From Caldifarciminota bacterium (GTDB lineage: Bacteria; Hydrothermota; Hydrothermia; Hydrothermales; JAJRUZ01): a stretch of 51,675 nt of DNA. The notes under the pieces were generated by a model. The model was given only the letters and a program-made list of their open reading frames with translations. It had not been told where the DNA came from and did no database searches. Shown here in pieces: positions 1 to 51,675 of the stretch. Location of the stretch: contig JAJRUZ010000009.1 of the NCBI GenBank assembly GCA_024277525.1, forward strand, positions 1-51,675. The letters run 5' to 3'. Position 1 is the stretch's first letter. Every line of letters starts with the position of its first letter. A program made the position numbers and the translations under genes.

Positions 1-105
1 AAGCAGGGGACTCACTCCTGTAGGGGCTTTTTGCCCATATAAAATGTGGTCCCCCTTCCCCAATTCTCTTTCTACTCCATACCAAACCACTCTTAATAAA
101 AACAT
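1..105 (-). other. open frame running off the left edge, unrecognised
   Basis: An ATG at 105 on the minus strand opens a frame of 35 codons that stays open to the window edge. It contains the stretch LYGQKAPTGVSPL. I do not recognise a family, and the stretch may be repeat-derived: the plus strand holds a GGGC-TTTTT-GCCC hairpin near 25-37. If real, it would be divergent from the amidohydrolase gene, with the 107-124 palindrome between the two starts. Confidence 0.15.
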
Positions 106-106
106 A

Positions 107-124
107 TATGTTAAATTTAACATA
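107..124. promoter_or_regulatory. 18-bp perfect AT-rich palindrome upstream of the amidohydrolase gene
   Basis: TATGTTAAATTTAACATA is its own reverse complement. A second half-copy (AAATTTAAC) follows at about 124-132, just before the ribosome binding site GTAGGAGGGG. Position and symmetry fit an operator for a dimeric regulator. In such AT-rich DNA a chance palindrome is also possible. Confidence 0.35.
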
Positions 125-146
125 AATTTAACGTAGGAGGGGAAAA

Positions 147-1496
147 ATGAAGAGAATAATTTTTATAAATTTATTTTTGATTTCTTTTATTTATGCAAAC
201 TTACAAATCCCTGCATCTCCTCAGAAACATCCGATAGCCCTTATAAACGGTGTTATACATACAATAACAAAAGGCACAATTAAGAACGGTGCGATATTGA
301 TTGAAAAGGGCAAAATAAAAAGTGTCGGAAAGGAAATAAAGATACCGAAAGACTGTGAAATAATAGATTTGAAAGGAAAACATGTTTATCCGGGTTTTAT
401 AGATGCAAATTCAATTATAGGACTTGTTGAGATATCAGCGATAAGGGCAACTTTGGATTATGCAGAAACAGGTGATTTTAATCCGAATGTAAGAGCAGAA
501 ATTGCGATAAACCCTGATTCCGAACTTTTACCTGTAACAAGAGCAAACGGTATATTGCTTTGTAATATTGTTCCTCAGGGAGGTATAATAACCGGCACAT
601 CATCACTTATAATGCTTGATGGCTGGACATGGGAGGATATGGTTTTAAAGAGAAACACAGGTATTCATTTAAAATGGCCTTCTAAAAGACCCTTTTTTTC
701 AGGGTTTTATTTAAGACCGAAATCCGAAGAGGAACTAAAAAAAGAGTATAAGGAAAAGATAAAGAAAATAAAAAAATTTTTTGAGGATGCTTATGCTTAC
801 ATGAAGGCAAAAGAGTCGGAAAATGAGTTCAAGAAAATTTATCATAAAACGGATGAAAGATTTGAGGCAATGATAGAGTGTTTAAAAGGTCGGATTCCGC
901 TTTTTGTGCATGCTGACGATTACAGACAAATAAGGGAGGCAATTGATTTCTTCTCACAATTTAAGATTAAGATTGTAATTGTCGGAGGTTACGATGCGTG
1001 GAGGGTTGCCGATTTATTGAAAGAGAAAAATATACCTGTAATAATAACCGGAATTCATACAAATCCTAAAAGAAGGGGTGAATCTTATGACACTCCTTAT
1101 CTTTTGCCTTACAGACTTTACAAAGCAGGAGTTAAATTTTGCATAGCCAATTCAGCAAATGCCTTTTCCGCTCCAAATGCAAGAAACCTTCCCTATAAAG
1201 TTGCTACTGCTGTTGCTTTCGGACTTCCTTATGAGGAAGGGCTGAAGGCAATTACCCTTTATCCTGCTGAAATTTTGGGGGTTAATGACAGGGTAGGTTC
1301 AATAGAGGAGGGTAAGGATGCGACTTTGATAATAACTGATGGAGACCCGCTTGATATAAAAACAAATGTATCAATGGCATTCATTCAGGGAAGGAAGATT
1401 GACTTAAATAATAAACACAAAATTTTGTATGAAAAATATAAAATAAAATATGAAAGGATGGGAATTTTAAACCCTAACTCTTTAAAAATTAAGTAA
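147..1496 (+). CDS. Secreted amidohydrolase-family protein (imidazolonepropionase-like), metal site degenerate
   Basis: The 449-residue protein starts with a signal peptide (about residues 1-18) and follows the composite metal-dependent hydrolase layout. It has a small beta-sandwich (IENGVIHTI-like opening, LKGKHVYPGFID at about 75-86), a TIM-barrel-like centre and a C-terminal return to the sandwich (GVNDRVGSIEEGKDATLIITDGDPL). The canonical HxH after PGFIDA is absent: the site reads DANSIIGL (D86 to about L93). HADD and GIHTNP in the barrel retain possible metal ligands. From memory, a Bacteroidetes-type subgroup has the same asparagine-for-histidine change, so it may be a distinct or noncatalytic branch. 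A strong GGAGGGG lies about 6 bases before this ATG. Substrate unknown. Confidence 0.8.
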   Translation: MKRIIFINLFLISFIYANLQIPASPQKHPIALINGVIHTITKGTIKNGAILIEKGKIKSVGKEIKIPKDCEIIDLKGKHVYPGFIDANSIIGLVEISAIRATLDYAETGDFNPNVRAEIAINPDSELLPVTRANGILLCNIVPQGGIITGTSSLIMLDGWTWEDMVLKRNTGIHLKWPSKRPFFSGFYLRPKSEEELKKEYKEKIKKIKKFFEDAYAYMKAKESENEFKKIYHKTDERFEAMIECLKGRIPLFVHADDYRQIREAIDFFSQFKIKIVIVGGYDAWRVADLLKEKNIPVIITGIHTNPKRRGESYDTPYLLPYRLYKAGVKFCIANSANAFSAPNARNLPYKVATAVAFGLPYEEGLKAITLYPAEILGVNDRVGSIEEGKDATLIITDGDPLDIKTNVSMAFIQGRKIDLNNKHKILYEKYKIKYERMGILNPNSLKIK

Positions 1497-1822
1497 TAGG
1501 TATTTTTAATTTTTCAATCAGACTTCTTGATTTTTTGGGTATTTCAAGGGTTATCCATTTTTTGTTAATTTTTACTTTCCTTATTTTGCCTAAATACATT
1601 TAAGCATATTGTTCTTTAAAAAAATATCAATATCTGTGTAAATATTGAAAATTATATTCTCCGCAAACTCGCTATGGAAAATCTCCCTGACTTCCGCTCT
1701 CCCTATTACTTGAAAAATTCGGAGTTAAGGATTAAATATTTCATATTGCGGTAAAGATATAAAACCTGCAAGGTTAACATCTTGCTTCATTTTCTTATTT
1801 GCGATAGAAATAGAGCTATTGA
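1489..1822 (-). pseudogene. Decayed small reading frames in a 430-bp gap
   Basis: The gap from 1497 to 1931 has no intact gene of normal size. On the minus strand an ATG at 1790 gives MKQDVNLAGFISLPQYEIFNP, then a TAA at 1727-1725. The same frame then continues as protein-like sequence (RIFQVIGRAEVREIFHSEF and onward) to a TAG at 1592-1590. An overlapping ATG at 1599 opens 36 further codons (KVKINKKWITLEIPKKSRS) ending at 1489, inside the end of the amidohydrolase gene. The composition is protein-like, but no family is recognised. This is probably one or two small genes broken by a nonsense change and a frameshift. Confidence 0.3.
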
Positions 1823-1931
1823 AAATTTAATTTTTTACTTGTAGTTTTAGATATTTTTTTCTTAAAATTAATTTTATAACTGAAAAGGAGTAAGAGCAAT
1901 TTTTATAAATTTTAGTTCTTTTATTTTAAAA

Positions 1932-2016
1932 TGCCGGGGGCGGGACTTGAACCCGCACGGGATTAACTCCCACATGGCCCTCAACCATGCGCGTCTGCCA
2001 ATTCCGCCACCCCGGC
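1932..2016 (-). tRNA. tRNA-Leu (GAG)
   Basis: Read on the minus strand, the sequence folds as a class II tRNA. The acceptor GCCGGGG (2016-2010) pairs with CCCCGGC (1939-1933), with discriminator A at 1932. The anticodon stem CATGG/CCATG encloses the loop TTGAGGG, so the anticodon is GAG, reading CUC/CUU leucine codons. A short variable arm and the T-arm GCGGGTTCAAGTCCCGC follow. CCA is not encoded. It lies downstream of rfbC on the same strand. Confidence 0.95.
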
Positions 2017-2064
2017 GGAATAGAAATAATAAAGTCTTAATCAACAAAATTTCAATACTTTGCG

Positions 2065-2613
2065 TTAAAAATCAAAATTCGCTTCTCTTAAAAAAGGCAA
2101 ATTCTTGTCTTTTTCAGAAATTATGGGATTCTTAATAGGCCATTCAATATCCAGATCAGGGTCATTCCATCTTATTCCTTTGTCATGTTCCTTTGAATAT
2201 TCTTCGGAAACTTTATACATTACTATCGCATAATCACTCAAAACACAAAAACCATGCGCAAATCCCTCTGGTATAAAAAACATATTTTTATTTTCTTCCG
2301 ATAAAATCACACTTACCCATTTGCCAAAAGTCTTTGAATTTTTTCTTAAATCAACCGCAACATCAAAAATTTTACCTTTGACGCATCTTATGAGCTTTGC
2401 CTGTGCTTTCGGCTTAATCTGAAAATGAAGCCCCCTCAACACATTTTTATAAGAAAAGGAAATATTATCCTGCTTAAATTTTGTCTTTATTCCGTTATCT
2501 AAAAACTCAGTTTCTTTATATGATTCCATAAAATAACCCCTCTTATCTTCAAAACTTACAGTTTCTATTAAAACAAGTCCTTCTATTGAAAGTTTTTTAA
2601 AACGAAAGGGCAT
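2065..2613 (-). CDS. rfbC: dTDP-4-dehydrorhamnose 3,5-epimerase
   Basis: This 182-residue cupin enzyme epimerises dTDP-4-keto-6-deoxyglucose at C3 and C5 in dTDP-L-rhamnose synthesis. Visible family motifs are FEDKRGYF (about 21-28), VLRGLHFQ with the catalytic His63, the sugar-nucleotide segment IFDVAVDLR, the second cupin motif IPEGFAHGF (about 114-122) and the C-terminal IRWNDPDLDIEWP. Length matches RmlC. It lies 12 bases after the TPR/outer-membrane gene and is probably cotranscribed with it. The next pathway enzyme, RmlD, is in the window at 29832. The first two steps (RmlA, RmlB) are not seen here. Confidence 0.95.
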   Translation of the reverse strand: MPFRFKKLSIEGLVLIETVSFEDKRGYFMESYKETEFLDNGIKTKFKQDNISFSYKNVLRGLHFQIKPKAQAKLIRCVKGKIFDVAVDLRKNSKTFGKWVSVILSEENKNMFFIPEGFAHGFCVLSDYAIVMYKVSEEYSKEHDKGIRWNDPDLDIEWPIKNPIISEKDKNLPFLREANFDF

Positions 2614-2625
2614 TCAATAAGTTTT

Positions 2626-4188
2626 TTATTCTCCCAGTAATTTAAGGCGAGCTTCTGTTCTTCTGAGATAATCCTTTGCCCTTGAATTTCCGGGATCCCA
2701 TTTAAGAACCTGTTGTAACAGTCTCTTTGCTTCTTTATAATTTCCTGCATTGAATGCCTGAATTGCCTTATTTAAAGTACTTTCAATTTGTGCTTTTGTT
2801 GGTTTTTTGGGCTTCGGTTTGGATGGCTTTTTGACCACTTTCTTTTTCTTAGGTTTCGGTGGAGCGGTTGCTTTTTTCTGAAGTTCAGCAATTTTAGTCG
2901 GAGCTTCAGGATCATCCGGAGATATCTTTAAAACTTCATTCCAGTAAGAAATTGCGGTCTTATAATCTCCTTTCTTTTCATAATATTTTGCTTTTGCTTT
3001 ATATTCTAAGGTTTTGTTTCTTATTGCCCTCTCAACATTTAACAGCCTCTTTTTTGCTCTTTTGCTTAATGGGTAAATGTTCAACGCTTCCTGATACGCT
3101 TTTTTTGCTTCAAGAAGTTTTCCTGCTTTAAAAAGTGCATCCCCTTCTCTTATTTTTCTTTCAGAAATAGCCTTTTTGGATACTTTCGGTTTTAATGCAA
3201 TTTTTACTTTCAACGGTTTGTCTTTTTTAACATTTACTTTTACTCGCAGTGCCTTAAACTGCGGATGTGTAATTGAAATCATGTATCTTCCAGGCATAAT
3301 CTGTGCCTTTGCGACTCCGCGTGTATTTGTAACAAGTCCGGGGATTCCGGTCTTTAAAAACTTTATCACCGCTCCCTTAACAGGTTTTTTGTCTTCTTTA
3401 TTAGAAATCAAAAATGCCACTTCTACAGGTTTTGCTGTAGGCTGGAATAATGTAGAATTTATCTCAAAACCTGCTGCAATCCGGGAATCCAACCTCTCGT
3501 TCTTAAATATCGCATGCTCCAATTTTAAACCCGCAAGCATTATTCTCCATTTCTTGAAATCAAAAGATAATCCCACATTGAGGTCCCTTCCGTCTATTTC
3601 AACCGCAAACTTTGCAATTGAGTAAGAGTATTCAAACCCCAGAAACGCACCGAATGTAAAATACTGGTGTTTTGAGCTTGAGAAAATGTCTATATTTAAA
3701 AATTTACTTCGTGGTCCGTATCCTATAAATTCACCCCTTCCTACACCGAAATGTACAGCAAAATTCGGATTCAGATGTTTACTCATAACGGTATAAAAGG
3801 AAAAGAATTCCGGATTCCTGCCTTCATATCTCTCATCCACAAAACCAGTGGTCGGCTCATTACCACCTCCTCCTGCATTTATGTATTTCTTATATGTAAC
3901 ATTTCTGAATCCCACGGATAAGCCGGGTAAAGACCGGAGTTCTGGCATTGCAAGATAACTTATGTCAAGACTGTAATCACTGAAAGTAAAAATATTAAGT
4001 CCTACAGCCCAGCGTTTGTTGAAATAGAAATTGAGTTTTATGTCCTGTTCAATATCATTCGGAGCAAAGCTTGCAGAAACAACAGCCTGAGCAAAAAAGT
4101 CTGCATCAGGATAAAAAGCAGTAGGAATTTCAATTAATGAGGAAGCCCTCATTAATTGAGAAAATATTATAAGTTTTAAAATAACCAT
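2626..4188 (-). CDS. Outer-membrane-like beta protein with regulatory-like beta domain and TPR repeats
   Basis: The 520-residue protein has a weak N-terminal signal-like segment, then about 240 residues of alternating hydrophobic/aromatic strands (AVGLNIFTF, FAVHFGVGRGEFIGYG, YFTFGAFLGFEYSYS) typical of an outer-membrane barrel. Residues about 255-335 form a carboxypeptidase-regulatory or PEGA-like beta domain (KPVKGAVIKFLKTG, MPGRYMISITHPQFK). TPR-type helices follow at about 345-420. A Lys/Pro-rich linker (PPKPKKKKVVKKPSKPKP) precedes a final TPR pair (FNAGNYKEAKRLLQQVLKWDP). AGGAGG lies 8 bases before the ATG. It may be an envelope scaffold or gliding/secretion accessory; exact role unknown. 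It sits 24 bases after the FAD reductase gene. Confidence 0.7.
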   Translation of the reverse strand: MVILKLIIFSQLMRASSLIEIPTAFYPDADFFAQAVVSASFAPNDIEQDIKLNFYFNKRWAVGLNIFTFSDYSLDISYLAMPELRSLPGLSVGFRNVTYKKYINAGGGGNEPTTGFVDERYEGRNPEFFSFYTVMSKHLNPNFAVHFGVGRGEFIGYGPRSKFLNIDIFSSSKHQYFTFGAFLGFEYSYSIAKFAVEIDGRDLNVGLSFDFKKWRIMLAGLKLEHAIFKNERLDSRIAAGFEINSTLFQPTAKPVEVAFLISNKEDKKPVKGAVIKFLKTGIPGLVTNTRGVAKAQIMPGRYMISITHPQFKALRVKVNVKKDKPLKVKIALKPKVSKKAISERKIREGDALFKAGKLLEAKKAYQEALNIYPLSKRAKKRLLNVERAIRNKTLEYKAKAKYYEKKGDYKTAISYWNEVLKISPDDPEAPTKIAELQKKATAPPKPKKKKVVKKPSKPKPKKPTKAQIESTLNKAIQAFNAGNYKEAKRLLQQVLKWDPGNSRAKDYLRRTEARLKLLGE

Positions 4189-4212
4189 AATTTAAACCTC
4201 CTTTTTTATATT

Positions 4213-5394
4213 TTAATATAAAAAATCAAAAAAATCAAAAAATAAATTTCTTAAATTTACATCTTTTACAATCTTCCTCATTCCCAGCCAAAAAATAGAT
4301 GGCTCGTATCTAAAAATTTTGACCAACAATTTCCTCGCATTATCCCTTGTAGTGGAGTAAAAAAGAAATGCGAATTTCTTTTCCGCTTTTTTCAAAATAA
4401 GGTCAAATTCATCAGTCTGGAGTCTTTTTAAAACTTTCCTCATATAGAAATGAACATCAAGCTCTCTTTTTAAATTTTTATAAAATTTCTTTAAATTTTT
4501 ATTTTTCTCTATTGCTTTAAATACACAATATCCTCCCCATATTCCGGTATATGTCCCTCCCACGGTCGTCATTTTCACCTGACCTGCTGCATCACCTACA
4601 AAATAAATCTTTTTTCCGTTTATTTTATATTCCGGTATAAAAGAAGGTTCATAATGTGAAGTAACACCAGATTCAGGCTCCAAAACCTCCAGATTATAAT
4701 TCTTCACAAATTTTTCAAAACTTTTTCTGACATTTTCTCCTTCATCCACACATAGACCCAGAACTCCTTCGTATTTATTACACGGAATAAGCCATACAAA
4801 ATAATCCGTATAACTTCTGTCAAACCATATTTTGACGGTATCTTTTCTGTGAAATTGTGGAAGTTTTACACGCGCCTGATAAAGATATATTTTTTTGAAC
4901 TTCTTATTTATTATTTTTAAGACTTTACTCCCGACCCCATCCGCAGAAATTAAATTGTTGAATTCAAAGTATACTTTTTTATCTCTTCCATTGACCGAAA
5001 ATTCGGCAAAGATTTTATTTTTATCTTCAATTAAATTTTCAAACCTGTATCCCCTGTATATTTTTACTCTGCTCTTTTTTGCTATATTCTCCAAATAAAG
5101 TAAAAAATCACTTCTTTCTATCACAATATCAGGCTTTTTGAGCTCTATTTTTATTCGGTAATTCTTAGAATAAAGTTCAAAATATTTAATCTTGTTCAAA
5201 ATAAGTTCATCGGGAATTCTTATTAAATTAAAAATTTCCGGAGTTATAATTAAGGTCCTTTTTCTCGCCTTATCTTCTCTTATTTCAAATACACTGCTTT
5301 CAATATTTTTATTGGCCAGTCTTATAGCAGTGTATAATCCGGAACTCGAAGCACCGATAATTAAATTTTTACTACTTTTCATCATAGAAAACAT
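4213..5394 (-). CDS. FAD-dependent oxidoreductase, geranylgeranyl-reductase-like
   Basis: The 393-residue flavoprotein has an N-terminal dinucleotide fold (LIIGASSSGLYTAIRLA, a GxSxSG variant of GxGxxG, then a conserved E at the strand end, SVFEIRED). The second FAD motif YFVGDAAGQVKMTTVGGTYTG lies at about residues 270-290. Order and spacing match the geranylgeranyl reductase/FixC-like group, which reduces isoprenoid chains, halogenates or hydroxylates depending on the member. The family has no quinone- or lipid-specific diagnostic that I can read here, so the substrate is open. Methionines at residues 1, 4 and 5 are all possible starts; the ATGATG at 5385-5380 is just as plausible as 5394. 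It heads a minus-strand run with the barrel/TPR gene and rfbC. Confidence 0.75.
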   Translation of the reverse strand: MFSMMKSSKNLIIGASSSGLYTAIRLANKNIESSVFEIREDKARKRTLIITPEIFNLIRIPDELILNKIKYFELYSKNYRIKIELKKPDIVIERSDFLLYLENIAKKSRVKIYRGYRFENLIEDKNKIFAEFSVNGRDKKVYFEFNNLISADGVGSKVLKIINKKFKKIYLYQARVKLPQFHRKDTVKIWFDRSYTDYFVWLIPCNKYEGVLGLCVDEGENVRKSFEKFVKNYNLEVLEPESGVTSHYEPSFIPEYKINGKKIYFVGDAAGQVKMTTVGGTYTGIWGGYCVFKAIEKNKNLKKFYKNLKRELDVHFYMRKVLKRLQTDEFDLILKKAEKKFAFLFYSTTRDNARKLLVKIFRYEPSIFWLGMRKIVKDVNLRNLFFDFFDFLY

Positions 5395-5485
5395 CTTTGT
5401 TTATTTGGATGAACATTATAACTTTTATTTTTTTCAGTAAATCAGTCAAATTGTATTTTTCAAAATTTATTTTTATCTTTTTCAT
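5372..5485 (-). CDS. Possible 37-residue small protein overlapping the reductase start
   Basis: An ATG at 5485 opens MKKIKINFEKYNLTDLLKKIK followed by a hydrophobic-acidic tail, ending in TAG at 5374-5372, 23 bases inside the 5394 start of the FAD reductase. A TACAAT box lies about 9 bases before the ATG, with a TTGCAA 18 bases further upstream, so a near-leaderless transcript is possible. There is no Shine-Dalgarno site. In AT-rich DNA this could be chance; if translated it could couple to the reductase. Confidence 0.3.
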   Translation of the reverse strand: MKKIKINFEKYNLTDLLKKIKVIMFIQINKDVFYDEK

Positions 5486-5550
5486 GGCATATAAATTGTA
5501 CATTATAAATTGTTAAGTTTGCAAGAGGAAGGAAAAAAATTATATTATTT

Positions 5551-5564
5551 ACACCCCGGGGTGT
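5551..5564. repeat. 14-bp GC-rich perfect palindrome between two minus-strand genes
   Basis: ACACCCCGGGGTGT is perfectly self-complementary and stands out in a surrounding AT-rich gap. It lies 15 bases beyond the stop of the activase fusion. On the minus strand a T-rich tract follows 12-20 bases later, so it could be a poor terminator stem or a regulator site for the next gene. The spacing is not that of a classical intrinsic terminator. Confidence 0.4.
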
Positions 5565-5578
5565 TAGAAGAAGAGAAC

Positions 5579-8500
5579 TCATAAAAAATTCCTTAAAAAT
5601 GCCTCCAGTTTCTTATTTTCGCCCCTTTGTCCGTCATAAAACATGTTTATAACTGGTAAGTTCATATCTTCCGAAATTTTCTGAAAGAAAGCCTGAGAGA
5701 TATTCCCCGGCATACATGTAAAGGGAGAAACATTCACCACAGCCCTTGCCCCCTGTTCTTTAAAAATTATTGCTCTTCCGATTGTTAAAGGAGCCTCTGT
5801 GCCGAAATTCAAAGGACAGAAATCCTCTGCTTTCTTCATTATTTCTTCAATCTCGGGCTCCTTCCTATCACCTATAATTTTTTCGGTTATTTCATGTATT
5901 CTCTCCTCTACACTTTTAAAAAATTTGTTTTTTAAGGTTGTTTTTAAATACTCCCATAAATCCCTCCTTGCTCTTGCCCTCCATCTTGCAGTGAAATCCG
6001 TATACAGTATCCATTCAGAAACCGGAGATAGCCATGCTTCTCCACCGCATTTTTCAATTGTCCTTATCACTTCATCATTAGCATAGTTATCAAACCTCAC
6101 ATATATTTCCCCTACAATTCCCACAAGGGGCTTATATTCCTTAACAGTCTCAATTTTTGAAAAATCATTTACACATTCTTCAAGTGCTGAATAAACATCT
6201 TTCCCTTCTTCAATTGCTTTCTCCATTTTGTCCACCGCTTTTAAATAGACCTCTTCGGTCTCTCCTTTATTTTTTTCATAAGGTTTTATCCTGTTTCTAC
6301 ATTTTAATATGGAATCAAAAATCAAAATGGTGTTCCATAAAAATTTTCTTAAATCTTTAGGCAAACCTTCGTAAGCATTATAGGAATTCGGTGAAAGTAT
6401 GTGAATATCAAGTCCTGACCTCTCAAATATTATTTTCTGAAGATGTGCATACTGACCGAACCTGCACGGACCAGAAGAGGTGGGCATAAAAAGGGCATGT
6501 TTTTCATGATTATGCCTTTTAATTTCTTCTATGAATGTCCCTATGGTTAAAGCACACGGCAAACATTCGGAACCTCTAAGCAGTTTTCTGCCCGTTTTCC
6601 AGTGTTTCTCCTGAGAAGGAGGCAAAGCCCTTGCCTTGAATCCGAATCTCCTGAAAGAAGCAGCAAATAACCTTGCACCTTCGGGATGCATCGGAGGAAC
6701 CCAGATTGTTCTTGAATAAATTTCTTTTTTGTCCTCTTTTTTTATAACGAAAAATTCTTCTTTCTTTATTTTCCTCTCATCCTCCCTGATAACATCGTAA
6801 AACGCCTCTATCCTTGTCTGAAAAACTGCTTCTCCTCCGTGTTCATCAAGTTCAAGAATTAAAAAAGGTTTTTCCTTAAAAATTTCCTCAAGATAACTTA
6901 ATAAAAATGAGTCAGGACCGCAGGAAAAACAACTCAGATAAACGGGATATAAATTATCCATATTTTTTATAAACTCCGCAGCCTGAAGCAATTTTTTCCC
7001 GTAGTACCAATACATATTATCAACGAAAATTTCATTTTTGAAATAAGAAAAAAAGTTCCAGGGTATAACCTTTATTCCTAAATTTGCAAGTTTAAGCGGG
7101 GTCAAAAGATTGGCAGCACTTGAAAAAATTACATAAGGTCTTCCGAAAAGAACAATAAATTTTTCCTTTTTCTCTTTTATCCCTTCTAAAATTTCCTGAC
7201 TTTTCTTTTTTATATTTTCTTCAAATTTCTTCTGAACCCTTAAACCCTCCTCTAATGCATTTTTTATCTCCTTTTTACTTATATTCCATTTTTTAAAGTA
7301 AGTATAAAGATTCTCTGTTAAGGAACTTTTAGGTAAGGTAAAATCAAACACAGGGGTTAAAAATTTCTCTCTTTTCGCCCCCCTTAATTCAAAAGTTGAA
7401 ATAATATACCCGGGATTTGACTGAACATAAGGACAGAAATAATTGTAGTTCTTTTTGTCCTCATCCGGATATCCTATAACCCATGGCAAAAATATAAGTC
7501 CATCTTTATTTATAATTTCTGCAATAAGCCCGAACATAATTTTAACAGGTAAGCAGAATTCGGATGAAGTAACCTCCCTTCCTTTTTCTATGGTTTCCTT
7601 ATCAGGTGGTTTTGAAATTAAAACCTGAAATCCGAGATTCTCAAGAAAAGTCTTATAAAAGGGGAAAAGAACATGCGTGGAAAGGGCTCTCGGAATATGA
7701 ACTTTTTGAAATTTCTCTTTTTTTATTCCCTTAATTTTAAATACTTCTTTATCATAAAATTCAAAAAGGGAAAGTTCTTCTCTTTTTCTTTTTTTCTTTT
7801 CTTCCGGTTCTCTTCCGCATTGATAACCAAAAGACACTGTATCTTCACCGATTCTCAAATATGTGATTTTACAGTTATTTTCACATAGGGTACAATTTTC
7901 ATACCATATATTTATCTTTTCGTCTTTTATTTTAAATCCTCTAAAATTTGTTTTATCTTTTAATTTTTCTTTCACAAGAAGTGCTGTACCGAATGCTCCC
8001 ATAACATGGCAGAAGGGAGAAACCACTATTTCCCTTTGACACACATTTTCAAAACCTGCTATCAATGCCTTATTTCTCGCAGTTGCACCCTGAAAGAATA
8101 TTTTTCCCTCCGGAATGTATTTTTTACCCACTACTTTATTTAAATAGTTATGAACAACCGAATAAATACATGCTCCCATTACTTCTTCTTTTGAAAATCC
8201 TTCCCTTAAGAGCCTTTCTATATCCTGCTCCATAAATACTGTACATCTTTCCTGAGTTAAAGGAGGTGAAATTCCCATTATGAGATTGCTTACTTCTTTT
8301 ATATTAAATCCGAGTTTTTTAGCCTGTTCTTCAAGAAAGGACCCCGTGCCTGCAGAACATATATAATTCATATTACATTCATAAACCTTTCCGTTTTTAA
8401 GCCTTATATATTTTGAGTCCTGCCCCCCTATTTCAAAAATTACCTCTGCTTGGGGGTAAAAGTGGAGTGCTCCTTTTGCATGTGCTGTTATTTCATTTAC

Positions 8501-9670
8501 TATTAAATCCGCTCCTACAAATTTACCTACAAGTTTTCTACCTGAGCCTGTTGTACCGCAACCTATAATCCTTATCTTTGACTTCATCCTTTTACTTACT
8601 TTTAATATTGCATTAAAAATTTTCTTTGTTGCTATAATAGGCTCCCCTCTTGTTCTTGTGTAAAAATCCGCAGCAATTTCAAAATTCTCCCTCATTAAAA
8701 CACACTTTGTACTTGTTGAACCTATATCTATTCCGAGATAAACTTCAAGATTTTCATTTTCTTTCCATTTATGAATTCTCACCTCGACTTCGTCAATTAT
8801 TTCTTCATGAGACGGTTTAAAATCAAGGAATTTGCTTTTTATAAGCAAAAGAGGAGGATTCCTTTCAATTTTTTGAGTTTTTTTACCTTTAAGAATCTCC
8901 TCCAAAGTTGAAAGGATATCTTTATTAAATTTATATGACGTTAAAAATGAGGCACCTATCGCATTTAAAAACGGAGAATTTTCATTATATATAACATTTG
9001 TGTCAAGGTTTTCTTTTAAATAATGCAAAAAGAACTTATTTTTTGAAACTCCGCCTGCAACTACGATATCACCCTCTATTCTTTTACCCTTCAAAAGGGT
9101 ATTAAGTATTCCTTTTACAACACTCCTTGAGAGTCCTGCCCACATTTCCTTTTTGGAATATCCTTCCTGCTGTCTGTTTATTAAATCGGTTTTTGCAAAA
9201 ACCGTACACCTTGAGGCTATTGTGGGAGGTTCACTTGATGGAATATCCCAGTTTTTTATTTCCTCATAATCCAGATTAAGCCTTTCCTTCTGTTGATCAA
9301 TAAATGTACCCGTACCTGCAGCACATATTGAATTTGTATAAATGTTTTTTAGATTACCCTTTTCATCAAGTTCTATTATCTTTGAGGAATTTGCTCCGAC
9401 TTCCAGAATGTATCTCGCGGACGGGAAAAATTTTTTTACACAAAAAACAAGGCACTTTATTTCATCAAAAAAAGGTAAATCCTCAGGAAAATCAGAAAAA
9501 ATGGAACCCGTAAAACCTATGAGAAATTCATCTTCATTAAATAATAACTCTTTTAAAATAGGTAATATCTTTTTTTGATGCAAAATCATTTTTCTCTCAA
9601 CTATTTCTTCGTCCCGAATTTTTACCATTTTTAAATAGAGATTGCCTATGTCAATACCGACTTTTATCAT
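5579..9670 (-). CDS. Tandem 2-hydroxyacyl-CoA dehydratase activase fused to a dehydratase-like/DUF2229 module
   Basis: The 1363-residue protein contains two BadF/BcrA-type activase ATPase domains. The first begins IKVGIDIGNLYLK and has cysteines in ICAAGTGTF (about C116) and SRCTVFAKTD (about C155). The second begins YLGIDIGSTSTKCV and has ICSAGTGSF (about C438) and ERCTVFMEQD (about C476). A CTLCENNC cluster at about 593-600 opens a dehydratase/DUF2229-like half with more cysteines (SCFSCGPD, GSECLPCALT, GPCRFGQY). In known activases each subunit gives two cysteines to a bridging [4Fe-4S] and ATP hydrolysis drives a low-potential electron to the partner enzyme. Here both halves of the dimer sit in one chain. 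I chose MIKVGID over an ATG at 9712 because TATAAT lies 7 bases before it. Substrate unknown. Confidence 0.85.
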   Translation of the reverse strand: MIKVGIDIGNLYLKMVKIRDEEIVERKMILHQKKILPILKELLFNEDEFLIGFTGSIFSDFPEDLPFFDEIKCLVFCVKKFFPSARYILEVGANSSKIIELDEKGNLKNIYTNSICAAGTGTFIDQQKERLNLDYEEIKNWDIPSSEPPTIASRCTVFAKTDLINRQQEGYSKKEMWAGLSRSVVKGILNTLLKGKRIEGDIVVAGGVSKNKFFLHYLKENLDTNVIYNENSPFLNAIGASFLTSYKFNKDILSTLEEILKGKKTQKIERNPPLLLIKSKFLDFKPSHEEIIDEVEVRIHKWKENENLEVYLGIDIGSTSTKCVLMRENFEIAADFYTRTRGEPIIATKKIFNAILKVSKRMKSKIRIIGCGTTGSGRKLVGKFVGADLIVNEITAHAKGALHFYPQAEVIFEIGGQDSKYIRLKNGKVYECNMNYICSAGTGSFLEEQAKKLGFNIKEVSNLIMGISPPLTQERCTVFMEQDIERLLREGFSKEEVMGACIYSVVHNYLNKVVGKKYIPEGKIFFQGATARNKALIAGFENVCQREIVVSPFCHVMGAFGTALLVKEKLKDKTNFRGFKIKDEKINIWYENCTLCENNCKITYLRIGEDTVSFGYQCGREPEEKKKRKREELSLFEFYDKEVFKIKGIKKEKFQKVHIPRALSTHVLFPFYKTFLENLGFQVLISKPPDKETIEKGREVTSSEFCLPVKIMFGLIAEIINKDGLIFLPWVIGYPDEDKKNYNYFCPYVQSNPGYIISTFELRGAKREKFLTPVFDFTLPKSSLTENLYTYFKKWNISKKEIKNALEEGLRVQKKFEENIKKKSQEILEGIKEKKEKFIVLFGRPYVIFSSAANLLTPLKLANLGIKVIPWNFFSYFKNEIFVDNMYWYYGKKLLQAAEFIKNMDNLYPVYLSCFSCGPDSFLLSYLEEIFKEKPFLILELDEHGGEAVFQTRIEAFYDVIREDERKIKKEEFFVIKKEDKKEIYSRTIWVPPMHPEGARLFAASFRRFGFKARALPPSQEKHWKTGRKLLRGSECLPCALTIGTFIEEIKRHNHEKHALFMPTSSGPCRFGQYAHLQKIIFERSGLDIHILSPNSYNAYEGLPKDLRKFLWNTILIFDSILKCRNRIKPYEKNKGETEEVYLKAVDKMEKAIEEGKDVYSALEECVNDFSKIETVKEYKPLVGIVGEIYVRFDNYANDEVIRTIEKCGGEAWLSPVSEWILYTDFTARWRARARRDLWEYLKTTLKNKFFKSVEERIHEITEKIIGDRKEPEIEEIMKKAEDFCPLNFGTEAPLTIGRAIIFKEQGARAVVNVSPFTCMPGNISQAFFQKISEDMNLPVINMFYDGQRGENKKLEAFLRNFL

Positions 9671-9677
9671 AGTATTT

Positions 9678-9702
9678 ATTATAAAATAAAAAATCTTATA
9701 AT
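9678..9702. promoter_or_regulatory. Back-to-back -10 boxes for divergent, near-leaderless transcripts
   Basis: Only 42 bases separate the two divergent start codons. ATTATA at 9678-9683 is TATAAT on the minus strand, 7 bases before the activase ATG at 9670. TATAAT at 9697-9702 on the plus strand is 10 bases before the lptF ATG at 9713. Neither gene has a Shine-Dalgarno site. Initiation at the normal distance from the -10 boxes would leave 5' leaders of zero to about four bases. Confidence 0.5.
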
Positions 9703-9712
9703 TAAAGAACAA

Positions 9713-10840
9713 ATGAAAAAATTTTTTTCAAAAATAGACATATATTTAATGAAATCTTTTCTTCCGCCCTTCTTTTATTCAATTATTTTGCTTTTAATGA
9801 TAATGCTTCTTGATAAAATTTTTGACCTTTCAAATTTGATTTTTAAAAAAAAGGTTCCTGCTTACTTGGTTCTGGAAATTTTATTCCTTTCCCTTCCTTA
9901 TATGCTCGCCCTTGTTATTCCGATGAGCGTCTTAGTTGCAACTTTGTATGTATTCGGAACAATGAATCAGGAAAGGGAGTTGATGTCACTTTCAACAGGA
10001 GGAATTTCTCTTTTGAGGATAATGAGAACACCTTTAATTTTTTCTCTCTTTTTATTCTTTTTTTTAATTTATTTTAATGGTTTTTTTGTTCCGAGGGCGA
10101 ACCATACATTGAAAAAGAAAATTTTTTATATGTACAGATATAAACCTTCACTTGTTTTAAAAGAAAAAATTTTTAATCACATAGGAGATATAAGTATTTA
10201 TGTGGGAGAAAAAGATGAAAAAAGAGGGATTCTTAAAAATCTGAAAATTTTTCAAAAAGGAAAGGGATATGTTCAAATTATTGATTCAAAAGAAGGTTAT
10301 ATAAAGACGGGTAAGGAAGGGGGTTACCTTCTTGTTTTAAAAGACGGGATAATTCAGGAAAAAAGGAGGAACAGAGTAAACATAAGGAAAATAGAGTTTA
10401 AGGAGCATAAAATATATATACCTCCTAAGAAAAAAGAAAAAGTCGGGGAGTTGGGCAAAAGCGATAGAGAACTCACTTTAACCGAACTTTTGGAAGGTAT
10501 AAAAAAGAAAAAAGAAAAATATTTAAAAATGCAAAAAAAGAATAGATTTTTGTTTCTTGAAATTCAAAGATTCTGGGTTGAGGTTCACAAAAAATTTGCT
10601 ATTCCTTTTGCTGCAATTGTATTTGTGATAGTGGGAGTACCTCTCGCTAAGATATTCGGGAGAGCGGGCTGGGGTTCTGCTTTCGGTCTTTCAATAGCAG
10701 TCTTTACGATTCATTACATTTTCTTAGTAGGCGGAGAGGAACTCGCGGACAGGGCAATTGTTTCTTCATTTGTTGCAATGTGGACAGGAGATATACTAAC
10801 CCTTGTCTTCGGTCTTTACCTTCTTTATAAAGCAAGATAA
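9713..10840 (+). CDS. lptF: LPS export permease, LptF/LptG family
   Basis: The 375-residue inner-membrane protein has the YjgP/YjgQ layout. There are transmembrane helices near residues 15-35, 50-85 and 100-120, then a periplasmic jellyroll-like middle (about 130-270). A closing block of helices starts with HKKFAIPFAAIVFVIVGVPL and ends at the C-terminus. The conserved coupling segment ERELMSLSTGGIS at about 91-103 contacts the LptB ATPase in characterised complexes. LptF and LptG form a heterodimer that extracts LPS from the inner membrane. Which of the two this is cannot be told from sequence alone, and the partner is not in the window. Its last 45 bases overlap, on the opposite strand, the end of lpxK. 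Confidence 0.85.
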   Translation: MKKFFSKIDIYLMKSFLPPFFYSIILLLMIMLLDKIFDLSNLIFKKKVPAYLVLEILFLSLPYMLALVIPMSVLVATLYVFGTMNQERELMSLSTGGISLLRIMRTPLIFSLFLFFFLIYFNGFFVPRANHTLKKKIFYMYRYKPSLVLKEKIFNHIGDISIYVGEKDEKRGILKNLKIFQKGKGYVQIIDSKEGYIKTGKEGGYLLVLKDGIIQEKRRNRVNIRKIEFKEHKIYIPPKKKEKVGELGKSDRELTLTELLEGIKKKKEKYLKMQKKNRFLFLEIQRFWVEVHKKFAIPFAAIVFVIVGVPLAKIFGRAGWGSAFGLSIAVFTIHYIFLVGGEELADRAIVSSFVAMWTGDILTLVFGLYLLYKAR

Positions 10841-11770
10841 AATCTCTTTATAAAAATTTTCTTCAATTTCCATTTTAATTTTTGGGTATATAATAAAATC
10901 ATAGGTAAAAGGCATTCTCACAATGTCTTTCTCTGTTGTTACCACATAATCACATTTCAGTCTCTCTTTTAAATGAAGAATTTTTCTCATATCATTCTCC
11001 TTATAAAAATGATGATCAAGAAATTTAATATGTTCTTTTAAAATAAAATTTTTACTTAAAAACCCCTTCAAAGAAGAAGGATTTGCTATCCCTGTTACAA
11101 GCAATAAATAATCTCTTTTACTTAATTCAATTTTTTCTCCTTTTTGATTAAAAAATCCTGACAATTTGTAATATGCAAAAAAATAGGGTAATTTTCTCTT
11201 TTCAAGAAATTCAATCTTATATTTTTTAAATTTTTTCATTTTTCTGTTTATTATCACCGCATTTGCATTTAAAATTTCTTTTCTGAAATCTCTTGCCAAG
11301 CCCTCAGGAAAAAACTTTTCCCTTTCAAAAATTTCCTTTTCTGTTAAAATAAATATATTCAAGTCAAAATAAAATTTTTTAATTTGCATTGCGTCATCAA
11401 GTATAAAAACCACATTTTTTTTATGTTTGATTATTTCTTTTGCTGATTCAGTCATGTCTTTATCAATTCCGATCGGAATATTCAATTTTCTGTATATCAG
11501 ATAAGGTTCATCTCCTATTTCAAAAGGAGAAGTTTTTTCGTTTTCGAAAATTATTTTTTTTGTTTTATCTTTTCTTTTATATCCTCGTGTAAGTAAAGCA
11601 CAATTTATTTTGTTCTTTTTCGAATACTCTATGATTTCGATAACAAGGGGCGTTTTACCGCTCCCTCCCATACTTATTCCGCCTACCCCGATTGAAGCAT
11701 AGGGAAATTTTTTGCTTTTTTTAGTTAAAATAAAATTTCTGGCTTTTAAAATAAAAAAAAGGGGATTCAT
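10796..11770 (-). CDS. lpxK: Tetraacyldisaccharide 4'-kinase (lipid A pathway)
   Basis: LpxK phosphorylates the 4' position of the lipid A precursor at the inner membrane. The 324-residue protein has an N-terminal amphipathic membrane-associated segment, the P-loop ISMGGSGKTP (about 32-41), LLTRGYKRK, IGDEPYLI, FFPEGLARDFRKE, DHHFY and TTEKD, all in family order. The Walker-B-like motif, usually DDGFQ, reads DDAMQ (about 125-129), a mild deviation. The start overlaps the stop of the antiporter gene by ATGA, so translation is coupled. It belongs to the operon plsY-antiporter-lpxK and its end overlaps lptF convergently. Confidence 0.93.
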   Translation of the reverse strand: MNPLFFILKARNFILTKKSKKFPYASIGVGGISMGGSGKTPLVIEIIEYSKKNKINCALLTRGYKRKDKTKKIIFENEKTSPFEIGDEPYLIYRKLNIPIGIDKDMTESAKEIIKHKKNVVFILDDAMQIKKFYFDLNIFILTEKEIFEREKFFPEGLARDFRKEILNANAVIINRKMKKFKKYKIEFLEKRKLPYFFAYYKLSGFFNQKGEKIELSKRDYLLLVTGIANPSSLKGFLSKNFILKEHIKFLDHHFYKENDMRKILHLKERLKCDYVVTTEKDIVRMPFTYDFIIYPKIKMEIEENFYKEILSCFIKKVKTEDKG

Positions 11771-12927
11771 TCAAAAGGTGCTTTTAAGAGGTGTCTTATT
11801 CTTTTTCTTTTCCTTTTTTCAAATATTAAAATCACCGCAAGGACGAGATAGACACCGGACAAGAAAATTCTTATATACATTGAAGGAGAAACAAATTGAG
11901 CAAAAAACAGAAAAAAGAGGAATATTGCTTCTTTATAGTCAAACTCAAAATCACAGAGAAGAATAACCGCGAACAGGGATTGAGCAGCTGTTAGGAGTAT
12001 TTCTTCCCTTTGCCTGGAGTCAATGGATAATGCATGAAAAGAAAGGGAAGAAATTGCGAATACAATAGGAATACTTCCCACGAGAAGTGACCATTGATTT
12101 ATTTTTGAGGATACAATTGCTTGGAAGGCACTATTTTCTTTTTTCTTAAGGGTATAGATTGAGAGGACAATTACTTCCGGTGCCTCTGAAGCAAGGGGGG
12201 CAACCCATTGGACAAGTAAAAATTCCGAGATATTTAATAATTTTCCGGATTCAACAAGATTTTCTCCGAATGATGGTCCTGCAATTAATATTACAAAGGC
12301 GGAATAAATGAAAAAAAATGAAACCAGAATCCATCTCTTTCTTTTTTCAATCTTAAAAAATTCTTTTAAATAGCCGACCGGTTCTTTTTCTTCCCTTTCC
12401 CCTTTTGTTGATTTATAAAGATAAAAAATGAAAATTCCGATCAGTGGAATAGAATGGCCTAAAGAAAGTCTGTCAAAAGGCACAATAGAAAAGCTGATAA
12501 GGGTTGCAATAAGAAGAATCCCTATTTCAAGGGAAAGGGATTCTTTGAATTTAAAACTTTTCTTCTTATTTTTTATAAAAAACAAAAGAAAAATAAGTGG
12601 CCAACCGATCCCGATCAGGAGTCTGTTTGCTCCTGTCATATTTGCAAGTGCATAGGCAGAGTATTCCGGTTTTTTCGGAGCCATCCAGGTAAAATAAAAA
12701 TCAACAATATATTCGGGTAATACAGCAATTAAAGCAAGGATTGCAAGGGCAAAGGATTTCGGAATGTCCTGTTCTGCTATTTCTGCAGCTGTTGCAAGAA
12801 TATACGAACCACCGAATATGCATAATCCGGAAAAAAATGAAAGAAAATAGGGGTTAAGGTCTATTTTAAAAAAGAAAATAATTATCCACGGGATAGTGAA
12901 AATAAAAGATGAAAACAATATTCTCAT
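11767..12927 (-). CDS. Sodium/calcium exchanger-like (CaCA superfamily) membrane protein
   Basis: The protein of about 386 residues has roughly ten hydrophobic helices in two halves separated by a charged loop (KSTKGEREEKEPVG). The two inverted alpha-repeats are visible: ALIAVLPEYIVDFYFTW with YALANMTGANRLLIGIGWP in the first half, and PLASEAPEVIVLSIYTL with IVSSKINQWSLLVGSIP in the second. The acidic LPE/APE motifs bind cations in this superfamily. Ion specificity cannot be read. I chose MRILFSS at 12927, one base after the plsY stop, with AGGGAAAGG upstream. A longer start at 12957 would overlap plsY by 28 bases. Confidence 0.85.
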   Translation of the reverse strand: MRILFSSFIFTIPWIIIFFFKIDLNPYFLSFFSGLCIFGGSYILATAAEIAEQDIPKSFALAILALIAVLPEYIVDFYFTWMAPKKPEYSAYALANMTGANRLLIGIGWPLIFLLFFIKNKKKSFKFKESLSLEIGILLIATLISFSIVPFDRLSLGHSIPLIGIFIFYLYKSTKGEREEKEPVGYLKEFFKIEKRKRWILVSFFFIYSAFVILIAGPSFGENLVESGKLLNISEFLLVQWVAPLASEAPEVIVLSIYTLKKKENSAFQAIVSSKINQWSLLVGSIPIVFAISSLSFHALSIDSRQREEILLTAAQSLFAVILLCDFEFDYKEAIFLFFLFFAQFVSPSMYIRIFLSGVYLVLAVILIFEKRKRKRIRHLLKAPFE

Positions 12928-12928
12928 C

Positions 12929-13495
12929 TTAAATGAGCCTTTCCCTGGGTAAGTCAATCATTTTTTTGATACCGATGAACACCATCAGACACATTGAATA
13001 TAAAATCTTAATTCTTGATGTTTTTGTAATGAACAGCAAAATTATAAAACAGATAAAGCTAAAGGCAAGTGAATGGTCAAAATGTCTTTTAAACTTAAAA
13101 AAAATCAAGAACAAAAGGAGGGATATAAGTGTTTGAACGGGAAAAAGTGCAAAAAAAATTCCGTAAATTGTGCTTATTGATTTGCCTCCGTAAAATTTCA
13201 GAAATAAAGGGTATGCGTGTCCTGTAACCGCTCCTATGCCTGATATAAGTGCAAGGTTCGGTTCTTTAAATAGGTAATAGAAGAAAAATACGGGGATTGC
13301 TCCTTTCAAAAAGTCAAGAATAAAGGTGAGTGTTCCGCAGAGTTTTCCTACATTTTTAAAAACATTTCTTGCTCCTGGGTTTTTGTCTCCCACATTTCTT
13401 ATGTCGATATTTTTAAATTTTTTTGAGATAAGGTAAGCGGACGGTAAAGAGCCGAGCAGATAGCCTATTAAAAAAGGGAGCAGGATTTCCTTCAT
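12929..13495 (-). CDS. plsY: Acyl-phosphate:glycerol-3-phosphate acyltransferase
   Basis: PlsY acylates glycerol-3-phosphate from acyl-phosphate, the first step of phospholipid synthesis, in the inner membrane. The 188-residue protein has five or so transmembrane helices and the three active-site loops GSLPSAYLI, IRNVGDKNPGARNVFKNVG and TGHAYPLFLKFYGGKSIST. The last is normally GGKGVAT, so the G-to-S change is a small variant. I chose MKEILLPF at 13495, because 12 extra residues from 13531 are not family-like. It is the first gene of the minus-strand operon with the antiporter and lpxK. Confidence 0.93.
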   Translation of the reverse strand: MKEILLPFLIGYLLGSLPSAYLISKKFKNIDIRNVGDKNPGARNVFKNVGKLCGTLTFILDFLKGAIPVFFFYYLFKEPNLALISGIGAVTGHAYPLFLKFYGGKSISTIYGIFFALFPVQTLISLLLFLIFFKFKRHFDHSLAFSFICFIILLFITKTSRIKILYSMCLMVFIGIKKMIDLPRERLI

Positions 13496-13541
13496 GGTGA
13501 AATTTTCTTTTAAAGGAGGGGAAAAAGTCAAATTAAGATGG

Positions 13542-13547
13542 TATAAT
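13542..13547 (+). promoter_or_regulatory. -10 box TATAAT for tRNA-Ser
   Basis: TATAAT lies 11 bases before the tRNA-Ser 5' end at 13558, a normal distance. No clear -35 box is seen at 16-18 bases upstream. Confidence 0.45.
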
Positions 13548-13557
13548 ATAAATATAC

Positions 13558-13648
13558 GGAGGGGTGCCCGAGTCCGGTTTAAGGGGTGCGATTCGAAATC
13601 GCATATTCCCCGAAAGGGGAGTCACGGGTTCAAATCCCGTCCCCTCCG
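13558..13648 (+). tRNA. tRNA-Ser (CGA)
   Basis: This is a class II tRNA of 91 bases. The acceptor GGAGGGG (13558-13564) pairs with CCCCTCC (13641-13647), with discriminator G at 13648. The anticodon stem TGCGA/TCGCA encloses TTCGAAA, so the anticodon is CGA, reading UCG. The long variable arm is the hairpin TTCCCCGAAAGGGGA, followed by the T-arm ACGGGTTCAAATCCCGT. CCA is not encoded. Confidence 0.96.
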
Positions 13649-13686
13649 TTTGAAAAAAAATTCAAAAAAGTCTTAATATTAAAAGT

Positions 13687-13869
13687 ATGGAGAAGGCAAA
13701 ATGTCCTTTATGTGAGGCAGATATAAAGGTGCCTATGAAGAAAATCGGATACGAATTTTCCTGTCCTGAGTGCAATGAAAGGATTGTTGTAAAGCAGATA
13801 AATCCTCTTGTTCTTGATTTTGCAACCGATGAGGATGAAGAAGAGGATATTAAGTTTGAGAAAATGTAA
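13687..13869 (+). CDS. Small zinc-ribbon protein, LysW-like
   Basis: The 60-residue acidic protein has two CxxC pairs, CPLC (6-9) and CPEC (26-29), and an acidic tail, as in LysW, the amino-group carrier of lysine/arginine synthesis. LysW proteins end in EDWGE with a terminal glutamate that is loaded. This one ends in FEKM, so a carrier role is doubtful. No lysine or arginine biosynthesis genes are nearby. It starts 38 bases after tRNA-Ser without a Shine-Dalgarno site. A simple zinc-ribbon regulator or chaperone is an alternative. Confidence 0.75.
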   Translation: MEKAKCPLCEADIKVPMKKIGYEFSCPECNERIVVKQINPLVLDFATDEDEEEDIKFEKM

Positions 13870-13982
13870 TCATATAAAAATCTGTCTTATCTGAGTCTAA
13901 TTTTTAAATAAATTCAGTATTTTGGAGTCTGATTGTTCTTAGGTTTTAAAATAAACAAATTTTAAAATTCCGCCATTTAAAA

Positions 13983-14012
13983 TTGACAAATTTTTTAAAA
14001 TCTTGTTATAAT
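13983..14012 (+). promoter_or_regulatory. Consensus sigma70-type promoter for namZ
   Basis: TTGACA (13983-13988) and TATAAT (14007-14012) are both perfect consensus with an 18-base spacer. Initiation would be near 14019, giving a leader of about 17 bases without a Shine-Dalgarno site before the ATG at 14036. Confidence 0.75.
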
Positions 14013-14035
14013 AAATTGACCATAATTTTAATTGA

Positions 14036-15214
14036 ATGAGAAATTTATTGGATTTTAAAAAATTTTGTGAAAATTACAGAAAGATTAAATATAAAAAAAT
14101 CGGAATTTTAACAAATCATTCCTTCTGTGATAAAAATCTCATAAATTTTGCTGATTTTTTAATTGAAAACAATTTCAATGTAAAAATAATTTTTTCTCCT
14201 GAACACGGTTTCTTCGGAACAGAACAGATGGAGGAAAAGGTTGAAGACAGTTTTTATAAAAATGTAAAGGTTAAAAGTATTTACGGTGATAAACTTGAAC
14301 CCGAAGACGATGATGTAAAGGAAATTGATATTTTGATAATTGCGGTTCCTGATAACGGCTCAAGATATTATACCTATAAATGGTCAATGATGAAGATGAT
14401 CGAAAAATGTTCCAAATTTAACAAAAAGATAATAATTTTTGATTATCCGAATCCTTTAAACGGAACCCACATTGAGGGACCTTTAATCCAAAAGGGCTAT
14501 GAATCCTTTGTTGGCTTCTATTCAATACCCGTAAGATTCGGTTTAACAATCGGTGAACTTGCAATTTATTTAAATAAGGAATTCAAAATAAATGCTGAAA
14601 TTGAAGTTTTTAAAATTGAGGGATGGAAAAGAAGCTTTTATTTTGATGATATTGATTTTCCTTTTATAATGATGTCACCGAATATGCCCGATTTTGAAAC
14701 AGCTCTTTTATATCCGGGAATGTGCCTTTTAGAAGGAACAAATATTTCCGAAGGAAGGGGAACTTCAAAACCCTTTAAAATTTTCGGCGCTGATTTCATT
14801 GACCCCTTTGAATTATTAAAGAGATTAAATGCACCCGCGGTTTCCAAACCGCGAGAAATAGAAGGAGTTAATTTTAAACCCGTTTATTTTAAACCCATGT
14901 GGAATAAATACAAAGGTAAAGTATGCGGGGGACTTGAAATATATGTCACTGATAAAAATAAATTAAAACCTTTTAAAATGGGCTTAAAAATAATTAAGGC
15001 AATAATGGATTTATATCCTGATAAATTTGAATTCAAAAATCCTCCCTATGAATTTGAGAAAGAAAAGATGCCCTTTGATATACTTGCGGGAAATTCCTAT
15101 ATAAGAAAAATGCTTGAAGAAGGCGCTGAGATTGAAGAGATTGAAAAAATATGGGAAAGGGAACTTGAGGAATTTGATGAGAAAAGAAGGAAATATTTTC
15201 TTTATAATCATTAA
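14036..15214 (+). CDS. namZ: NamZ-type exo-beta-N-acetylmuramidase (DUF1343 family)
   Basis: The 392-residue protein matches the DUF1343 family, whose Bacillus member NamZ removes terminal MurNAc from peptidoglycan fragments. Characteristic segments are GILTNHS (about 23-29), FSPEHGFFGTEQ (about 57-68), IFDYPNPLNGTHIEGP (about 142-157), the block LLEGTNISEGRGTSKPF (about 230-246) and the C-terminal YPDKFEF. No signal peptide is evident, so it may act in the cytoplasm, unlike secreted members. Unusually, a GC-rich 18-bp inverted repeat (14836-14853) lies in the coding region and encodes PAVSKPR. It stands upstream of an ATPase, a MurU-like and an AmgK-like gene, which fits a MurNAc salvage role. 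Confidence 0.85.
   Translation: MRNLLDFKKFCENYRKIKYKKIGILTNHSFCDKNLINFADFLIENNFNVKIIFSPEHGFFGTEQMEEKVEDSFYKNVKVKSIYGDKLEPEDDDVKEIDILIIAVPDNGSRYYTYKWSMMKMIEKCSKFNKKIIIFDYPNPLNGTHIEGPLIQKGYESFVGFYSIPVRFGLTIGELAIYLNKEFKINAEIEVFKIEGWKRSFYFDDIDFPFIMMSPNMPDFETALLYPGMCLLEGTNISEGRGTSKPFKIFGADFIDPFELLKRLNAPAVSKPREIEGVNFKPVYFKPMWNKYKGKVCGGLEIYVTDKNKLKPFKMGLKIIKAIMDLYPDKFEFKNPPYEFEKEKMPFDILAGNSYIRKMLEEGAEIEEIEKIWERELEEFDEKRRKYFLYNH
14836..14853. repeat. GC-rich palindromic element inside namZ
   Basis: CGCGGTTT-CC-AAACCGCG is an 8-bp inverted repeat in otherwise AT-rich coding sequence. It keeps the frame and encodes a short stretch near residue 270. Composition and shape resemble small REP-like palindromes inserted into coding DNA. 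Confidence 0.45.
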
Positions 15215-15274
15215 TTTAAATACAAACTTTTTTAAAATCTTTGCATTTTGAATGCAAATTTTTTAAAATAATAT

Positions 15275-16552
15275 ATGGTTGAAATGGACTTAATAAAAAT
15301 GTGTATTGTTGAGAATGAGAGGGTATTACAGGAAAAATTTTCAGAAGAAAATATAATTGACAGGGAAATAAGGAAAAGTATAGAGAGAAATATCGGTACT
15401 GATGTGGCGGTTTTTATTACAGGAGTCAGAAGATGTGGAAAATCCATTCTGACTTATCTCATTTCAAAGAATAAAAAAGCAGCATATGTAAATTTTGAAG
15501 ATGAGAGACTTTCCATTAAGGGCGGTGAATTGAATAAGGTAATGGAGGCAATTTATTCTTTAAAAGGGAAAATCGGGTTCTTTGTTTTTGATGAAATACA
15601 GAACATTGAAGGCTGGGAAAAATTCATTGCAAGAATTATAAAAAATAAAAAAGTTATTATAACAGGAAGTAATGCAAGACTTTTAAGTAAGGAACTCTCT
15701 TCCTTTCTCACAGGAAGACATATTGATTTTGTTCTTTTCCCTTTCAGTTTTAAAGAATTTTTAAAATATGTAAATTTTGAGCCAAATATTTATCTTACAG
15801 AAAACATATCACGTCTAAAGGATTATCTATCAGAATATTTAGTAAAGGGAGGTTTTCCCCTTTCTTTAAGATTGGGGAATTTATTTCTGATCAATAATTA
15901 TAAGGACATAGTGGAGAGGGATGTGGTGGAGAGATATAAAATAAAATATCCAAAGACACTCAAAGAAATAGCAAAATATCTGATTTCAAATTCCTCAAGT
16001 GAAATATCCTTTAACAAATTAAAGAAAATGCTTAATATAAAAAGTGTTCATACGGTGAAAAATTATATTTCTTATCTTGAAAATGCTTATCTCATTTTCT
16101 TAATTGAAAGATTTTCACCGAAATTAAAAGAGCAGTTTCTTGCTCCTAAAAAAGTTTATTGTATTGATAACGGTATAATAACTGCATTGAGTTTCAAACT
16201 TTCACAAAACAAAGGTAAATTAATGGAAAACCTTGTTGCAATTGAACTTTTGAGAAGAAAATTTTATTTCCATCCTGATTATGAAATATATTACTGGAAG
16301 GATTATCAGCAGAGAGAAGTGGATTTTGTGGTAAAAAAAGAAGATAGAATAAAGTATCTGATACAGGTATGTTTTTCTGTAGATGAGATAAATACAAGAG
16401 AAAGGGAAATTAAATCTCTCATGAAAGCGGACAAAGAGCTTAAATCCGAGAAAATGCTTATAATAACATGGGATACAGAGGAGAAAATAAAAATTAACGG
16501 AAAAATCATAGAATTAATTCCCTTATGGAAATGGCTTCTTACATATGATTGA
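15275..16552 (+). CDS. AAA-type ATPase with DUF4143-like C-terminal nuclease-like domain
   Basis: The 425-residue protein has a P-loop GVRRCGKS (about 50-57), Walker B FFVFDEIQN (about 105-113), a sensor-like IITGSNARLL and the LTGRHIDFVLFPFSFKEFL segment typical of the AAA_14/DUF4143 family. The C-terminal part has EVDFVVKK, the short acidic motif of the restriction-like fold. These proteins are common, often horizontally moved, and their function is unresolved. The gene follows namZ by 60 bases and overlaps the murU-like start by 8 bases, suggesting coupled translation. It need not be part of the salvage pathway. Confidence 0.8.
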   Translation: MVEMDLIKMCIVENERVLQEKFSEENIIDREIRKSIERNIGTDVAVFITGVRRCGKSILTYLISKNKKAAYVNFEDERLSIKGGELNKVMEAIYSLKGKIGFFVFDEIQNIEGWEKFIARIIKNKKVIITGSNARLLSKELSSFLTGRHIDFVLFPFSFKEFLKYVNFEPNIYLTENISRLKDYLSEYLVKGGFPLSLRLGNLFLINNYKDIVERDVVERYKIKYPKTLKEIAKYLISNSSSEISFNKLKKMLNIKSVHTVKNYISYLENAYLIFLIERFSPKLKEQFLAPKKVYCIDNGIITALSFKLSQNKGKLMENLVAIELLRRKFYFHPDYEIYYWKDYQQREVDFVVKKEDRIKYLIQVCFSVDEINTREREIKSLMKADKELKSEKMLIITWDTEEKIKINGKIIELIPLWKWLLTYD

Positions 16553-17209
16553 TTCAGCAATAATCTTATCAGCAGGATACTCAAAGAGATTAAGACCTCT
16601 AAGTTTTTTTGTTCCAAAACCTTTAATAAAAATTAAAGGAAAGCCCATAATTTTTCATATTTTTGAGAGATTAAAAGAAGCGAGTGTTAAAAAATTTTAT
16701 GTAAATCTTTTTTATAAAAAGGAAAAAATTGAGAAGGTTCTTTTAAATTCAGAATATAAGGATATGATTTTTATCTTTAAGGAAAAAGAGCTTATGGGAA
16801 CAGGAGGAGGGATAAGGAATTTTGAAAAATATATTGAAGGTGATTTTATTGTTCATAACTGTGATATATATCATAAGATTGATTTGAAAGAATTTATAAA
16901 TTTTCATTTAAAAAGGGAAAGAAAGGCACACTGCTTTTAACCTATATGAAAACAAGAAGTGAGGTTGTGATTGAAAATGATTTTATAAAAAATATAAAAA
17001 TTCATAGAAATAAGAAAAGATTTCTGACATACGCAGGAATTTCAATTTTTAAAAGGGGAATTTTCAAATATTTGCCCGAAGGAAAAAGTAATTTGCTGGA
17101 TGTTTTTTATAAATTGATTGGAGAGGAAGAACTTGCAGGATATGTTGTGGATGAGAAAATTATTGATATAGGGACTTTTGAGGGAATTTTTAAAAGTGTA
17201 TTCCTATAA
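16545..17209 (+). pseudogene. murU: MurU-like sugar-1-phosphate nucleotidyltransferase, frameshifted
   Basis: The first frame (16545-16940) encodes the nucleotidyltransferase start IILSAGYSKRLRPLS with PKPLIKIKGKPI, MGTGGGIRN and HNCDIYHKID. The second frame (about 16925-17209) gives TLLLTYMKTRSEV, LTYAGISIFKRGIF and IIDIGTFEGIF. Joined, they match MurU, which makes UDP-MurNAc from MurNAc-1-phosphate and UTP, across its whole length of about 220 residues. A GTP-mannose or glucose-1-phosphate transferase is an alternative. One base is missing in the A-rich run at 16918-16924. Nothing else is degraded, so a recent mutation, a sequencing error or slippage at the run are all possible. It overlaps the ATPase gene by 8 bases. 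Confidence 0.75.
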
Positions 17210-17237
17210 TATAACAATGTTAAATTTCTCCCAGAGT

Positions 17238-17289
17238 TGTAGCGGTGCGATTTATCGCACAATAACGTCGCATGAATGCGACCGCTACA
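17238..17289. repeat. REP-like element with outer stem and two inner hairpins
   Basis: The outer arms TGTAGCGGT (17238-17246) and ACCGCTACA (17281-17289) are perfectly complementary. Between them lie two small hairpins, TGCGAT/ATCGCA (17246-17259) and TCGCAT/ATGCGA (17268-17281). The element is GC-rich in a 128-bp AT-rich gap between convergent genes. Shape and sequence resemble repetitive extragenic palindromes moved by REP-associated tyrosine transposases. No such transposase is seen here. Confidence 0.65.
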
Positions 17290-17337
17290 GGATATCCACA
17301 ATGGATTTCAAAATTTTTTATGGTAGTTATGAATAAA

Positions 17338-18564
17338 TTAATAAATACCTGCTTTTTTAAGATTTTCCTTTATAAACTTTTCATCCTTTAAAAATCCATA
17401 CCAGCTTGCTACAATTTTTCCGTCTCTGTCTATTATATAGTTGAGCGGAACAGCAGAATAACCGCGGATTTTTTGATACTTCTCAAAAAAAACTTTTTGT
17501 GCCTCCTCTGAATTATCAACTATGTTGGGAAAGGTTATATTATGTTTTTTCAAAAATTCAACCACTATTTCTTTTTTATCTGCATTATTAAAACCGACAA
17601 CAATAAGACCACTGTCTTTAAATTTCTGATATATTTTTTCAAGATAAGGTATCTCTTCACGGCATGGAGGACATCCGATTCTCCAGAAACATAACCATAT
17701 AACCTTTCCTTTATAATCAGAGAGCTTAAACTCTTTGGCATTTAAAAGCTTTGCTTCAAATTCAGGGGCGATTTCTCCGGGTTCCAGCTTATTCTTCTCA
17801 AGTTCAACACTCTTTATCTCTACCCATCCCTCAGGAGGTTTCCACATAAACAAATTGTTATCAAAATCAACATTTATCTTTATATTAGACCAATTTTCGT
17901 AAATTTCATTATTCTTTTCAGTTTTTATAATTTCTTTTGCTTTTCGAATAATAAAATCTTTTGTGGATACCCAGTAGATTCTTTCCCTCTGTCCATCCAT
18001 GTAAATGGCTTTTATTACATAACAATCTTTACCGTTAACCTTTTCTTTTCCCTCAAATCCAACATTGTTTAAATAATTTTCAAAACTCAACCTTAACCCG
18101 AAAAATATACTCGGATTAAATATAACCAAGCCCATTCCGTTTTGAGCCATTATATGAAACAGAGAGTATCTTCCCTGAGGAGCATCAAGTTTTTTATAAG
18201 ATTTTAAAGCTGTTTTTTCATATTCTTCTTTGGTTTCACCGGGAAACATAGGTCTTTTTTCATTGGGCCAGTAAATCCATATATACTCACCATCACATAT
18301 TAAAACCGTGCGTAGTTTATCCTTTGAATAATGCTCAATTTTCACAAAGTTTGGCTTTTTTAACCATATTTTAAAATGACTTTCCTTCTGAAATTTCCCG
18401 GAGAATATATCTTTTAAATCCATTTCATAATATATGGAATTGAGACTTTCAAATGTCTGATACATCTTGTTAAAAATCTCTTTCCCGTCCCGGATTTCGG
18501 ATTTCTGACCCTTTGAAAAAACTAAATTAAAAAATAAAAGAAAAACAATCATACTACCTTTCAT
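17338..18564 (-). CDS. Secreted TlpA-type thioredoxin with N-terminal LolA-like domain
   Basis: The 408-residue protein has a signal peptide (about 1-18). A LolA/DUF2092-like half-barrel follows (about 25-245: KKPNFVKIEHYS, CDGEYIWIYWP, FIIRKAKEI), then a redoxin domain (about 262-408) with GEIAPEF, the active site FWRIGCPPCREE (C298/C301) and a cis-proline region (YSAVPLNYIID). TlpA-like proteins reduce disulfides in the periplasm. The outer-membrane-lipoprotein-like half could bind a lipid or partner protein. The fusion is seen in other diderms. The start at 18552 (M5) is also possible. It is divergent from the AmgK-like gene. Confidence 0.8.
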   Translation of the reverse strand: MKGSMIVFLLFFNLVFSKGQKSEIRDGKEIFNKMYQTFESLNSIYYEMDLKDIFSGKFQKESHFKIWLKKPNFVKIEHYSKDKLRTVLICDGEYIWIYWPNEKRPMFPGETKEEYEKTALKSYKKLDAPQGRYSLFHIMAQNGMGLVIFNPSIFFGLRLSFENYLNNVGFEGKEKVNGKDCYVIKAIYMDGQRERIYWVSTKDFIIRKAKEIIKTEKNNEIYENWSNIKINVDFDNNLFMWKPPEGWVEIKSVELEKNKLEPGEIAPEFEAKLLNAKEFKLSDYKGKVIWLCFWRIGCPPCREEIPYLEKIYQKFKDSGLIVVGFNNADKKEIVVEFLKKHNITFPNIVDNSEEAQKVFFEKYQKIRGYSAVPLNYIIDRDGKIVASWYGFLKDEKFIKENLKKAGIY

Positions 18565-18631
18565 AATGTATATTTTAAAATTTCAAAAATTTATTTTCAA
18601 ATACCCTTAACTTGAATTAAAATATAGAGAC

Positions 18632-19546
18632 TTGAAAATAGAAAACTTCAAAATCCTCCACGGTGGTTCTGATAGAATTTTTATCAGAGCAAAGAACTTA
18701 AAAAGTTTTGTTATTTTAAAAGATTATGATGAGATTCAATTTATCAATTATATAAAAATAGGAATATTTTTAAATAAAAGAAAACTCGGAGCACCTGAAA
18801 TATATTTTTATGATTTAAAAAATAAAATAGCAATTGTTGAGGATATAGGAGATAAATCCGTTTTAAAAATTTATAAAAAGGATACGGAAAAGTTATACAT
18901 AAAAATAATTGATTTTTTGATAAAGCTTCAATTTGAAGCTAAAAGGGGATTTATGAATCTGGATTTAAAAAGAAAAAAAATTTTTGATTATGATTCTTTG
19001 AGATGGGAAACAGAGTATTTTAAGAAAGAGTTTCTGATAAATTTTTTAAAAATTGATAATAAAAAATTAAAAAATATTGATAGGGATTTTGATGAACTTG
19101 CAAAAGGATGTGATAAGATTCCGAAACTCTTCATGCACAGGGATTTTCAATCAACAAATATTTTTATAAAAAATAAAAAAATAAGAATAACCGATTTTCA
19201 AACAGCCCATATCGGTCCTTTTACCTATGATTTATCATCACTTCTTGAAGACCCTTATGTAAGACTCAGTAAAAAATTAAAAGATAAATTGCTAAAATAT
19301 TATTTTTACAAAATAAGAAGAAAATTTAAAGGTTTAAGTTATGATGAATTTTATAATTTCTATCTTTTAACTTCAATGCAGAGATTAATGCAGGCACTCG
19401 GTGCATATTCCTTTTTATCATTAAGGAAAAATAAAAAATGGTTTAAAAAATTTGTAAGACCGGGGTTAAAGAATTTGAAAAGTATTTTAAAGGAAGTTGA
19501 GGGATTTGAGAATATAAAAAATATAATGGAAATTCAGACTTTTTGA
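18632..19546 (+). CDS. amgK: AmgK-like sugar kinase (aminoglycoside-phosphotransferase fold)
   Basis: The 304-residue kinase has the APH core: a nucleotide lobe (SFVILKDYDE; VEDIGDKSV) and the catalytic block KLFMHRDFQSTNIFI with ITDFQTAHIGPFTYDLSSLLEDPYV (about 165-210). The DFQxAxxGPxxYDLxSLLxD signature is that of AmgK, which phosphorylates MurNAc or GlcNAc at the anomeric position and feeds MurU. Other APH kinases share only part of it, so this is a likely but unproven call. It begins with TTG at 18632. TAAAAT lies 8 bases upstream, so the mRNA may be leaderless. Its last 13 bases overlap the HEPN pseudogene on the other strand. Confidence 0.75.
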   Translation: MKIENFKILHGGSDRIFIRAKNLKSFVILKDYDEIQFINYIKIGIFLNKRKLGAPEIYFYDLKNKIAIVEDIGDKSVLKIYKKDTEKLYIKIIDFLIKLQFEAKRGFMNLDLKRKKIFDYDSLRWETEYFKKEFLINFLKIDNKKLKNIDRDFDELAKGCDKIPKLFMHRDFQSTNIFIKNKKIRITDFQTAHIGPFTYDLSSLLEDPYVRLSKKLKDKLLKYYFYKIRRKFKGLSYDEFYNFYLLTSMQRLMQALGAYSFLSLRKNKKWFKKFVRPGLKNLKSILKEVEGFENIKNIMEIQTF

Positions 19547-19768
19547 TTACTAAATTTAATTATTTTCTCTACAAATTTAATCACAAATTCAGCATCTTCA
19601 AAAGCTCTCTTTGCATCTTTTTCTTTATAAAGTTTTTCAAAATAAAAAGAGGACTCCCTTGCTTTTGTGAGTCATATTAAAATCTTTATCTTTTAAAGCA
19701 CTTTTTACATCTCTCTTAAATATTTTCTTCGCCTCTTTTATTAAATTTAAACCTTCTTTATTTGTCAT
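19534..19768 (-). pseudogene. HEPN-domain toxin gene, internally deleted and frameshifted
   Basis: The ATG at 19768 overlaps the MNT stop by ATGA. It gives NLIKEAKKIFKRDVKSALKDKDFN, the first HEPN helix. About 19671 the frame changes, and the continuation reads ARESSFYFEKLYKEKDAKRAFEDAE and FVIKFVEKIIKF, the last helices of the same family. Together they are about 78 residues against a normal 125-135, so the middle, where other HEPN proteins carry the RX4-6H RNase motif, is gone. The gene is therefore an inactive toxin remnant next to an intact antitoxin. Confidence 0.7.
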
Positions 19769-20232
19769 ATTTTAAATATTTCTCCTGGTTTCAAATCAGG
19801 TTTCAATTCCCAGTACCATTTCTGTTTATTTATCCTTACCCTCCTTGCTCCCATTTTTTTAAGTTTTCTTCTCAGTTTTTCTAAAATTTTTTTAAAGAAA
19901 TCTTTTTTATCATAAATTAAAATTGAATCCTCAATCATGTCAAGATATAACCATCGGTTATTTTTTGCCTCATTTTTAGATAAAACAACAAAAGAGATAA
20001 AAAAATCCTTTTTAATTTTATCCTTTAATTCCTTCTCTGCTTCTATAAGAGGGAGAATTTGTTCATAATAACTCTCTTTTTCTTTTTCCACAATTATAAA
20101 AACATCAATATCACTCTTTCTTTTTGCCTCTTCTCGTGCCACAGAACCATAAACAGCAAAAGTGATAAGTTCATTCTTCAATTTTTTCTTCAAAATTTTG
20201 AAATACTCATAAGCAATTTCTATATGTTTCAT
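19765..20232 (-). CDS. mntA: MNT-type minimal nucleotidyltransferase (antitoxin-like)
   Basis: The 155-residue protein has the nucleotidyltransferase signature GSVAREEAKRKSDIDVFII (about 29-47). In the paired HEPN/MNT toxin-antitoxin systems the MNT enzyme AMPylates and silences the HEPN RNase. It is the middle gene of a coupled set, overlapping the 28-codon upstream ORF by ATGA and the HEPN remnant by ATGA. A C-terminal basic tail (RRKLKKMGARRVRINKQKW) is present. With the toxin broken, its current role is unclear. Confidence 0.85.
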   Translation of the reverse strand: MKHIEIAYEYFKILKKKLKNELITFAVYGSVAREEAKRKSDIDVFIIVEKEKESYYEQILPLIEAEKELKDKIKKDFFISFVVLSKNEAKNNRWLYLDMIEDSILIYDKKDFFKKILEKLRRKLKKMGARRVRINKQKWYWELKPDLKPGEIFKI

Positions 20233-20315
20233 ATAAATATTTTAAAGTTTAAATATGAGCGTATTCTATATCGTCTTTCTTCAAAATAAAATCTTCCTGA
20301 AATAGTTTTTTTCAT
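20229..20315 (-). CDS. 28-residue small ORF coupled to the MNT gene
   Basis: It encodes MKKTISGRFYFEERRYRIRS plus a short hydrophobic tail. AAGGAGG lies 8 bases before its ATG, the best ribosome binding site in this neighbourhood. Its TGA overlaps the MNT ATG (ATGA). It could be a leader peptide that opens translation of MNT, or a trimmed relic of a longer gene. No family is recognised. Confidence 0.5.
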   Translation of the reverse strand: MKKTISGRFYFEERRYRIRSYLNFKIFI

Positions 20316-20355
20316 GGTTAAATCCTCCTTATGTTTTTAAAGAATTTTTCTTTAC

Positions 20356-20384
20356 TTGACAAAATTGATTTTTGTCTTTATAAT
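20356..20384 (+). promoter_or_regulatory. Consensus promoter for the LVIVD surface protein
   Basis: TTGACA (20356-20361) and TATAAT (20379-20384) are both perfect, with a 17-base spacer. AGGGGTG lies 5 bases before the ATG at 20402. The promoter overlaps the upstream side of the minus-strand 28-codon ORF. Confidence 0.8.
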
Positions 20385-20401
20385 ATTAAAAGGGGTGAAT
20401 T

Positions 20402-22693
20402 ATGAAATTCTATAAATTAAAAATTTTTATTATTTTTATTTTTTCATGGATTAATTTATTCGGGATTTCACTTATAGGAGAGTGGGATTACGGTTACCCC
20501 GTTTCTACTGCTATAAAAGATTCCTTTATATATGTCGGCTCAGGTTCGGGTTTTTATATATTTAAACTCAAGGATACCTCGCTTATAAGGGTGAATCAGT
20601 TTTGGATAGGACGAAATGTTATAGATGCAAGAATCACAGGGGATACGCTTTGTATTTTCACAGAAGACGGAGCAAATATTTACGATATTACAAACCCTGT
20701 TGATCCGAACCTTTTAAAAAAATGGCAACTTCCCCATATTTGCTTTAATGGATTATTCGGATTTACTTGCAGTGTTGAAGTTTACAAAGGAAGTATTGAA
20801 AAGAGAATCGTTCAAGTATTAGCCTATCGTCCAAAACTGGATTCTACTTACTGGAAGTCTCCCTTTTATCCTTATCACACTATCTCAACCTCAGGATACA
20901 AAGCATGGCAATCTTCCGCGGTTAAAGACTCTTACTTATTTATTTCTCAATCTGACACACTTCTTGTTTTTTGCCTCTCACAAGGTTTTTATTTTCCCCT
21001 CTGTTCAAAATTATGGACAGGAAAAGATATTCGGGACATGATAATAAAAGATACTTTACTTTTCGGAATCGGAAATGCCGGTTTTATTGTGTTTAATATT
21101 TCAAGACCCGAGAGTGTAAGTATTGTGTATTCAAACGACACCTTAAAAGGTGTAAATATTGAATTGACGGACACTTTACTTATCATAGGCAGGTATGGAA
21201 CCGAACCACTTCGTATTATAAACATAAGTGACCTTCAAAATCCTTCTCTCATAGATACGATTTCTCCCGGTGGTTCAAGGGGACTGAGTGTTGATTTCCC
21301 TTTATTATCTTATTGTGCCGGAGGGGAAGTAAAGGTGGTGAATATCTCCGACCCTTCTGCTCCCGTAATTGCTGGTTCTTATAAAAATTTTCCCTCCCGT
21401 GAAGTGGGTGCTGTATGTCTGTATGAATCCCTTGTGTTTGCGGGTACTCAAAACGGACTATGGGTTGTTGATATAAGTGATCCTTCAAAACCTTATGAAA
21501 TAGGACATGTTTCGGAGATTAGAGCACCTATTTACAGAATAAAAACAAAAGATTCCGTTGCCTTTGTTGCTTCGGATGCGGGCATTTATGCTGTAAATTT
21601 CTCAAATCCTTCTGAACCATTCATCTCGGACAGTTTACTTAAATACGGAACACGCGATCTATTTATAAAGGACTCATTTTTATATTTCACTGCATGCAAT
21701 AAATTGTTTACTTCAAATATCTCTTCGCCCCAATATCTTAAAGTTATAGACTCGGTAGTTTTATCAGATTCTTTAATTACCCTTAAATATGCAGCAGGTA
21801 GACTTTATGCAATGTGTCAAAAAGATTCCGTGCCATTAGAAATTGCTGTCTTTGAAATAGACACTTCCCCTCCCGCTCGGTATATTACCACGATGAGCAT
21901 ACCTTATGGAAGACTTCCAGAATTCAGTGTATGGGATTCTATTTTAGTAGCTGGATTTTCTACATTTGACTTTTTATTTTGTTCTACATGTCCTTTTTTA
22001 TATTATGCAATACTTTATTTTTATAATATAAGCAATCCTTTTTCGCCTGAGTCATTAACTTCTCGTGCAGTTGCTTTTCATCCTATTGAAATTTCTACCA
22101 AAGATACCCTACTGTGGATAGGAGGATACGGGATATGTGGAGTGGACTCTTCATATAAAGGCACAATTTGGGTATGGAACACCTCGGCTCCCATAAATTA
22201 CTATTTTGAACCCGTGTTATATGACTCTTGTGAAGTTTCTTTACCAAACGGTTATGTCCCATGGCAATATTCAACTTACAATATTCCGCAACATGTCTTC
22301 TCTATCGCGGATTCTTTTATTGCATGGAAAAGAGAATTCGTTTTTCCTTACAGGAGATCAGCCGGTTTCCAAATTTATAAGTATGAACTCCCGGACCCGG
22401 TCAACATAAAAGAAATAGCTCCGGTTAAAATTTTTGCACCGGAGATAAAAGTGTCCACTTTATTTAAAGACGCCTTAATACTTACCATTTCTGTTTCTCA
22501 GCCTACAAAACTTTCATTTTCTTTATTTGATGTCTCGGGACGCAAAATTTTTCAATCTCCTTTTTATAAATTTGAAAAAGGACTGCATAGAAAAATCATA
22601 ATGCTTCCTTCTTCTGCATCAGGTGTATATTGGTTGAAAATTCAAAATAAAGGCACATATAACTTTTATAAAGTCATCTCTATAAAACACTGA
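20402..22693 (+). CDS. Secreted LVIVD-repeat protein with C-terminal sorting-type domain
   Basis: The 763-residue protein has a signal peptide (about 1-21). About ten repeats of 40-60 residues follow, several with the LVIVD-type signature (LRIINISDLQNPSLID, VKVVNISDPSAPVIAG, LWVVDISDPSKPYEIG, IYAVNFSNPSEPF), probably a beta-propeller. The final 80 residues have the type A sorting-domain pattern (SFSLFDVSGRKIFQS, SGVYWLKIQNKG), which in Bacteroidetes is cleaved by the type IX system. No secretion genes are here, so the export route is inferred. Its own promoter and RBS suggest a single-gene unit. Function is probably a surface or envelope protein. Confidence 0.8.
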   Translation: MKFYKLKIFIIFIFSWINLFGISLIGEWDYGYPVSTAIKDSFIYVGSGSGFYIFKLKDTSLIRVNQFWIGRNVIDARITGDTLCIFTEDGANIYDITNPVDPNLLKKWQLPHICFNGLFGFTCSVEVYKGSIEKRIVQVLAYRPKLDSTYWKSPFYPYHTISTSGYKAWQSSAVKDSYLFISQSDTLLVFCLSQGFYFPLCSKLWTGKDIRDMIIKDTLLFGIGNAGFIVFNISRPESVSIVYSNDTLKGVNIELTDTLLIIGRYGTEPLRIINISDLQNPSLIDTISPGGSRGLSVDFPLLSYCAGGEVKVVNISDPSAPVIAGSYKNFPSREVGAVCLYESLVFAGTQNGLWVVDISDPSKPYEIGHVSEIRAPIYRIKTKDSVAFVASDAGIYAVNFSNPSEPFISDSLLKYGTRDLFIKDSFLYFTACNKLFTSNISSPQYLKVIDSVVLSDSLITLKYAAGRLYAMCQKDSVPLEIAVFEIDTSPPARYITTMSIPYGRLPEFSVWDSILVAGFSTFDFLFCSTCPFLYYAILYFYNISNPFSPESLTSRAVAFHPIEISTKDTLLWIGGYGICGVDSSYKGTIWVWNTSAPINYYFEPVLYDSCEVSLPNGYVPWQYSTYNIPQHVFSIADSFIAWKREFVFPYRRSAGFQIYKYELPDPVNIKEIAPVKIFAPEIKVSTLFKDALILTISVSQPTKLSFSLFDVSGRKIFQSPFYKFEKGLHRKIIMLPSSASGVYWLKIQNKGTYNFYKVISIKH

Positions 22694-22723
22694 TTTTAAA
22701 GATTTGACTTTTAAATTTCGGAA

Positions 22724-23386
22724 TTAATCGCTCTTATTAAGAACCTCCAAAATTTTATTTAAATAATGATCTGTAGGAACAGCTCCTTCTATAAAATCTT
22801 TATCATTGATTACTGTTTTCGGAACACTCATCACTTCATAAGCCTCTCCGAGTTCAGGAAACTCTGCAACCTCTATCATCTCTCCCTTAATTCTGTCATT
22901 TTCAAAGGCAAATTTATGCGATAAAATAACCATCTGAGGACAGTAAGGACAGGAAGGAGTTACAAAAACCTGAAGATGAACATCTTTATCAATTTTTTTA
23001 AGTTCTTCCTTGATTTCTTCACTTAAACCGGATTCTCCTTTTGAAACCATTGAGATTGACTCAAGAAGCGAAGCAAATTCATATCCAGCAGGTATTCCGA
23101 AAAACCTTATTCCCTTATCATTTCCGTCTTTATCAAGTATAAGGATCGCGGGAACTTTATCCACATTATACTTATCCGCCTCTTCCTTTTCAATTGTGAT
23201 ATTTTTTATATCAAGTTCTATTTTGTCTTCGGAGAGACCGGAAACCTCTCTCAATAATTCTTCTGTCTCATTACAAAATCTGCAGTTTATTTTTTGTGTA
23301 AAAAGAAGAATTTTTACTTTGTCTTTCAGCCTCTCCTCAAAAAACCTTTTGACCTCGATTTTATCTTCCTCTCTTAAAATTCCCAT
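22724..23386 (-). CDS. Protein disulfide oxidoreductase with two thioredoxin folds
   Basis: The 220-residue protein has two tandem thioredoxin-fold units with CRFC (about 35-38) and CPYC (about 146-149), the hallmark of the PDO family that makes or rearranges cytoplasmic disulfides. It is found mainly in thermophiles, where internal disulfides stabilise proteins. The second unit's cis-proline is in VMSVPKTVIN. AAGGAG precedes the ATG. It diverges from acyP across a 130-bp gap. Confidence 0.9.
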   Translation of the reverse strand: MGILREEDKIEVKRFFEERLKDKVKILLFTQKINCRFCNETEELLREVSGLSEDKIELDIKNITIEKEEADKYNVDKVPAILILDKDGNDKGIRFFGIPAGYEFASLLESISMVSKGESGLSEEIKEELKKIDKDVHLQVFVTPSCPYCPQMVILSHKFAFENDRIKGEMIEVAEFPELGEAYEVMSVPKTVINDKDFIEGAVPTDHYLNKILEVLNKSD

Positions 23387-23480
23387 GATTTTTTCTCCTT
23401 ATTTTTTAAGGATTTGAACCTTATGTAAATAAGAAAATAAAAAATAACATCTTATTTCAATTTTTTCAAGTTAAAGAAAA

Positions 23481-23510
23481 TTGCCTTTTAAATATAAAAT
23501 TTTGTATCCT
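23481..23510 (+). promoter_or_regulatory. Promoter for acyP-purL operon, apparently leaderless
   Basis: TTGCCT (23481-23486) and TATCCT (23505-23510) are spaced 18 bases. The acyP ATG begins at 23517, 6 bases after the -10 box, so transcription would start at or near the A of ATG. No Shine-Dalgarno site exists. Confidence 0.5.
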
Positions 23511-23516
23511 TTATAA

Positions 23517-23795
23517 ATGAAAAAAAGAGTTCACTTATTCATCTCCGGCAGGGTTCAAGGTGTATTTTTCAGACTTTTCACAAAAGAAAAGGCAGATCTG
23601 TACGGAATTACCGGATGGGTCAAAAATCTTCCGGATGGCAGGGTTGAAGCAGTCGGAGAAGGAGATGAAGAAGTTTTGAAAGAGTGGATTAAAGACCTAT
23701 GGCAGGGTCCCCCGCTTGCAAAGGTTGAAAATATTGAAGAAATATGGGAAGAGGCAAAAAATGAATTTGCCGACTTCATGATAAGGTATTTTTAA
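23517..23795 (+). CDS. acyP: Acylphosphatase
   Basis: AcyP hydrolyses carboxyl-phosphate bonds of acyl phosphates. The 92-residue protein has both family signatures: FISGRVQGVFFRLFTK, where the arginine of VQGVFFR binds phosphate, and ITGWVKNLPDGRVEAVGEG, with the catalytic asparagine. The usual VQGVGFR has F in place of the second G, a common substitution in this family. The stop is immediately followed by the purL start, so the two are cotranscribed. Confidence 0.95.
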   Translation: MKKRVHLFISGRVQGVFFRLFTKEKADLYGITGWVKNLPDGRVEAVGEGDEEVLKEWIKDLWQGPPLAKVENIEEIWEEAKNEFADFMIRYF

Positions 23796-26609
23796 ATGAC
23801 AGTATATAAATTTTTTATAGAAGACTTAATTTATGAAAATTCAAATGAATATATTGAAATTGCAAATGAACTCGGTATAAAGGGTTTAAGAAAAATTGAA
23901 GAATACAGAATTTTGTGGATTAAAAGCAACGAGAAAAAAAATATAATTGAAAAAATTTTAAAAAGATGGATAATTGATGAAAGGGAAGAAAAAGTTGTGG
24001 ATGATCCGAAAGCAAACAAACAACTGGAAATAACTTACCAATTCGGGGTAAAAGACCCGGAAGCAGAGGAAATTGAAAGAATATTCGGAGAATACGGAAT
24101 AGATGTAAGAGTCAAAAGAGGGAAAAGATATTTATTTTACGGAAAAATAAATGATAAGGAAATTGATTATTTCGCAAAAAAAGCTCTTTATAACCCTACA
24201 ATAGAAATAAAAGAAAAAGAGATAAAAAGTGTTTTTTTTGAATTAGAGGAAATAAGTCCGGAGCCGGAGAGCGTCAAGATAAGGAGTATGAATTTAAAAG
24301 AATTAAAAAGGTTCTCAAAGGAAAAGCATCTTTATCTTTTAACAGAGGAAATGAAAGTTATAAGGGATTATTACAGAAAACTGAACAGAGAACCGACTCT
24401 TATTGAACTTGAAACATTTGCTCAGATGTGGTCCGAACATTGTGTTCATAAAACATTCAAAGGAGAAATAATTTACGGTAATAAGAAAATATGTTTGCTG
24501 GAGGAAATAAAAAAGGCCTCTAAGAATAATAAGAAAGATTTTTGCAAAGTTTTATTTAAAGATAATGCGGGAATTTTTGAATTTGATAAGGGATTGAGTA
24601 TCGCATGTAAGGTAGAAACACACAATCATCCTTCTGCACTTGAACCTTACGGAGGTGCATCAACAGGAATAGGTGGGGTTATAAGGGATATATTGGGCGC
24701 GGGTCTTTCTGCAAAACCTATTGCAAGCGTTGATATATTCTGTGTCGGTCCCCTTGATGTGAAACACGAAGAGCTACCGGAAGGTGTTTTACATCCTAAA
24801 AGAATATTAAAAGGAATTGTAAAAGGGGTTGAGGATTACGGAAACAGGATGGGAATACCGACCGTTGCAGGCGCCCTTATATTTGAAAAAGAATATCTTA
24901 CAAATCCTTTGGTATATTGCGGAACAATCGGTATTATGCCCACAAAATACATAAGAAAAAAAATAAGACCCGGAAACCTGATTCTGGTTGTTGGAGGAAA
25001 AACAGGAAAGGATGGGATTCACGGAGCAACATTTTCTTCCGCAGAATTAACTGAAAGCTCCGAGGAAATACATATTTCCGCCGTACAAATCGGTGACCCT
25101 ATAACGGAAAAGAAAATACTTGATGCAATTTTAGAAGCCAGAGATAAAAATCTTTTCAATTTTATAACGGATGTCGGAGGGGGAGGTTTATCTTCTGCAA
25201 TAACCGAAAATGTTTATCCTTACGGAGCAGAAGTTTATCTTGATAAAGTTCCCTTAAAATATAAGGGACTTTCTCCCAGAGAAATCTGGATTTCCGAATC
25301 TCAGGAAAGGATGGTTTTGTTCACAGAAAAAGAAAACATAAATAAATTGAAAAGAATTTTTGAAAATCATGATGTTGATTTCGGTATTATCGGAGAGGTC
25401 AAAAATAATGGGAAATTAAAACTTTTTTATAAAAATAAAATATTTGGTGAAATTGATATAAAATTCATTCATAAAAAAAGACCGAATATTAAAAGAAAAA
25501 TATCGTTTTTCAGGATAAGAGAAAGTAAATATGTTCCTCCCAAAATCACTCTTAAAAAATTAAAAGAGGATGCATTAAAAATTCTGGCTTCCCCGAATAT
25601 AAGGTCAAGGGAAGAAATCATAAAAAGATATGACCATGAAGTTCAGGGGAGAACATTTAAAAAACCGCTTGAAGGAAGAGATTTAAAGTCACCGAATGAT
25701 GGGGCTATTTTAAAACCTGTAATGGATTCGGAAAAGGCTCTCTCTATATCAGTGGGGATAACTCCCGCATATTCAAGAATTTCCCCTTTTTATCAGGCAG
25801 CAAATGCTGTTGATGAAGTTATAAGAAGTCTTGTTTCAAAGGGAACAAATCCCGATAAAATTGTTCTTCTTGATAATTTCTGTTTCGGTAACCCTGAAAA
25901 TAAAAGAACCTTGGCAGAGATTGTGGATTCTGTTAGGGGTGCTGTGTACGCAGCAGAAGGATTTAAAGTTCCTTTTATATCCGGGAAGGATTCCCTTTAT
26001 AACGAATATAAGGTAAAAAATAAAACATATAAAATATTACCCACATTATTGGTTACAGGACTCGGAATTATTGAGGATGAAAAATTCGTGCCTTTAAGTT
26101 ACTTTAAAGAAAAACATAACCCCGTTTATTTGGTCGGAGAAACAAACATATATGAAATAGGAGGGAGTGAATATCTGAAATTAAAAAAGATTACAAAAAA
26201 AGGATTCGTTCCAAAGGTGTATCCTGAAAAGTTCGGGAAACTTTACAAAAAATTCTACAAAGCAATAAAAGAAAAACTGATAGTGTCCTCTCACGATGTG
26301 TCGCAGGGAGGAATTTTTGTTGCCTTGGCTGAAATGACATTTGCCGAGAAAAAAGGAGTTTTCATTGATCTCGGTAAGGAAAAAAGACCGGATTTATTTC
26401 TATTTTCCGAATCCGCGGGAAGGATAATATGTGAGGTTAAAAGAGAGAAAGAAAAAAGGTTTTTACAAATTTTCAAAAATTTGCCTGTTTATAAACTCGG
26501 AGAAGTGATAGAGAAAGATATGCTTATAATCAAGACAGTTTTCGGTAATTTAGAATTTTATATAGATGAATTGTACGAAAAGTTCTCAAAGTCCTGCTTT
26601 GTGCCTTAA
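23796..26609 (+). CDS. purL: Phosphoribosylformylglycinamidine synthase, PurL with N-terminal PurS-like domain
   Basis: PurL makes FGAM from FGAR, glutamine and ATP in purine synthesis. The 937-residue protein is longer than a small PurL (about 740). The first about 170 residues contain two PurS-like alpha-beta repeats (LGIKGLRKIEEYRILWI; YQFGVKDPEAEEIERIF). The PurM/PurL catalytic part then follows with EHCVHKTFKG, VETHNHPSALEPYGGASTG (His and Glu of the ATP site), DVGGGGLSSA, GRTFKKPLEG and SSHDVSQGGIFVALAE. The glutaminase PurQ is not fused and must be elsewhere. It directly follows acyP and its stop overlaps the next start (TAATG). Confidence 0.93.
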   Translation: MTVYKFFIEDLIYENSNEYIEIANELGIKGLRKIEEYRILWIKSNEKKNIIEKILKRWIIDEREEKVVDDPKANKQLEITYQFGVKDPEAEEIERIFGEYGIDVRVKRGKRYLFYGKINDKEIDYFAKKALYNPTIEIKEKEIKSVFFELEEISPEPESVKIRSMNLKELKRFSKEKHLYLLTEEMKVIRDYYRKLNREPTLIELETFAQMWSEHCVHKTFKGEIIYGNKKICLLEEIKKASKNNKKDFCKVLFKDNAGIFEFDKGLSIACKVETHNHPSALEPYGGASTGIGGVIRDILGAGLSAKPIASVDIFCVGPLDVKHEELPEGVLHPKRILKGIVKGVEDYGNRMGIPTVAGALIFEKEYLTNPLVYCGTIGIMPTKYIRKKIRPGNLILVVGGKTGKDGIHGATFSSAELTESSEEIHISAVQIGDPITEKKILDAILEARDKNLFNFITDVGGGGLSSAITENVYPYGAEVYLDKVPLKYKGLSPREIWISESQERMVLFTEKENINKLKRIFENHDVDFGIIGEVKNNGKLKLFYKNKIFGEIDIKFIHKKRPNIKRKISFFRIRESKYVPPKITLKKLKEDALKILASPNIRSREEIIKRYDHEVQGRTFKKPLEGRDLKSPNDGAILKPVMDSEKALSISVGITPAYSRISPFYQAANAVDEVIRSLVSKGTNPDKIVLLDNFCFGNPENKRTLAEIVDSVRGAVYAAEGFKVPFISGKDSLYNEYKVKNKTYKILPTLLVTGLGIIEDEKFVPLSYFKEKHNPVYLVGETNIYEIGGSEYLKLKKITKKGFVPKVYPEKFGKLYKKFYKAIKEKLIVSSHDVSQGGIFVALAEMTFAEKKGVFIDLGKEKRPDLFLFSESAGRIICEVKREKEKRFLQIFKNLPVYKLGEVIEKDMLIIKTVFGNLEFYIDELYEKFSKSCFVP

Positions 26610-27673
26610 TGAATAAGAGAGCAATTGTTCTTTCTGATGCATCGTCCCCGCATACCTGGACATGGATAGACGGCTACAAGAAACTGGGCTTTAAAGTATA
26701 TCTTATCTCATTTGAGGAACCTATCGAAGAAAAAATACAGATAGAGGATTTTATAAAAATTGACTCACCTTTTAAACCTTCTTTTAAAAGATATATATGG
26801 GGTGCAAGAAAGGTAAAAAATTATATTCATAAAATTTCGCCTGATATAATATTTGCACATTTTATTCCGAATTACGGTTTTTTATCTTATCTTCAAGGGA
26901 AAATTCCTTTTGTTCTTACATGCTGGGGCTCTGACCTCATAAGAGTCGCATTTAAGTCATTCCTGCATCAAAAAATATCAAAAAAGATATTCAGGAGTGC
27001 AAAGTTTATTGTTGTTGATGCTAAATTTATGAAAGAAATTATTGTTACAAAATTTAAAATAAAACCGAAAAAAATCATGATAATTCCGTTCGGTGTTAAG
27101 AAGGAAATAAGACAAAAAGGGGGAAATGTAAAGAAGAAGGAAGACAACATAATATTATTTACAAATCGTAAACTTGAAAGAATTTACAATCCTTTTGTAA
27201 TAATAAATGCCCTGAGTAAAATAAAAGACGGAAACATTAAATTAATATGGATTGCAAAAGGAAATCTTGAGAGTAAGATTAAAGAGGAATCTTTCAGAAA
27301 AGGTGCATTTGATAAAATTGATTTCCTCCCTTTTCAAAAGAGGGAAAATCTATACAATTTGCTTGAAAAATCTCATATTTATATTTCTTCCTCTATATAC
27401 GATGGGACGAGTGTGTCACTTCTTGAAGCAATGACATTCGGATTATTTCCTGTTGTTTCGGACATTCTGGGAAACAGAGAGTGGATTCTTGACGGAATAA
27501 ACGGTTTTTTGTTTGATCCGAAAAACGAAGATGAACTTGCGGATAAAATAAAAGAAGCAATAAAAAACAGGGAGTTAAGGGATAGAGCATCAGAGATGAA
27601 CAGAAATATAATAGAAAGAAAAGCAAACTGGGAATTAAATCTCGAAAAATTTTATAATAAAATTAAATTATAA
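26609..27673 (+). CDS. Glycosyltransferase family 4 protein
   Basis: The 354-residue GT-B enzyme has an acceptor-binding N-terminal half (LSDASSPHTWTWIDGYKKLG) and a donor-binding half with IPFGV, KGAFDKIDFLPF and SSSIYDGTSVSLLEAMTFGLFPVVSD (about 255-285). The latter contains the EX7E-like pattern. The likely product is a surface polysaccharide or glycolipid, but substrates are not readable. Its start overlaps the purL stop by one base and its stop overlaps the ftsK start, so it is coupled to both. Confidence 0.85.
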   Translation: MNKRAIVLSDASSPHTWTWIDGYKKLGFKVYLISFEEPIEEKIQIEDFIKIDSPFKPSFKRYIWGARKVKNYIHKISPDIIFAHFIPNYGFLSYLQGKIPFVLTCWGSDLIRVAFKSFLHQKISKKIFRSAKFIVVDAKFMKEIIVTKFKIKPKKIMIIPFGVKKEIRQKGGNVKKKEDNIILFTNRKLERIYNPFVIINALSKIKDGNIKLIWIAKGNLESKIKEESFRKGAFDKIDFLPFQKRENLYNLLEKSHIYISSSIYDGTSVSLLEAMTFGLFPVVSDILGNREWILDGINGFLFDPKNEDELADKIKEAIKNRELRDRASEMNRNIIERKANWELNLEKFYNKIKL

Positions 27674-29835
27674 TGAAAAAAAACATAGGAATTTTTTTAC
27701 TTCTTTTTTCTATCTATATTTTTCTCTCAATTTTGCCTTATGATCCTGACATTGGAGGAAATTTCGGTGAAATATTAAGAAACTTTTTTTACAAAAATTT
27801 CGGAAAAATTTATTCCTTTTCTTTAACTTTGCTTCTTATTTATATATCCCTTTATTTACTTATACCGAAAATCGGGATAAAGAATTTTATTGTATTCTCC
27901 CTTTACTTTATTTTACTGCCCCTTCTTTTTCTTTTTATTTTTCCCGAAATATATAAAAAAAATACTCTTCCTTTTATGTTTTATTTAAAAATAAAAAAAA
28001 TTTTCGGTCCAGTGTATCCTCCTCTTACGATATTTTTGATTCTTCTTTTGCCACTTGTCTCTTATGTTAAAGGTTTCGGTAAATTAACAAAATTATTTGG
28101 AGTAAAGAAAAAACCGAAAATTCAGAAGAAAGGGGTATTAACAAACAAAGTAGAAAAAAAGAAAAGAAAAATTAAAAAAGAAAAGAAAAAAGAGAAATTT
28201 GAAGAAATTAAACTTGACAAAAATAAGTTATTTGGCATTTTTGAGACAGAAGAGATCAGAAGTGAATTCAGAAAGGATGAGTTGGAGGAAGAGGCAAGAA
28301 AAATAAAAGAAAAACTTGAGGAGTTCGGAATTAAAGGAGAGGTAAAGGAAATTCATCCGGGTCCTTTCATAACCCTCTATGAATTTGAACCAGAAAAGGG
28401 AATTCAGATAAAAAGGATAAAAAATTTATCCGAAGACCTGGCTTTGAGAATGAAGTCTTCAAGGATAAGGGTTGTTGCTCCTATTCCTGACAAGGGCACA
28501 GTCGGTATTGAGATACCGAATAAAAAAATAATTACATTAAGAATAGGAAATATTATTCATTCTAAGGATTTTCTCAGAACAAGAAATCTTGTTTTCCCCT
28601 TAGGTGTCACAACCGATGGCAAACCTTATTATGCTGACCTGACTAAAATGCCTCATTTACTCATTGCAGGTGCAACGGGAAGCGGAAAATCTGTGTGTAT
28701 ATCTTCTATAATTACATCAATAATTCTTAAATCAGAACCCGAAGAGGTTAGGTTTCTTCTTCTTGATCCGAAAAGGGTTGAGTTATCCAGATTTGAGGGT
28801 ATCCCTTATTTACTTATAAATGTAATTGTGGATAGAAAAATAGCAATCAAGAATCTTGCCCTTGCAACCAAATGGATGGAGGAGAGGTATAAAATTCTTG
28901 CAAAAGAAGGAGTAAGAGATATTGAAAGTTATAATAAAAAGAAAAAGGAAAAGATGCCTTACATAATAGTCATCATTGATGAATTTGCTGATTTGATGTT
29001 TACCGAAAGGAATAAGATCGAATATTACATAACAAGACTTGCCCAGATGGCAAGGGCTGTCGGTATTCATTTAATTATAGCAACTCAGAGACCGTCTGTG
29101 GATGTTGTAACAGGTACAATAAAGGCAAATTTTCCCGTAAGAGTCGCATTCAGATTGCCTTCAATTACTGATTCCAGAACAATAATCGACAGTGCAGGTG
29201 CTGAAAAACTACTCGGTAGCGGAGATATGCTTTTTATCCCTCCCGGAAAAGCAGAACCCATAAGATTACACGGTCCTTTTGTGTCTGATGATGAGATATA
29301 TATGTTAACAAAAGAAATTACCATTCCTTATTTTATTAAAAAATTCTATGAAATAACAGAAAAAAGAATTTCCTATGAAGATGCGGAAATGATTTTTGAA
29401 AAAGGATTCATCCCCTTTATAACCGGTCAAAGGAAAGAGGGATACGAGGAAATTAAAGAACAGATCTTTTTACTTCTTGCACAATATTTTGAAAATAAAG
29501 ATGAATTCAATGAGAAGGTCGAGGAATTGAAGGAAAATTATTATAAAAAATTAGAGGATTTAAGTTTTGAGTATGAGACGGAAGAAGAATTTAAGGAAAT
29601 ACAACTCGAAGGAAAAAGGTTTGACCCCCTAATAAAAGAAGCTGCTGAAATAATAGTTTCAAATAAAAGAGCATCTGCAACTCTTTTACAAAGGAAATTA
29701 AATATAGGTTTTCCGAGAGCAGCAAAGATTATAGACCAACTTGAGGAACTCGGAATTATAGGACCTTCGGAGGGTTCCAAGCCGAGAAAAGTTTTGGTAG
29801 GTCTGGAGGACATAGATAAAATTTTTAAAGAATGA
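27673..29835 (+). CDS. ftsK: DNA translocase FtsK/SpoIIIE
   Basis: The 720-residue protein has four N-terminal membrane helices (within residues 1-132), a Lys-rich linker, the alpha domain (about 200-300) and the beta motor. Walker A is AGATGSGKSV (about 332-341), Walker B is IIVIIDEFADLMF (about 431-443), and TQRPSVDVVTG is visible. The gamma winged-helix domain at the C-terminus (ASATLLQRKLNIGFPRAAKII) reads the KOPS-like sites. It moves the chromosome terminus during division. It is coupled to the preceding gene (TAATG) and to rfbD (ATGA). Confidence 0.95.
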   Translation: MKKNIGIFLLLFSIYIFLSILPYDPDIGGNFGEILRNFFYKNFGKIYSFSLTLLLIYISLYLLIPKIGIKNFIVFSLYFILLPLLFLFIFPEIYKKNTLPFMFYLKIKKIFGPVYPPLTIFLILLLPLVSYVKGFGKLTKLFGVKKKPKIQKKGVLTNKVEKKKRKIKKEKKKEKFEEIKLDKNKLFGIFETEEIRSEFRKDELEEEARKIKEKLEEFGIKGEVKEIHPGPFITLYEFEPEKGIQIKRIKNLSEDLALRMKSSRIRVVAPIPDKGTVGIEIPNKKIITLRIGNIIHSKDFLRTRNLVFPLGVTTDGKPYYADLTKMPHLLIAGATGSGKSVCISSIITSIILKSEPEEVRFLLLDPKRVELSRFEGIPYLLINVIVDRKIAIKNLALATKWMEERYKILAKEGVRDIESYNKKKKEKMPYIIVIIDEFADLMFTERNKIEYYITRLAQMARAVGIHLIIATQRPSVDVVTGTIKANFPVRVAFRLPSITDSRTIIDSAGAEKLLGSGDMLFIPPGKAEPIRLHGPFVSDDEIYMLTKEITIPYFIKKFYEITEKRISYEDAEMIFEKGFIPFITGQRKEGYEEIKEQIFLLLAQYFENKDEFNEKVEELKENYYKKLEDLSFEYETEEEFKEIQLEGKRFDPLIKEAAEIIVSNKRASATLLQRKLNIGFPRAAKIIDQLEELGIIGPSEGSKPRKVLVGLEDIDKIFKE

Positions 29836-30665
29836 AAATACTTTTAACAGGAGCCAAGGGAATGTTAGGAAAGAAAATTATTGAAATGTGCAATTATGAG
29901 TTTATGTTACTTACACGGGAAAACTGCGATTTGACCGATTTTGATAAATTAAAAAATTTTTTGGATTCTATAAAAAATCTGGATGGTATTTGGCATGTAG
30001 CCGCATATACAAATGTTGAAAATGCAGAGGAAAATAAAGAGGAATGCTTTAAAGTAAACTGGATTTCAACCAAAATTCTATCCGATTTTGCAATCAAAAG
30101 AAATCTGAGAATACTTTATATAAGTACGGATTATGTGTTTGACGGAAAAAAGAAATCCCCTTATAGGGAATGGGATGAAACAAATCCTTTAAACACATAC
30201 GGTAAAAGTAAACTTTTCGGAGAAAAGGAAGTATTAAGAAATCCGTTTGGACTTGTTATAAGGACATCATGGCTATACGGAGAATACAAGGAAAATTTTG
30301 TGACCAAGGTTTTGGAAAAGGCAAAAAGGGAAAAAAAGTTAAGGGTAGTATGTGACCAGTGCGGTTCCCCTACATATACCCGGGACCTTGTAAATATAAT
30401 TAAACTTTTATGGGAAAATGAAGAAACAGGGATTTATCATTTTTCAAATAAAGGTGAAATCACTTGGTTTGAGTTTGCGAAAGAGATATTGAAAATAAAG
30501 AAAATTGAATGTGAAATAGAACCGATTTTGTCCGAGGAATTAAATTTAAAAGCAAAGAGACCCTTTTATTCTGTTCTTGACACATACTTAATAGAAAATA
30601 AGTTCGGGTATAGGGTCCCTTCTTGGAAAGTATCTTTAAAAGATTATCTTGAAAAAATAATTTAA
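29832..30665 (+). CDS. rfbD: dTDP-4-dehydrorhamnose reductase
   Basis: RmlD reduces dTDP-4-keto-L-rhamnose to dTDP-L-rhamnose with NAD(P)H. The 277-residue SDR has LLTGAKGMLGKKI (GxxGxxG, about 4-16), HVAAYTNVENAEENKE, ISTDYVFDGKKKSPY and the catalytic YGKSKLFGE, all family-typical. Its ATG overlaps the ftsK TGA by four bases. RfbC is at 2065-2613, so the rhamnose genes are split across the window. Confidence 0.95.
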   Translation: MKILLTGAKGMLGKKIIEMCNYEFMLLTRENCDLTDFDKLKNFLDSIKNLDGIWHVAAYTNVENAEENKEECFKVNWISTKILSDFAIKRNLRILYISTDYVFDGKKKSPYREWDETNPLNTYGKSKLFGEKEVLRNPFGLVIRTSWLYGEYKENFVTKVLEKAKREKKLRVVCDQCGSPTYTRDLVNIIKLLWENEETGIYHFSNKGEITWFEFAKEILKIKKIECEIEPILSEELNLKAKRPFYSVLDTYLIENKFGYRVPSWKVSLKDYLEKII

Positions 30666-30678
30666 ATTTTCAATTTTT

Positions 30679-31083
30679 TTATTTTGTTATTAAACCATTT
30701 TTTAATAAATACACTTTTATTTTATTAGCCAATTTTTTACCTTTTTTGAGTATTTTTTCTGCTTCCTTTTCTGTCATTAAAACATCATGATTGTAATCAG
30801 CCGATAATCTTTTCTCAAATATATCTCTAAAATCCCTTAATATTTTTTGAGGAAATATTTCTGTTTTTATAAAGTTCTGTTCAAAAAGATTCATTACATC
30901 AGCATGACGGGTAGGAAAATTATTGATTTTTAAAATTAAAAGGACCTCTATAAGATATAAAACCGCATAAAACACCCTTGACACACATGTTTCATAATCT
31001 CCTTCCTTTAAAAGTATTTCACATGTTTTAAAATATCTTTCTGATTTCTTTAATCTGTTTTTTATTTGTGGTGAAACCTTCAT
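30679..31083 (-). CDS. HEPN-domain protein with an intact RX6H motif
   Basis: The 134-residue protein has the HEPN helix pair (SERYFKTCEILLKEGDYETC; SRVFYAVLYLIEVLLILK). Its RLSADYNH (R92-H99) matches the RX4-6H motif of HEPN ribonucleases. Such proteins often pair with MNT antitoxins, but none is next to it. It is the last gene of the pyrimidine/translation operon, 8 bases after pyrB. It could be a solitary RNase, a toxin with a distant partner or a regulatory RNA-binding protein. Confidence 0.85.
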   Translation of the reverse strand: MKVSPQIKNRLKKSERYFKTCEILLKEGDYETCVSRVFYAVLYLIEVLLILKINNFPTRHADVMNLFEQNFIKTEIFPQKILRDFRDIFEKRLSADYNHDVLMTEKEAEKILKKGKKLANKIKVYLLKNGLITK

Positions 31084-31091
31084 TTAAAATG

Positions 31092-32024
31092 TTAACTTTC
31101 TTCTTTAATCTCCCCTGAACCCAATAAATAAAATAAGATACCCATCCTCACTGCAACACCGTTTGTTACCTGTTCATGAATTACACACCTTTTGTCTTTC
31201 AATACCTCATAATCCATTTCAACTCCCCAGTTTACAGGACCCGGATGCATTATAAGGGCATTTTCTTTAATTATTTTTAACCTTTCCACCGTAATACCGT
31301 AAAACCTCCTGTAATCTTCAAAAGAGGGAAGATAATTTGCTCCTCCTCTTTCCTTCTGGACCCTTAGTCCCATAACCACATCTACTTCTTTTAAAATTCC
31401 ATCAATATCAGAAACAAGATAAGTTCCCAATTCCTCAAATTCATCCGGAATCAAAGGTTTAGGTCCTGCAAGAAAAACTCTTGCTCCCAATTTTAAAAGC
31501 CCGAAAATATTTGACCTTGCTACCCTTGAATGCATTATATCCCCGATTATTAAGACCTTTTTACCCGATAAATCTCTTAAATGTCTTTTCATTGTAAATA
31601 TATCAAGTAATGCCTGAGTGGGATGTTCATGTGTCCCATCCCCTGCGTTTATAACACTCGCATCGGTATGCTTTGCTAAAAAATGAGGAGCACCGCTTGA
31701 GGAATGCCTTATTATAAAACAATCAACCTTCATTGCAAGTATGTTCTGAAGTGTATCGAGGGTTGATTCTCCCTTTAAAAGGGCAGAAGTGCTTGCCGAA
31801 AAATTTATAACATCCGCAGATAATCTCTTTGCAGCGAGTTCAAAAGAAAGCCGTGTTCTGGTTGAAGGTTCAAAAAATAAATTACAAACAGTCTTTCCCC
31901 TTAATGTGGGAACCTTCGGTATGGGTCTTTTTAAAATTTCAAGGAACTTCTCTCCTAAATTTAAAATATATTCAATTTCTTTTTTATTTAACTCCCTGAG
32001 CCCGAGTAAATCCTTTTTTTTCAC
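31092..32024 (-). CDS. pyrB: Aspartate carbamoyltransferase catalytic chain
   Basis: PyrB joins carbamoyl phosphate and aspartate in pyrimidine synthesis. The 310-residue protein has [16 protein letters not shown] (about 50-65), the 80s loop [26 protein letters not shown] and [12 protein letters not shown]. The segment normally HPGPxNRG reads [11 protein letters not shown], so a conserved Arg is Trp here (codon TGG where CGG would give Arg). No PyrI regulatory subunit is visible. Its start overlaps the hppA stop by ATGA. Confidence 0.93.
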
Positions 32025-34072
32025 TTAAGAAAACCTATCTTATCATGTAAAGTCAATATCAGGGGAGCAAATACCAAGGATACAATAGCCATTAGCTTTA
32101 AAAGTATATTGAGAGAGGGTCCTGCGGTATCTTTAAACGGGTCTCCGACCGTATCTCCTTCCACGGATGCCTTGTGTGCTTTTGAACCTTTGCCTCCGAA
32201 ATTACCTGCTTCAATGTATTTTTTGGAATTATCCCATGCACCCCCGGCATTTGCCATGAATAAAGCGAGCGGAACACCTGTTACAAGTGAGCCTGCAAGC
32301 AACCCGCCCAAAGCCTCTTTACCGAATAAAATCCCTATGACAAGAGGAGCAATAAAGGCAACAAATCCGGGAATAATCATACTTTTAAGGGCTCCCTGAG
32401 TTGTTATATCAACGCATTTTGCATATTCGGGTTTTGCTTTTCCTTCCATTAATCCTTCTATTTCCCTGAATTGTCTTCTCACTTCTTCAACTACGAGTCC
32501 GGCTGTTTTACCCACAGCCTTTATTGTTGAAGCAGAAAAGAAAAACGGTATTACACCACCGATAAAAAGCCCAGCAACCACTTTTGCATCTAAGATGTTT
32601 AAATTCAAAGAAACTCCTGTTAAAGATTTAACAGTTTGAGAATAAGCAGCAAATAAAGCAAGTGCTGTTAATGCAGCAGAACCTATTGCAAATCCCTTTC
32701 CGATTGCAGCAGTTGTATTACCCGCGGAATCAAGGGAATCGGTTATTTTTCTTATATTCTCTCCCAAATGAGCCATCTCCGCAATTCCTCCGGCATTGTC
32801 CGCTATCGGACCATAAGCATCTACACTCACCGTCATTCCGGCAATTGAAAGCATTCCTATACCCGCAAGTGCAATTCCGAAAAATCCCGCAGATACAAAT
32901 GCAATTACTATTGCTATTGCAATTAAAATAACAGGAATAACCGCACTCATCATTCCGACAGAAATTCCGCTGAGAATATTCGTTGCAACTCCCCTTGTAG
33001 CAGCTTCCGCTATTTCCTTTAATATGCTTTCCCTGATTGTGTAGTATTCGGTTAGATAACCTATTAATACACCTACCACGAGTCCTGCTAATATTGCCCA
33101 ATATATATTAAGTGTGTGATAATAAAACTTAACTGCAAAAAATGAGAAAATTGCAAAAAGAATTGCGGATACAAAAGTTGCTTGCAAAAGCGACCTTGAA
33201 GCATTTTCTTTTGCGGTTCTTATTGTAAATACAGCAAGAATTGATGCAATTATACCGAGTGCAGCAAGAAAAGCAGAAAGAAAAACACCTTTTAAATCTC
33301 CGTTCGCAGCAGCAATAACCATACCGGAAAGAATTGATCCTACAAATGACTCATAAAGGTCTGCACCCATTCCAGCGCAGTCTCCTACATTATCTCCGAC
33401 ATTGTCTGCAATCACTGCTGCATTTCTCGGATCATCTTCGGGTATCCCTGCTTCTACTTTCCCAACCAGATCAGCCCCTACATCAGCTGCCTTTGTGTAA
33501 ATTCCTCCTCCTACCCTTGCAAACAATGCAACAGACGAAGCTCCCATTGAAAATCCCGTTAAAATTGATACTACATATTTAATACTATCCGGAACATTTT
33601 TAAAAATTCCGGTATAAATTGCAAATAAAAAAGTCAACCCTATTATTCCGAGTCCCACAACTATCATCCCCATTACAGAACCACCAAAAAATGCTATCTT
33701 CAACGCCTCATTAAAACTCTTCTTTGCACCTTCTGCTGTTCTTGCATTTGCTCTTGTTGAGATATTCATTCCGAAAAAAGCAGATAAAAGGGAAAGGGTT
33801 GCTCCTGTGATGTATGCAATTGCGGTTGCTATGGAATATGGAATTCCCTTGTAAGAAAGCCCGACCAGAATTAAGGCAACTACAAATATAATAAACCAAA
33901 ATATTGTTTTAAATTCTCTTGTCAGGAAAGCCATTGCACCTTCATGAATCGCATCCGAGATGTTCACCATTTCCTCTGTCCCCGGTGAATGCGATAAAAC
34001 ATATTTTGCCATTATAACCGAATATAAAACGGATATTATCCCTATCACAATGGAAGCAAAAATTAAATTCAT
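32021..34072 (-). CDS. hppA: Membrane ion-translocating pyrophosphatase
   Basis: The 683-residue protein has about 16 membrane helices and couples PPi hydrolysis to ion pumping. Substrate-binding motifs are [20 protein letters not shown] (about 194-213), [20 protein letters not shown] and [34 protein letters not shown] has Ala-Ala rather than Lys at the key position, the signature of potassium-dependent enzymes. Whether the pumped ion is sodium or proton cannot be judged safely. It follows pth by three bases and overlaps pyrB. Confidence 0.95.
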
Positions 34073-34075
34073 CTC

Positions 34076-34678
34076 CTATACCTCTTTTTTATTTTTATCC
34101 GGGGCTTGAACCCTCTCTTTCCACGGATAATTGTTTATGTAATTTTCAAAGTTGTCAATGTCTCCTTCTTTTAAAAATTTATTTATTCCGTCTTCAATAT
34201 AGGGAAAAACCTTTTGTTTTAAAAAATCCATTTCTTCTTTTCTGAAAACGGTTAAAACATAATCCTTTGCTTCAAAATTATAATCAAAACCTATACCTAT
34301 TCTCAATCTTTTAAAATTTTCGGTCTCCAAGTAATAAACCAGAGATTCAAGACCTTTATGACCACCCGAAGACCCCTTCCTCCTGAACCTTATCGCTCCG
34401 AAAGGTAAATTGAAATCATCAAGAAAAGCAATGAAATCCTCTATTTTAAATTCAAAATTTTCCTTTATTTCACTTATAATTCTACCGTTTTCATTCATGT
34501 AAAGTGTGGGAAGAATACCTATGAAGTTTTCTTTTTCAGAATAAAAAAAATTTCCCTTACCCGGCAGAAATCTCTTATCCCTGAAAAAATAGTTTATGAA
34601 AAGATAACCCGCATTATGCCTTGTAAAAAGATATTCTTTCCCCGGGTTTCCCAGACCAAACAAAAAAAATTTTCTCAC
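34076..34678 (-). CDS. pth: Peptidyl-tRNA hydrolase
   Basis: Pth frees tRNA from stalled peptidyl-tRNA. The 200-residue protein has FGLGNPGKEY (about 7-16), TRHNAGY with the catalytic His21, LYMNENGR, FLDDFNLPFGAIRFRRKGSSGGHKGL and RLRIGIG, in family order. Its start overlaps the rplY stop by four bases. The prs-rplY-pth order is classical. Confidence 0.95.
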   Translation of the reverse strand: MRKFFLFGLGNPGKEYLFTRHNAGYLFINYFFRDKRFLPGKGNFFYSEKENFIGILPTLYMNENGRIISEIKENFEFKIEDFIAFLDDFNLPFGAIRFRRKGSSGGHKGLESLVYYLETENFKRLRIGIGFDYNFEAKDYVLTVFRKEEMDFLKQKVFPYIEDGINKFLKEGDIDNFENYINNYPWKERVQAPDKNKKEV

Positions 34679-35322
34679 TCCTTTTTCTCTTCCTCTTCTT
34701 TTTTCTCTTCTTCTTTCTTTTCAGGAACTTCCTCAACAGGTGCCTCTTCCGTTACCGCAACCTCTACCCTCCGAGGAACAATGATAGTACAAACCGTTTC
34801 CTCCGGATTCTCCGTTATTCTGACTCCCTTAGGAAGTTTTATGTCTTTGATATGGATACTCTCACCGAGTCCGAGGTTCGAGACATCAATTTCTATGTGT
34901 CCGGGAATCTTTGAAGGTATCGTCTTTACATGAACTTCATGAATCAAGTGCTCAAGAATTCCTCCCATTTTTACTCCCTTAGGCTCTCCTTTTAATATAA
35001 CAGGAACCGGAACCTCAATCTCTTCCCTGGAATGTAATATCTGAAAATCAATATGTATGGGATAACCGTAAAGAATGTCCCTTTGTATTTCTTTAATTAC
35101 ACTCGGTATCTTCTTGCCGTCCAATTCCAGCTCAAAGAGAACCGTTTCACCGTGTATTTCATGCCATATTTTTTCAAATTCTTTTCTGTCAACAAGAAGA
35201 TGATAGTTTTTTTCTCCTGCTCCGTATAATTCAGCAGTGATAAATCCCTTTTTTCTTAACCTTCGCGATTCCCTTGTTCCGGTTTTTCCCCTTATTTTAA
35301 CCGGTAATTTTATTTTTTTCAT
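34675..35322 (-). CDS. rplY: 50S ribosomal protein L25 (CTC form)
   Basis: The 215-residue protein has the 5S-rRNA-binding L25 domain (about 1-95; TGTRESRRLRKKGFITAELYG, YPIHIDFQ) and the TL5/CTC beta domain (about 95-185; EVPVPVILKGEPKGVKMGG, HIEIDVSNLGLGESIHI). It ends in a charged tail (PEKKEEEKKEEEEKKE). GGGGAGG lies 5 bases before the ATG. The next gene, prs, is 14 bases upstream. Confidence 0.95.
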   Translation of the reverse strand: MKKIKLPVKIRGKTGTRESRRLRKKGFITAELYGAGEKNYHLLVDRKEFEKIWHEIHGETVLFELELDGKKIPSVIKEIQRDILYGYPIHIDFQILHSREEIEVPVPVILKGEPKGVKMGGILEHLIHEVHVKTIPSKIPGHIEIDVSNLGLGESIHIKDIKLPKGVRITENPEETVCTIIVPRRVEVAVTEEAPVEEVPEKKEEEKKEEEEKKE

Positions 35323-35336
35323 ATTTCCTCCCCTTT

Positions 35337-36272
35337 TTATACAAAAAGTTCACTTATGGAAACTTCTTCATGGATTCTCTTTATTGCTTCGGCAAGCAAA
35401 CCTGAAATATCAAGTACCTCAAGTTTTGAAAATTTCTTATGAGGTAAAATAGGAATTGTATTTGTTATTATCACTTTTTCAATCGGTGCCTCTTCAAGTA
35501 ATTCCTTAGCATTTGCGGAAAAAAGCCCGTGCGTTGCACACACCCAAATTGACCCTGCTCCTTTTTCTTTTAATACCCTTGCTCCGTTTGCTACGGTTTT
35601 TCCCGTGTCTATTAAATCGTCCACAATCAATAAATTTCTTCTTTCAACCTCTCCGATTATATTCATTACCTCTGCCATATTGGGTGACGGTCTCCTTTTG
35701 TCAATGAGTGCAAGAGGGATGTTCCCCAGCCTTTTTGCAAATGCTCTTGCCCTGTTTGTGCCTCCTACATCCGGCGAAACGACAGTAAAACTTTCGGGAG
35801 GTAAATTCCCTAAGTACTCTTTGAAAACCGGAAATGCATATAAATTATCAACAGGAATATCAAAAAAGCCCTGTATCTGGTCAGAATGTAAATCACATGT
35901 CAATACCCTGTGTGCTCCCGCACTTTGTAAGAGATTTGCAACGAGTTTTGCAGAAATCGGGACTCTCGGAGCATCCTTTCTGTCCTGTCTTGCATAACCG
36001 AAATAAGGTATTACAGCGGTAATTCTTTTAGCAGATGCCCTGAGAGCTGCATCAATTAAAAGCAAAAGCTCCATCAAGTTATCCGCAGGAGGATGGGTTG
36101 ATTGGACTATAAAAACATCGCATCCTCTTATATTTTCCTTTATCTGAATTCTTATTTCTCCGTCAGCAAACCTTGAGACTTCAACCTTTGTCGGCTCAAC
36201 ACCCAAATTTTCACATATTTTTTCCTTCAACTCCCAGGAAGACCTACCGCTTAAAATTTTTATTCTGTCCAT
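35337..36272 (-). CDS. prs: Ribose-phosphate pyrophosphokinase
   Basis: Prs makes PRPP from ribose-5-phosphate and ATP, the common precursor for purines, pyrimidines, NAD and histidine. The 311-residue protein has RFADGEIRIQI, FIVQSTHPPADNLMEL, ITAVIPYFGYARQDRKD (flexible loop), TCDLHSDQIQGFF and the PRPP loop LLIVDDLIDTGKTV. The next gene upstream, tlpA, ends one base before its start. Confidence 0.97.
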   Translation of the reverse strand: MDRIKILSGRSSWELKEKICENLGVEPTKVEVSRFADGEIRIQIKENIRGCDVFIVQSTHPPADNLMELLLLIDAALRASAKRITAVIPYFGYARQDRKDAPRVPISAKLVANLLQSAGAHRVLTCDLHSDQIQGFFDIPVDNLYAFPVFKEYLGNLPPESFTVVSPDVGGTNRARAFAKRLGNIPLALIDKRRPSPNMAEVMNIIGEVERRNLLIVDDLIDTGKTVANGARVLKEKGAGSIWVCATHGLFSANAKELLEEAPIEKVIITNTIPILPHKKFSKLEVLDISGLLAEAIKRIHEEVSISELFV

Positions 36273-36749
36273 TTAAAGCAACTCCTTAATTAAATTTTCA
36301 AAAAATTCTTCATTTCTGAATCCTATGATTTTTTTCACAATTTCTCCTTTTTTATTTACCACAAAAGTAGTAGGAATAGCAGGAATACTTCCGAACTTTC
36401 TTATAACTTCGGATGTTGCGATCACAAGAGGATAATTTATATTGTAATCTTTCGCAAATTTCTTGACTTTTTCACCTGCATTTTTTCCACGATCCACCGA
36501 AACCCCCACCACTAAAAGACCTTCTTTTTTATATTTTTTGTAAAGATTTATAAGACCGGGAATTTCAGCCCTGCACCAATGACACCATGTTGCCCAAAAA
36601 TTTATTATTATAACTTTTTTACCTATATGTTTATTAAGGTCAAAAATTTTACCGTTAATTTCGGGAAGTTTGAAAGAGGGAACCCGCTCCTTAAGAGGCT
36701 CCGACCATACGATTAGCGGAATTATAAGAAAAAACAAAATTTTTCTCAT
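36273..36749 (-). CDS. Secreted TlpA-like thioredoxin
   Basis: The 158-residue protein has a signal peptide (about 1-16) and a redoxin domain with INFWATWCHWCRAEIPGL (C56/C59). Its cis-proline lies in IPAIPTTFVV. It probably acts as a periplasmic disulfide reductase. It lies in the speD-prs operon, touching both neighbours, and is shorter than the LolA-fused TlpA protein at 17338. Confidence 0.9.
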   Translation of the reverse strand: MRKILFFLIIPLIVWSEPLKERVPSFKLPEINGKIFDLNKHIGKKVIIINFWATWCHWCRAEIPGLINLYKKYKKEGLLVVGVSVDRGKNAGEKVKKFAKDYNINYPLVIATSEVIRKFGSIPAIPTTFVVNKKGEIVKKIIGFRNEEFFENLIKELL

Positions 36750-37510
36750 TTCTCTTTTCCTTTCACATTTTCCTCAATTATATTTGATACCTTTTTAAGG
36801 AATGACTCATCATCCTTAAATCCGTCTTTATTTTTTGTCCTTATCACGAGCTTGCCCCATTCACTCCCGTTTCTGAAAATGGGAAATTGAATCTCGGAGT
36901 GAACACTCGGACTCCTTTTTTTCTTTCCGCTTTCTTTTTTCTTTATTGAATATAAAAGTTTTTCTCCCTTGTAAATGCCTATGAAAGAATAATCTTCAAA
37001 GGTATCACCTAAAAGATTTAAAATTTTCTCAATTTTATCTTTTTCATTTTCCGATAATATATTTTTTACCATTCTTAAAAAACTTTCCTGTTTTAATTTT
37101 TTCTTATAATGGGTAAGTTCCTCTTCCCATGTAATAATTGAATGATAAAATATTTTATCTCCTTCTTCAATCCCCCTTGTAATTTCACTTATATGGACAT
37201 TTTCTGCTTTAAATTCCTGCAAGGCAAAATTAACTGCTGCTTCGGGATTCGAATATTCTCCGCAAGTGTATATATCAAGAGCAACATAGCCGTATTCGGG
37301 CCATGTGTGGACAGAAATATGGGATTCCGAAATCACAATGACACCCGAAACCCCTTGCGGCGGAAATCTATGAAAGGAAACAGCCCATATTTTCACATTT
37401 GCTTTTTGTGCAGCCTTTACAAGTATTTCCTGCATTTTTTCAACATTTCCGATGATTTCTGGTGCACAACCGGACGCCTCTACAATGTAATGTTCTCCTA
37501 TCGGATTCAT
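36746..37510 (-). CDS. speD: S-adenosylmethionine decarboxylase proenzyme with C-terminal GAF-like extension
   Basis: SpeD makes decarboxylated SAM for spermidine synthesis. Residues 1-130 match the bacterial class: cleavage at E62-S63 would give the pyruvoyl group (VISESHISVHTWPE), and H68 and C83 are the catalytic His and Cys. Usual bacterial SpeD is about 120-130 residues, so half of this 254-residue protein is extra. After a Lys-rich linker, residues about 155-250 have a GAF-like beta-alpha pattern (DYSFIGIYKGEKLLYSI, IQFPIFRNGSEWGKLVIRTK, DDESFLKKVSNII). A regulatory sensor domain is a reasonable guess. It heads the eight-gene minus-strand operon. Confidence 0.85.
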   Translation of the reverse strand: MNPIGEHYIVEASGCAPEIIGNVEKMQEILVKAAQKANVKIWAVSFHRFPPQGVSGVIVISESHISVHTWPEYGYVALDIYTCGEYSNPEAAVNFALQEFKAENVHISEITRGIEEGDKIFYHSIITWEEELTHYKKKLKQESFLRMVKNILSENEKDKIEKILNLLGDTFEDYSFIGIYKGEKLLYSIKKKESGKKKRSPSVHSEIQFPIFRNGSEWGKLVIRTKNKDGFKDDESFLKKVSNIIEENVKGKEK

Positions 37511-37562
37511 TTCTTTAAATTCAATTTATGGGGATGGAACCCTTTGATGATAAAGAGTTTAA

Positions 37563-37592
37563 ATAATACACAAAAAAATAATGAAAAATCAA
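37563..37592 (-). promoter_or_regulatory. Probable promoter for speD operon
   Basis: On the minus strand TTGATT (37592-37587) and TATTAT (37568-37563) are 18 bases apart. The leader to the speD ATG at 37510 would be about 45 bases. Confidence 0.4.
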
Positions 37593-37612
37593 ATATACTT
37601 TCGGGTTTATTT

Positions 37613-37618
37613 TATAAT
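37613..37618 (+). promoter_or_regulatory. -10 box TATAAT for rsmI, leaderless
   Basis: TATAAT lies 5 bases before the rsmI ATG at 37624, so the transcript would start at or next to it. No -35 consensus is seen 17 bases upstream. Confidence 0.45.
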
Positions 37619-37623
37619 AAACT

Positions 37624-38304
37624 ATGAAAAGCGGTATCTTATATGTAATCGCAACTCCCATAGGAAATCTGGAGGATGTTTCTTTAAGAACTCTGAGAAT
37701 CTTAAAAGAAGAAATAGAAGTAATAGTATGCGAAGACACACGGAAAACTTTAAAACTTTTAAATAAGTTCGAAATCAAAGGAAAAAAACTTTTTGCCTAT
37801 TTTAAAGGTCAGGAGAAAAAAAGACTTTTTTATATTATTAATCTGTTAAAGAAAGGAAAAAATGTTGCCCTTGTTTCCGAAAGCGGTACCCCATGTATCC
37901 ATGACCCCGGAACACTTCTGGTCAGAAAATGTCATGAAGAAGGAATAAAAGTTGTTCCTGTTCCGGGTCCATCGGCTTTGACAGCCGCCCTTTCGGTTTC
38001 CGGATTGGATGGAGACAATTTTATTTTTTTGGGATTTCCTCCGAAAAGCAAAAAAAAGAGGGAATCCCTATGGGAGGACTTGAAAAATGAAAAAAAAACA
38101 GTTATTTTATATATATCACCCTATAAATTAAGTGAAATATTAGAAGAGTTAAGGAACAATTTAGGAGAGGAGAGAAAATATTTTTTAATCAGAGAGATAA
38201 CAAAAAAATTTGAAGAATATAAATACGGAAAAATTGATGAAATAATTGAATGGGCAAAAAATAAAAAAGGAGAGTTTACACTTTTAATAGAAGGCAAAAA
38301 ATGA
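37624..38304 (+). CDS. rsmI: 16S rRNA (cytidine-2'-O)-methyltransferase
   Basis: RsmI methylates C1402 of 16S rRNA with SAM. The 226-residue protein has VIATPIGNLEDVSLRTL (about 8-24), CEDTRKTLKLLN, ALVSESGTPCIHDPG, VPGPSALTAALSVSGL and FLGFPPK, in order. SESGTPCIHDPG differs slightly from the common SDAGTPxISDPG. Its stop overlaps the next start (ATGA). Confidence 0.95.
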   Translation: MKSGILYVIATPIGNLEDVSLRTLRILKEEIEVIVCEDTRKTLKLLNKFEIKGKKLFAYFKGQEKKRLFYIINLLKKGKNVALVSESGTPCIHDPGTLLVRKCHEEGIKVVPVPGPSALTAALSVSGLDGDNFIFLGFPPKSKKKRESLWEDLKNEKKTVILYISPYKLSEILEELRNNLGEERKYFLIREITKKFEEYKYGKIDEIIEWAKNKKGEFTLLIEGKK

Positions 38305-38909
38305 GAGAAAAATTAAAAAATATGGTAAAGAAAATGCTTACACCGGTTTTAAATTTACTTTTGGTACTTAATGTTTCTCCGACTTTTTTAACCTTTTTGG
38401 GTTTAATTTTTTCTTTTATACCCGCCTTTTTTTATATAAAAGGCAATTTTATTTTAGGAGGTATTTTTTTGCTGATCTTCTCCCTGTTTGATACCTTGGA
38501 TGGGACTCTTGCAAGAATTAAAGGAGAAGAAACGAATTTCGGAGCTTTTATAGATTCTGTAACAGATAGAATCCAGGAGGGAGTGATTTTTGTTTCCCTT
38601 ATTTATTTTTACAGGGAATATTTATGGATAGTCATTGTGCTTTTTTTGTCCTTTTTATTTTCATTTTCAATTTCTTATACAAGAGCCAGGGCAGAGGGGC
38701 TGAATTTTAATATTAAAAAAGGACCCATGGAAAGACCGGAAAGAATTCTTTTTTTAAGTTTTTCCTCTTTTTTTGGAAAAAACATATTTCCTTATTTTTT
38801 AATTTTATTTCTTATCCTCGTATTTTTTACATTTTTAAGGAGAGTATTTGAAGCATACAAACTAATGAAATCAGAGGAAAAAAATAAGGGTTCAAATCCC
38901 TTTAAATAA
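38301..38909 (+). CDS. CDP-alcohol phosphatidyltransferase, probable phosphatidylinositol-phosphate synthase
   Basis: The 202-residue inner-membrane protein has the perfect CDP-alcohol motif with four Asp: FDTLDGTLARIKGEETNFG then AFIDSVTDR. The enzyme joins CDP-diacylglycerol to an alcohol phosphate. The next gene makes inositol-3-phosphate, the substrate of phosphatidylinositol-phosphate synthases of actinobacteria and archaea, so that identity is favoured over PgsA. It is coupled to rsmI by ATGA. Confidence 0.85.
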   Translation: MREKLKNMVKKMLTPVLNLLLVLNVSPTFLTFLGLIFSFIPAFFYIKGNFILGGIFLLIFSLFDTLDGTLARIKGEETNFGAFIDSVTDRIQEGVIFVSLIYFYREYLWIVIVLFLSFLFSFSISYTRARAEGLNFNIKKGPMERPERILFLSFSSFFGKNIFPYFLILFLILVFFTFLRRVFEAYKLMKSEEKNKGSNPFK

Positions 38910-38925
38910 TTAAAAGGAGGAAAAT

Positions 38926-40011
38926 ATGTCAAAGGTGAGGGTCGCAATAATCGGTGTTGGAAATTGCGCATCATCACTTGTTCAGGGAGTTCATTATTAC
39001 AGGAATGCAAAAGAGGATGAATTTATACCCGGGATAATGCATGTGAACCTCGGCGGATACCATATAGGGGATATAGAATTCACTTTGGGTATTGATATTG
39101 ATAAAAATAAGGTAGGAAAAGACCTGGCAGAGGCAATATTTACAAAACCGAACAATACTTACAAATTCTGCGATGTTCCCAAACTCAATGTTCCTGTAGT
39201 CAGGGGTATGACCCATGACGGTTTGGGAAAATACCTTTCCCAAATAATTGAAAAAGCTCCCGGTGAAACAGCAGATATTGTGAGACTGCTTAAAGAGACA
39301 AAGACCGATGTAGTTGTGAACTTCCTTCCGGTAGGAAGTGAGGAAGCAACCAAATGGTATGTTGAACAGGTTTTAAAAGCAGGATGTGCTTTTGTAAACG
39401 GAATCCCTGTTTTTATTGCAAGAGAATCTTACTGGCAAAAAAGATTTGAGGAAGCAGGTGTACCTGTTATAGGAGACGATATAAAATCCCAGGTCGGAGC
39501 AACCATAGTGCACCGAACACTTGTTCAACTCTTTCTCGACAGGGGAGTTAAAATTGAAAGAACAAGTCAGTTAAATGTTGGTGGTAATACCGATTTTCTT
39601 AACATGCTTGAAAGAGAGAGGTTGGAGTCTAAAAAAGTTTCAAAAACAACAGCAGTAACTTCGCTTCTTCCTTATGATATAGGAGAGGAAAATGTTTATA
39701 TCGGACCATCGGATTATGTTGCCTGGTTAAAGGATAGAAAATGGGCATATATGAGACTTGAAGGAAGAACTTTCGGTGATGTTCCTTTAAATATTGAATT
39801 GAAGCTTGAAGTATGGGATTCTCCGAACTCCGCGGGTGTTATGATAGATGCAATAAGATGTGCCAAACTCGCACTTGATAACGGATTAAAAGGTGCGGTG
39901 GTAGAACCTTCTGCTTATTTCATGAAATCACCCCCGAAACAAATTCCTGATTTTGAAGCAAAGAAAAAACTTGAAGCATGGATTAAGAAACATGCAAAAA
40001 AGAAAAAATAG
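38926..40011 (+). CDS. ino1: Inositol-3-phosphate synthase
   Basis: Ino1 converts glucose-6-phosphate to inositol-3-phosphate using NAD. The 361-residue protein has [16 protein letters not shown] (about 8-23), [80 protein letters not shown] and [14 protein letters not shown]. From memory these match the actinobacterial/archaeal short form almost residue for residue. AGGAGG lies before the ATG, 16 bases after the phosphatidyltransferase. No inositol monophosphatase is nearby, so the lipid route is favoured. Confidence 0.95.
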
Positions 40012-40015
40012 ATAA

Positions 40016-40666
40016 GTGGGAAGGTGGGGATTTTTTGTAACAATTGAGGGAATAGAGGGTAGCGGAAAGTCAACACTTGCAAAGGGACTTTATGAACTTT
40101 TAAAAGAAAAAGGGTTCCCGGTTCTTCTCACATGTGAACCGGGAGGGACAGGGGCGGGTGAGAAAATTCGTGAAATTTTACTTTTTTCAAAAGAAAAACT
40201 TTCTCCTTATACCGAACTTTTTTTGTTTTTGGCTTCAAGAAAAGAGCATGTTGAAAAGAAAATTTTACCTGCTTTAAGAGAAGGAAAGATCGTGATTTGC
40301 GACAGGTTTGATGATTCAACAATAGCCTATCAAGGCTTCGGAAGGGAGTTGCCTTTGAGAATATTGAAAAGGATAAATAAAATTGTAACATGCGGTCTAA
40401 AACCCAGTCTCACATTTCTTCTTGACATAGACCCTGAGGAAGGACTCAGAAGGATAGAAAGAAGGGACAGAATTGAAGAAGAAGAACTTGAATTTCATCA
40501 AAGGGTAAGAGAGGGTTTTCTTTCAATTGCAAAAAGGGCAAAGAAAAGGGTTATTGTTATTGATGCAAAAAAAGAAAAAAAAGAAATTCTTAAAATTGCC
40601 TTTGAAAAACTTTTACAAAGATTGAAAGAAAAAAGGAAATATATTTCACTTATTAAATCATTATGA
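40016..40666 (+). CDS. tmk: Thymidylate kinase
   Basis: Tmk phosphorylates dTMP to dTDP. The 216-residue protein has the P-loop FVTIEGIEGSGKSTLAKGL (about 7-25), CEPGGTGAGEKIREILL, ICDRFDDSTIAYQGFGR and a basic C-terminal lid-type region. It starts with GTG at 40016, four bases after the ino1 stop, with no Shine-Dalgarno site. The first five residues are family-atypical, but no better start exists. Confidence 0.94.
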   Translation: MGRWGFFVTIEGIEGSGKSTLAKGLYELLKEKGFPVLLTCEPGGTGAGEKIREILLFSKEKLSPYTELFLFLASRKEHVEKKILPALREGKIVICDRFDDSTIAYQGFGRELPLRILKRINKIVTCGLKPSLTFLLDIDPEEGLRRIERRDRIEEEELEFHQRVREGFLSIAKRAKKRVIVIDAKKEKKEILKIAFEKLLQRLKEKRKYISLIKSL

Positions 40667-40698
40667 GTTAAAATTTAATCTTAAAACGGAGGAAAAAA

Positions 40699-42225
40699 AT
40701 GAAAAAAGTTTTAAGTACCGTGATACTTTTGATTATACCTTTGTTTGTACTCAAAGGCACACCCGACAAAGAACAGAGAAAACCTTCTCTTACACTTGAG
40801 CTCAAAAACTTTTCCAGAATTCTTACACTTATTCAGGAAAGATATGTTGATGAAAGTTATGAGAAAGACGAAAATCTTGCTCCTTTACTTGAAAAAACAA
40901 TGGATTATCTCCTTCACCAGCTTGATCCTTATTCTGATTTAATGACCCCTGATGAGTGGAAGGAAATGGAAATTCACTCAACAGGCAGGTTCGGTGGAAT
41001 AGGAATTCAAATCGGGATGAAGGACGGGGTATTAACCGTAATATCTCCTATTGAAGGTACACCCGCATATCGTGCAGGCATTCAAGCAGGAGACCAAATA
41101 ATTGAAGTTGACGGAAAATCAACAAAAGGATGGTCATTACAAAAGGCAGTTAAGCATTTAAGGGGAAAACCCGGAACAAAAGTTAAAATAAAAATTAAAA
41201 GAGCCTTTATTGAAGAGCCTCTTGAATTTGAAATAACAAGAGAGATAATAAAGATAAAGGCTGTTCCTTATTACGGAATTATAGAAAACGGAATAGGTTA
41301 TATTAAACTGAATGAATTTTCGCGAACAGCAAGGGAAGAAGTGATGAATGCGGTAGAAGAGCTGAAAGCAAAGGGTATGAAGAAGTTGATTTTGGACTTA
41401 AGAGGAAATCCGGGCGGACTTCTTGATGCTGCCTGTGAAATTGCTGATATTTTTCTGCCGAAAGGAAGTGAAATAGTGTCAACAAGAAGCAGAAATAAAA
41501 GATTAGAAGAAATATTCAAGGCTATTAAAACAGAAGAATACACCGAAAACATTCCTCTTATTGTGCTTGTTGATAAGGGTTCTGCTTCTGCTTCGGAAAT
41601 TGTATCGGGTGCACTTCAGGATTGGGATAGGGCATTGATAATAGGTGATACAACTTTCGGAAAGGGTTCGGTGCAGAGACTCTTTCCCCTTGATGGAGGG
41701 TACAGATTGAAATTAACAACAAGTTTGTATTACTTACCCTCCGGGAGATCAATTCACAGATTTAATAAAAAAGATACATTGAATCAAGAAACAAAGAAAG
41801 AAAAAGAGGAAGTTTTTTATACCCTCAGAAAAAGAAGGGAAGTTTACGGAGGTGGAGGAGTTATACCCGACATTGTTCTAAAACCGCATGCTTATTCAAA
41901 AGAGCTCACAAAACTTGTTGCAAAGAGAAAATTCTTTGAATATGCCCTTTTATTGAAGAAAGAAGGAGTGAGAGAAATAAGAGAGGATGAGTTTGAAAAA
42001 TTTATTGAATATTTGAAGCAAAAGGAAATTAACGACATTGATATGGATGAACTCCGGAAACAGAAAGATGATGTATTGTATTTCTTGAAGATTTCCTTAG
42101 GTGAAGTCTGGGAGGGAGATAAGGGAAGGTATAAAGAAGTTCTGAAGTATGACCCATGGATTAAAAAAGCGGTTTCTATTCTCAGTAAAGTAAAAAATAA
42201 AGACGATGTTTTCAAATATGAGTGA
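40699..42225 (+). CDS. ctpA: Carboxyl-terminal processing protease, S41 family
   Basis: The 508-residue envelope protease has a signal peptide (about 1-18), a PDZ domain (about 95-175; GGIGIQIGMKDG, RAGIQAGDQIIEVDG) and the S41 core with LRGNPGGLLDAACEIAD. Its catalytic Ser297 lies in KGSASASEIVSGAL and Lys322 in TTFGKGSVQ. The Ser-Lys spacing of 25 is as in the family. It cleaves proteins at C-terminal tails. A 120-residue helical extension follows the core. CGGAGG precedes the ATG. Confidence 0.95.
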   Translation: MKKVLSTVILLIIPLFVLKGTPDKEQRKPSLTLELKNFSRILTLIQERYVDESYEKDENLAPLLEKTMDYLLHQLDPYSDLMTPDEWKEMEIHSTGRFGGIGIQIGMKDGVLTVISPIEGTPAYRAGIQAGDQIIEVDGKSTKGWSLQKAVKHLRGKPGTKVKIKIKRAFIEEPLEFEITREIIKIKAVPYYGIIENGIGYIKLNEFSRTAREEVMNAVEELKAKGMKKLILDLRGNPGGLLDAACEIADIFLPKGSEIVSTRSRNKRLEEIFKAIKTEEYTENIPLIVLVDKGSASASEIVSGALQDWDRALIIGDTTFGKGSVQRLFPLDGGYRLKLTTSLYYLPSGRSIHRFNKKDTLNQETKKEKEEVFYTLRKRREVYGGGGVIPDIVLKPHAYSKELTKLVAKRKFFEYALLLKKEGVREIREDEFEKFIEYLKQKEINDIDMDELRKQKDDVLYFLKISLGEVWEGDKGRYKEVLKYDPWIKKAVSILSKVKNKDDVFKYE

Positions 42226-42481
42226 AAGAGATAAAATATGTGATAGATGCGGTAGGTTTATAGAAGAGGGAGGAGATTTTTATGAGGTAGAAATTGTGAT
42301 AAAGGCAGGATTTGACGGTGTGATTAAAGAAACCGAAGATACCCTTGATAAAATTGTCCAGGATACGGAGATATACACAGAAGAAGAATTGCTCAAAATG
42401 GTTTATGATAAAAGAAAGTATATTCTGTGTGTGAGATGCAAAGAGGTGTGGCTTGCGAATCCCTTTTTAAAACCTATTTAA
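42218..42481 (+). CDS. Small zinc-binding protein of unknown function
   Basis: The 87-residue acidic protein starts at MSERDKICDRCGRF; a start at 42206 would add four residues. CDRC near the N-terminus and CVRC near the C-terminus could form one zinc site. The family is not recognised. It overlaps the ctpA stop by eight bases and is followed by AAAGGAGG and nnr. Confidence 0.75.
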   Translation: MSERDKICDRCGRFIEEGGDFYEVEIVIKAGFDGVIKETEDTLDKIVQDTEIYTEEELLKMVYDKRKYILCVRCKEVWLANPFLKPI

Positions 42482-42496
42482 AAGGAGGATTTGAAA

Positions 42497-44071
42497 ATGC
42501 TCATTGTTTTACCTTCTGAAATGAAAAAGATTGATGAAAAAGCAATAAAGGAATTCGGGATTGACGGAAGAATTTTAATGGAAAATGCGGGAAGGGGAGT
42601 CATTGATGTTCTGTTGAAAAAAGATTTTGATATCTCAAAAGTATGTGTCTTATGCGGTAAGGGTAGTAACGGAGGGGATGGTTTTGTTATTGCAAGATAT
42701 CTATCCGACCTGGGTAGTGATATAAACGTTTATATATTCGGAGATCAGAATGAAATAAAAGGGGATGCTCTTTACCATTTTGAGTTGTTAGAGATGAAAA
42801 AAATTAAAATTAAAGAGCTAAACCCGAATGACCCTGAACTCAGATTTGATTTACTTACAAGTGATGTTATAATAGATGCAATTTTCGGAACGGGTTTTAA
42901 AGGTGAATTGCCCAAAGAATTAAAAATTGTTTTACCTCTTTTAAATGATAGAAGGGGTAAATTAGTTGCGGTTGATATACCTTCGGGGGTTAACGGTGAA
43001 ACAGGAGAATGCGACCCTGCAACGCCTTTCTCGGATTTAACCGTTACCTTTGCTTATCCTAAACTCGGACATGTCTTATATCCGGGAAGGGAGAAGGCAG
43101 GAGAGATATATCTTGTTAATATCGGGATACCGAAGAGATACGGAGACGAAATAAAGAGAAGAATGATCTTTCCTTATGATGTTTATCCTTTCTTACCGAA
43201 GAGGGATAAGAAGGCTCATAAAGGGAAATGCGGAAGGGTTTTGATAATCGGAGGAGCAAAAGGATACGGAGGAGCGGTTTATCTGGCGGGAATGGGTGCT
43301 TATCTCGGAGGAGCCGGTCTTGTTTATATTGCCTTTCCCGAAGATTTATATTGTCCAATGGAGACAAAAATTACCGAAGCAATTAAAATTCCCTTACCTT
43401 CTCAAAAGGGGCGTCTTTATCCTAAATCACTTTTCCCTTTAAATGAAATACTTGATAAAATTGATGTAATTGCTTTCGGTCCCGGAATTCTCAGGGACGA
43501 AGACACAAAGAGTTTTGTGTTAAATTTAATGGATAAAGTGAAAGAAAAGAAGGTTCTGATAGATGCTGATGGTGTTGTTCTTCTTTCGGATGATAAAGAT
43601 ATTTTCAAAAAAAGGGAAGAAAGCACAATAATAACACCTCATCCGGGTGAGATGGCTATGTTTCTCGGTGATAAAAAACCCGATGAAGTTGATAAAGACA
43701 GGGTATTTATTGCGGAAAAAGTTTCTTATGATTATGATTTAATAGTTGTTTTAAAAGGAGCTCCTACCGTTATTTCTTCAATGTACGGAACATTTATATG
43801 CCCTCTCGGGAATCCCGGGATGGCAACGGGAGGTTCTGGAGATGTTTTAACGGGTCTTATTTCAGGACTATGGGCACAGGGACTGCCTCCCGAAAGAGCA
43901 GCAAGGCTCGGTGTCTTTCTGCATGCACTTGCAGGAGACCTAGCTCAAAAAGAAAAAGGCATCTATTCGCTCATTGCAACGGATATTCTTGACAAACTTC
44001 CCCTTGCCTTTAATTTTAAGTTTGAAATAAAAAAAGAAGGATTAATACAAAAATTACTGCCCCTTATTTGA
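42497..44071 (+). CDS. nnr: Bifunctional NAD(P)H-hydrate epimerase/ADP-dependent dehydratase
   Basis: The enzyme repairs hydrated NAD(P)H. The N-terminal YjeF_N epimerase half has MENAGRGV, CGKGSNGGDGFVIARYL and DAIFGTGFKGE (about 30-130). The C-terminal ribokinase-like dehydratase half has GKCGRVLIIGGAKGYGG, AFGPGI, ITPHPGEMA and GNPGMATGGSGDVLTGLISG (the last with the ADP/ATP-site GSGD). The 524-residue length matches the fused form. AGGAGG lies 8 bases before ATG 42497, which is why I chose it over TTG at 42491. Confidence 0.95.
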   Translation: MLIVLPSEMKKIDEKAIKEFGIDGRILMENAGRGVIDVLLKKDFDISKVCVLCGKGSNGGDGFVIARYLSDLGSDINVYIFGDQNEIKGDALYHFELLEMKKIKIKELNPNDPELRFDLLTSDVIIDAIFGTGFKGELPKELKIVLPLLNDRRGKLVAVDIPSGVNGETGECDPATPFSDLTVTFAYPKLGHVLYPGREKAGEIYLVNIGIPKRYGDEIKRRMIFPYDVYPFLPKRDKKAHKGKCGRVLIIGGAKGYGGAVYLAGMGAYLGGAGLVYIAFPEDLYCPMETKITEAIKIPLPSQKGRLYPKSLFPLNEILDKIDVIAFGPGILRDEDTKSFVLNLMDKVKEKKVLIDADGVVLLSDDKDIFKKREESTIITPHPGEMAMFLGDKKPDEVDKDRVFIAEKVSYDYDLIVVLKGAPTVISSMYGTFICPLGNPGMATGGSGDVLTGLISGLWAQGLPPERAARLGVFLHALAGDLAQKEKGIYSLIATDILDKLPLAFNFKFEIKKEGLIQKLLPLI

Positions 44072-45540
44072 TCCTATTATTCATTTTTTCTCTTGTAAAA
44101 ATAAATGAATATCCTTTACTTTTTTATCCGAACTTTGCTTCAAGCGATGACAGGTTTATTTATATTTCATCTTTAAACGGAATAGGTATTTTTAACAAAT
44201 ATAATTTCACATTTGAAAAAGGAATAATTTTTGATAAATCACCCCTCTTTGTCTTTCCCGACCCTTTTACGGGTGAAATATATGTATATTTCAAAGACGG
44301 AAATCTTTTTTCTTTTTATATGAATTCACCTCAATTTTTAACTCAAAAAGGATTTTTCCCGAATGCCCGCTCTTTTTCAATAACTCCCACTACCATTAAA
44401 ATAGAAGAAAGGAATAGAATAAAAATTTATGATAAGTTTTCAATGATTGAAACACAAAAGAATGAAAATTCTCTTATATGGTGGGGAAAAAGAAGCATTA
44501 TGAGTTTTAATGACCCGGAGATTTCTTTTCTTTCTCCGTTTTTTTATTATAATCAGGACGGCGAAAAAATTGATTACAAATTGATTTGTAAGGATAATGA
44601 CTATTATTATGTATGCACCAAAGGTGAGGGGGTTTTTGTTTATTCCAAAAATTTCTGGAGGAAAGAGGCAGAACTTAAAATAGGTCCCTCTGTTAAGGAG
44701 GTAAGAGTAATAAGTATTCTTGAAAACGGAGAAATAATAATAGCAGGAGTGAGTAAAGGATATGAAAATGGAATTGTTATCAAAAAAGGAAAAACATGGA
44801 GAAGATTTACAAAGTATCATTTCGGAATTGATGCAAAGTTTTTTTATTCGGGCTTCTCTTATAAAAATATTTCCATTCTGGGGGGCGAGGGAAAGGTTGT
44901 AATCTATAAGGACGGAAGATTCAAAACGATTGAAATTGAAAAATGGAATTTTTTACCCGTTTCAAGTCTGAATTATGAACAGCCCTTAATTTTTGCCTCA
45001 AACAGTGATGGATTATGGGTTTTTGATATTGATGGATTTTCAAAAGAAAAACTTATTGATAAAAATTCTGTTCTATCAGTGGAAATCTCAAATCATTATA
45101 TCTATGTCGGAGAAGAAAGGGGACTCTTTGTTATTGATAAAAGCAATAAAAAAATTTTTAAAGTAATTGACAAAAAACTCTATCTTGATGCTAAAATTAA
45201 AGATATAAAGAAAGACGATTCAAACAACTTTTGGGTTTTAACAGGGAAGGGACTTGTTATGATAAAGGAAAAAGATAAAAACTTTGAATTTTTTTACCCG
45301 GTGCCTTCTCTTTTTCATCCGATTTCTCTTGTTGATGGTTCAATGTTTATCCAGGGAAAGGAAATATTTATCGGAACTTATAAAAACGGCTTTATAATTT
45401 ATGATATAGAAAATGACAGATGGGATCATTTTACAGGAGATGAATCAATTTTAAAAAGAACGGTTTATACCTTTAATGCAAAAGGTGATACATTGTTTGT
45501 AGGAACGGATAACGGTATTTATGAATATAAATTGAAATAA
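44068..45540 (+). CDS. Beta-propeller-like protein of unknown function
   Basis: The 490-residue protein starts with TTG at 44068, overlapping the nnr stop as TTGA, and has a hydrophobic N-terminal segment. It consists of repeated beta units (IYVYFKDGNLFSFYM, YYYVCTKGEGVFVYSKN, LIFASNSDGLWVFDIDG, IYVGEERGLFVIDKS, LFVGTDNGIYEYKLK) like the propellers of hybrid sensors, but has no enzyme domain. It may be an envelope protein. It is coupled to the sugar transferase gene. Confidence 0.7.
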   Translation: MILLFIFSLVKINEYPLLFYPNFASSDDRFIYISSLNGIGIFNKYNFTFEKGIIFDKSPLFVFPDPFTGEIYVYFKDGNLFSFYMNSPQFLTQKGFFPNARSFSITPTTIKIEERNRIKIYDKFSMIETQKNENSLIWWGKRSIMSFNDPEISFLSPFFYYNQDGEKIDYKLICKDNDYYYVCTKGEGVFVYSKNFWRKEAELKIGPSVKEVRVISILENGEIIIAGVSKGYENGIVIKKGKTWRRFTKYHFGIDAKFFYSGFSYKNISILGGEGKVVIYKDGRFKTIEIEKWNFLPVSSLNYEQPLIFASNSDGLWVFDIDGFSKEKLIDKNSVLSVEISNHYIYVGEERGLFVIDKSNKKIFKVIDKKLYLDAKIKDIKKDDSNNFWVLTGKGLVMIKEKDKNFEFFYPVPSLFHPISLVDGSMFIQGKEIFIGTYKNGFIIYDIENDRWDHFTGDESILKRTVYTFNAKGDTLFVGTDNGIYEYKLK

Positions 45541-45551
45541 TGGGAGATAAA

Positions 45552-46142
45552 ATGGAAAGAATTGTAGCCCTTTTGATACTGATTTTTCTTTTCCCCTTTT
45601 TTTTATTTGTCATTCTTTTGATAATTTTAGAAAGTAAAGGAAGTCCCTTTTATGTTCAGGAAAGAATCGGAAAAGATAAGAGGAAATTTAAAATTTATAA
45701 ATTCAGGTCAATGTTTGTGAACTCGGATAAAAGGCTTGAAGAATATTTTAAAACAAATCCGATGGCAAAAGAAGAATGGGAAAAATACAGAAAATTGAAA
45801 ACTTATGACCCGAGAATTACCAAAGTCGGGAAATGGCTGAGAGCATACAGTTTGGATGAGCTTCCTCAATTGATAAATATTTTAAAAGGTGAAATGAGTT
45901 TTGTGGGCCCGAGACCCTATGTACCCGAAGAAGTAAAAAGGTTTTCAAAGGAGAATGAAATAATATTTAAAGTGAAACCGGGATTAACAGGACCGTGGCA
46001 AACAGGTGGAAGGAATAAATTAAGTTTTGAAGAAAGATTAAAAATAGAAACACAATATGTGAAAAAAAAGACACTTAAAGAAGATATTAAAATTCTCTTA
46101 AAAACATTTCCCTGTGTTTTAAAAAAGGATGGTGCTTTTTAA
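45552..46142 (+). CDS. Undecaprenyl-phosphate sugar transferase (short WcaJ/PglC-like)
   Basis: The 196-residue protein has one N-terminal membrane helix (about 5-25) and the monotopic phosphoglycosyltransferase core: PFYVQERIGKDKRKFKIYKFRSM, RAYSLDELPQLINILKGEMS, VGPRPYVPEE and KPGLTGPWQTGGRN. It starts a glycan on a polyprenyl-phosphate carrier. I chose MERIVALL at 45552, with GGGAG upstream, over an ATG at 45540. The protein kinase follows. Confidence 0.9.
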   Translation: MERIVALLILIFLFPFFLFVILLIILESKGSPFYVQERIGKDKRKFKIYKFRSMFVNSDKRLEEYFKTNPMAKEEWEKYRKLKTYDPRITKVGKWLRAYSLDELPQLINILKGEMSFVGPRPYVPEEVKRFSKENEIIFKVKPGLTGPWQTGGRNKLSFEERLKIETQYVKKKTLKEDIKILLKTFPCVLKKDGAF

Positions 46143-46150
46143 AAATATTT

Positions 46151-47545
46151 ATGAGAATCGGTAAATATGAGATTATTTCGGAAATTAAAAAAACGGGATA
46201 CACCCATGTTTTTAAAGCATATCATAGAGAACTTAAAAGACATTCCCTCTTAAAGTCAATATTAAAAAATTATCCTGAAGATTTAATAAAAAGGTTCAAA
46301 GAAGAAGCCAAGGTGCTTGCAGAAGTGGAGCATCCGGATGTTGTAAAAATATATGAAATTTTTGAAAAAGATAATAAGATATTTATTTCTCTTGAATGGA
46401 TTGATGGCTATGACCTCTCAAGATTAATTGAAATATGCGGTAAAATACCACCTGATATTGCTACTTACATTATCTATAAAGTTCTCGGAATCTTAGAGTA
46501 TGTACATAATAAAGGTATTATTCACAGAGATATAAAGCCTTCAAATATTCTTATTTCAAAAGACGGTTTTATAAAACTTACAGATTTCGGAATAGCAAAA
46601 AAAGAGGACTCTCCTGACTTAACCCAGCCGGGTGTTGTTATCGGGACACCCTATTATATGTCACCCGAACAGATAAAAGGGAAAGAACTTTCCCCTTCTT
46701 CTGATATTTTCTCCTTGGGTTGTGCCTTTTATGAAATGTTGACAGGTAAAAAAGCATTCCAGGGTAATGATACAACCGAGATTCTCTTAAAGATCGAAAA
46801 AGAAAATCCGGATTATTCCAGAAAAACACTTAAAGGAATTAATAAAAAATTGAAAAAAATATTGAAAAAATCCCTTTCAAAAAACATAAAAAAGAGATAT
46901 AAAAACGCAAGGGAATTCAAGAATGACATTCTTAAATATCTTGGTGAAAAAAAGATTTTAAAATTGGAAGAAGATTTTAAAAATTTTATAAATAAAAAAA
47001 TTTCAATCCTTGAAACCCAGACATTGGTAGGTGATTTCAAGAAAGAAGGAAAAAAATTTAGACTTATAAAAAAGGTCATATTTATTACACCGTTTATTCT
47101 TCTCTTACTTATCTGGCTTTCATTTAAGGCTTATGTCAATTTCTTTTTCCCTTCCCTTGACATACGAATTCCTTTTAAGGTTACCTCTTTAAAAATAAAT
47201 GAGAAATTTTACCCTGTTCCTTTTAAGGGAAGAATAAAGCCCGGAGTCAACAAAATAGAAATCATTGCCCCCTTTTATGTTTACAAAGGAATTTTAAATT
47301 TAAAACCCCGTCAAAATAAAAAAATTATAATTCCTTATAATGAAAAAGACAGTTTGATTTTCCATTTTAGGGGTAAAGGGGCTGTTTATGTAAATCATAA
47401 AAAAATAGGAGAAGATTCCGTTGATTATAGATTAAAACCTGCGGTTTCCTATCTTTTTGAGGTGATAAAAGACAAGGATACAGTGTTTAAATATTTTTTA
47501 CCGGATGTTAAAAAAGATGTTATATGGTTTCAAATGCTCTGGTAA
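46151..47545 (+). CDS. Membrane Ser/Thr protein kinase with extracytoplasmic PEGA-like domain
   Basis: The 464-residue protein has an N-terminal PknB-like kinase. Lys35 is in HSLLKSIL, GIIHRDIKPSNIL spans about 123-135, TDFGIAK about 144-150, and GTPYYMSPEQIKG about 165-177. The glycine-rich loop is degenerate (ISEIKKTGYTHVFKAYH lacks GxGxxG). One membrane helix lies at about 307-325, followed by a 130-residue beta domain outside (FKVTSLKINEKFYPVPFKG, KPAVSYLFEV) resembling a PEGA domain. It is coupled to the radical SAM gene by a 22-base overlap. Confidence 0.88.
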   Translation: MRIGKYEIISEIKKTGYTHVFKAYHRELKRHSLLKSILKNYPEDLIKRFKEEAKVLAEVEHPDVVKIYEIFEKDNKIFISLEWIDGYDLSRLIEICGKIPPDIATYIIYKVLGILEYVHNKGIIHRDIKPSNILISKDGFIKLTDFGIAKKEDSPDLTQPGVVIGTPYYMSPEQIKGKELSPSSDIFSLGCAFYEMLTGKKAFQGNDTTEILLKIEKENPDYSRKTLKGINKKLKKILKKSLSKNIKKRYKNAREFKNDILKYLGEKKILKLEEDFKNFINKKISILETQTLVGDFKKEGKKFRLIKKVIFITPFILLLLIWLSFKAYVNFFFPSLDIRIPFKVTSLKINEKFYPVPFKGRIKPGVNKIEIIAPFYVYKGILNLKPRQNKKIIIPYNEKDSLIFHFRGKGAVYVNHKKIGEDSVDYRLKPAVSYLFEVIKDKDTVFKYFLPDVKKDVIWFQMLW

Positions 47546-48693
47546 TTTTTTATCACAAAAAAAACAAATTCAGTTTTAATGCCCTTTTAGGTTCAATTGA
47601 AAAAAATGAAAAAATTTTAAAAAATTTTAAATTTTACTTTTTTAAAAATATAAAAAGTCTTTTAAACTCTCTTGATGAAATAACCGAAAGACATGAAAGA
47701 ATTATTGTCTGTTTTTCTCTTTTAACTCCTCAGATTTTTGAGATTGAAGAAATAATCGTTTTTTTAAAGAAAAAATATAAAAACAATCTCATTTTAATAG
47801 CAGGTGGTTCTCATCCCACAGGCTTACCAAAGGAGACTCTTGATATGGGTTTTGATTATGTTTTCAGATATGAAGCAGAGCAAAGTTTTCCTGAATTTTT
47901 GTTGAAAATAATTGACAGAGATGATATAAATATGGTTAAGGGTATTTTTTATAAAAAAGAAAACGGATATGTATTTACAGGAAAGCCTGATTTTGTTGAG
48001 ATAGACAAATTTCCTCCTTTTTCACAGAAATTTTATAAATTCGGACCCATAGAAATAACCAGGGGTTGTCCTTTTGTTTGTTATTATTGTCAGACACCGC
48101 ATATTTTCGGAGTAAAACCCAGACACAGGAGCATTGAAAGTGTATTGAAATATGTTGAAATTTTAAAAAAATACCGAAAAACGGACATAAGGTTTATTAC
48201 TCCGAGTGCTCTGGGATACGGTTCAGAAGACGGAAAAAAATTAAATTTAGAAGCAGTGTATAATTTATTGAAAGGAATCAGAAATATTTTAAAGGATGAA
48301 GGGAGGATATTTTTCGGTAGTTTTCCTTCGGAGGTAAGACCCGAGCATATAAATGAAGAATCAATAAGAATTTTAAAAAAATTTGTTAATAACAAAAATA
48401 TTGTGATAGGAGCGCAGACGGGCAGTGATTCACTTTTAAAAAAGATAAACAGAGGACATACTGTTCAGGACATCAGAAATGCGGTTAAAATTGCGAAAAA
48501 AGCTGGATTTGAGGTAAATGTAGATTTTATATTCGGTCTTCCTTATGAGACAGAGGAAGATATTGAATTAAGTATAGAATTAATGAAAGAATTGATTGAA
48601 ATGGGTGTAAGGATACATGCTCATACTTTTATGCCTTTGCCTCAGACCCCTTTTTTTGATAAAAATCCGGAAAAGGTAACAGGCAATTTATGA
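47524..48693 (+). CDS. B12-binding-like radical SAM protein, C-terminus interrupted by in-frame TGA
   Basis: The 389-residue protein has a cobalamin-binding-like N-terminal fold (IAGGSHPTGLPKETLDMGF, about 92-110). The SAM motif TRGCPFVCYYCQTPHIFG follows with cysteines 182, 186 and 189, then GSFPSEVRPE and VDFIFGLPYETEED. It resembles archaeal MJ_1487-type proteins of unknown reaction. After TGA at 48691 the same frame continues with family-typical C-terminal sequence (KFIGRYIPKGIIFGAWSRQ, then EKIAEIIKKKFGK) to TGA at 48790-48792. The true gene probably ends at 48792, with a nonsense mutation, readthrough or sequencing error at 48691. Confidence 0.8.
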   Translation: MVSNALVIFYHKKNKFSFNALLGSIEKNEKILKNFKFYFFKNIKSLLNSLDEITERHERIIVCFSLLTPQIFEIEEIIVFLKKKYKNNLILIAGGSHPTGLPKETLDMGFDYVFRYEAEQSFPEFLLKIIDRDDINMVKGIFYKKENGYVFTGKPDFVEIDKFPPFSQKFYKFGPIEITRGCPFVCYYCQTPHIFGVKPRHRSIESVLKYVEILKKYRKTDIRFITPSALGYGSEDGKKLNLEAVYNLLKGIRNILKDEGRIFFGSFPSEVRPEHINEESIRILKKFVNNKNIVIGAQTGSDSLLKKINRGHTVQDIRNAVKIAKKAGFEVNVDFIFGLPYETEEDIELSIELMKELIEMGVRIHAHTFMPLPQTPFFDKNPEKVTGNL

Positions 48694-48854
48694 AAATTCA
48701 TAGGAAGATACATTCCGAAAGGTATAATTTTCGGTGCTTGGAGTAGACAGGAAAAAATTGCAGAAATTATCAAGAAGAAATTCGGAAAATGAGTGAAATT
48801 GTTGCATTGTGATTATCACACGATTAAATTTTTGCGGGACAAACTGAAAAATGG

Positions 48855-48877
48855 GTTATTGTGCGGAATAACTTTTT
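48855..48877 (+). terminator. Possible weak intrinsic terminator
   Basis: GTTATT (48855-48860) pairs with AATAAC (48867-48872) around the loop GTGCGG, followed by TTTTT. It lies 62 bases after the extended radical SAM end and would end the long plus-strand operon. The stem is AT-rich and weak. Confidence 0.4.
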
Positions 48878-48975
48878 AATTTAAACGGCAAACACGGGGT
48901 AATGCTTAAAGTATAAAAACTAAAAATGAATTTTTCAGAAAAATAAACAAACCTACCGAACATTAATTTACTTTA

Positions 48976-51075
48976 TTACTTTAAAATTATTACCTTTATT
49001 TTCAAATCATTTTTAAATTTTACAAAATATTCTCCTCTTCTTAATCTTTTAACCTTTCTGCCTGTCGGAGTATAAATGGAAACATTTTTATTTTTTAAAT
49101 CAATGGCTGAAATGAATGTCGGGATGAAAAATGTATATCCTTTGTAAAATATTTCTACAGGTCCTAAGAAGCATACGATGTTGTTTCCTGAATAACCTTT
49201 TACTTTGTAAGAGTATAAGGTATTAGGTTTCACCTCCTTATCCAAGAAACTATTTTCCTTAACCCTTATTTTTTTGACCAATCTCCCGTTCTCTTTTTTT
49301 TCAATTTCCCATTCATTTATACTCTTGTAAGTCCTAAAGAGAAGCAATATTCCTTTTTCTGTTTGTTTAGCAATGATAAATTCCTCTTTCTCACCCAGTG
49401 AACTTAAAGTGTATGCAGCTCTCACATCGTAATCCAGACCGTAAGTGGTATCTGTCCAGCTGACAACTATTCTTGCACTTCCCGGACCGGGAGGATCTTT
49501 CCACCATATTGCATTAATTTGCCCCCAATTGGAAAATAAGACCGTATTGCTATCCGATGCATTCTCGGCTGTACCTTCTGGAAGATAAAAGGTGCTGAGA
49601 TTATTATAATCAGAAATAGTCACCACTGCATACCCATCTTTATAATAGGCAACCAATACATTTCCGTATACATCATTACCGGGGTACCCCCATCCCATGA
49701 AGATAGCATAAGGGATTCTTTCATCCGCAGTTGTGTAAGCCGGTGCATATTGGAATGTCCATGTGGCACCTTGATCATAAGAATAAGATGACAGAACGTC
49801 ATGATCAGAGGCAGAATACTCTCTTTGAAAAACAACCAACACACTTCCTCCGCCGTGAGAAGATGCAATGGATGCCTGATAACACGGATAATTTGCAGTA
49901 GAACCCTCATCATAAACAATTGTCTCGGTCCAAGTATTTCCGAAATCCGTAGATTTTGCTACAACTATTTTGTTCCTGTTTGCCCAATCATCTCCGTAAC
50001 TGTAAGATGCATATACAACTCCTTCAGAATTTGTAATATAAGGTTGAGCTCTCACCGAAATATCGGTCAGTGCTTCTCCAAAGCTCGTATGTATATCCCA
50101 TGTTCTTCCATGGTCCGTTGAGGTTCTCAAATGTATTGACATATCATCTCCGTACCTTGAAATAATTCCTTCGGGTTCATGGTATACTACATAATAATAA
50201 TTTGCTGTACCGTATTGATATTCAGCGGTTACCCAGGGTGAAAGGTCATTCTCAGAGTCATTGTCAATAGTATCTGCAGTTGTTATCCAACCTACTCCCG
50301 GATCGTATAATCCCACATAAATATCAGCATCCAGTCCTGAAATTGTGAAATCTGCGGTATAAGCGACTATTAAGCGATTATTATACCCTATATCACAGGC
50401 AAGGGACGGATCAGCAAAGTCCCATTGACTCGAAGTTTCGTAAAGTCCGGCATACCAATTCCAGCTTACAGCCCCGTTTGTTGAGTAATAAATATCAAGC
50501 CATGTTGTATCGGATTTCGGTCCTCTCACCAATGCAATATATAAATTACCGCTGCTATCAATCGTGATTGAAGGAACCTGTTCCGGTAATGTGGAATATG
50601 CTACTAATACATCGGAAGACCAGCCGACGCCACCTTCAACATTCAGGCGTGAATAAGGGGGAACCGAGGAAACAAATACTTGTAAAGGCTCCTTTAGGAC
50701 AACAGGATTTTTCTTCAGGGCTGCTGCTTCGAGTTCGGCGAGATTAATTTCAAGTTTATAAGCAAGAAGCACATTCTCAGGATTTTTCTTTAATCTTTCA
50801 AAAAGATCTTTAACATAATCCGATCTTGAAAAATACTTTATTTTTTTACCTTTTATTATTTCTTCAGATTTTCCGGTCGGCGGGAAATATTCAAACACAT
50901 CTTGGACTCTTCTCTCAAACTCTTTCAGTTTTTTCATCTTTTCGGAACAGGAAAGAGAAATCCAGATTTTTTTGAATTTTTCATAACCCGGTCCCTCACC
51001 CTCAAAATACACGCGCTTTTCATTACCTTTATATTTGAACACGCTTAATATTACTAATAAAACCATCCATTTCAT
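48976..51075 (-). CDS. Secreted Asp-box (sialidase-fold) protein with C-terminal sorting-like tail
   Basis: The 699-residue protein has a signal-like N-terminus and about 100 residues of helical region. A beta-propeller follows (about 140-560) with Asp boxes (STDHGRTWDI, STDFGNTWTE, SYDQGATWTF) and related STNGAVSWNW. BNR folds occur in sialidases and in many noncatalytic surface proteins, and no catalytic residues can be assigned. The C-terminal VSIYTPTGRKVKRLRRGEY region resembles a sorting domain. A consensus promoter and GGAGGAG precede it, so expression is probably high. Confidence 0.8.
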   Translation of the reverse strand: MKWMVLLVILSVFKYKGNEKRVYFEGEGPGYEKFKKIWISLSCSEKMKKLKEFERRVQDVFEYFPPTGKSEEIIKGKKIKYFSRSDYVKDLFERLKKNPENVLLAYKLEINLAELEAAALKKNPVVLKEPLQVFVSSVPPYSRLNVEGGVGWSSDVLVAYSTLPEQVPSITIDSSGNLYIALVRGPKSDTTWLDIYYSTNGAVSWNWYAGLYETSSQWDFADPSLACDIGYNNRLIVAYTADFTISGLDADIYVGLYDPGVGWITTADTIDNDSENDLSPWVTAEYQYGTANYYYVVYHEPEGIISRYGDDMSIHLRTSTDHGRTWDIHTSFGEALTDISVRAQPYITNSEGVVYASYSYGDDWANRNKIVVAKSTDFGNTWTETIVYDEGSTANYPCYQASIASSHGGGSVLVVFQREYSASDHDVLSSYSYDQGATWTFQYAPAYTTADERIPYAIFMGWGYPGNDVYGNVLVAYYKDGYAVVTISDYNNLSTFYLPEGTAENASDSNTVLFSNWGQINAIWWKDPPGPGSARIVVSWTDTTYGLDYDVRAAYTLSSLGEKEEFIIAKQTEKGILLLFRTYKSINEWEIEKKENGRLVKKIRVKENSFLDKEVKPNTLYSYKVKGYSGNNIVCFLGPVEIFYKGYTFFIPTFISAIDLKNKNVSIYTPTGRKVKRLRRGEYFVKFKNDLKIKVIILK

Positions 51076-51103
51076 AACATCTCCTCCGTTTTCAAACCAA
51101 AAA

Positions 51104-51132
51104 ATTATAAATTAAATTTTCAAATTTGTCAA
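51104..51132 (-). promoter_or_regulatory. Consensus promoter for the Asp-box protein
   Basis: On the minus strand TTGACA (51132-51127) and TATAAT (51109-51104) are perfect with a 17-base spacer. GGAGGAG lies 5 bases before the ATG at 51075. Confidence 0.8.
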
Positions 51133-51251
51133 GTCCGCGATTTTATTCAAAAATAATTTACCCGAAATTGGTTGGTTTCTTCAAAAATGGGGGTAATGAA
51201 AAAGGGGGGCCTCCCGGGGTAAAATACAGGTTTAAAAAGGAGGGAACCCCT

Positions 51252-51504
51252 ATGGTAACACAATTTCCTTCTTTTATTTTAACTTACAGTGAGCGAATGA
51301 AGTTAATAAAGTATAATGCGGATTTATACAGGAAAAGCAAGAAGAAGGAAAAAAAGAAATTCTGGATGAAATTTCAAGGATTACGGGTTTAAACAGGAAG
51401 TATGTTTCATATCTTTTGAGGAAGGCGGGAAAGGAAGTTCAAGTGAGGGTTCTTTGAAGGTGAGAGGGGATCCTGAGGTTAATAAGTTTGGAGCCTCCCT
51501 TGAT
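51252..51504 (+). pseudogene. Decayed transposase N-terminus
   Basis: An ATG at 51252 behind AAAGGAGGG opens SFILTYSERMKLIKYNADLY. After a frameshift near 51360 the continuation reads LDEISRITGLNRKYVSYLLR and ends at 51457. A further in-phase-looking piece (GDPEVNKFGASLD) runs to about 51504. The helix-turn-helix start matches integrase-core IS transposases, but the catalytic part is absent. It marks an old insertion. The last 170 bases of the window hold no clear gene. Confidence 0.5.
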
Positions 51505-51616
51505 TAGTGTGTAATTTTATATTCAAATTTTCTGTTGTGGAGACCCTATTTCAAAAGTTATTGAAAATCAATAACTTACAAAATCAAATGTCAAATACGG
51601 GTATAAATAATCAAAC

Positions 51617-51651
51617 TTGCATTTTTTATTTTTTGATGGTATTATATAATG
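51617..51651 (+). promoter_or_regulatory. Possible promoter at the right edge
   Basis: TTGCAT (51617-51622) and TATTAT (51640-51645) are 17 bases apart. An ATG at 51649 begins MQTRIRRTK and runs off the window, so it may be the start of a leaderless gene. Too little is visible to name it. Confidence 0.25.
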
Positions 51652-51675
51652 CAAACCCGAATCAGGCGGACAAAA

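Follow-up and report, generated by a model that had tools for sequence, protein, structure and literature searches.

Class 1b S-adenosylmethionine decarboxylase (AdoMetDC; SpeD) is the minimal form of AdoMetDC, and to our knowledge no regulatory domain has been described for it. Bacterial SpeDs joined to a second, polyamine-related enzyme are known from the SpeD-SpeDC (Li et al., 2023; PMC10407285) and SpeD-SpeE fusions, and the second half is sometimes defunct, as in V. vadensis (PMC10407285). Two SpeD-SpeE fusion proteins were also seen here, at L094:6001-7284 and L107:5992-7302 (Crocinitomicaceae and Chitinophagales records). In Trypanosoma, AdoMetDC is modulated by prozyme, a dead AdoMetDC paralogue with which it forms a heterodimer (PMC5201418). 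The type II free methionine-R-sulfoxide reductase (fRMsr) of Thermoplasma acidophilum requires Cys60 and Cys84 (PMC6211008), and arguments both for and against a use of the fRMsr GAF domain as a module in larger proteins have been put forward (PMC3206869, on Salmonella MsrC).

The locus described here belongs to a Caldifarciminota bacterium (contig JAJRUZ010000009.1); the window is the whole stretch of DNA analyzed, 51,675 nucleotides long. It encodes a SpeD to which a second domain (residues ~134-254) has been added (Table 1). The window protein resembles T. maritima TM0655, a class 1b AdoMetDC (1tlu/1vr7), in the whole catalytic domain, in S63, H68 and C83 and in the predicted fold, whereas it differs by ~120 extra C-terminal residues, which make up the second domain, and by a subfamily tail at residues 118-133. 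With type II fRMsr it shares the order of the GAF fold, the flanking motifs YxxIGIY and PSxxSEIxxP and the final helix, but it lacks ~40 residues along with both cysteines and the Asp-x-Asp, and its GAF domain is fused to SpeD. Like SpeD-SpeDC and SpeD-SpeE, the fusion pairs a bacterial SpeD with a second enzyme family; its partner, however, comes from methionine-sulfoxide repair and has another fold and pathway. What it would share with the Trypanosoma pair is the principle that a catalytically inactive partner modulates AdoMetDC, although in the window protein a predicted dead domain of a different family lies on the same chain. Both halves belong to known families; their arrangement as SpeD-GAF constitutes a new domain architecture, and the open-access literature searched contained no account of SpeD fused to GAF or fRMsr. 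In the following, G000 is the window genome, G001-G003 belong to the same family and G004 represents a second family of the same order.

Table 1. Features of the fusion gene, and its neighbor, in the window.
Feature	Position	Strand	Basis
speD-GAF fusion gene, 254 aa	36746..37510	-	ORF, from ATG at 37510 to the stop ending at 36746; same fusion in G001-G004
AdoMetDC (class 1b) domain, residues 1-117	37160..37510	-	PF02675, TIGR03330, Foldseek
Ser63 codon, predicted pyruvoyl precursor and self-cleavage site	37322..37324	-	Alignment with T. maritima S63; role from PMC10407285
His68 codon, predicted processing residue	37307..37309	-	T. maritima alignment; role from PMC10407285
Cys83 codon, predicted catalytic residue	37262..37264	-	T. 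maritima alignment; role from PMC10407285
Conserved tail of the SpeD subfamily, residues 118-133 GDKIFYHSIITWEEEL	37112..37159	-	Unfused relatives; low pLDDT
Linker, residues 134-155, largely a single long helix (129-153 in the model)	37046..37111	-	AlphaFold model
Reduced GAF domain of type II fRMsr descent, residues 156-250	36761..37045	-	Alignment, profiles, model, Foldseek
Lysine-rich loop, residues 191-200, replacing ~40 fRMsr GAF residues	36911..36940	-	Alignment A1; pLDDT <50 at 192-202
TlpA/ResA-like thioredoxin with signal peptide (context, outside the fusion)	36273..36749	-	Start overlaps fusion stop (ATGA)

The SpeD half gave matches above cut-off to PF02675 (residues 7-113, E 2.7e-40) and TIGR03330 (residues 4-113, E 6.5e-41), and its S63, H68 and C83 aligned with the T. 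maritima AdoMetDC 1tlu/1vr7 at identical positions. Foldseek superposed the model on 1vr7/1tlu with a TM score (target) of 0.91. The roles of the three residues in processing and catalysis are described in PMC10407285. The preliminary description of a textbook class 1b SpeD with the Thermotoga residues is borne out by both profiles and the alignment; the limit it drew after the first 130 residues holds roughly and was corrected, SpeD-type sequence extending to ~132 with the subfamily tail. Residues 118-132 (GDKIFYHSIITWEEE; pattern GDxIFYHSIITWEEE) were also present in unfused SpeD relatives, and the tail is therefore not part of the fusion; it is absent from T. maritima SpeD. The tail, as GDxIFYHSIITWEE (37112-37159), marks a SpeD subfamily common to the class of the window organism, Armatimonadota and Aminicenantes, which shares ~30-44% identity with canonical SpeDs from the same class and phylum. 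One genome, G059, carried both kinds, a window-like SpeD alone (C28:13885-14292) and a canonical one (C17:31576-31950) just upstream of two speE genes, which makes it a candidate for functional divergence.

The window genome contained a single SpeD. Clear SpeE homologues lie at two loci, C25 and C41, and the speE at C41 adjoins the gene of a pyruvoyl-dependent arginine decarboxylase (PvlArgDC); no match to the PLP-type ornithine/arginine decarboxylase family was found in this genome. This PvlArgDC is of the archaeal type (G000:C41:2803-3982), and its position beside speE suggests an agmatine-based spermidine route. With no second SpeD in the genome, but with both SpeE homologues and the PvlArgDC alongside, the window SpeD is probably the AdoMetDC of the cell. 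The same subfamily was the sole SpeD found in 20 genomes of the class, 19 of which also had SpeE.

The C-terminal part of the window protein showed no GAF or other match in a Pfam search. AlphaFold, run with the five fused sequences, predicted a compact alpha-beta-beta-beta-beta-alpha domain with block pLDDT mostly 80-88, built of helices 159-170 and 235-250 and strands 174-181, 184-190, 205-213 and 216-225, and preceded by a helix at 129-153; the loop at 192-202 was disordered (pLDDT <50), and the pTM of 0.47 means that the relative placement of the SpeD and GAF domains is not reliable. Foldseek with the full model returned SpeD structures and then GAF domains, including the fRMsr entries 3rfb and 4mmn, with probability 1.00. 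When the C-terminus was modelled alone from only the four shortened sequences, pLDDT was 69, and fRMsr and GAF entries were among the top matches, the best fRMsr having a probability of 0.84-0.94 and E of at least 0.04. The suggestion of a GAF-like fold is thus upheld by a compact domain rather than a loose extension.

The origin of this domain is best seen in G004. The C-terminal half of its protein (P0002) matched Pfam GAF (PF01590, 6e-13), and the nearest solved structures were free methionine-R-sulfoxide reductases, with E values of 3e-28 to 5e-28 for 3ksg/3ksf from S. aureus and 2.8e-26 for 4mmn, the type II fRMsr from Thermoplasma acidophilum. It matches type II fRMsr over the full length; the first cysteine found in the S. 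aureus type is missing, and both type II cysteines, the KSEI glutamate and the Asp-x-Asp strand are kept. For the window domain, a PDB search with alignment A1 is biased because A1 includes G004, and the ancestry was examined with three tests independent of that sequence. A profile of the four shortened domains searched against 177,635 PDB sequences gave six matches, five of them fRMsr (best E 0.017); hhalign of the same profile with five standalone fRMsrs of the class gave a probability of 96.7% (E 3.9e-10); and window residues 191-249 matched the standalone fRMsr of G022 (E 2.9e-5). The window C-terminus as a single sequence yielded two PDB matches, both to the T. acidophilum fRMsr, with E ~1. 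Standalone fRMsr proteins of the two-cysteine type occur in the class of the window organism. These sequence comparisons indicate that the window C-terminal domain descends from a type II fRMsr. As the reductase cysteines are still intact in G004, the fusion would have begun as two complete enzymes and not as a ligand sensor. The G004 protein (L161:6219-7076, minus strand), an intact SpeD-type II fRMsr, is a better experimental candidate than the window protein, and as the complete, ancestor-like form it is the more striking object; it probably joins two active enzymes, SAM decarboxylase and methionine sulfoxide repair, on one chain.

In G000-G003, ~40 residues are missing between strand 2 and the PSxxSEI strand. 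This deletion was placed with alignment A1, which was also used for the model; A3 and A4 placed it less plausibly. The absent stretch holds the GxGICG cysteine and the catalytic cysteine, so that both cysteines (Cys60 and Cys84 in T. acidophilum), present in G004, are absent from the window protein and G001-G003. A short lysine-rich loop takes the place of the lost residues in this family, with R199 at the position of the catalytic Cys84 (Thermoplasma numbering) and Lys there in the relatives. The conserved Glu and Asp-x-Asp of fRMsr, seen in alignment A6, line the substrate site; the window protein keeps the Glu (E206 in PSxHSEI), and V222-I-R224 replaces the Asp-x-Asp. The pocket-wall segment is absent by both alignment and model. 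The aligned sequences indicate that catalytic and pocket parts were lost in this family, and the predicted domain retains the GAF core but not the segments by which the pocket is usually closed. A frameshift or assembly error was considered as the cause of the short domain and rejected, the deletion being common to four genomes of two genera.

Among 60 relatives, every one of the five genomes of the order carried the full-length fusion, so the architecture proposed from the window alone does recur in close relatives. The remaining 35 genomes of the class showed no such fusion; their SpeDs, where found, end at ~130-160 residues. The SpeD subfamily recurred in searches of 147 genomes of the same phylum, of 43 from the phylum to which an Armatimonadota locus belongs and of 396 from that of an Aminicenantes locus, but outside the five no match continued into a GAF domain. 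Altogether, no other SpeD-GAF fusion was found in 586 genomes of these three phyla, and no plasmid or phage record covered 80% of the G004 protein. The gene order hppA-pth-rplY-prs-tlpA-speD was identical in the stretches of G000, G001, G002 and G004; this common neighborhood, together with the deletion common to two genera, excludes an assembly error. The product of the neighboring tlpA is a TlpA/ResA-like thioredoxin carrying either a signal peptide or a lipoprotein leader. Across the order this gene remains next to speD, an arrangement absent from those unfused relatives of the class that were checked. The thioredoxin was rejected as a reductant of the fRMsr domain, because such a leader would place it outside the cytoplasm.

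Our preferred reading, to which we give a probability of about 0.7, is that the window protein combines a working class 1b AdoMetDC with a former fRMsr that is kept as a pseudo-enzyme module, serving as a structural, oligomerization or protein-contact element. The SpeD half would cleave itself before Ser63 and supply decarboxylated SAM to the SpeE enzymes of the genome. In the ancestor of the order both halves were probably complete, as they still are in G004; in the family of the window organism the reductase half would then have lost its middle segment, which forms the pocket, together with both cysteines and the Asp-x-Asp, leaving a compact module that would no longer reduce methionine sulfoxide. 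Most likely, its role is neither catalytic nor that of a classic ligand-binding GAF domain, and it was kept for assembly or regulation of SpeD. The more specific scenario, in which an ancestral bifunctional SpeD-fRMsr gave rise in this family to a pseudo-enzyme that regulates or assembles SpeD, is tentative, and we place it somewhat short of even odds.

Selection bears on whether the module has a function at all. For the GAF part, comparisons among family members gave dN/dS values of 0.07-0.09, most dS values being saturated; in the closest pair, G001/G003 (dS 0.28), w was 0.08 for the GAF part vs. 0 for the SpeD part. These values indicate that the C-terminal domain is maintained under purifying selection; the fused sequences available numbered five in all. 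Non-synonymous change in it was, however, 4-11 times faster than in the SpeD part, so slow decay also fits: the functionless reductase half could be a tolerated, slowly eroding tail, as the large deletion and the variable lysine-rich loop might imply. We consider this rather unlikely, since the low dN/dS holds even in the close pair, the frame and secondary structure are kept in four species of two genera, and the predicted fold is compact. The extra domain is more than a chance occurrence: no genome of the order (n = 5) lacks it, it is under purifying selection and it is predicted to fold compactly.

A function of another kind was suggested in the preliminary description, which saw in the last 120 residues a small-molecule sensing fold and hence a possible ligand-controlled SpeD. 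Under this reading, a metabolite such as methionine or its sulfoxide, a polyamine or a nucleotide would bind the domain and thereby switch decarboxylase activity. The GAF fold, the retained pocket glutamate E206 and the purifying selection are compatible with this, but the claim is left unsupported because, by alignment and model, the usual GAF pocket is deleted: the ~40 residues lost include the segment that covers it, both cysteines and the Asp-x-Asp are gone, the replacement is a variable lysine-rich loop of low model confidence, and the full-length relative G004 is by its motifs an enzyme and not a sensor. Ligand control therefore appears doubtful. The full domain of G004, with both required cysteines, the Glu and the Asp-x-Asp, would make a bifunctional SpeD and methionine sulfoxide reductase conceivable for the window organism as well; with neither cysteine present and Arg199 at the position of the nucleophile, this is hardly credible. 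The SpeD half, finally, could be a neofunctionalized arginine or ornithine decarboxylase, given its distinct subfamily, distant from canonical SpeDs, and the co-occurrence of both SpeD kinds in G059. The SpeD-derived arginine and ornithine decarboxylases (SpeDA/SpeDC) are marked by loss of the conserved Pro / diagnostic Gln-Thr-Phe-Tyr of the central region (PMC10407285). In the window SpeD, P51, P71 and a T. maritima-like motif of this region are kept. That the subfamily is the sole SpeD in 20 genomes of the class, 19 of them with SpeE, makes these decarboxylases an unlikely model, and all five genomes of the order have a separate PvlArgDC; we judge this reading quite improbable.

A second domain that occurs throughout the order, as a complete reductase in one family and as a pseudo-enzyme in the other, amounts to a natural experiment on the conversion of an enzyme domain into a non-catalytic module. 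The fusion with SpeD bears on whether the GAF domain of fRMsr can serve as a module in a larger protein, and in the complete G004 form a single polypeptide would both repair methionine and consume SAM. If the regulating or assembling pseudo-enzyme is real, it would represent a lineage-specific coupling of methionine-sulfoxide repair with SAM decarboxylation, and a modular use of the fRMsr GAF domain, whose signaling role has so far been speculation only.
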